From an uncultured Flavobacteriales bacterium (GTDB lineage: Bacteria > Bacteroidota > Bacteroidia > Flavobacteriales_D > Sanyastnellaceae), in NCBI GenBank assembly GCA_938085105.1, contig CALKGK010000011.1:1-33033 (forward strand): a DNA stretch of 33,033 bases, in the 5' to 3' direction. The first letter of the stretch is position 1. The number at the start of each line of letters is the position of its first letter. The notes under the pieces are model-generated. The model was not told where the DNA came from. It did no database searches and was given only the letters and a program-made list of their open reading frames with translations. The position numbers and the translations under genes are program-made. This document shows positions 1-33,033 of the stretch, in pieces.

Positions 1-691
1 TTTTGTAGTAAGCGTGCGATCCGTTTTTAACCACTTCTTCAAGGTCACTTTTATACATGGTGTGGTTCATGTTCAGGGGTTCGAAGAGTTCGTGCTTCGC
101 AAATTCATGAAGCTTCATTCCGGAAACGCGTTCAATGATCAAGGCAAGAAGCACATAATTGGTATTGGAATAAAGCATCTTTTCACCGGGCAGGTTATTC
201 ACTCCTTTTTGCTTGAACATGAGCTCTTGAATCATCTCATTGGTGTATCCCCGATGTTCGTAGTCAAAGCCCTTCATGTCGAGCAGAACATTGTGATTTC
301 GCAAGCCGCTCGTATGGTTTAGAAGGTGTTTGATCCGAATGGTGTCCGAATAAGCGAGCAGCTCTGGAACATGCCTTCGTACATCATCGTTCAACGACAA
401 CTTGCCTTGATTTTCCAGCACACCGATGCACGCCGATGTGAATTGTTTGGTCACAGATGCTAAGCCAAAAAAACTTGAATCATTGAAGGGCACATTGTAT
501 TCCAAATTCATGCAGCCTCGGCTATCCTGATAAACCAGTTCCCCATTCTTAACAACGCCCACTGTGATACCCGGTTCTGATTCTGACGGCACAACAGCAT
601 CTAAAATGAGATCAATGGATTCGTCTTGTACAACTTGAGAATACAAGAAAGAACTGAGCAAAATGGAGGTGACGAGGAAAAGGTGTCTCAT
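1..691 (-). CDS. Serine hydrolase, beta-lactamase/PBP-like family (partial)
   Basis: Open reading frame from an ATG at 691 running off the left edge; 230 residues are visible. Residues 1-19 look like a signal peptide ending in YSQ, so the product is probably exported. The class C beta-lactamase-type active site is visible: SVTK (S79, K82; nucleophile and general base) within GLASVTKQF, and YSN (Y174-N176) within LYSNTNYVLL. The HTSGL stretch at residues 126-130 is also typical of the family. The third motif (HxG or KTG) would lie beyond the edge. Such proteins are usually peptidases or esterases acting on D-amino-acid peptides or small esters; the substrate cannot be told. It is transcribed away from hmgA, across a 345-nt gap. 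Confidence 0.88.
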   Translation of the reverse strand, partial: MRHLFLVTSILLSSFLYSQVVQDESIDLILDAVVPSESEPGITVGVVKNGELVYQDSRGCMNLEYNVPFNDSSFFGLASVTKQFTSACIGVLENQGKLSLNDDVRRHVPELLAYSDTIRIKHLLNHTSGLRNHNVLLDMKGFDYEHRGYTNEMIQELMFKQKGVNNLPGEKMLYSNTNYVLLALIIERVSGMKLHEFAKHELFEPLNMNHTMYKSDLEEVVKNGSHAYYK

Positions 692-756
692 GTTTTGTTT
701 TGTGTAATGCCGTGTTTTGGAAAAGGAACAAGCTTCAATAAAAAAATCACAATATA

Positions 757-771
757 CCTTTTAGTAAAAGG
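757..771. promoter_or_regulatory. Perfect 15-bp palindrome, candidate operator
   Basis: CCTTTTA-G-TAAAAGG is a perfect inverted repeat with 7-bp arms and a single central base. It lies 66 nt upstream of the serine hydrolase start (691) and about 116 nt upstream of the promoter that faces hmgA. The 7-1-7 spacing is typical of dimeric repressor sites. The arms are too short and the loop impossible for a stable RNA hairpin, so a DNA-binding site is the better reading. The regulator is unknown. Confidence 0.4.
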
Positions 772-886
772 CATCCTCTTCATCTGAAACGGGTGCTTTG
801 TACAGCATCTTCAACCAACACGATGGTATTGCATGTCTCAAGAGCCCATGAAACAACCCATCGCTCCCAAAAGCTGACATCCATCA

Positions 887-917
887 TTTTGTCAATCCAA
901 ACCGTTCCTTAACTTTG
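887..917 (+). promoter_or_regulatory. Bacteroidota-type promoter for hmgA-hppD
   Basis: A TTTTG at 887-891 (-33 element) is followed after 18 nt by TAACTTTG at 910-917, an exact match to the TAnnTTTG -7 box used by the primary sigma factor of Bacteroidota. Transcription would start near 922-924, giving hmgA an unusually long leader of about 114 nt. Confidence 0.6.
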
Positions 918-927
918 TTACATTACA

Positions 928-984
928 ATGATGAACACCCACTATCCAAATATCAAAGCGGCGCGAAAGCGTAATCCAGAATGA
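928..984 (+). CDS. Possible upstream ORF (leader peptide) before hmgA
   Basis: Two adjacent ATG codons (928, 931) open an 18-codon frame reading MMNTHYPNIKAARKRNPE and ending in TGA at 982-984. A second 7-codon frame (MSFLKTN) starts at 981 in the overlapping ATGA and ends at 1004. Both lie inside the predicted hmgA leader, 5-6 nt after the expected transcript start. They could be leader peptides or chance ORFs; no ribosome binding site is evident and I recognise no homologue. Confidence 0.2.
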   Translation: MMNTHYPNIKAARKRNPE

Positions 985-1036
985 GTTTCTTGAAGACCAA
1001 TTGAATTCATAAATTGTAACTCATAAAACGCTTTAT

Positions 1037-2197
1037 ATGCCCTTTTATCATCATTTAGGTAACATTCCCCACAAGCGCCATACCCAATTCCGAAAGCCGG
1101 ACGGTAGTCTCTACCACGAACAGCTTTTTGGAACCATTGGCTTCGACGGGATGTCTACCCTGCTCTATCACATCCACCCACCCACAAGAGTAAAGGAGGT
1201 GTTGTCGAGCATCAACGTGGCACCGGAAGTAGCTGTGGATCACAACATGCTTTCGCGCAACCTCAACGGCTTCAAAGTGGCTCCAAAAAAGGACTACCTC
1301 GAGAGCCGTGTTCCCGTGCTCATGAATACTGACTGCGTCATTAGCCTGGCCGCCACTAGCGCTAGCCAAGAAGAATACTTCTATAAGAATGCCGACTCCG
1401 ATGAAGTGGTGTTTATCCACGAAGGTTCGGGAACCCTCAAAACGCAGCTGGGAAACATCGAGTTCAAGTATGGCGATTACCTCGTTATTCCTCGAGGAAT
1501 GATTCATCAATTCCACTTCGATGGAGACAAAAACCGTCTTTTCATTGTGGAATCGACTTCGCCCGTTTACACACCCAAACGCTACCGAAATTGGTTCGGT
1601 CAACTTCTCGAGCACTCGCCATTTTGTGAACGTGATTTTAGACCACCCTCCGCCCTCGAACCCGTGGATGAAGAAGGTGATTTTCACATCAAGGTGAAGA
1701 AAGAAAACGTTTTGCACACCTACGTTTATGCCAACCATCCTTTTGATGTTGTTGGTTGGGACGGTTACAACTTTCCCTATGCATTCTCCATTCACGACTT
1801 TGAGCCCATCACGGGAAGAGTGCACCAACCACCACCGGTGCACCAAACCTTCGAAACGGCGGGCTTCGTGATTTGCAGTTTCGTACCAAGGTTGTACGAC
1901 TATCACCCACAAGCCATTCCTGCACCTTACAACCACAGCAACATCGATTCTGACGAAGTGCTGTACTACGTAGATGGTGATTTCATGAGCCGCAATAACA
2001 TAGAACGCGGACAAATCACCCTTCACCCCGCAGGAATTCCTCACGGACCCCACCCCGGAGCTTACGAAAGAAGCATTGGGAAAAAAGATACCGAAGAATT
2101 GGCCGTGATGGTCGATACCTTCAAACCCCTCAAAGTAACAAAACAAGCCCTCGGAATCGAGGTTCCAGGATACCACCAATCTTGGATGAACCATTAA
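1037..2197 (+). CDS. hmgA: Homogentisate 1,2-dioxygenase
   Basis: The 386-aa product opens the ring of homogentisate to give maleylacetoacetate, using non-haem Fe(II) and O2, in the cytoplasmic tyrosine/phenylalanine degradation pathway. The N-terminus (YHHLGNIPHKRHTQFRK) and the cupin segments match the shorter bacterial form of the family. The iron ligands known from the human enzyme can be placed: H300 in APYNHSN, E307 in SDEVLYY and H336 in AGIPHGPH. The ATG at 1037 gives the expected MPFYHHLG start. The gene precedes hppD, which makes its substrate, by 12 nt, so the two are surely co-transcribed. The enzymes for later steps (maleylacetoacetate isomerase, fumarylacetoacetase) are not in the window. 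The only regulatory clues are the long leader and promoter upstream. Confidence 0.96.
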   Translation: MPFYHHLGNIPHKRHTQFRKPDGSLYHEQLFGTIGFDGMSTLLYHIHPPTRVKEVLSSINVAPEVAVDHNMLSRNLNGFKVAPKKDYLESRVPVLMNTDCVISLAATSASQEEYFYKNADSDEVVFIHEGSGTLKTQLGNIEFKYGDYLVIPRGMIHQFHFDGDKNRLFIVESTSPVYTPKRYRNWFGQLLEHSPFCERDFRPPSALEPVDEEGDFHIKVKKENVLHTYVYANHPFDVVGWDGYNFPYAFSIHDFEPITGRVHQPPPVHQTFETAGFVICSFVPRLYDYHPQAIPAPYNHSNIDSDEVLYYVDGDFMSRNNIERGQITLHPAGIPHGPHPGAYERSIGKKDTEELAVMVDTFKPLKVTKQALGIEVPGYHQSWMNH

Positions 2198-2209
2198 GAA
2201 ATTAGCATC

Positions 2210-3349
2210 ATGTCTACAGATACAAGCTCATTAAAACTCCCAAAAGAAAATCCAGAAGCAGAAGATTTTTTGCCGCTATTGGGAACCGATTATGTTGAAC
2301 TTTACGTGGGAAACGCCAAGCAAGCAGCCCATTACTACCGCACCGCATGGGGTTTTCAGCCCGTAGCTTATGCCGGATTGGAAACGGGAATGACCGACCG
2401 CGTGTCCTACGTCCTTCAACAAGATAAAATCAAACTCGTCCTCACTTCTCCCCTTCAAGAAGATGGCCCCATCAACGAACACATCAACAAACATGGTGAT
2501 GGAGTGAAAGTGGTGGCCCTTTGGGTAGACGATGCCTCGAAATCCTGGGAAGAAACTACGAAAAGAGGCGCTGAGTCTTACTTCGAGCCCAAAACCATTG
2601 AAGACGAACACGGAAAAGTAGTGCTCTCAGGGATCCATACTTATGGTGAAACGGTGCACGTTTTTGTGGAGCGTGGAGATTATAAAGGGGTGTTTATGCC
2701 CGGATTCCGCGAGTGGAAAAGCGACTTCGAAACTTCAGAAGTTGGACTGAAATACATCGACCACATGGTTGGAAATGTGGGTTGGAACGAAATGAACAAA
2801 TGGTGTGAGTTTTACGCCAAAGTGATGGGCTTCGCTCAATTGGTTTCTTTCGACGATAAGGACATCTCTACCGATTATACCGCTCTCATGTCCAAAGTAA
2901 TGAGCAACGGAAATGGTCGAATCAAATTCCCGATCAACGAGCCCGCTGAAGGAAAGAAAAAGTCCCAAATTGAAGAGTACATCGACTTCTACAATGGTGC
3001 GGGAGTGCAGCACATCGCTGTGGCCACTGACAACATCATCACCACAGTAAAAGCGCTGAAATCAAGAGGCGTGGAGTTTTTGTATGTGCCTGAAACGTAT
3101 TACGACACTGTTCTCGACCGTGTTGGAGAAATTGATGAAGACCTCGAGCCATTGAAAGAACTCGGTATTTTGATTGATCGCGATGATGAAGGTTACCTCC
3201 TTCAATTGTTCACCAAACCCGTTTTGGACCGACCAACCATGTTCTTCGAAATCATCCAACGCAAAGGAGCGAAAAGCTTTGGAAAAGGAAACTTCAAAGC
3301 CCTCTTCGAAGCCATTGAGCGTGAGCAGGAATCCCGAGGAACTTTGTAA
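2210..3349 (+). CDS. hppD: 4-hydroxyphenylpyruvate dioxygenase
   Basis: The 379-aa protein converts 4-hydroxyphenylpyruvate to homogentisate by Fe(II)-dependent decarboxylation, hydroxylation and side-chain migration. It has the two-module vicinal-oxygen-chelate fold: a degenerate N-terminal module (about residues 25-155, from GTDYVELYVGNAKQA) and a catalytic C-terminal module (about 180-350). The metal triad is visible as H185 (YIDHMVGNV), H268 (GVQHIAVAT) and E347 (FFEIIQRKG). The C-terminal segment KGNFKALFEAIEREQ matches the gating helix region of the family. The start at 2210 lies 12 nt after hmgA; no clear Shine-Dalgarno sequence is present, which is common in this phylum. A strong terminator follows at 3372. 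Confidence 0.97.
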   Translation: MSTDTSSLKLPKENPEAEDFLPLLGTDYVELYVGNAKQAAHYYRTAWGFQPVAYAGLETGMTDRVSYVLQQDKIKLVLTSPLQEDGPINEHINKHGDGVKVVALWVDDASKSWEETTKRGAESYFEPKTIEDEHGKVVLSGIHTYGETVHVFVERGDYKGVFMPGFREWKSDFETSEVGLKYIDHMVGNVGWNEMNKWCEFYAKVMGFAQLVSFDDKDISTDYTALMSKVMSNGNGRIKFPINEPAEGKKKSQIEEYIDFYNGAGVQHIAVATDNIITTVKALKSRGVEFLYVPETYYDTVLDRVGEIDEDLEPLKELGILIDRDDEGYLLQLFTKPVLDRPTMFFEIIQRKGAKSFGKGNFKALFEAIEREQESRGTL

Positions 3350-3371
3350 TTTAAGAACAAGACAAGTATTG

Positions 3372-3400
3372 AAAAGGGGGACTGGAATGTTCCCCTTTTT
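3372..3400 (+). terminator. Rho-independent terminator after hppD
   Basis: AAAAGGGGGA (3372-3381) pairs with TTCCCCTTTT (3390-3399) through one G-U pair around an 8-nt loop, and runs into a T stretch at 3396-3400. It lies 22 nt after the hppD stop codon. A second weaker hairpin (AAGGAG/CTCCTT) follows at about 3410-3431. Confidence 0.8.
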
Positions 3401-3500
3401 CTTTGCCCGAAGGAGAACTTTTGGCTCCTTTTCAGCCCCCTCCCAAGAAAAATGACGAGAATTTAGCATTGTAATGGGAAAAGGTGGCGCTCCAAAGGTG

Positions 3501-3508
3501 TATATTTG
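3501..3508 (+). promoter_or_regulatory. -7 box just upstream of the lipoprotein start
   Basis: TATATTTG matches TAnnTTTG exactly and ends 5 nt before the ATG at 3514. With the usual few-nucleotide distance from -7 box to transcript start, transcription would begin at or next to the ATG, implying a leaderless or near-leaderless mRNA. No good -33 TTG at the normal distance was found, which lowers confidence. Confidence 0.45.
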
Positions 3509-3513
3509 AAACG

Positions 3514-4062
3514 ATGCATTTGTGGTCTCTCTCCGTACGTTTCTTATGCTTTGTGGCAGTCGCAATCCTTTTGGGTTCTTGCGGTGACCAGCACACGGAA
3601 GAAAAACAGGCAGAAAAAAGTGAGCTCAGCCAACTTTTAGAATCCATTGACGGAGGGGATGTTCGAGGCAATAGCATTGGTGATGGGATGGACGATGTCC
3701 TTCAGCGCGAAAAAAACAACATCGTCTACAACATGCCCGACGAAATTACCTGCAGAATCCCACTCAGTATGAAGGACTCTACCTTTTACGACATTACCTA
3801 CAATTTTAACGATCAAGGGCTTTACGTGATTGAACTCGACCTCTTCCCGGCTAGCGAAAGCGACGCACAAAAGCTTTTTGGGGAATTTCGATCCTTTTAT
3901 GACCTGCGTTACGGAGCGAGCACTGCAGACGATGGTTACACCACTTGGTTTGCCAAAAGCGAACACGGTACCGACGTAGAAATCACCATGATTGAGGAAA
4001 GCAAAGAAATGCAACGCCCTTATCTTGGAGTTACCTTTTACGAGCATTCCATCAATGACTGA
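3514..4062 (+). CDS. Putative lipoprotein of unknown function
   Basis: 182 residues from the ATG at 3514. A GTG in the same frame at 3484 would add ten residues, but the ATG gives a clean lipoprotein signal: basic N-terminus, hydrophobic segment, and lipobox LGSC with the lipidated cysteine at residue 23. The mature part is acidic and soluble, with no repeat or known motif that I recognise; residues 70-180 look like one alpha/beta domain (YDITYNFNDQGLYVIELDLF). The last codons overlap the start of the ABC ATPase gene by 8 nt (ATGACTGA), so the two are translationally coupled. An envelope role linked to that transporter is possible but is inferred only from this overlap. Confidence 0.75.
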   Translation: MHLWSLSVRFLCFVAVAILLGSCGDQHTEEKQAEKSELSQLLESIDGGDVRGNSIGDGMDDVLQREKNNIVYNMPDEITCRIPLSMKDSTFYDITYNFNDQGLYVIELDLFPASESDAQKLFGEFRSFYDLRYGASTADDGYTTWFAKSEHGTDVEITMIEESKEMQRPYLGVTFYEHSIND

Positions 4063-5752
4063 AAATCCAAGCGTACTCGAAGTGAAGCACTTGCACGTTA
4101 GTTTTCCGAAAGGAAATGATCGGGTACAGGTGGTAAAGGACGTTTCTTTTGAGGTGAAGCGCGGACGAACCTTGGCCATCGTGGGTGAATCTGGGTCAGG
4201 AAAAACCGTCAGCTCCCTCGCCAGTATAGGACTCCTTCCCAAAAACATCGCGAGGATTGATGCAGGGAGCATTCACTATTCGGGCGTAGACGAAAACCTC
4301 GAAAACCTTCGTGAAGATACTTGGACCTCGATACGAGGCAGGCACATCTCCATGATCTTCCAAAACCCCATGAGCAGCTTAAACCCAAGCATCCGAGTGG
4401 GGAAGCAAGTACTTGAAATTTTGGAACAGCACGGCTTAAACGGAAATGCTTCAGATCAAAAGAAGAAGGTTTTGTCGCTTTTTGCTGAAGTGAAATTGCC
4501 TCAACCAGAAAACACCTATTCCAAATACCCTCATGAACTCTCGGGCGGACAAAAACAACGGATCATGATTGCCATGGCTCTGGCCTGCAACCCCGATGTC
4601 ATCATTGCCGATGAGCCCACCACCGCGCTCGACGTGAGCGTTCAAAAATCCATTCTCACCCTCTTGAAACAACTGCTCTCAGAACGAAATGCGGGGATGA
4701 TCTTCATTAGTCACGACCTCGATGTGGTGAGTGAAATTGCCGATGATGTGCTGGTGATGTATCGAGGAGATGTGCTGGAATATGGAAGTGCAGAGGCTGT
4801 GCTCAAACATCCGAGTACTGCATATACTCGCGGACTCATTGCCTGCAAGCCCCCATTGGAAAACCTGCCTCACCGTTTGCCCACCGTGGAAGATTTTCAA
4901 AAAGCGGCACAATCGGGACAGTCCATTTCGAGCAAACCACAAGTAAAAACGCTCCATGAAGAAGGTCTGTTCGAAGTTAAAAACCTGCTCAAAACCTATC
5001 CAATCAAAAAAAACCTCTTCGGGAAAGTGAGCCGTTCATTTACCGCCGTGAACAGCGTCAATTTCGACATTCGAAAAGGGGAAACCTTAGGTTTGGTGGG
5101 CGAAAGTGGTTGCGGGAAATCAACCGTGAGCCGTTTATTGATGAACTTGATTTCTGCTGATTCCGGGGAAGTGATCTACTCAGGAAAAAACATTCTTCAG
5201 GCAAGCAAACAAGAGTGGAAAGCCATGCGCCGTAAATTCCAACTCATCTTTCAAGATCCCTTTTCAGCGCTCAACCCTCGACAAACCGTAGGCCAGTGTT
5301 TGGACGAAGTGATGGCCGTTCACCAACTCCACGGAAACAAAAATGAACGCAAAACACACGGAATTCAACTCCTAGAACAAGTCGGCTTGGATGCCACCGC
5401 ATGGGACAAATATCCACACGCTTTCAGTGGTGGTCAGCGTCAACGTATCGTCATCGCAAGAGCTTTGGCTGTAGAACCGGAATTCATCATTTGCGATGAA
5501 AGTGTCTCTGCCCTAGACGTCTCCGTTCAGGCTCAAGTGCTCAACCTTCTTAACGACCTCAAAGAAGAACATCAACTCACCTATCTATTTATCTCTCACG
5601 ATTTGAACGTGGTTCATTACATGAGTGATCGCATCGCCGTGATGCAGAGTGGAAACATTGTAGAACTGGGAGAAGCAGAACAAGTGTTTCGTCAACCAAA
5701 CCACCCTTACACCAAAGCACTGATTGGCAACATCGCCAGCGGTAAACGATAA
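4055..5752 (+). CDS. Two-domain peptide/nickel-type ABC transporter ATP-binding protein
   Basis: 565 residues from ATG 4055, a start chosen because an in-frame upstream extension would lie inside the lipoprotein gene. Two complete nucleotide-binding domains are fused, as in YejF/GsiA or a DppD-DppF fusion. The first has Walker A GESGSGKT (44-51), signature LSGGQ (162-166), Walker B ending IIADEP (183-188) and switch H220. The second has Walker A GESGCGKS (349-356), signature FSGGQ (457-461), Walker B IICDES (478-483) and H515. The motifs QNPMSSLNP and QDPFSALNP after each Walker A are hallmarks of the oligopeptide/nickel subfamily. Each domain is followed by the HPSTAYTRGLI or NHPYTKALI C-terminal motif of that subfamily. 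It should energise import of short peptides at the inner membrane. No permease or binding-protein gene is nearby, so the partners must be encoded elsewhere. Confidence 0.93.
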   Translation: MTENPSVLEVKHLHVSFPKGNDRVQVVKDVSFEVKRGRTLAIVGESGSGKTVSSLASIGLLPKNIARIDAGSIHYSGVDENLENLREDTWTSIRGRHISMIFQNPMSSLNPSIRVGKQVLEILEQHGLNGNASDQKKKVLSLFAEVKLPQPENTYSKYPHELSGGQKQRIMIAMALACNPDVIIADEPTTALDVSVQKSILTLLKQLLSERNAGMIFISHDLDVVSEIADDVLVMYRGDVLEYGSAEAVLKHPSTAYTRGLIACKPPLENLPHRLPTVEDFQKAAQSGQSISSKPQVKTLHEEGLFEVKNLLKTYPIKKNLFGKVSRSFTAVNSVNFDIRKGETLGLVGESGCGKSTVSRLLMNLISADSGEVIYSGKNILQASKQEWKAMRRKFQLIFQDPFSALNPRQTVGQCLDEVMAVHQLHGNKNERKTHGIQLLEQVGLDATAWDKYPHAFSGGQRQRIVIARALAVEPEFIICDESVSALDVSVQAQVLNLLNDLKEEHQLTYLFISHDLNVVHYMSDRIAVMQSGNIVELGEAEQVFRQPNHPYTKALIGNIASGKR

Positions 5753-5875
5753 GTTCCTTTTGAGCGTCTTTGACTTGGTTCTCAGTAGCTTCAAAAATTC
5801 ATCTTTCAACTCACCACTGATTCACCTCCATTTTTCACTCGCAATCCCCCATTTATGGTATTTTTTTCACCTTTA

Positions 5876-5892
5876 TTTAGAAATGTTCTAAA
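5876..5892. promoter_or_regulatory. PerR/Fur-like palindrome, candidate suf operator
   Basis: TTTAGAA-ATG-TTCTAAA is a perfect inverted repeat with 7-bp arms and a 3-nt spacer. It ends 9 nt before the suf -7 box (5902) and so covers the place where a -33 element would be. Its inner 15 bases agree with the PerR box form TTAGAATnATTCTAA at every outer-arm position (6 + 6) and differ only in the three central bases. The location suggests repression of the SUF operon by steric blocking. The identity of the regulator (PerR/Fur or Rrf2/IscR type) is inference. Confidence 0.6.
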
Positions 5893-5901
5893 CAATATCG
5901 G

Positions 5902-5909
5902 TAGTTTTG
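5902..5909 (+). promoter_or_regulatory. -7 box of the suf operon promoter
   Basis: TAGTTTTG matches TAnnTTTG exactly and is followed by CA, as in many promoters of this phylum. Transcription would start near 5914, leaving a leader of about 40 nt before sufA at 5953. No canonical -33 TTG is present; the palindrome at 5876-5892 takes that place. Confidence 0.65.
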
Positions 5910-5952
5910 CAACATCTTAGCAACTCATTTGTTGAACAGACTGAAGAAGACG

Positions 5953-6279
5953 ATGATAAAAGTAAACGACAGTGCGCGCGATCAAGTGCTCAAACTCATT
6001 TCTACCGAGCAGCACCCCGCTGATGCCTTCATTCGTGTTGGCGTTAAGGGCGGAGGTTGCTCTGGACTCATGTATGAACTTGAATTCGACAACCAAGTCA
6101 AAGAAGGCGACCAAGTCTTTGAAGACAACGGAACCAAAGTGGTGGTAGATAAGAAGAGCTTTTTGTACCTCGTGGGAACAGAACTGGAATATTCGGGAGG
6201 TTTGAACGGAAAAGGATTTGTTTTCGTGAACCCCAATGCAAACCGAACCTGTGGTTGTGGCGAAAGCTTCTCCATTTAA
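5953..6279 (+). CDS. sufA: SufA/IscA-type iron-sulfur carrier protein
   Basis: 108 residues of the HesB/IscA/ErpA family, which accept and pass on Fe-S clusters to apo-enzymes. The three conserved cluster-binding cysteines are present: C36 in GGGCSGL, and C100 and C102 in the C-terminal CGCGESFSI. The ATG at 5953 gives the usual MIKVNDSARDQV start; a TTG at 5929 in frame would add eight residues without family support. A GAAGAAG stretch just upstream may act as ribosome binding site. It is the first gene of the suf operon, 12 nt before sufB. IscA, ErpA and SufA are hard to separate by sequence; the name follows from operon context. Confidence 0.93.
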   Translation: MIKVNDSARDQVLKLISTEQHPADAFIRVGVKGGGCSGLMYELEFDNQVKEGDQVFEDNGTKVVVDKKSFLYLVGTELEYSGGLNGKGFVFVNPNANRTCGCGESFSI

Positions 6280-6291
6280 GAGAAAGGAATT

Positions 6292-7737
6292 ATGGCATAC
6301 GAAGGAGACGATTTATTAGAAGAAGTAACGGGGAAAGAATACGAGTTTGGATTTACCACAAACATTGAGTCTGACAAAGCCCCTCCAGGACTGAACGAAG
6401 ACATCATTCGTTTGATCTCAAGTAAAAAGAACGAACCGGAATGGTTGCTCGAATGGAGGCTCGATGCCTTTGCGAAATGGAGCGAAATGCAGGAACCAGA
6501 GTGGGCTCACGTGAACTACGAAAAACCAGATTTTCAGTCCATTTCTTACTATTCCGCCCCAAAAAAGAAACCTCAGCTCGACAGTTTGGACGATCTTGAT
6601 CCGGAGATGAGAGCCACTATGGACAAATTGGGAATCAGCATCGAAGAACAGAAACGCCTTTCGGGTGTAGCTGTCGATTTTGTGATGGATTCAGTATCCG
6701 TGGCCACTTCTTTCAAAAAGAAATTGGGCGAACTCGGCATCATCTTCTGCTCCATGAGTGAAGCGGTGCAAGAACACCCAGAATTGGTGAAGAAGTACTT
6801 GGGAACAGTCGTACCCAAACAAGATAACTTTTACGCAGCCTTGAATTCTGCCGTGTTTACAGATGGCTCTTTCTGCTATATCCCAAAAGGAGTGCGCTGC
6901 CCAATGGAATTGTCTACCTACTTCCGAATCAACGAATCGGGAACGGGTCAGTTCGAACGTACCTTGGTGGTTGCAGACAAAGGAAGCTACGTGAGCTACC
7001 TCGAAGGATGTACCGCTCCTCAACGAGACGAAAATCAACTTCACGCAGCAGTAGTGGAATTGATTGCTTTGGACGAAGCCGAAATCAAATACTCTACCGT
7101 TCAAAACTGGTATCCTGGTGATAAAAACGGAGCTGGAGGTGTATTCAACTTCGTAACGAAAAGAGGTTTGTGCGAAACCCGCTCAAAAATCTCTTGGACA
7201 CAAGTAGAAACTGGATCTGCAGTAACATGGAAATACCCAAGCTGCATATTGAAAGGAGACCACAGCATTGGAGAATTTTACTCCGTAGCGGTAACCAATA
7301 ACTACCAACAAGCAGATACGGGAACGAAGATGATTCACATTGGTAAAAACACCAATTCGACCATCATCTCCAAAGGAATTAGCGCTGGGAAAAGCCAGAA
7401 CAGCTACCGCGGATTGGTGAGCATCAATGCTTCTGCCAAAAACGCGCGAAACTTCTCTCAATGCGACTCCCTGCTCATGACCGATCGTTGTGGAGCACAC
7501 ACTTTCCCATACATTGAGGTGAACAACTCCAGTGCAAAAGTGGAGCACGAAGCCACCACCTCGAAAATTGGTGAAGACCAAATCTTCTATTGTTTGCAGC
7601 GCGGACTTAATGAAGAACAAGCCATTAGCCTTATCGTGAACGGTTATGCCAAGGACGTACTGAACAAGTTACCCATGGAATTTGCCGTAGAAGCCCAAAA
7701 ACTCCTCGCTATCTCTCTCGAAGGAAGCGTAGGATAA
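6292..7737 (+). CDS. sufB: Fe-S cluster assembly scaffold protein SufB
   Basis: 481 residues, full length for SufB, the scaffold subunit of the cytoplasmic SufBC2D complex on which clusters are built. The C-terminal region carries the conserved block around [17 protein letters not shown]. By spacing, C391 corresponds to E. coli C405 and H419/E420 (VEHEATTSK) to H433/E434, the residues implicated in cluster building. The N-terminal region [14 protein letters not shown] is the usual SufB/SufD helical motif. An AAAGGAA element lies 5 nt before the ATG, a rather good Shine-Dalgarno for this phylum. It is followed by a 53-nt gap with a stable hairpin before sufC. Confidence 0.98.
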
Positions 7738-7761
7738 AAGAAAAACAACACTTGAATACCC

Positions 7762-7777
7762 GTTTGCGAGAGCAAAC
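7762..7777 (+). other. Perfect RNA hairpin with GNRA tetraloop between sufB and sufC
   Basis: GTTTGC (7762-7767) and GCAAAC (7772-7777) pair perfectly around the GNRA-type loop GAGA. The element lies in the only sizeable gap (53 nt) of the sufA-D stretch, 13 nt before the sufC ATG. No T tract follows, so it is not a terminator. It may affect mRNA stability or sufC translation. Confidence 0.55.
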
Positions 7778-7790
7778 TAATAAGATACCC

Positions 7791-8552
7791 ATGAAACCAT
7801 TGTTATCCATCAATAATCTACAAGCTGAAGTAGAAGGTCACGAAATCCTCAAAGGTCTTAACCTCACCATCAACCCTGGAGAAGTTCACGCCATCATGGG
7901 CCCAAACGGCTCAGGAAAAAGTACCCTTGCAAGTGTACTTGCAGGAAATGAAGATTATGACGTTACCGGAGGATCTGTTGACTTTGACGGAATTGATTTG
8001 CTCGACATTGACGCTTCAGAACGTGCCAAAGAAGGATTGTTCCTCGCTTTTCAGTATCCTGTAGAAATCCCAGGAGTAAGCAACATCAATTTCTTGAGAG
8101 CCGCTTTGAAGGAAATTCATGAGCACAAAGAAATTGACCCGCTCACAGCGAAAGAATTCTTGGCTAAGGTGAAAGAGAAGTCAGCTCTCGTAGAGCTCGA
8201 TGGAAAACTCACCAACCGTTCTGTGAATGAAGGATTCAGTGGTGGAGAGAAGAAGCGAAACGAGATCTTCCAAATGGCCATGTTGGAACCAAAAATGGCG
8301 ATCTTGGATGAAACCGATTCTGGTTTGGACATCGACGCACTTCGCATCGTAGCTCAAGGGGTGAATGCCATGCGTTCCCCAGAAAGATCTTTCCTCCTCA
8401 TCACCCACTACCAACGATTGCTCGATTACATCGTTCCCGACTTTGTGCACGTGTTGTACAAAGGGCAAATTGTGAAGTCAGGACCAAAAGAACTGGCTTT
8501 GGAATTGGAAGAAAAAGGATACGATTGGATCAAAGAAGAAATGGCCCTTTAA
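7791..8552 (+). CDS. sufC: Fe-S cluster assembly ATPase SufC
   Basis: 253-residue ABC-type ATPase that drives the conformational change of SufBC2D; it is soluble and not a transporter. Walker A GPNGSGKS (37-44), Q88 of the Q-loop (AFQYP), the SufC-type signature [10 protein letters not shown] (149-158), Walker [11 protein letters not shown] (171-180) and switch H206 are all visible. The ATG at 7791 gives the normal [14 protein letters not shown] start. A TTG at 7752 in frame would add 13 residues, but these are encoded by the intergenic hairpin and are not family-like. sufD follows after 12 nt. Confidence 0.97.
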
Positions 8553-8564
8553 TTCGCGCAAACG

Positions 8565-9839
8565 ATGGAAATGACACCAGTACAAGACCATAAAAAAGCG
8601 GCTTTCTTGGAGCAATTCTCCAAGGATGAAGAGGTGCTACTCGCCTCCCTACCTCACCTGCAAGCCAGCGTGAAGGACGCTTTGGAAGAACTCGAAATTC
8701 CGCACCGGAGAACGGAAAGCTGGAAGTACACTCGAGTGAATAAAATCATCAATAAGGAATGGAAGACCGGTAGCTCCAATGCGCCTTCATCCAACTCACT
8801 TTTTCCCAACTGGGAAGGTTCAAGAGTGGTGCTTGTGAATGGTTTTTTCAGAGAAGATCTCTCCACCTTGAAACCGGAAGACGGACTCGTGCTCACCAGC
8901 ATGAAAGATGCCAGCAAGCAACACGGAGAAGTTCTCGGCCAACACTGTGCATCCCTTTCAGGACAAAAAGAAGAACTTTTCGAAGCGCACAATTTGGCCT
9001 TTGCGAAAGACGGACTCTTTCTGCATTTGAATAAAAATGCAGCACTTAAGGGATCCATTCTTCTTGAAAATCATGTGTCTGGACAGCGTACCTCAGCACA
9101 AAACAGAAACCTCATTATCCTCGAACAAGGAGCCCAACTGAACATGATTGTGGCCCATTATGGGGATCAGGAAGACCCTATTTTTAGCAACGATTTGAGT
9201 GAAGTATTTGTGGGTGAAAATGCTCAGTTTACTTGCGATTTGGTTCAAAGCTATCAAGGCGAAGAACAGTTTGCCATCAATACAATTTGGGCCAATCAAG
9301 CGAAAAACAGTCGGTTTACCCTAAGTACTTCAACCCTTCAAGGCAATTGGGTTAGAAACAACGTCAATGTTCGTGTGAGCGGTGAAAATTGTGAAACGAA
9401 CCTTTACGGAACATATCAATTGCGCAACAAACAGCATGTAGACAATCACACCATGATTGATCACAAAGTGCCCCATTGCGAATCCAACGAGCACTACAAA
9501 GGAATTTTGTACGACCAATCTACCGGTGTGTTCAACGGGAAAGTATTTGTGAGAGAAGACGCTCAAAAGACCAACGCATTCCAGCAAAATGGAAACATCG
9601 TGATGAGCGACAACGCAAGCATGAACTCTAAACCCGAGTTGGAGATCTATGCCGACGACGTGAAGTGTTCACACGGGTCCACCACTGGTCAGTTTGACGA
9701 AGAAGCCGTATTCTACCTCATGGCCCGCGGAATATCGGAGCAAAATGCACGAGAGCTTTTGGTAAAAGCCTTTGTTGGGGAAGTTTTGGAGAAAATCCAT
9801 CACCCAGAAGTAAAAGCTTTGTTTGGGGAAGAAGAATAA
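8565..9839 (+). CDS. sufD: Fe-S cluster assembly protein SufD
   Basis: 424 residues (a second possible ATG two codons later, at 8571). SufD pairs with SufB and SufC in the SufBC2D scaffold complex and is needed for iron acquisition during cluster building. The N-terminal motif PHRRTESWKYTRVNKII and the C-terminal beta-helix block (ELEIYADDVKCSHGSTTGQFDEEAVFYLMARGIS) are diagnostic; the latter holds the conserved cysteine and histidine (KCSHG). The sequence is more diverged than SufB in its middle part, as usual. It lies between sufC (12 nt) and sufS (15 nt). Confidence 0.96.
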   Translation: MEMTPVQDHKKAAFLEQFSKDEEVLLASLPHLQASVKDALEELEIPHRRTESWKYTRVNKIINKEWKTGSSNAPSSNSLFPNWEGSRVVLVNGFFREDLSTLKPEDGLVLTSMKDASKQHGEVLGQHCASLSGQKEELFEAHNLAFAKDGLFLHLNKNAALKGSILLENHVSGQRTSAQNRNLIILEQGAQLNMIVAHYGDQEDPIFSNDLSEVFVGENAQFTCDLVQSYQGEEQFAINTIWANQAKNSRFTLSTSTLQGNWVRNNVNVRVSGENCETNLYGTYQLRNKQHVDNHTMIDHKVPHCESNEHYKGILYDQSTGVFNGKVFVREDAQKTNAFQQNGNIVMSDNASMNSKPELEIYADDVKCSHGSTTGQFDEEAVFYLMARGISEQNARELLVKAFVGEVLEKIHHPEVKALFGEEE

Positions 9840-9854
9840 AAAGAGAGCGACGAA

Positions 9855-11099
9855 ATGCGAGAGAATACTATGGAAATAAGTGCCTTTGATGTGCGTGCGG
9901 TAAGAGCACAATTCCCCATTCTTCAGCGGAAAGTGAACGGGCAAAACCTCGTGTATCTCGACAATGCAGCTACCGTTCAAAAACCTCAAATGGTGATTGA
10001 TGCTTTGACGCATTACTACAGCCATTACAACGCCAACATCCACCGTGGAGTGCACAGCTTGGCTCAAGAAGCTACTCAAGCCTATGAGGAAGCTCGCATC
10101 AAGATTCAAGAGCACATCTGCGCAGCGCATTCGCACGAAATCATCTTCACGATGGGAACCACGGACGCCATCAATTTGGTGATGCAAACGTGGGGACGAA
10201 GCCAACTCTCGTTCGGAGACACCGTGCTTATTTCAGCCCTCGAACACCACTCCAACCTGGTTCCTTGGCACCTCTTGAAGGAGGAGAAGGGGATCAATAT
10301 AGAGATCATTCCCATTCATCCTGATGGAAGCTTGGACATGGAAGCCTACGCTGATTTGCTGAAGAAAAATGTGAAATTGGTTTGCGTTAACCACGTGAGC
10401 AACGCACTTGGCAGCATCAACCCGATAAAAGAAATGGTGCACATGGCCCATGAAGTTGGAGCCATCTGCATGATTGATGGAGCACAAGCCTTGCCGCATT
10501 CGAAAGTCGATGTTCAAGATCTCGATGCTGATTTTTATGCTTTTAGCGGACACAAAGTTTACGGGCCAACAGGGATTGGTGTGCTTTACGGGAAAGAAAA
10601 GCTTTTGAACGAAATGCCACCGTGGCGTGGAGGTGGAGAAATGATTGCTGCTGTGGAATACCAATCTTCTACCTACAACACCCTTCCTCACAAATTTGAA
10701 GCAGGAACCCCCAACATTGCTGGAGGAATTGCGCTAGGATCGGCCATCGATTTCGTTCGTTCCATTGGTGTTGAACACATTGAAGAGCACGAAGCTCAAC
10801 TTTTGGAATCCCTCACGCAAAAAACCGCTCACATTGATGGTTTGAAGATCTATGGGACAGCTGAGAAGAAGGCAGGAGTCTTTTCTTTTCTGGTTGATGG
10901 AACCCATCCTTACGACGTGGGCACCTTGCTCGACCAAATGGGCGTTGCCGTGAGAACCGGCCATCACTGTGCTGAGCCTTTGATGAACCACTTTGGAATA
11001 CCGGGGACCATTCGCGCAAGTTTTGGCTGCTACAACACCAATGAAGAGGTGGACGTCTTTGTGCACTCCCTCGAACGCGCACTGAAGATGTTGCGCTAA
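9855..11099 (+). CDS. sufS: Cysteine desulfurase SufS
   Basis: 414-residue PLP enzyme of the group II NifS/CsdB class, which removes sulfur from L-cysteine and hands it to SufE. The PLP lysine is K234 in AFSGHKVYGPTG. The active cysteine is C372 in the short loop RTGHHCAEPLM, typical of group II. The family N-terminus (RAQFPIL and LVYLDNAATVQKP) is intact. The start may be at 9855 or at the ATG five codons later (9870); the upstream codon is kept because GAGAGCGACGAA before it is purine-rich. A promoter box in the 57-nt gap after it suggests that sufE can also be transcribed separately. Confidence 0.97.
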   Translation: MRENTMEISAFDVRAVRAQFPILQRKVNGQNLVYLDNAATVQKPQMVIDALTHYYSHYNANIHRGVHSLAQEATQAYEEARIKIQEHICAAHSHEIIFTMGTTDAINLVMQTWGRSQLSFGDTVLISALEHHSNLVPWHLLKEEKGINIEIIPIHPDGSLDMEAYADLLKKNVKLVCVNHVSNALGSINPIKEMVHMAHEVGAICMIDGAQALPHSKVDVQDLDADFYAFSGHKVYGPTGIGVLYGKEKLLNEMPPWRGGGEMIAAVEYQSSTYNTLPHKFEAGTPNIAGGIALGSAIDFVRSIGVEHIEEHEAQLLESLTQKTAHIDGLKIYGTAEKKAGVFSFLVDGTHPYDVGTLLDQMGVAVRTGHHCAEPLMNHFGIPGTIRASFGCYNTNEEVDVFVHSLERALKMLR

Positions 11100-11144
11100 G
11101 CCACAATTCTTTTAAAAAATAGAACAGCAGCCGTTTGGGCTTGT

Positions 11145-11152
11145 TACCTTTG
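11145..11152 (+). promoter_or_regulatory. Internal -7 box immediately before sufE
   Basis: TACCTTTG matches TAnnTTTG exactly and ends only 4 nt before the sufE ATG (11157). The 57-nt sufS-sufE gap is otherwise AT-rich (11108-11120). If active, it would start transcription at or next to the ATG, giving a leaderless sufE-sufT-dxr message. No clear -33 TTG is at the right distance. Confidence 0.45.
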
Positions 11153-11156
11153 TACT

Positions 11157-11585
11157 ATGGAATCACTAGCAGAACGAAAGGCAGAAATTCTCGACGAGTT
11201 CATGATGTTTGATGATTGGATGCAGAAGTATGAGCACATCATCGAATTGGGAAAAGAACTGCCCTTGATTGAAGAGCAATTCAAAACCGAAGACCACCTG
11301 ATCAAAGGCTGTCAATCCCGCGTTTGGCTTCATGCCAGCGAAGGCGATCAAGGCAAGGTGCACTTCACTGCTGATAGTGATGCCATCATTACCAAAGGCC
11401 TCATCGCTTTGATGATCCGTTACCTCGGCGATCTTCCAGCCAAGGATGTTGCATCTGCAGAGATGGATTTCATTCAAGAAATTGGCTTGCAAGACCATTT
11501 GAGTCCGACGAGAAGTAACGGACTCGTGAGCATGGTAAAACAAATGAAATTGTACGGAATGGCCTTGGCCGCAAAGCAATTGTAA
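11157..11585 (+). CDS. sufE: Cysteine desulfuration protein SufE
   Basis: 142 residues. SufE takes persulfide sulfur from SufS on its own cysteine and delivers it to SufB. The active cysteine is C52 in LIKGCQSRVWL, at nearly the same position as C51 of E. coli SufE. The C-terminal helix region (FIQEIGLQDHLSPTRSNGLVSMVKQMK) is also family-typical. The stop codon overlaps the next ATG by one base (TAATG), so translation of sufT is coupled. The gene has a promoter-like box directly in front. Confidence 0.96.
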   Translation: MESLAERKAEILDEFMMFDDWMQKYEHIIELGKELPLIEEQFKTEDHLIKGCQSRVWLHASEGDQGKVHFTADSDAIITKGLIALMIRYLGDLPAKDVASAEMDFIQEIGLQDHLSPTRSNGLVSMVKQMKLYGMALAAKQL

Positions 11586-11905
11586 TGACAATAGAAGAAA
11601 AACGGGCATACGAAAAGCAAGTTGTGGAGGTTTTGAAAACCATCTTCGACCCTGAAATTCCAGTAGACATTTACGAACTGGGATTGATTTATGAAGTGAA
11701 GGTTTCCGATGAAGGCCACTGCCACATCATGATGACCCTCACCTCGCCCTCTTGTCCGGTAGCCGAATCCCTCCCCGTTGAAGTGGAAGAAAAAGTGGCC
11801 ACCATTGACGGTATCTCTTCCGCCAAAGTAGAAATCACCTTTGAACCCTCATGGACCCAGGACATGATGAGTGAAGAAGCAAAATTGGAACTCGGTTTTT
11901 TGTAA
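11585..11905 (+). CDS. sufT: SufT-like MIP18/DUF59 Fe-S assembly factor
   Basis: 106 residues forming a single MIP18 (DUF59) domain. Proteins of this family help mature Fe-S proteins, and the SufT type is usually encoded in suf operons, as here. The diagnostic motif FDPEIPVDIYELGLIYEV spans residues 21-38. The conserved cysteine is C57 in LTSPSCPVAE, and the C-terminal PSWTQDMMSEEAK block is present. The gene overlaps sufE by one base and is 24 nt from dxr. The label sufT rests on family and operon position. Confidence 0.9.
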   Translation: MTIEEKRAYEKQVVEVLKTIFDPEIPVDIYELGLIYEVKVSDEGHCHIMMTLTSPSCPVAESLPVEVEEKVATIDGISSAKVEITFEPSWTQDMMSEEAKLELGFL

Positions 11906-11929
11906 ACCAAAGCCCTTAACTTACTCCCC

Positions 11930-13096
11930 ATGACCGAAGACCGCAAAAAGCACGTGGCCATTCTTGGATCCACCGGTTCAATTGGTACTCAAGCCCTAGA
12001 GGTGATGAGCGAACAAGCTGATCGTTTTGAAGTAGAAGTACTCACCGCCCACAGCAATTCAGACCTTTTAATTGAACAAGCATTGAAGTATCGTCCCAAT
12101 GCCGTCGTTATTGGAGATGAACGCAAGTTTGAAGCCGTGAGGGACGCACTTTGGGAAGCAGAAATCAAAGTATTCGCGGGAGCTGAAGCTTTGGAACAGG
12201 TGGTTGAAATGGAAGAAATCGATGTGGTTCTCACGGCATTGGTGGGTTATGCCGGGTTGAAGCCAACGCTTGCCGCTATCAACGCAGGAAAACACATTGC
12301 TCTTGCCAACAAAGAGACCTTGGTGGTTGCCGGTGAACTGGTGACGCAAAGCGCCAAAGAAAAGGGGGTGAACATTTACCCCGTAGATTCAGAGCATTCA
12401 GCCATCTTCCAATGCTTGGTGGGTGAATTCCACAACCCCATTGAGAAAATCGTTTTAACGGCCTCTGGCGGACCATTTCGCGGGCGTACCCGAGCTGAAC
12501 TTGAAACCGTAACCAAGGCACAAGCCTTAAAGCATCCGAATTGGGAAATGGGAGCCAAAATTACCATTGATTCTGCCAGCTTGATGAATAAAGGCTTGGA
12601 GGTGATTGAAGCAAAATGGCTCTTTGGTTTGCGTCCAGATCAAATCGAAGTGATTGTCCACCCACAATCCATCATCCACTCTTTGGTGCAATTCGAAGAC
12701 GGATCGATGAAGGCACAAATGGGCTTGCCAGACATGAAGCTGCCCATACAATACGCGCTCGCATACCCGCAGCGTTTGAAAAATGAATTCCCGCGCTTCC
12801 GTTTTCTCGACTATCCACAATTGACTTTTGAGGAAGCCGACATCAAGACCTTTCGCAACCTCCAACTGGCTTTCGACGCCATGGAAAAAGGGGGAAACAT
12901 GCCCTGCATCTTAAACGCAGCAAACGAAATCGCTGTGGCTGCATTCTTAAGAGAAGAAATAGGGTTTTTGGCCATGAGCGACCTTGTTGAGCACTGCATG
13001 AATACAGTGCCTTTCATCGCTAAACCTTCTCTGGACGAACTTATTTTGAGCGACGAAAGAACACGAGTACTCGCAGAGGAATATTTAAAGCAATAA
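11930..13096 (+). CDS. dxr: 1-deoxy-D-xylulose 5-phosphate reductoisomerase
   Basis: 388 residues; catalyses the NADPH-dependent conversion of 1-deoxy-D-xylulose 5-phosphate to 2-C-methyl-D-erythritol 4-phosphate, the second step of the MEP isoprenoid pathway. The NADPH motif GSTGSIG is at 13-19. Metal and substrate residues are visible in VDSEHSAIFQC (D153, E155) and LMNKGLEVIEAKWLF (E224, E227), and the flexible loop region carries HPNWEMG. It lies 24 nt after sufT on the same strand with no terminator between, so it is probably in the suf transcript. In many Bacteroidota dxr is next to the membrane protease gene rseP, but that gene is not found here. A terminator follows at once. Confidence 0.97.
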   Translation: MTEDRKKHVAILGSTGSIGTQALEVMSEQADRFEVEVLTAHSNSDLLIEQALKYRPNAVVIGDERKFEAVRDALWEAEIKVFAGAEALEQVVEMEEIDVVLTALVGYAGLKPTLAAINAGKHIALANKETLVVAGELVTQSAKEKGVNIYPVDSEHSAIFQCLVGEFHNPIEKIVLTASGGPFRGRTRAELETVTKAQALKHPNWEMGAKITIDSASLMNKGLEVIEAKWLFGLRPDQIEVIVHPQSIIHSLVQFEDGSMKAQMGLPDMKLPIQYALAYPQRLKNEFPRFRFLDYPQLTFEEADIKTFRNLQLAFDAMEKGGNMPCILNAANEIAVAAFLREEIGFLAMSDLVEHCMNTVPFIAKPSLDELILSDERTRVLAEEYLKQ

Positions 13097-13098
13097 AA

Positions 13099-13134
13099 AG
13101 CCAACTCACGAAAGTAAGTTGGCTCTGTATTTTT
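13099..13134. terminator. Bidirectional terminator shared by dxr and frr
   Basis: AGCCAACT (13099-13106) and AGTTGGCT (13117-13124) form an 8-bp perfect stem with a 10-nt loop. On the plus strand a T stretch follows at 13130-13134; on the minus strand the stem is followed directly by TTTTTATT. It lies between the convergent stop codons of dxr (13096) and frr (13160). Confidence 0.85.
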
Positions 13135-13159
13135 GCTCGGTGCTCTGTTCTTGTTGAAC

Positions 13160-13723
13160 TTAAACCGTCATGATGTCTTTCTCTTTTTCTACCAAAATCT
13201 CTTCCACTTTAGCTACATAAGCATTGGTGAGGTCTTGAACTTTCGCCTCGGCAGTCTTCGCCTCATCTTCACTCAAACCGTCTTTTTCGGCTGCTTTTAT
13301 AAAGTCATTCGCCTCTTTACGAGCGTTTCTGAGGGATACTTTCGCATTCTCACTCTCTGCCTTGGCCTGTTTCACCAATCCCATTCTGCGCTCTTCTGTG
13401 AGGGCAGGAACATTGATCATGATGATGTCGCCATTGTTTTGCGGGTTGAGTCCCAAATTGGCATTGATGATGCTCGTAGAAATGGTATCCAACATTCCTT
13501 TTTCCCAAGGTTGAATGCTGAGGGTTCTCGGGTCTGGTGTGCTTACGTTGGCCACTTGTTTAAGTGGGGTGATGCTTCCGTAATAGTCAATCTTAACGCT
13601 GTCAAGCATACTTGGGTGTGCTTTTCCGGCACGTACCTTTACCAATTCAGCCTTCATGTGAGCGATGGCCTTTTCCATTTGATCTTTGGCCTCATCGAGC
13701 GCCATTTGTATCTCCTCATTCAT
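13160..13723 (-). CDS. frr: Ribosome recycling factor
   Basis: 187 residues, the usual length. Together with EF-G it splits the post-termination ribosome. Family blocks are clear: MEKAIAHMKAELVKVRAGKAHPSML (three-helix bundle start), PLKQVANVSTPDPRTLSIQPW, and the C-terminal helix KAEAKVQ..VAKVEEILVEKEKDIMTV. It follows pyrH by 20 nt, a linkage conserved across bacteria, and ends against the shared terminator with dxr. Confidence 0.98.
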   Translation of the reverse strand: MNEEIQMALDEAKDQMEKAIAHMKAELVKVRAGKAHPSMLDSVKIDYYGSITPLKQVANVSTPDPRTLSIQPWEKGMLDTISTSIINANLGLNPQNNGDIIMINVPALTEERRMGLVKQAKAESENAKVSLRNARKEANDFIKAAEKDGLSEDEAKTAEAKVQDLTNAYVAKVEEILVEKEKDIMTV

Positions 13724-13743
13724 AGTATCAACTGTTCTTTGTC

Positions 13744-14451
13744 CTAAAAATTAACTAAAGTACCTACCTGATCGCCTTTGATCACGCGCATCAAGTTGCC
13801 TGGTTCGTTCATATCAAAAACAATGATGGGCAAGTCGTTTTCGTTGCAAAGGGTGAATGCAGTCATGTCCATCACTTTTAATCCCTTCTCAAACACTTCA
13901 GTAAAGGTAATGGTTTCGAAACGTTCTGCTTCTGGGTTCTTTTCAGGGTCTTCGGTGTAAATTCCATCAACACGAGTTCCTTTAAGAATCACATTGGCAT
14001 CAATCTCAATGGCTCGGAGAGAAGCTGCTGAGTCGGTAGTAAAGAACGGATTACCAGTTCCCGCTCCAAAGATCACGACACGTCCTTTTTCAAGGTGGCG
14101 AATGGCTCTTCTGCGGATGAATGGCTCCGCAATTTGTTTCATTTCGATTGCGCTTTGTAGTCGGGTACTCACCTCGATGGATTCCAGCGCCGCTTGAAGT
14201 GCCATTGCGTTAATCATCGTGGCTAGCATGCCCATGTAATCTCCTTGGGTGCGTTCCATTCCGCCTTCTTCGGCTTGCACTCCTCTGAAAATATTTCCTC
14301 CACCAATGACAATGGCTACCTCTACCCCAGCATCCACAATGGTTTTCACCTCTTCGGCATATTGACGCAAAACGCGGTTATCTATGCCATAATTCTTATC
14401 CCCCATGAGGGCTTCTCCACTTAATTTCAGTAGGACGCGATGGTACTTCAT
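13744..14451 (-). CDS. pyrH: UMP kinase
   Basis: 235 residues from the ATG at 14451 ([15 protein letters not shown]), the standard start; in-frame codons further upstream would run through the tsf terminator and are rejected. The enzyme phosphorylates UMP to UDP with ATP and belongs to the amino-acid kinase fold, unlike eukaryotic UMP kinases. [26 protein letters not shown], the [15 protein letters not shown] loop and [12 protein letters not shown] are diagnostic. A Shine-Dalgarno AAGGAG sits only one base from the ATG, closer than usual. It is separated from tsf by a terminator, so it probably has its own promoter and forms a two-gene unit with frr. Confidence 0.97.
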
Positions 14452-14480
14452 TCTCCTTAGGTATTTTCTCTGCGAAGATG

Positions 14481-14488
14481 CAAAAATT
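14481..14488 (-). promoter_or_regulatory. Possible -7 box for pyrH-frr
   Basis: On the minus strand AATTTTTG followed by CA matches TAnnTTTG in all but the first base. It lies 29 nt upstream of the pyrH ATG and downstream of the tsf terminator, so pyrH needs a promoter here. No convincing -33 element was found. Confidence 0.35.
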
Positions 14489-14519
14489 TCGTGGAATGTC
14501 TTCGATACTCTTTGGCAAC

Positions 14520-14550
14520 AAAAAAGGGCCATTCCAATGGAACAGCCCTT
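14520..14550 (-). terminator. Rho-independent terminator after tsf
   Basis: Read on the minus strand, AAGGGCTGTTCC pairs with GGAATGGCCCTT around an ATT loop, with two G-U pairs giving a 12-bp stem, and is followed by a run of six T that begins in the stem. It starts 27 nt after the tsf stop codon and ends the rplM-rpsI-rpsB-tsf unit. Confidence 0.85.
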
Positions 14551-14576
14551 CAAGAGTAGTAATAACGTTCAAGGAA

Positions 14577-15404
14577 TTATCCGAGAGCGATGCGTTTGAA
14601 ATCAGTAACAGTAAGATCAGCGTTTTGGCTTTTCAAGTACTGGTCAATCGACATCTTGTTGTCTTTGATGAAAGGTTGATTCAACAAAGTAGCTTCTTTG
14701 AACCACTTCTTCACTCTACCTTCAGCAATTTTCTCGGCCATTTCAGCTGGCTTTCCTTCTTGGATCGCCAAATCCTTACCAATTTCTCTTTCTTTTTCAA
14801 TCAGGTCGGCAGGGATGGTTTCAGGAGTAACTGCAACAGGTGCCATAGCGGCAACTTGCATTGCAACGTCACGTGCAACATCCTCACCTGCGTCAGCGGT
14901 AAATCCAACAATCGACGCCAATTTGTTTCCTGGGTGATTATAAGCAGTTACTTTCTCAGCAGATACAGTTTCGAAAGCCGATAGATCAATTTTTTCACCA
15001 ATCTTTCCAATTTCTTCAATCAACTTATCCCCGATGCTCACTTCAGAACCGGTGAAAGTCATTGCCTTCAATTCTTCAACGTTATTTGGGTTGTTATTGA
15101 TGGCAACATCCAAGATGGTGTTTGCCAAGTTTCCAAACTGCTCATTTTTAGCAACGAAATCAGTTTCACAGTTCAAAACCATCAAAACTGCGCGTTTTCC
15201 ATCGCTGGTTGACTTAGCGAGAACGAGTCCTTCAGCAGCATCGCGATCGCTACGCTTAGCGGCTACTTTTTGACCTTTCTTACGGAGGATATCAATGGCG
15301 GCATCAAAATCGCCTTCCGCTTCTTGCAGTGCTTTCTTGCAATCCATCATGCCAGCACCAGTTTGTTGACGAAGCTTATTAACTTCAGCTGCAGTGATTT
15401 TCAT
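14577..15404 (-). CDS. tsf: Elongation factor Ts
   Basis: 275 residues from ATG 15404 (MKITAAEVNKLRQQTGAGMMDCKKAL), the family-standard start; an in-frame ATG at 15437 adds eleven atypical residues and is not preferred. EF-Ts exchanges GDP on EF-Tu. The N-terminal UBA-like domain with TGAGMMDCKKAL and the core domain with the conserved SDGKRAVLMVLNCETDFVAKNEQF block are clear. It follows rpsB by 66 nt, as in most bacteria, and is followed by a strong terminator. Confidence 0.97.
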   Translation of the reverse strand: MKITAAEVNKLRQQTGAGMMDCKKALQEAEGDFDAAIDILRKKGQKVAAKRSDRDAAEGLVLAKSTSDGKRAVLMVLNCETDFVAKNEQFGNLANTILDVAINNNPNNVEELKAMTFTGSEVSIGDKLIEEIGKIGEKIDLSAFETVSAEKVTAYNHPGNKLASIVGFTADAGEDVARDVAMQVAAMAPVAVTPETIPADLIEKEREIGKDLAIQEGKPAEMAEKIAEGRVKKWFKEATLLNQPFIKDNKMSIDQYLKSQNADLTVTDFKRIALG

Positions 15405-15470
15405 CTCAACAGTATTTAAAATGTTTTCTAAACGCACAAACCCAAAGGTTGTACTTGTGAATTGGTATGC

Positions 15471-16232
15471 TTATTTCGCTGCTTCAGATTTCTCTTCTGC
15501 TGCTTTTTCTTTTTTAGGAGCTGCATCTTTCTTCTCCTTTTCCATCTTTCTTTCAGACAAACCTTCAGCAATGGCTTCAGAAACAATGTCCATCACTTTG
15601 GCAATTGATTTAGAAGCATCGTCATTGGAAGGAATGGCGAAATCTACAGAACGTGGATCAGAGTTGGTATCTACCATTGCGAAAGTTGGGATACCCAGTT
15701 TTTTCGCTTCAGCAAGTGCGATGTGCTCTTTACGAACATCTACCAAGAATACTGCGGCTGGAAGACGAGTAAGGTCTGCAATAGAACCTAAGTTTTTCTC
15801 CAATTTAGCTCGCTGACGAGTGATTTGAAGACGCTCTCTTTTTGACAAAGTTTGGAAAGTACCATCGGTCTCCATTTTGTCAATTTGCGACATCTTACGA
15901 ATGGCTTTACGGATGGTGGCGAAGTTCGTCAACATTCCTCCAGACCAGCGCTCAGTAACGAAGGGCATGTTTACTGCTCCTATTTTCTCTGCTACGATGT
16001 CTTTTGCTTGTTTCTTCGTTGCTACGAAGATGACTTTCTTTCCTGACTTAGCGATTTGCTTCAGGGCATTGGCAGCTTCGTCGAGCTTGACAATGGTTTT
16101 ATTGAGGTCAATGATGTGGATCCCTTTCTTCTCATCGAAGATATAAGGTGCCATATGTGGGTTCCACTTTCTTTTGAGGTGACCGAAATGAACTCCTGCT
16201 TCGAGGAGCTCGTCAAAATTGGTTCTAGCCAT
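15471..16232 (-). CDS. rpsB: 30S ribosomal protein S2
   Basis: 253 residues. The family blocks LLEAGVHFGHLKRKWNPHMAPYIF, FVTERWSGGMLTNFATI and LPAAVFLVDVRKEHIALAEAKKLGIP are intact. The C-terminal tail from about residue 225 is a Lys/Glu/Ala-rich extension, which is common in Bacteroidota S2. A purine-rich AAGGAAGG lies about 12 nt before the ATG. The 111-nt gap from rpsI contains a stable hairpin that could serve autoregulation. Confidence 0.98.
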   Translation of the reverse strand: MARTNFDELLEAGVHFGHLKRKWNPHMAPYIFDEKKGIHIIDLNKTIVKLDEAANALKQIAKSGKKVIFVATKKQAKDIVAEKIGAVNMPFVTERWSGGMLTNFATIRKAIRKMSQIDKMETDGTFQTLSKRERLQITRQRAKLEKNLGSIADLTRLPAAVFLVDVRKEHIALAEAKKLGIPTFAMVDTNSDPRSVDFAIPSNDDASKSIAKVMDIVSEAIAEGLSERKMEKEKKDAAPKKEKAAEEKSEAAK

Positions 16233-16258
16233 GATAATTGTTTACCTTCCTTTAGGGC

Positions 16259-16292
16259 AATCGCTGAGTAGCTAATTTAGATCTAAGCGATT
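16259..16292 (-). other. Hairpin in the rpsB leader
   Basis: AATCGCT (16259-16265) and AGCGATT (16286-16292) are perfect inverted repeats with a 20-nt loop that can pair further (TAG/CTA). It lies 26 nt upstream of rpsB in the 111-nt rpsI-rpsB gap. It has no T tract and so is not a terminator; it is a candidate S2 autoregulation or processing site. Confidence 0.4.
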
Positions 16293-16343
16293 TGGATCCT
16301 AAACAATGAATAATAAATGAATGATAAAATTCTGTTACGCGGA

Positions 16344-16730
16344 TTAACGCTTCGAGAATTGGAATTTTTTACGCGCTTTCTTCTGTCCGAATTTCTTACG
16401 CTCAACCATACGTGGGTCACGCGTTGTCAATCCTTCTGCTTTCAATGACGGCTTCCATTCTTCGTTGATCTCGATCAACGCTTTTGAAATCGCCAAGCGA
16501 ACAGCTTCTGCTTGACCGGTGATACCACCACCGTTTACATTAACTTTAACGTCGTACTTACCGACGGTTTCCGTAATAGCGAAGGGTTGAACGATTTTGT
16601 ACTGAAGCGTTCCCACTGGGAAATAGTCTTCGTACTTGCGATTGTTGATCGTAACTTCTCCCTTGCCATCAGACAAGTAGATGCGAGCAACAGCGTTCTT
16701 TCTTCTTCCGGAGGTATTGATTACTTCCAT
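16344..16730 (-). CDS. rpsI: 30S ribosomal protein S9
   Basis: 128 residues from ATG 16730 (MEVINTSGRRKNAVARIYL), matching the usual Bacteroidota start. A GTG three codons upstream is not preferred because AAGGTG sits at a proper distance before the ATG. The C-terminus ends in KKARKKFQFSKR, the conserved basic tail that reaches into the ribosomal P site. It lies 20 nt after rplM. Confidence 0.97.
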   Translation of the reverse strand: MEVINTSGRRKNAVARIYLSDGKGEVTINNRKYEDYFPVGTLQYKIVQPFAITETVGKYDVKVNVNGGGITGQAEAVRLAISKALIEINEEWKPSLKAEGLTTRDPRMVERKKFGQKKARKKFQFSKR

Positions 16731-16750
16731 AATTGGCACCTTATTATTGC

Positions 16751-17200
16751 TTATGCTTTAATTGTATATTCTGCTGGAGTTTGGGCTTCGTGCTTGTGGT
16801 TTGCATCAGCGTAAACGAACACATTTTTAAAAATGGCTCTACCCAACTTGTTCTTTGGCAACATTCCTTTCACAGACTTCTCTACCAAGGCGATCGGGTT
16901 CTTCTCATGCACTTCACGCGCAGTTTGAACTCGTTGACCACCAGGATATCCTGTGTGACGGATGTACTCTTTTTGTGTCCATTTCTGACCAGACAAACTC
17001 ACCTTAGCAGCGTTGATTACAATTACGTAATCTCCACAGTCTGCATGCGGCGTAAAGTTTGTTTTATGTTTACCTCTCAACAAAGAAGCAACATTCGACG
17101 CCAAACGGCCCAAAGCCTGTCCTTCTGCATCGATGATCATCCACTTTTTATCAGCGTTCTCTTTGTTAGCTGAAATTGTCTTGTAACTTATCGTATCCAC
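16751..17200 (-). CDS. rplM: 50S ribosomal protein L13
   Basis: 149 residues from a GTG at 17200; the resulting start MDTISYKTISANKENADKKW matches Bacteroidota L13 and no ATG lies nearby in frame. Family blocks WMIIDAEGQALGRLAS, LLRGKHKTNFTPHADCGDYVIVINA, YIRHTGYPGGQR and GMLPKNKLGR are all present. It is the first gene of the rplM-rpsI-rpsB-tsf unit and is preceded by two promoter candidates and a small GC hairpin. Confidence 0.98.
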   Translation of the reverse strand: MDTISYKTISANKENADKKWMIIDAEGQALGRLASNVASLLRGKHKTNFTPHADCGDYVIVINAAKVSLSGQKWTQKEYIRHTGYPGGQRVQTAREVHEKNPIALVEKSVKGMLPKNKLGRAIFKNVFVYADANHKHEAQTPAEYTIKA

Positions 17201-17228
17201 CTCAATTGGTTTTAAAAGGGTTTTTAGC

Positions 17229-17275
17229 GCCCAAAAACGGGCTGCGAAGATAAGACGAATTTTCCTTTATGCCAA
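17229..17275 (-). promoter_or_regulatory. Proximal promoter and leader hairpin of rplM
   Basis: On the minus strand TTG (17275-17273) is followed after 20 nt by TATCTTCG at 17252-17245, one base from TAnnTTTG, and then CA. Transcription would begin near 17240. The first leader bases form the hairpin GCCC-GTTTTT-GGGC (17242-17229), about 28 nt from the GTG start. Confidence 0.55.
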
Positions 17276-17331
17276 GCACCCCCCGATGAAATAATCCATG
17301 AATTATTATCATTCTCATGAAGTTAGGACTG

Positions 17332-17339
17332 CAAAAGTA
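17332..17339 (-). promoter_or_regulatory. Distal -7 box upstream of rplM
   Basis: On the minus strand TACTTTTG followed by CA is an exact TAnnTTTGCA. It would start transcription near 17327 and give a leader of about 127 nt before rplM. No good -33 TTG is seen. A partial Fur-box-like sequence (GAGAAT GATAAT A ATTCAT) lies just downstream at 17298-17319. Confidence 0.4.
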
Positions 17340-17665
17340 CTGCTCTCTCCCGTGAATTGAGCCATACAAGCCATGAAACGTCTTAACAAAACCAAGGCAA
17401 ACCCCACAGAAAAAAGCCCATGAGCTTATGAAGATTCGACTTGAAGTTGTGAACAATAGTACAGCTTTCCCTCCTCGCTTGTTCTCTATTTTAAGCGAAT
17501 TGTTCCTTCTTCCACCCACCTTTTGCCATTCCATCCATCCCCATCCACTTAAAAAAACCACTCCCTTCCAAAAAGCACCCGTTCACCAAAACTTCGGTGC
17601 CGCTGGCTCATTAGCCCCCATGTAAACAATTGATTATCGGTAAATTGATGATAAGTTTTGTTTCG

Positions 17666-17808
17666 AACCACTTAAAAAACCACTGTTATGAATATATCTT
17701 CTACTTCTAGTACGTTGCATTTGATCTGGATTTTTAACGACAAATAATCCCTCATAATGCTTGATTTCCGATAAAGGCGTTTGTGGCTTCTGCTCAAACG
17801 CTTTTTTT
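17666..17808 (+). ncRNA. Candidate small RNA or leader-peptide transcript
   Basis: A TTG at 17630-17632, 19 nt of spacer, and TAAGTTTTG at 17652-17660 resemble a promoter whose -7 box has one extra base. About 140 nt downstream is a strong plus-strand terminator with no annotated plus-strand gene between. A 19-codon ORF (17688-17747, MNISSTSSTLHLIWIFNDK) lies inside. The terminator may instead serve the minus-strand gene, so this call is tentative. The 3' limit is the end of the T tract. Confidence 0.3.
17773..17808 (+). terminator. Strong plus-strand Rho-independent terminator
   Basis: GCGTTTG (17777-17783) and CAAACGC (17795-17801) form a perfect 7-bp stem with an 11-nt loop, extended by AAA/TTT and one G-U pair, followed by seven T (17802-17808). 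On the minus strand the tail after the stem is only CTTTAT, so it would be a weaker terminator there for the gene ending at 17846. Confidence 0.75.
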
Positions 17809-17845
17809 GGTGACCAACTTTTTTCTAGACCTTGTTTTCCACGAA

Positions 17846-20800
17846 TTAGAAAAAGGCGCGAAGCTGAACTCCTCCAGTATGAATCGACGGGGTGCTGGCA
17901 GATTTCCTTCCGTTATACACCAAATTCAACTGGAGGTTCTTACCTACGGTTCTTTGGATGCTTGCCGACCAAGTGAAATTTCGTCCTACTTGCAAGGCTT
18001 CTAACATCTCAAAAGCCAAAGCATTGTTGTTTTCTCCATCGTAGGTGATTTCCACCCAATGAAAATCGGCCTGCAAAAGTCCTTTGCTCGGGTCGCTCCA
18101 CTTGGCTTCCACTCCTAAATCAAGAATTTCTGCCGCTTGTCCGCCCAACTCATCCTCATTGTTCTTCACCACATAGCGTCCTTTCACACTCACCCTTTGC
18201 GTTGTGTTCGGTTGCCATTGCAGCTCCGGCGCGATTTCTTGGTAGCGAATGAAATAATTCCGTCCGCTCACAAAGTCACTCAAGGCCCTTTTCTGACCAA
18301 TTCGGTTTCTCAACAATCCCGTAACTCCCTTGGAGAGGGTCCACCGCGCTCCTACTTCGTGGAAACGGTCACTTCTCGATTCAAAGCCATTGCTCAAGAG
18401 ATTTTTATTTCGCTGATCCTGATAAGTGTAATCCGCACTAAACACTGAACTACTCCTATTATAAGCAAGGGCGTTTCTGAAGGAGCTCTGCAGGGTGATC
18501 AGGGAACTGTCTGCAATGTTTTGCTCAAATGGGTTGAAGCGGGAAAGCTCATTTTCATTGCTCGTTTTTCGCTCTACCCGGTAAGCTGCATTGTTGCTCC
18601 ACTTGGCCAAACCCCCTTTCCATCCTTTCTCATTGCTCCATATCCTCGCCGGTTGAATAAGTAAGGTTTCGGAGAACTGATTGCTGAAGGTCCTGCTGTA
18701 TTGATTGGAGGGAACCCAAGAACGAATATAGTTAGCTTCGTAGGCGAAAGTGGCGATTTCGAACTCGTCCAAATCTCGCACTCCATCCCCATCGTAATCA
18801 TTCCAAACGTAGGCTCCTTGTCCGGGTGGAACCTCCAAGTAAATGAACTCCCTTCTTTGTTCCAAACCACTTCCCAATTCATAAAAGAGGTTGGAGGATA
18901 TTGCTCCTCGCGCTAAATTCAATCGATGTTCCAAGCGACCAAGGAGCGTTTCGTCGGGCTCGATGTTGGACAGGTCAGAACGAACAATCTTGAGATTTCG
19001 CTGACTCACACTCAATTGTACAGATTGCGCTCCGTTGTTGTTAAAGCCGATGCGCGCGCCGTATTCTTCTGCTCTAGCAATTCGGGTGAGGGCCAAACTA
19101 TCCGGCAGCTCATCTGTCCGTTGACCGTAAAACACTTTCCAGGCTAGAGGACTACCCTCTTCTTGATTTCCAACACTTCCTTGCCACTCGTGAAATTGGT
19201 ATCCGCTCAAAACTTCTTGTCGGCGCTCATTGAACTCAAATTCATCCTGATAGCGAAAAACAAGTTTGCCTACGTTCTTTTGCGCCACACTCTTGTGCCT
19301 GTAAAAACTACTGTTGATCTGCTTTTCAGTTGATGTAAAGCTCCCGTTGTATTGAAGCAAGGACTTTTCATCCTGCCATTTCAGTACTCCATTGGCTCGA
19401 TATCCCCCAAACAAAGCACCTGCTTGAAAAGTCTCGCCACCCATTTGAAACTCCTTGTTCTTTCCTTTTTGCCATTCCAAGCTCACTTCTCCCAAATGTT
19501 GGTCTGTATTGAGGTTCGCGCCCAAAGTATTCCAATTTCGATCAAACTCCACAGCTCTGAAACGCTCAATTGGACTGAAGAACTGACTCACATATTCATG
19601 GCTCGCCCTCACCTGAACACTGCTGGAGTCGAGCGAGATCTGATGCTTCCATTCCGTGTAGATCCCAACGCCATTATCGTCTTCTTTATCCAAGCTAGAA
19701 AAGGTATTTTGGTCGTTTCTCGAAAGCGCCAATCCACTTTGAATGTAGCTGTCTTTTCGATAGGCATACCTCAGCACACCGCTCGCCATTTGCCTTCGTT
19801 TGGGAGCAATAAGGAGGCGAACGGGCTCATGGGTTCCCTTCAGTACGATGCTTCCATCATCCAAAGTATCTGGTGCAACCCAGGCGAAAGAACGTCCGTT
19901 GGCTGTGAACCCGTCTTCCACATAATTCCCCATTCCTTCGCCCACAAAAGCAAATCGAGCTGTGTACTGGGCCAATTCTGGGTTGTCTGAACGCACCAAA
20001 ACACTGTCGTATCCTAAGGAATCGACCAACATGTAAAGCACTTGCCCTTCAGAAAAACCGACACTATCAATGCTGTTTCTCAAGGCGTTGAACACCTCAT
20101 CTCCGGCATCGCGAAGCACGTTTTTATCTGCCGTTTCCAAGGTTTGTTGTAGCGGCTGATTTTTACTGTCTTGCTCGCTGTAGGCGTGAATGGTCCACGA
20201 CCACTTGTCTTCTTCACCACTGACTTTGCTCTGAAGCATGGTGCGTGCGTAGTTCTTATCGCTGTATTGAAACTCAACGGTAATTCGTCGGTCTTTGGTG
20301 ATGCGTTTTGTTGGCATGAAAGTGATCTCCGCAGCGTTGTAATCGATCACATAATCGTAATCCCTTCCTCGCTGCAGCAATTGTCCATCGATAAATACCC
20401 GCTCTGTGCCGGCGAGCACAACAATGAATAATTCGTTTTCATCGCCCGTGAGTCGGTATGGACCTTGATTCCCTTCAATCCCTTGAATCACATTTCTGGC
20501 AAACTTCCCTTTGGACACCGCCATACTGGCTTGCACTTGGTATTGATCCCAAGCTGTTTCAAAATTCGCCCCCCGAGAACGTTTTTGAAAACGCACAAAG
20601 TGATCGTCCCGCTCCGCAATTTGAAAATCTCCCGCCACTAGGGAACTCGACTCGTTGAACAGTTTTACGTATACTTGGTCAAAATCCTGCAGCTGACTTG
20701 TGTTTCCATCGGGCTGAATGGGAAGGTTATCGTCGGTTACACTGGCGAGAATTTGAATGTCATCTGTAATAAATCCAGAAAGTTGAAGGTTGAGGGCTGC

Positions 20801-21283
20801 ATTAACAGATAAATTCTGGTTGTTTCCGAAAACGAGTCCACGAGAAAGCGACCCCGATTTGTTCAAAGCGCTTTGTTCGTCTTCCTCAAACCTTCCTGCT
20901 GCTTGAAGTACGTAGGGTTTAAAATCGGAAGACCCTGCAGGACGAAAAAGGGAGGTGTCTTTGTGCGAAAACTCCAGAGGAGGGAGCTGAATGGCACTGA
21001 TTTGGATCAAAAGGGAATCGGCTTCTCCTTGAAAGTTGGGAAAGAACACTCCTGGCAGGAAAGGAATCAACTCATAGTTTTCTGGGCTCAGAGTAGCACT
21101 CAGCACTTTCAATTCGGCACCAAAAGGATAATCGCCTTGTACCTTTAGGGTGTCTTTTTGGGCATGGACCCATTGTTGCCTTGCTTGTCCAGATATTTGG
21201 GCATGGTTTTGCTTCGCGAAGGAGCACATGAGCCCCGTCCAAAAGAGTAAAACAACGGTATGTTGAAAGCGCGAAAACTGCAT
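17846..21283 (-). CDS. Large probable outer-membrane beta-barrel protein
   Basis: 1145 residues with a signal peptide (about residues 1-29, ending NHAQ). Residues 140-350 contain strongly patterned blocks: SRGLVFGNNQNLSVNAALNL, then SVTDDNLPIQPDGNTSQLQD, ELFIVVLAGTERVFIDGQLL, and YVIDYNAAEITFMPTKRITK. I associate these with a family of large Bacteroidota surface proteins that has no firm function. From about residue 350 to the end, alternating hydrophobic and polar strands with many aromatic residues suggest a long beta-barrel, and the chain ends in Phe-Phe, as outer-membrane proteins do. A Ca-loop-like DYDGDGVRDLDEFE occurs near residue 828. It is the last gene of a three-gene operon with a DUF2490 protein and a lipoprotein. 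Resemblance of the first third to gliding/secretion protein SprA is an impression only. Confidence 0.75.
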   Translation of the reverse strand: MQFSRFQHTVVLLFWTGLMCSFAKQNHAQISGQARQQWVHAQKDTLKVQGDYPFGAELKVLSATLSPENYELIPFLPGVFFPNFQGEADSLLIQISAIQLPPLEFSHKDTSLFRPAGSSDFKPYVLQAAGRFEEDEQSALNKSGSLSRGLVFGNNQNLSVNAALNLQLSGFITDDIQILASVTDDNLPIQPDGNTSQLQDFDQVYVKLFNESSSLVAGDFQIAERDDHFVRFQKRSRGANFETAWDQYQVQASMAVSKGKFARNVIQGIEGNQGPYRLTGDENELFIVVLAGTERVFIDGQLLQRGRDYDYVIDYNAAEITFMPTKRITKDRRITVEFQYSDKNYARTMLQSKVSGEEDKWSWTIHAYSEQDSKNQPLQQTLETADKNVLRDAGDEVFNALRNSIDSVGFSEGQVLYMLVDSLGYDSVLVRSDNPELAQYTARFAFVGEGMGNYVEDGFTANGRSFAWVAPDTLDDGSIVLKGTHEPVRLLIAPKRRQMASGVLRYAYRKDSYIQSGLALSRNDQNTFSSLDKEDDNGVGIYTEWKHQISLDSSSVQVRASHEYVSQFFSPIERFRAVEFDRNWNTLGANLNTDQHLGEVSLEWQKGKNKEFQMGGETFQAGALFGGYRANGVLKWQDEKSLLQYNGSFTSTEKQINSSFYRHKSVAQKNVGKLVFRYQDEFEFNERRQEVLSGYQFHEWQGSVGNQEEGSPLAWKVFYGQRTDELPDSLALTRIARAEEYGARIGFNNNGAQSVQLSVSQRNLKIVRSDLSNIEPDETLLGRLEHRLNLARGAISSNLFYELGSGLEQRREFIYLEVPPGQGAYVWNDYDGDGVRDLDEFEIATFAYEANYIRSWVPSNQYSRTFSNQFSETLLIQPARIWSNEKGWKGGLAKWSNNAAYRVERKTSNENELSRFNPFEQNIADSSLITLQSSFRNALAYNRSSSVFSADYTYQDQRNKNLLSNGFESRSDRFHEVGARWTLSKGVTGLLRNRIGQKRALSDFVSGRNYFIRYQEIAPELQWQPNTTQRVSVKGRYVVKNNEDELGGQAAEILDLGVEAKWSDPSKGLLQADFHWVEITYDGENNNALAFEMLEALQVGRNFTWSASIQRTVGKNLQLNLVYNGRKSASTPSIHTGGVQLRAFF

Positions 21284-21331
21284 TGCCCGGTTAGTGGTAC
21301 ATGGGAAACGAAAAAGCGCCCGGTTTATTCA

Positions 21332-22003
21332 CTACTTGAAGCCCATTTTAAAACTCAAGAGGAGAACATGCTCAAAAATTGGATAGGCGGTATTCACTTC
21401 ATTTTGAAATTGGTAGCCCAAACCGATGTAGCGTCTTTTTTTAATCTTCCGCTCCAATTCCAGTTTGTATCGGGTATCCGTTAGTTCAGGCACGCCCTCT
21501 CCTGTGGAAATGAATGCCTCAACTGCTGCGCTGGTAGACCACTTCTTCGTGAGGTCTCTAGAAACACCAAATTTACTTCGAAATGCCCGTCTAAAATCCA
21601 CAAGGCTTTCTGTGGAGGCGACTCTTCCGCTTTGATATCTGATCCGAAAATCAAACTTCCAATCTTTCCAGCCTTCATCCAATTTCAGATCAAAGGCCAT
21701 CCGCTGCCTAAAGCTGTAAAATCCATCTTCTTGAACTTGCCAGCCCATCCTCAAGGTCGCAGAAAGTTTCAGCCATTTTTTCACCTTCCAATCTCCGCCC
21801 AGGTCAAAAATAAAATCCGACGTTCTGCTTCCACCTTGATCTGTTCGCCATTGTGGTTCAAAACTTAGGTCAAACGGACCCTTCATGTTTTGCTCCAATT
21901 TAATGGACGACCACGAACCAAAGTCATGATACTGAGCCTGTCCTTGAAGAGCGAACAACACCAAAGCACCGAATACGAAAAGAAGGTGATTAATCTTGAT
22001 CAT
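21332..22003 (-). CDS. DUF2490 family outer-membrane protein
   Basis: 223 residues with a signal peptide ending GQAQ (about residue 23). The mature part consists of amphipathic strands rich in Trp, Arg and Phe, consistent with a small barrel of the DUF2490 family (W..I.LEQNM..PFDLSFEPQWRTD). The function of the family is not known. The start ATG lies 14 nt inside the end of the upstream lipoprotein gene, so translation is coupled; the next gene follows after 48 nt. Confidence 0.78.
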   Translation of the reverse strand: MIKINHLLFVFGALVLFALQGQAQYHDFGSWSSIKLEQNMKGPFDLSFEPQWRTDQGGSRTSDFIFDLGGDWKVKKWLKLSATLRMGWQVQEDGFYSFRQRMAFDLKLDEGWKDWKFDFRIRYQSGRVASTESLVDFRRAFRSKFGVSRDLTKKWSTSAAVEAFISTGEGVPELTDTRYKLELERKIKKRRYIGLGYQFQNEVNTAYPIFEHVLLLSFKMGFK

Positions 22004-22403
22004 AAATGCGGAGGGTTCCTAGGTCAAGTGTTTCCTTTCGATCCGTAATTTCTACTTCGCGAATCACCGGCATGCGGTTCGGGTCTGCATTCGCGTCTCC
22101 AGTGGTATCTCCAGAGTAGACATAAATCGTGTATTTCCCCTCTCTGAGAAAATTAAATTCAAATTCCCCATCGTAATTGGTGTGGATTCGGTCGCTTGGA
22201 GAAAGTTCATCGCCGTAAACGATGTACACCTCTTCATCTGCCGCGGGATATCTTGTTTGAAATGTAGCTGGATTGCTCAAAACCAAACGAATCTCCTTCT
22301 GTACAAAGCCGCGAATGGACGCTCGTCCACCTTCTCCAGCTTGTTTGCTGCACCCCATCAAAAGCATTGAAAAGACCAAAGCAAAAGCGTAAATTGTTCT
22401 CAT
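21990..22403 (-). CDS. Lipoprotein with a transthyretin/CNA-B-like beta domain
   Basis: 137 residues from ATG 22403; earlier in-frame codons run into the divergent tdk gene and are rejected. The lipobox is LMGC with lipidated C18. Residues 30-137 read as one small beta-sandwich of the carboxypeptidase-regulatory or CNA-B type: an [21 protein letters not shown] segment, followed by [10 protein letters not shown] at the end. Such domains are often structural or adhesive. It overlaps the DUF2490 gene by 14 nt and is the first gene of the envelope operon, with a good promoter box 18 nt upstream. Confidence 0.78.
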
Positions 22404-22420
22404 ATTATCGATTAAGTTAT

Positions 22421-22428
22421 CAAAAGTA
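22421..22428 (-). promoter_or_regulatory. -7 box for the envelope operon
   Basis: On the minus strand TACTTTTG at 22428-22421 matches TAnnTTTG exactly, 17 nt before the lipoprotein ATG. A TTG on the same strand at 22454-22452 is 23 nt upstream, at the long end of acceptable spacing, and touches the tdk start codon. Confidence 0.55.
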
Positions 22429-22438
22429 CGCTTTTGGC

Positions 22439-22446
22439 TAACTTTA
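22439..22446 (+). promoter_or_regulatory. -7 box for tdk
   Basis: TAACTTTA differs from TAnnTTTG only in the last base and ends 9 nt before the tdk ATG at 22456. Transcription would start only a few bases before the ATG. The box lies back to back with that of the divergent envelope operon, within a gap of just 52 nt. Confidence 0.35.
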
Positions 22447-22455
22447 CCCCCCAAT

Positions 22456-23151
22456 ATGTTTTTAGAAAATACGAGTAACAGAGGTAAGCGAAGAGGATGG
22501 ATCGAGGTGGTCTGTGGATCGATGTTTTCGGGAAAGACCGAAGAACTGATCCGTAGAATGAAGCGTGCGCGCTTTGCTCGACAAAGGGTTGAGATCTTTA
22601 AACCCGCCCTCGACACCCGCTACAGCCACCAAGAAGTAGTGAGCCATCAAGGCAATGCTATTCAATCAACGCCCATTCCACATAGCTCTCAGTTATTGTT
22701 TTTGGCGAGCGACATTGAAGTTGTGGGGATTGATGAGGCGCAGTTTTTCGACGATGAACTTCCCAATGTGGTCACCACGCTTGCAAACTCTGGAGTGAGG
22801 GTAATCATTGCCGGACTTGACCTTGACTTTAAAGGGCGTCCATTTGGCCCCATGCCCCAACTTTTGGCGCTAGCAGAATACGTCACTAAAGTACATGCAG
22901 TGTGCGTAAAAACGGGGGATTTGGCTCATTATTCCTATCGCTTTAACCAAAACGACGCACTCGTCGAATTGGGGGAAAGTGAAACCTACATTCCTTTGAG
23001 CAGAGAAGCATTTAACGACGCCATGAAAAACCCCGATGCTATGAACATCGAAGCGAAGGAATGGGAACTTTGGCAAGAATCTGAGAGGAAAAAGGACCTG
23101 GAGCGCGCGGCCAATCATCAGCACGACATCAATAAGAACCCAGAACAATGA
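22456..23151 (+). CDS. tdk: Thymidine kinase (type II, zinc-site-depleted)
   Basis: 231 residues; phosphorylates thymidine to dTMP in the salvage pathway. The P-loop is GSMFSGKT (21-28) and the catalytic base is E94 in DEAQFF, followed by [18 protein letters not shown], the family hallmark. In most type II enzymes four cysteines (or Cys/His) hold a structural zinc. Here only the first remains (C150 in HAVCVKTG, with T at the second position), and the second pair is replaced (LSREA, S182 and A185). The C-terminus has an extra charged helix (residues 200-231). The stop codon overlaps the murF-alr start (ATGA). Confidence 0.95.
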
Positions 23152-25613
23152 AACAGCAGCCCCTCTCGTATTGGGCAAGTGCCATTGGAGCTCAATTGGT
23201 GGGTGAAGACTTGTCGTTCTCGGAAATATCGCTCGACACCAGAAAGCTCACCAATGCCGCTGTTTGTTTGTTCGTTGCCCTTCGCGGACAAAGGCACGAT
23301 AGTCATCAATTCATAGCCACTGCTCATGAACTTGGAGCGCGATGTTTTTTGGTGGAAGAACTCCCACAGGATGAACTCAAAGGCGCCTCTTACTTGTTAG
23401 TGGAAGACAGTCTTCGTGCCTTTCAAAAAATGGCCGCTCATCACCGGTCGAATTGGAAAAATCCGGTTTGGGGAATCACTGGAAGTAACGGAAAAACAAC
23501 TGTAAAAGAATGGCTCGCTCAAGCCCTCTCTTCCCACCTTCAAGTGGCTCGCTCCCCAAAGAGTTTCAATAGTCAGGTTGGGGTTCCCATGAGTCTACTA
23601 CTCCAAAACGGAAAAAGAGATGTAAACATCATCGAAGCCGGCATCTCCATGCCCGGGGAAATGGCCGCATTGGAAAGCATGATTCAGCCAGAAATCGGAA
23701 TCATCACCCTCATTGGTGAAGCTCACCTTGAGCACTTTCAAGACAAAGCAGCACTGGCCAGAGAAAAATGCCTGCTCTTTCAGAATTGCGAACAAGTGCT
23801 CTTTCCTAAGGACGACCCGTTTATTGAAGCCGCATTGGACGAAATGAGCTACTCTGGTGAACGACTTACTTGGGGAAAAACGAAGCATGCTGACCTTCAA
23901 ATCCTTCAACATTCTCGGCACTTCGACACGCAAAAATTGAGCTTAAAATGGCAGGGAGAAAGCTTTGAAGTCATCATTCCTTTTAGCGATCAAGCCTCCC
24001 GAGACAATGCCATGATGGTGAGTTTGTGTATGTTGAATTTAGGCTTCGGTTTGGACATCGTTCGAAGTGAACTTGCCCGACTCAACCCCGTGAGCATGCG
24101 GATGGAAATTCTCGAAGGAAAACATCACAGCACCATCATTAGCGATGTTTACAGTAATGATTTGGCCTCCTTTGAAATTGCCTTGGACGAGTTGCGCTGG
24201 CTGAGAAATGAAAGCGCCGAGAGAACAGTGGTTTTGAGTGATATTTTGGGAAGCAGCATTCCTGAAAAGAAGTTATATCGTCGTGTTTTTGAGCTTTTGA
24301 AGGAGAAAGGAGTAACTCGCCTGATTGGCGTTGGTCCGGCCATTGCTCGAAACGCCCCCGAAGGAGAACTTCTGTTCGAACACTACCCCAACACGGAAAG
24401 CCTATTACAAGAGTTTGATGTCCGATCGATTGAGAATGCCGCACTTTTGGTGAAGGGAGCTCGAATCTATGAACTGGAGAAATTTGTGACCTTCTTGCAA
24501 GAGCAACATCACGAAACCGTTCTGGAAATCAACCTCGACCACCTTGTTCAAAACCTCAATCACTACCGGGGAAAAGCGGGGAAAAACACAAAGGTCATGG
24601 CCATGGTTAAGGCCTTTGGCTATGGAACAGGCGCCAGTGAGTTGGCCTCTGCCTTGGAATATGAACAAGTGGACTATCTGGGAGTGGCCTATCCCGATGA
24701 AGGAGTTGAACTTCGCCAACAGGGCATTGAAATCCCCATCATGGTTTTGAACGCTCCCATCTCATCTGCCGCTTTGTTTGTGAAGTACGACCTCGAACCT
24801 GTAATCTATTCATTGAAGCAAGGCGAAGGAATGTTCAAGGCCTGGGAATTGATGAACCTCAGCGAAGCTCAAAGCATCCACCTCGAACTGGACACCGGTA
24901 TGAAAAGACTGGGTTTTGAAGAAGATCAGCTTTCTCACGTTTTGGAATTGCTTACTGAACATCAGGAAAGTGTTAAAGTCCGTTCAATTTACAGCCATTT
25001 TGTTGCTGCCGACGATCCTTCTGAAGACGATTTCACCCTCGAACAAATTGCCCGATTCGAGCGAATGAGTGCTCTGGCCAAGGAAAAGCTCGCTTACCCG
25101 TTTTTAATGCACCTTTCCAATACCTCTGGTATAGAACGCTGGCCCCAAGCTCGTTTTGACATGGTGCGTTTAGGAATTGGTTTGTATGGCATTTCGAACA
25201 GTGCATCAGAAAGGAATTACCTCACTCCCGTAGCCACTTTGAAATCCATGGTTTCTCAGGTGAAACAAATCAAAAAAGGAGAGTCCATTGGATATGCAAG
25301 AAGTTTTATTGCAGAAAAGGACATGGAAATTGCCACCGTTGCCATTGGCTATGCAGACGGGCTTTCAAGACGCTTGAGCAACGGAAAAGGAGCGCTGATG
25401 ATCAATGGGGTGAGGGTTCCTATATTGGGTCGGATTTGCATGGACATGACCATGTTGGATGTGAGCGGATTGGGTGTTATACAAGGTGATGAAGCCCTTG
25501 TTTTTGGTGAGAATCCAAGGATAGAGGAAATTGCTAATTTGCTAGAAACCATACCCTATGAAGTGATTAGCGGGGTATCGAAGCGTGTTAAACGGGTATA
25601 TGTTCATCTTTAA
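23148..25613 (+). CDS. murF-alr: Bifunctional MurF ligase / alanine racemase fusion
   Basis: 821 residues joining two peptidoglycan-precursor enzymes. Residues 1-455 form UDP-MurNAc-tripeptide:D-Ala-D-Ala ligase, with ATP motif [10 protein letters not shown] (109-118), the [13 protein letters not shown] block at 160-172 and RDNAMM at 285-290. Residues 456-821 form a fold-type III PLP alanine racemase. Its PLP lysine is K488 in [13 protein letters not shown], and its second catalytic residue by alignment is Y716 in [23 protein letters not shown] is the usual racemase C-terminal motif. The fusion makes D-alanine and then uses the D-Ala-D-Ala made from it, and it is well known in Bacteroidota. 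It overlaps tdk by 4 nt. Confidence 0.95.
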
Positions 25614-25667
25614 GGAATGACCTACACCATTGGGCGGTATGGAAATGCTATGTTTGTTTGTATAAAG

Positions 25668-25699
25668 TTTGAAGTTCTTACGGACTTTCAATTACTTTG
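25668..25699 (+). promoter_or_regulatory. Promoter for the S8-family gene
   Basis: TTTG at 25668-25671, a 20-nt spacer, and TTACTTTG at 25692-25699 (one base from TAnnTTTG) form a well-spaced promoter about 26 nt before the ATG at 25725. It lies in the 111-nt gap after murF-alr. Confidence 0.5.
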
Positions 25700-25724
25700 A
25701 AACAACCTGTATACCTATTTACTC

Positions 25725-28355
25725 ATGAGAATTATTGCACTTTTTGCAGCTTTTATGCTGTGCGGCACTTTGTTTGCTCAAATGGAACATGCCAACGGAG
25801 AATTGATTGTCCAACTCAAGGACAACTCCCAAGTTGAGCAGTTCCTTCAGGACTTCTCCTCCGTTGAAAATGCCGACATTGAATTGGAACTCATCGAAGA
25901 GCTCAGCGCACCAATGCACCTCTGGCACTTTAAATTCAACCCAAACATGATTGATGAGAACACCTTACTTCGTTTGGTGAAGATGAATGAGAATGTTGGT
26001 TTAGCACAGTTCAACCACTTTGTAGAAAAGAGAGAAACAACGCCAAATGATCCTGTTTATGGGAATCAATGGCATCACTACCAAGCCAACGACAAAGACA
26101 TTGATTCTGATCTTGCTTGGGACATCACTACTGGCGGACTAACTGCTGCTGGAGATGAAATTGTGGTTTGTGTGATTGAAGGAGGAAACCTCAACCACCC
26201 CGATTTGGTGGACAACAAATGGGTAAATGAAAATGAAATTCCGAACAACGGCATTGATGATGACGAAAACGGCTACGTGGATGATTATGAAGGCTGGAAC
26301 GTCAATAACGAAAACGATGATTTTGGAGCAAACAATGGTCATGGAACCAATGTTTTCGGAATGATCGGAGCCAAAGGAAACAATGAAAACGGTGTTGCAG
26401 GAATCAACTGGGACGTGAAGCTCATGGGGGTTGCAGGTTACAATATCGGATCTGAGGCCAATATCATTCAGTGTTATACTTACCCACTCATTCAACGTCA
26501 ACTTTACGAAGCCACCAATGGGGACAAAGGAGCTTTTGTTGTGGCCACCAACGCCTCTTGGGGAATTGATGGAGGTGATGTGAATGACGTTCCTGTTTGG
26601 ACTGCATTTTATGACACCTTAGGTACTTATGGGATTTTGAACTGTGGAGCTACTACCAACTCTGCTCTGAATGTGGATGTTCAAGGCGATATCCCAACAG
26701 CTGCTCCGAGTGATTACATGATTTCAGTAACGGCTACAAACAATGACGATGTTCGTACTTTCTCTGGATACGGACAAACCACCATTGACTTGGGTGCGCC
26801 CGGTGAATCGGTTTGGACTTCTTCAGGTTCAAGTCAAACCACCAGTACTTCAGGAACCAGTTTTGCTTCGCCACTCACAGCAGGAGCTATCGCTTTGTTA
26901 TACTCTGCACCTTGTCCGTCGCTAGCTCAAATCATGCATGCCGATCCACAAACAGCAGCTGATTTGGTAAGACAAGCATTGTTCGACGGTGTCGACCTTG
27001 TACCAAATTTAACAACGGAATGTGTTACTGGCGGACGACTAAACGTATTCAACAGCTTGCAAATCCTGTTGGACAACTGTTCATTCAACGAGTGTTTGCC
27101 TCCTTTCTCTGTGAGCGCAAGTTCCAATGAAGATGGAACGTATACGGTGAACTGGAATGGACTTGGAAGCATGACCTCTTTTGGCTTGAGATACCGAGAG
27201 CTTGGAAATGCTGAATGGACCACCATCGAGGGAATTGAAGGAGAGTCTTACCTTTTGGACGGACTCCTCTGGTGCAGTGAATACGAATTGGAAATGTATG
27301 CCAACTGTGAAGAAGGCGATAGCGATTGGACCAGCACCATCACCTTTGAAACGGAAGGATGTTGTGAATTGCCGTCATTAGAAAGCTTGAATTTAGAAGG
27401 TTTGTCTGAAAGCACTGCCACACTCTCTTGGGAAGATGTATTGGCGGCAAACAGTTACCAATTGAGCATTACACCGGAAGGCGGGTCGGCCATCGTTATT
27501 GGAGACCTCGAAGAAAGCACTTACACTTTTGCAGACTTAATGCCTTGCACTGACTATGAAATTGCAATTGGAATTAGCTGTCAGGATGGAGTGATCATCG
27601 CCCCTGAAGCCTATGGGACATTCAGAACTTTGGGTTGTGGTTCTTGTACCGACAATGCTTATTGTGCAACCACTGCAGAAGGAATTGAAGAATGGATTGA
27701 TGAAGTAAGCATTAGTGACCTTGCTTCCAATACCGGTTCGGATCAAGGTTATGGAGATTACACCAGCGCAAGCGACTTGGATTGGGTTTACTACAAACAA
27801 AACCCAGAGTACAACAACATCACCTTGACCCCAGGTTTTGACGGTGACACATACAACGAATACTTCAAAGTGTGGATTGATTTTAATCAAGACGGGGAAT
27901 TCGAAGAAGCGGAAGAGGTTGTTTCTGAAATCAGCAATGAGAGCATTACTTTGGACAACATTGCCATTCCGGAAGATGCCTTAGTAGGAAGCACCAGAAT
28001 GAGAATCTCCATGCGTTGGAGCTCTTTCAACCAGCCACCACCTGAGCCCTGTGCCGAATTCGAGTTTGGAGAGATTGAAGACTACTGCATCTTCATTGAA
28101 GAATTCAATAGTGTTGATGAGAGCGCAAGAAGATCTTTCAGCATCTACCCTAACCCGGCCAACAACTTGGTGAACTTGCCCATCAATCCTGCTGTGAACT
28201 ATGAACTTTGTGATGCTAGCGGAAGAGTCATCCTTCGCACCGCAGGAAACGTTGGAAACATTCAGCTCGACCAACTTTCGAACGGTTTGTACTTTGTGAG
28301 ATCGATTGGAGCGGAAGGAATGATTTCGAGTACTAAATTGATTGTGCAGCACTAA
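25725..28355 (+). CDS. Secreted subtilisin-like (S8) protein with T9SS sorting domain
   Basis: 876 residues. Signal peptide 1-19 (ends LFAQ). Residues 20-105 resemble an S8 propeptide. Residues 112-450 form the S8 domain, with H206 in NNGHGTNVFG and S379 in TSGTSFASP; the position of the catalytic Asp is E152 (VCVIEGGNLNHPDL). The usual second His of HGTHVAG is Asn, and SPHVAG reads SPLTAG. Two fibronectin-III-like domains follow (about 458-545 and 548-637), then a GEVED-type domain (about 645-792, ending FGEIEDYCIFI). Residues 804-876 are a type A T9SS sorting domain (FSIYPNPANN..L..LSNGLYFVR). The protein should be exported by Sec and then T9SS to the cell surface or medium. Whether it is an active protease is uncertain because of E152. 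Confidence 0.92.
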   Translation: MRIIALFAAFMLCGTLFAQMEHANGELIVQLKDNSQVEQFLQDFSSVENADIELELIEELSAPMHLWHFKFNPNMIDENTLLRLVKMNENVGLAQFNHFVEKRETTPNDPVYGNQWHHYQANDKDIDSDLAWDITTGGLTAAGDEIVVCVIEGGNLNHPDLVDNKWVNENEIPNNGIDDDENGYVDDYEGWNVNNENDDFGANNGHGTNVFGMIGAKGNNENGVAGINWDVKLMGVAGYNIGSEANIIQCYTYPLIQRQLYEATNGDKGAFVVATNASWGIDGGDVNDVPVWTAFYDTLGTYGILNCGATTNSALNVDVQGDIPTAAPSDYMISVTATNNDDVRTFSGYGQTTIDLGAPGESVWTSSGSSQTTSTSGTSFASPLTAGAIALLYSAPCPSLAQIMHADPQTAADLVRQALFDGVDLVPNLTTECVTGGRLNVFNSLQILLDNCSFNECLPPFSVSASSNEDGTYTVNWNGLGSMTSFGLRYRELGNAEWTTIEGIEGESYLLDGLLWCSEYELEMYANCEEGDSDWTSTITFETEGCCELPSLESLNLEGLSESTATLSWEDVLAANSYQLSITPEGGSAIVIGDLEESTYTFADLMPCTDYEIAIGISCQDGVIIAPEAYGTFRTLGCGSCTDNAYCATTAEGIEEWIDEVSISDLASNTGSDQGYGDYTSASDLDWVYYKQNPEYNNITLTPGFDGDTYNEYFKVWIDFNQDGEFEEAEEVVSEISNESITLDNIAIPEDALVGSTRMRISMRWSSFNQPPPEPCAEFEFGEIEDYCIFIEEFNSVDESARRSFSIYPNPANNLVNLPINPAVNYELCDASGRVILRTAGNVGNIQLDQLSNGLYFVRSIGAEGMISSTKLIVQH

Positions 28356-28397
28356 GAATGCTAGAATAGGTAAGCAAACCTGCAAGAATGCTTATTG

Positions 28398-28434
28398 AAA
28401 AACCCGGAACGCTTTGAAGTGTTTCGGGTTTTTT
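28398..28434 (+). terminator. Rho-independent terminator after the S8-family gene
   Basis: AAAACCCGGAAC (28399-28410) pairs with GTTTCGGGTTTT (28421-28432) through 12 bp including one G-U, with a 10-nt loop and a T run to 28434. It is 43 nt after the stop codon. Confidence 0.85.
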
Positions 28435-28465
28435 GTGCGAAGGAATAAGGGTTTCGGGCTGCGTC

Positions 28466-28565
28466 GGTTGAGCTTGCTGACGCATTGTTTTGAGCTGGAC
28501 CAATTCAAAAAATACTTCTTAAATCGACATTCGTTAATCGATATCCGAAATTCCCTTTTTGATTG
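28466..28565 (+). repeat. Intergenic repeat, copy 1
   Basis: This copy has a head (GGTTGAG then one base then TTGCTGACGCATTG) and a tail of 45 nt (28521-28565) containing AATCGACATTCGTTAATCGA. The tail is identical to that of copy 2 except at two positions. GCGTC (28461-28465) and GACGC (28478-28482) can pair across the head. Confidence 0.8.
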
Positions 28566-28656
28566 CAGAACAAGACATACTGACCAACGATGGAAAAGGT
28601 TTAGGGCTACGCCGGTTTAGGTTGCTCGCGCAACTGTTGAAGCGCTTTCGCGTGGG

Positions 28657-28754
28657 GGTTGAGATTGCTGACGCATTGCTTTTAGCAGGCCTAAATCAAA
28701 AAACTTCTAAAATCGACATTCGTTAATCGATATTCGATATTCCCTTTTTGATTG
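28657..28754 (+). repeat. Intergenic repeat, copy 2
   Basis: Second direct copy with the same head (TTGCTGACGCATTG at 28665-28678) and the same 45-nt tail (28710-28754; 43 of 45 bases shared with copy 1). The middle part between head and tail is more diverged and differs by about 2 nt in length. Confidence 0.8.
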
Positions 28755-28805
28755 AAGAAGTATTGAGCAAAGTGAACATCAAATTTTAAAAAAAGCTCCA
28801 CAAAT

Positions 28806-28843
28806 AAAAAGGGGGAGCCACCAATGGTAGCCCCCCCTTTTTT
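28806..28843 (-). terminator. Terminator after the giant surface-protein gene (bidirectional form)
   Basis: AAAAAGGGGG (28806-28815) pairs with the C run and T run at 28831-28843, with inner GC and ACC/GGT pairs around an AAT loop. On the minus strand the stem is followed by TTTTTATTTG; on the plus strand by TTTTTT. It lies 20 nt beyond the stop codon (28863) of the minus-strand gene. Confidence 0.8.
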
Positions 28844-28862
28844 AATGTTGGTCTATTAAAAA

Positions 28863-31800
28863 TTATTGACAGCTCGTTCCAAACACTCCAAGGAATACCA
28901 ACAAATCTCCAGTGTTGATAGTTCCATCGTTGTTAAAGTCGCCTTGGCATGTCATAAAGAAGCAATCTGACTCGTCACTCACGTTGGCATCAGCGTCAAA
29001 ATTAACAGCTGCTTCGTTCATACAACCATAGTTCAAAGCAATTGCATCACATGAGCTTTGTTCTGGCATAAACACTCTCGTGTAAGAGAATCCACCGCCG
29101 CCATTGCTGCCAGTGAAACTGTGCCATACAACATCAAAGTAAAGGTCCAAATCGATGATGTGCAAAGACATGACATTGTCGTTATTACAGTACAATGCTG
29201 GGTTGTTTTGTACCGCGCTCACCCAAGATGAGTAAGTACCTGCTTCTGTTGTTGAGCCCAGTTTCCATTCTGTATTAGAAGGACCACCAACTGCGTTTCC
29301 TGGATAAGAAGCTTGATCAAAAGCATTGTAAATCCCTTGGTTATTCTGACGAGTGATCCAAACATTATCCGTGATTCGATCTTGGTTTGCTTCGAGCGTC
29401 CAATCAGCGTTGTTTTCTTTTGTGAAGTTCACCAAAATTTCACCAGCAAAACTGCAGTTCTCTAGAACGTAACAAGAACCATCATCATAGTCAGCATTAG
29501 AATCGTAGTTATCAGCCATCTGATCTGTACATCCACCAACAGGAACCGCTTCATACAAGCAAGAACCATCGTCAATCGTTGCGTTCGAATCATAGTTGAT
29601 CGCATCTGCATAAGTACAACCCTCTACTCCAAGTGCCTCAAACAAGCAAGAACCATCATCGACGTTTGCTGTTGCGTCATAATTGGAAGCGGTAGTATAA
29701 GTACAACCAAAGTATTGGCAAGAACCATCATCTTCGATAGCTGCACTATTGTAATTATCAGCAGCAGCATCCATGCAGCCTGCATATTGACATGAGCCGT
29801 CGTCTACATCAGCAGTACAATCAAAGTTCAAGGCAGCTCCATCAATACATCCACCGTACTCACACAAACTGGCATCATTCAAGTTTACAGTAGCATCATA
29901 GTTTGAGGCACTTTCGTCTGTACAACCAAGCACCGCAGGAACTGATTGACAGGCACTTACTTCAGGAAGGTACGTTCTGGTGTAAGTGAAACCACCACCA
30001 TCTCCACAGCATGTCCATGAGGTAAATTCAATTTCAAAGTACAAATCTTCATCAATGATGTGGAGTGTCATTACCCCTGGATAGGCATCACCAGCACCAT
30101 TACCACTTTGTTGTACAGCATCATACCAGTTGGTGAATGGATATAAGATCTGATCGTATGTTCCCCAGTGCCATTCCGTATTGTCCACGTTTCCTCCGTC
30201 ATAAGAGGTTTGGCTGATGGCATTAAACAATCCTTCGCTATCTCCTCTAGTAAGCGCCACCGTTGATGTAATTAAATCGTAAGTATCTGCGCTCAGGGGA
30301 TCTGCAAAGTTATTCTTAGTGAAGGTTACCGACTGTGGACCCTCAAAACCAGTACAATCCTCCAACACTTCACAAAGAGAGTTGTCTTCAATATTTGCGA
30401 TAGGGTCGTAGTTGAATGCTCCTTCTATTTTACATCCGGGAGTATTCACCGTAACAGTAAATGAACACGAAGCACTTTCTGTATCTGCATCATACATGTA
30501 TTCAACAGTTGTCGTACCCGTGGCAAAGCTTCCACCACTTAGGGCTCCTGAGGTAATTGTTGGGTTAGAGCCCGCGATTAGTGCAAAGGCATCCAATAAG
30601 CCCTGCACTTCTGCTTCAGAATAACAAGCTGGTCCAAAGCTGTCATCTCCTGCCCATAGCAAGTAATAGATTCTGGTTACACCATCAATGTTCGATAAAA
30701 TATGAGTGTCGTCATCTGTACTATTATCAATTGTTTGTGTCGCTGAAGCATTTTGAATAATAATCAACTGATTGATCGATGGGTCATTACTATCGCACAC
30801 TCCTTTGTAGTAGCCAGTAAATCCTCCTGTGGCGCTGCTTAAACTGTAGGCTTCTGCTACACCATTTCCATCTGCACCAATATTACCATCAATTCCAAAG
30901 ACATTTACACCACTTGCGTCTGCAGCCATGACAAAAAGCCCCGGCAACTCCATGGTGAAGTAGTTCCCTCCCACGATATCACTGAATTCAATGGTTTGAT
31001 CTGTGTAAGGGAGTTCTGTTCCTAAGTTGGTGCTAATGATGTTTGCACCATCATACATGTCTCCACCACCATCATCAATGGTTCCTGGCCCTTCCAGATC
31101 ATAAGTGAATTCATAATAATCTCCAAGGTTGCTTAACCAGTTGGTATAATTGTTTAATACCCCCACCTGAATATCTTCAAGACTTTTCAATGGATCATAG
31201 AATTCACAAGGACCTCCCCACTCAGGAAAATCATAGGAAATCTGTGCAGCGTAAACACCGGGAGCAACATCCACCACGATATCGTCTGGACAATTCATAA
31301 ATGGGCTCGCAGCGTCATAAGCACAAGAACCATCATCGAAACCTGCGGTGTCATTGTAATTACAAGCGCTAGGATCTGTACAGCCTTCAACACAGGTCGA
31401 TCCATCACAATTCCCACAGTTGTCTGGGAACTGGCAGAAATCGTCATTAATACAAGCCGCGGCAGCATCGTAGTTACACGCTGAAGCATCAGAACAGCTT
31501 GGGCTTATACAAGATCCGTCATTAAGGTTAGCTCCTCCGTCATAGTTACAGGCATCAACGTCAGTACAACCAAGAACTGCGGGCACTTCATCACAACCGC
31601 TTTCGTTTACCAAAAAAGTTCTTGTGTAGGCAAAACCTCCTCCATCGCCACAGCAGGTCCAATCTGTTACTTCAATTTCGAAATAAAGGTTCAAGCTTGG
31701 AATGCGCATGCTTAGTGTGTATGGCACTTCATCAATATCTAAACCTCCTTGATTTTGAATAGCGTCTCTCCATGAAACCCAAGCTTCACCTGAGTTGATA

Positions 31801-33033
31801 TCACCAAAATGCCATTCTGTACCTGCTGGACCTTCATTAGCATAACTAGTTTCATAGGCAACATTAAATAAACCTTGATCAACATTTCTCGAAATCTCCA
31901 TAACCCCTGGAATAATTACATCAGTAGCATCATCGCCAGTAGCGTAGTCTTCTTTAACCATTTCCACTGTTATTCCTCCTTCATAACCGCAATTTTCTAA
32001 CACGGTACAAGGTCCCTCAATTGTTGCGTTTGGATTGTAATTGGCTGCGTTTTCAATCATACAACCAACAAAAGAACAAGAGCCATCGTCAATACTTGCT
32101 GTAGCATCATAATTGCTTGCATTTGGATCTGTACAACCGGCACAAGAAGTAAATTCACACGAGCCGTCATCAGTATTCGCAGCTGGATCATAGTTACAAG
32201 CTCCTCCGTCAATACAGCCAAAAACAGCAGTAAAGCAAGAACCATCGTCGATGGTAGCACTCGGGTCGTAATTATCAGCATTTGGATCTGTACAACCGGC
32301 ACAAGACGTAAATTCACACGTGCCATCATTAATGGTAGCCGTTGGGTCATAATTACAAGCATTTGATGTTGTACAACCGGCACACGAGGTGTATTCACAA
32401 GAACCGTCATTGGTTGAGGCGGCAGCATTGTAGTTACAAGCACTAGCATCGGTACAACCAGCAATCACATTGTAGATAGAGAACACTCTTCCAATATCTT
32501 GCCCTGACAACATATCTAATTGGCCATCACCATTAATATCAAAAGGTCGATAACTTGAATTGTAAAATGTCGGAATATTGAACTCAACGCTAATTGGTGC
32601 AAAACTAGGTGATGCAGAAGACCCCGTATTTTGGATGTAAAAAACATTACAATCTGTTCCAGACATTCCAAATAAATCCAAATCTCCATCTCCATCATAG
32701 TCGTATGCCGTAATGTTGGTTTTGTAAAATGGATGAACACTAAGTGAGGAAATGTCCAAACCGTAAGGGTTGGTTTGTACACTTGGAAAATATGGTTCAC
32801 CTGCAACTCCTTGGTTTAAAGCTACCACCACCATACTCATCATGTTGTTATTCACATCAGTATCAATGTAGGTCCCCATTAAATCGAAAAGTCCATCACC
32901 ATTGTAATCTGCAGCTTCAAGTGTAGTGAACAAGCTGAGATCAAGCGAATGTGCGCCAAAGGTGGTCATCACGTCTGCGAGGTTAACCACTCCACTAGAA
33001 AAGTCCGGAGCAGTGCTTGTACCCGTATTAACG
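28863..33033 (-). CDS. Giant modular surface protein with GCTD/DDGSC repeats (5' end outside window)
   Basis: 1389 codons are visible and the frame is still open at the right edge, so the N-terminus is missing; a GTG at 32990 is not a credible start because the reading (NTGTSTAPDF) continues upstream. In order: FG-GAP/VCBS-like segments with DxDGDGDxDL loops (33033-32470). Six GCTDxxAxNYDxxAxxDDGSC repeats (32465-31995). A ~140-residue domain (31995-31570). Three repeats (31565-31310). A HYR-like domain split by an insert of about 210 residues (31300-30440). One repeat, then a second copy of the 140-residue domain (30360-29935). Six repeats (29935-29465), a third copy (29465-29040), and one last repeat. 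The C-terminus (GDFNNDGTINTGDLLVFL) is a dockerin-like Ca loop. No T9SS sorting domain follows. The protein is presumably extracellular, but its function is unknown. Confidence 0.85.
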   Translation of the reverse strand, partial: VNTGTSTAPDFSSGVVNLADVMTTFGAHSLDLSLFTTLEAADYNGDGLFDLMGTYIDTDVNNNMMSMVVVALNQGVAGEPYFPSVQTNPYGLDISSLSVHPFYKTNITAYDYDGDGDLDLFGMSGTDCNVFYIQNTGSSASPSFAPISVEFNIPTFYNSSYRPFDINGDGQLDMLSGQDIGRVFSIYNVIAGCTDASACNYNAAASTNDGSCEYTSCAGCTTSNACNYDPTATINDGTCEFTSCAGCTDPNADNYDPSATIDDGSCFTAVFGCIDGGACNYDPAANTDDGSCEFTSCAGCTDPNASNYDATASIDDGSCSFVGCMIENAANYNPNATIEGPCTVLENCGYEGGITVEMVKEDYATGDDATDVIIPGVMEISRNVDQGLFNVAYETSYANEGPAGTEWHFGDINSGEAWVSWRDAIQNQGGLDIDEVPYTLSMRIPSLNLYFEIEVTDWTCCGDGGGFAYTRTFLVNESGCDEVPAVLGCTDVDACNYDGGANLNDGSCISPSCSDASACNYDAAAACINDDFCQFPDNCGNCDGSTCVEGCTDPSACNYNDTAGFDDGSCAYDAASPFMNCPDDIVVDVAPGVYAAQISYDFPEWGGPCEFYDPLKSLEDIQVGVLNNYTNWLSNLGDYYEFTYDLEGPGTIDDGGGDMYDGANIISTNLGTELPYTDQTIEFSDIVGGNYFTMELPGLFVMAADASGVNVFGIDGNIGADGNGVAEAYSLSSATGGFTGYYKGVCDSNDPSINQLIIIQNASATQTIDNSTDDDTHILSNIDGVTRIYYLLWAGDDSFGPACYSEAEVQGLLDAFALIAGSNPTITSGALSGGSFATGTTTVEYMYDADTESASCSFTVTVNTPGCKIEGAFNYDPIANIEDNSLCEVLEDCTGFEGPQSVTFTKNNFADPLSADTYDLITSTVALTRGDSEGLFNAISQTSYDGGNVDNTEWHWGTYDQILYPFTNWYDAVQQSGNGAGDAYPGVMTLHIIDEDLYFEIEFTSWTCCGDGGGFTYTRTYLPEVSACQSVPAVLGCTDESASNYDATVNLNDASLCEYGGCIDGAALNFDCTADVDDGSCQYAGCMDAAADNYNSAAIEDDGSCQYFGCTYTTASNYDATANVDDGSCLFEALGVEGCTYADAINYDSNATIDDGSCLYEAVPVGGCTDQMADNYDSNADYDDGSCYVLENCSFAGEILVNFTKENNADWTLEANQDRITDNVWITRQNNQGIYNAFDQASYPGNAVGGPSNTEWKLGSTTEAGTYSSWVSAVQNNPALYCNNDNVMSLHIIDLDLYFDVVWHSFTGSNGGGGFSYTRVFMPEQSSCDAIALNYGCMNEAAVNFDADANVSDESDCFFMTCQGDFNNDGTINTGDLLVFLGVFGTSCQ

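Follow-up and report, generated by a model that had tools for sequence, protein, structure and literature searches.

The stretch of DNA analysed here, referred to below as the window, comprises 33,033 nucleotides from an uncultured Flavobacteriales bacterium. Its forward strand carries a run of suf genes, namely sufA for an A-type Fe-S carrier (PF01521; 5953-6279), sufB (6292-7737; named from a reading of the protein sequence), sufC for an ABC ATPase (PF00005; 7752-8552), sufD (PF01458; 8565-9839), sufS for a cysteine desulfurase (PF00266; 9855-11099; named by position and family), sufE (PF02657; 11157-11585) and a gene for a SufT-like FeS_assembly_P protein (PF01883; 11585-11905). The last gene of the run is dxr (PF02670; 11930-13096), which is possibly co-transcribed with the suf genes. 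One TAnnTTTG sequence, TACCTTTG, lies directly 5' of sufE (11145-11152) and might serve as an internal promoter for sufE-sufT-dxr; TAnnTTTG occurs 18 times in the window, against 21.7 expected by chance, and so is not in excess.

Upstream of sufA, positions 5876-5892 form a perfect 7-3-7 inverted repeat, TTTAGAAATGTTCTAAA (TTTAGAA-ATG-TTCTAAA), and an exact -7 element of the TAnnTTTG type, TAGTTTTG, follows on the forward strand (5902-5909), 9 nt past the end of the palindrome. A first-pass annotation of the sequence had described this arrangement and had taken the palindrome to replace the -33 element, and both descriptions are borne out: TTTG is absent from the -33 position, and within the intergenic region (5753-5952) it is found only at 5759, 5769, 5906 and 5928. 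Because the flavobacterial -7 box spans -12 to -5 (PMC9723704), suf transcription is predicted to start at about 5914, which would place the palindrome at approximately -38 to -22, with its centre at about -30. The palindrome begins 77 nt before the sufA ATG (5953), within the distance of about 100 bp used as a criterion for flavobacterial Fur boxes. Based on the alignment of 88 suf sites, the element is slightly longer than had been described earlier, about 23 bp, with the consensus (T/C)TATTTAGA-N5-TCTAAATA(A/G); judged by the conservation of suf sites in relatives, the extended Fur-box palindrome of the window, TTATTTAGAAATGTTCTAAACAA, occupies 5873-5895 (core, 5876-5892; no strand assigned). 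The palindrome does not agree with CAAC-N6-GTTG, the consensus of SufR operators. This consensus is matched by CAACTCATTTGTTG at 5919-5932, downstream of the -7 box; the match is probably due to chance, CAAC-N6-GTTG being present in only two of the 96 suf regions and absent from that of the sister species.

Motif counts within the genome are uninformative. With up to one mismatch allowed, the window contains a single copy of the core, TTTAGA-N5-TCTAAA (shuffle mean, 0.08), and the suf site is the single exact copy of the full 7-3-7 form in the genome; weaker 7-3-7 copies show no genome-wide excess (33 versus 28 for the control at up to two mismatches), and neither does the shorter core (181 versus 227). 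The strong evidence is comparative. Among the genomes of 120 relatives, sufB was recognized in 112, of which 13 were excluded (partial gene or contig end); of the 99 loci taken, three (L023, L085 and L100) had no usable DNA upstream of sufA. In the remaining 96 regions, our own included, the core was present at 10 or more of its 12 positions in 88, at 11 or more in 70 and at all 12 in 42, compared with 4, 0 and 0 for the reversed-pattern control and with means of 3.85, 0.25 and 0 in order-1 resampled sequence. Conservation upstream of suf in relatives, on whose absence the proposal of the first-pass annotation was to be given up, is thus evident. A partly overlapping set of titled assemblies, mostly Flavobacteriales MAGs and including Salibacter, Brumimicrobium and Lentiprolixibacter, gave a similar picture, with at least 10/12 in 76 and 12/12 in 36 of the 79 usable suf regions from the best 80 of 552 loci.

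Variant suf operators were recognized in L036 and L059 (genus g3) and in L060, L065 and L082 (g11), with the forms TTTGGA-N5-TCCAAA, in which both arms are changed, and TCTGGA-N5-TCCAAA. The variant TTTGGA-N5-TCCAAA(C/T)A, which stands at suf in part of g3, is present in 32 of the 120 genomes. A specificity switch in the Fur protein of g3 is unsupported, the VSRATLYNT stretch being kept in all seven g3 orthologues. Degraded sites also occur in Fur-bearing members of g3, g5 and g11.

The probable Fur box at suf is a new member of a kind already known. In Riemerella anatipestifer the Fur box is a 19-mer, ATTTAGAATTATTCTAAAT, and purified Fur bound box-carrying promoters, of which four were chosen, in EMSA (PMC5609570); at rhuB the binding was Mn2+-dependent, with a Kd of 4.3 nM (PMC10986502). 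By hand comparison, the site in the window agrees with the 19-mer at all 12 core positions and at 16 of 19 overall, and it has the form of the TTTAGAAT-N-ATTCTAAA-type palindrome by which flavobacterial Fur boxes are recognized. A later Riemerella paper quotes a classical GATAAT-type sequence, GATAATGATAATCATTATC, as a putative box (PMC7976709). In the sections of the Riemerella study drawn on here, the fur mutant had higher levels of HmuY, HmuR, a FecA-like receptor and imelysin, boxes adjoin uptake receptors and the imelysin and HmuY genes are fur-responsive, and the uptake genes were still iron-responsive in the mutant (PMC5609570). SufA, SufB and SufD were up at low iron in the wild type and the fur mutant alike, and sdh, aconitase and nuoG were down at low iron in both strains (PMC5609570); as this response of suf and sdh persists without fur, another iron sensor acts at least there. 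The 11 boxes in Table 5 of the same study include none at suf, sdh or nqr, and the third value given for the alternative-complex-III-like RAYM_00020 is -2.23, which by column order refers to the mutant versus the wild type at low iron (PMC5609570).

Our genome contains one PF01475 (Fur) gene, with a score of 79.8 bits (cut-off, 23.1) and no box upstream (best match, 8/12). An alignment was made for 51 of the 110 Fur-bearing genomes, comprising the 30 best-scoring ones, 20 chosen by genus and our own. The recognition helix contains Tyr65-Asn66, with Asn66 in 51/51 orthologues. Bases are read by Tyr56 and Arg57 in MgFur (PMC4506495), and this Arg of the classical Fur helix is replaced here by Asn66. 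The metal ligands H42, E90, H98 and H100 are found in all 51 orthologues and E111 in 50, and together they reproduce, as mapped by hand from the alignment, the regulatory site of classical Fur (MgFur H33, E81, H88, H90 and E101). A CxxC motif in the C-terminal part is absent from 49 of the 51, our own included. In B. subtilis, the residue at position 61 of the DNA-reading helix distinguishes the two box types, Asn going with PerR boxes and Arg with Fur boxes, and peroxide sensitivity depends on whether position 104 holds Asp or Glu (PMC8638851). The helix Asn of PerR and Irr is therefore present in this protein, whereas the Asp of PerR at the 104 position and the metal-site Asp of Irr are not; our own Fur shares the absence of CxxC with Irr. 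In short, on its residue pattern this Fur is a hybrid, with the PerR/Irr-type Asn for DNA reading and the Fur-type Glu in the metal site. Such a hybrid is predicted to sense iron in the manner of Fur and to recognize boxes resembling those of PerR and Irr, the kind observed here, and the Glu makes iron, rather than peroxide, the likely signal.

The distribution of the operator partly follows that of Fur. The exact form, TTTAGA-N5-TCTAAATA, was matched in 77 of the 120 relatives (reversed pattern, 0-2 per strand and genome), being present in 76 of the 110 genomes with Fur and in one of the 10 without it; the Fisher value (p = 0.00039) takes no account of relatedness between genomes, and most of the Fur-less genomes belong to two genera, g5 and g11. 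Five of the 110 have only weak or partial Fur matches, all five with the operator; p becomes 0.00057 when they are dropped, 0.013 when the three paralogue-only genomes among them are counted as Fur-less and 0.047 when all five are. For DtxR, the operator was present in 55/90 genomes with the family and in 22/30 without (p = 0.28), and for Rrf2 in 30/51 and 47/69, respectively (p = 0.34). A site of at least 10/12 at nqrA was found in 32 of 62 Fur-bearing genomes versus none of eight Fur-less ones. A suf site of 11/12 persists in three g5 genomes that lack Fur (L038, L043 and L048), and the other three Fur-less genomes examined have sites of 9-10/12, so that none shows 12/12. The pattern of co-occurrence favours Fur as the binder and falls short of proof. 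PF01475 and the exact operator are both unmatched in G005, G024, G048 and G063 (g5) and in G050, G058, G065 and G072 (g11).

The same box lies at other genes, whose names here are readings of protein sequences and not database assignments. Among the matches listed, sites besides suf are found at nqrA, the cytochrome subunit gene of alternative complex III, sdhC, nuoA, sufE, sufS and hemA, at imelysin/DUF4856 lipoproteins, HmuY and a type of gene neighbouring it and FecA-like receptors, and at an iron ABC binding protein, a hydrogenase small subunit and a ZIP transporter; several others have no telling neighbour or lie inside a reading frame. Among the sites of our own genome that are exact or fit at 11/12 positions, those whose neighbour could be read lie at suf, nqrA (L003), actA (L002) and a DUF4856 gene (L116); its other one-mismatch sites fall within or close to genes of unrelated function. 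In the phylum as a whole, 142 of 395 genomes have TTATTTAGA-N5-TCTAAA; at 10 of the 30 loci read, the motif separates hemA from a divergent AraC-like gene, and at some of the rest it precedes sufS, sufB, heme oxygenase or imelysin.

The position of the box relative to the promoter differs between these genes. At suf, a TAnnTTTG is found from -45 to +35 relative to the site start in 71 of the 88 cases, and all such boxes in those 71 regions fall at -27 to -13 or at +17 to +33; the site thus overlies one of two regions, that of the start or that of -33, and either placement is compatible with repression. This geometry is not uniform, since a box lies farther on than +35 in 14 of the 88 regions (at 45-46 in ten, at 55 in three and at 121 in one), some with a nearer box as well and some without. 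Partial suf sites with TAnnTTTG 55 nt downstream, near the activator spacing of sdhC, were noted in L094, L097 and L098 of family f13, in which suf may be regulated differently. The nqrA regions were chosen regardless of the motif: 75 of the 120 genomes were matched, 73 with a long gene, and 70 regions were used (G083, G101 and G113 were left out). In these, 28 of the 32 sites of at least 10/12 have TAnnTTTG at 63, 64 or 73-75, as against none of the 38 low-scoring regions; L301 contains a phased 11/12 site and L315 has none. Loci selected for carrying the motif gave TAnnTTTG at 63-64 or 74-75 in 11/11 actA sites and at 52 in 3/3 sdhC sites. Because related genomes share their spacing, none of these counts represents independent events. 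The steps of about 11 bp correspond to one turn of DNA, as expected of an activator facing the polymerase, and suggest that boxes 52, 63-64 and 73-75 bp upstream of TAnnTTTG act as activator sites. Activator-like sites upstream of other genes were not foreseen in the first-pass annotation, and this phased layout is the newer part of the present findings; we could not find any description of the box at suf, or of phased upstream sites, in the open-licence literature searched.

A second palindrome, ATACC-N-GGTATTG followed by TAnnTTTG after 19-20 bases, was found at nine of 14 iron/heme-uptake loci (L116, L133, L165, L166, L185, L151, L175, L172 and L127), and with that spacing at none of 183 other loci (70 nqr, 14 act/sdh and 99 suf); the uptake loci are themselves carriers of the Fur box, and the search required a spacing of 26-27 nt between palindrome and TAnnTTTG. 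In the nine loci the Fur box lies at -29/-30 or +43 from GGTATTG. ATACC-N-GGTATTG looks like a candidate activator site. An activator bound near -33 and countered by Fur would explain why the uptake genes of the Riemerella fur mutant are iron-responsive. A Fur box stands between hemA and a divergent AraC-type gene in L449-L452, L455, L457, L459, L460, L465 and L466, and also in L170 and L177; the AraC-type protein beside hemA, so named from a reading of its sequence, is a candidate regulator of the second palindrome. In the window, an imperfect relative of this palindrome, AATCCCCCATTTATGGTATT, is recognized by sequence likeness at 5843-5862 (no strand assigned), 45 nt from the -7 box versus 26-27 nt at the iron-uptake promoters, and its role is doubtful.

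The palindrome before suf is very probably a docking site for Fur. On the conservation, the match to an EMSA-tested box, the co-occurrence with Fur, the promoter geometry and the residue pattern, we consider it likely that the palindrome is the operator of the only Fur of this bacterium, within a regulon that represses suf and the uptake genes and activates nqrA, alternative complex III and sdhC; from that evidence we infer that this particular Fur binds, in which direction each gene is regulated and that iron is the signal. Iron-loaded Fur would bind the suf palindrome (about -38 to -22) and block RNA polymerase, so that plentiful iron would keep the suf operon low and scarcity would release it. 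At the uptake genes (imelysin/DUF4856, HmuY and FecA-like receptors) the box is placed where binding should repress, and from the upstream boxes of nqrA, alternative complex III and sdhC (centres at about -56, -67 or -78) iron-loaded Fur should activate. A comparable division is known from Caulobacter crescentus, in which Fur loaded with iron increases the expression of sdh, nuo and cytochrome genes and represses uptake (PMC3751524, PMC6120978). This situation differs from that of the Bacteroidota in phylum, box, promoter and the spacing phased by 11 bp, and activator geometry does not appear in the sections of the Riemerella papers drawn on here (PMC5609570, PMC10986502, PMC7976709). We lean slightly toward the wider view that, in many Bacteroidota, one hybrid Fur is a direct two-way switch of iron economy, repressing suf and iron/heme uptake from boxes over the promoter and directly activating Na+-NQR, alternative complex III and succinate dehydrogenase from boxes spaced by helical turns, and is joined at the uptake genes by some activator acting at ATACC-N-GGTATTG, with no need for a RyhB-like RNA.

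PerR boxes of the B. subtilis type have the consensus TTATAAT-N-ATTATAA, and the window site, when read as the 7-1-7 repeat TTAGAAA-T-GTTCTAA, resembles it but differs at three or four positions, including the fourth of each arm. The first-pass annotation had fitted the palindrome to the PerR type, and had tied suf to peroxide or metal sensing. A peroxide-sensing Fur-family protein that derepresses suf on oxidation is nevertheless unlikely: although the Asn61-type residue occurs in all 51 orthologues and a peroxiredoxin gene carries the box in one genome (L161), Glu rather than Asp occupies the residue that governs peroxide sensitivity in 50 of 51 (by the rule in PMC8638851), our genome has a single Fur-family gene, and the readable neighbours of the box are mostly genes for iron, heme, Fe-S clusters and respiration. 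What stands of the PerR fit is a probable Fur-family operator that is nearer to PerR and Irr boxes than to the classical Fur box and is not SufR-like, with a regulator that is unlikely to be PerR; likewise, the tie to metal is retained, through the position expected of a Fur-family repressor, and the tie to peroxide is unsupported in view of the Glu and the mostly iron-type neighbours. The Irr box, or ICE, of alphaproteobacteria has the consensus TTTAGAA-N3-TTCTAAA, to which the palindrome is equal, and hemA is among the box neighbours. Irr likewise belongs to the Fur family, has Asn in its DNA-reading helix and lacks CxxC, and some suf genes change in a Rhodobacter irr mutant (PMC3413700, PMC10374146). 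An Irr-like logic, in which the metal-free protein represses at iron scarcity, would have the opposite sign and is quite unlikely, since Irr, which acts under iron depletion, has Asp where this Fur has Glu (PMC3413700, PMC10374146), and the related, metal-activated Fur of Riemerella needed Mn2+ to bind promoters and acts as a repressor of uptake genes (PMC10986502, PMC7976709). Moreover, our Fur reached 29.5 and 27.7 bits with the two NCBIfam Irr models, far under their cut-offs of 150 and 170, though it passes no NCBIfam cut-off at all.

Regulators of the Rrf2 and DtxR families control Fe-S or iron genes elsewhere, and our genome encodes a single Rrf2 protein, next to a gene read as cysH, and has one PF01325 hit. 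Binding of the palindrome by an Rrf2 (IscR/RirA-like) or DtxR-type protein would agree with the presence of DtxR in the Fur-less g5 and g11 genomes that have suf sites of 9-11/12, but it is very unlikely because the operator is often present where Rrf2 (47 of 69 genomes) or DtxR (22 of 30) is missing, including perfect suf sites in g4 and g20. A conserved core-promoter or RNA feature that is no protein operator would suit those genomes in which the site overlaps the -33 region. In other genomes, however, the palindrome lies 13-27 nt downstream of the start of the -7 box, and at other genes it lies 52-75 nt upstream; as no single promoter element or leader explains a palindrome on both sides of the -7 box, this possibility is extremely improbable.

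Iron control in Bacteroidota is poorly understood, and the single Fur of Flavobacterium psychrophilum was not deletable, according to the portions of the reports considered (PMC9478572, PMC9331221). If the palindrome is the operator of Fur, the conserved box and its spacing code allow a prediction, for each respiratory or Fe-S gene, of whether Fur should repress or activate it, and offer a directly testable alternative to RNA-based iron sparing. The switchboard appears to lower iron-saving genes and to raise iron-hungry respiratory genes at plentiful iron, and the combination of Asn and Glu in one protein suggests that DNA specificity and metal chemistry mix independently in the Fur family. 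Our genome also contains a third exact TTTAGA-N5-TCTAAA (L106; G000:C43:82366-82382), which lies 272-371 bp from the nearest listed reading frames.
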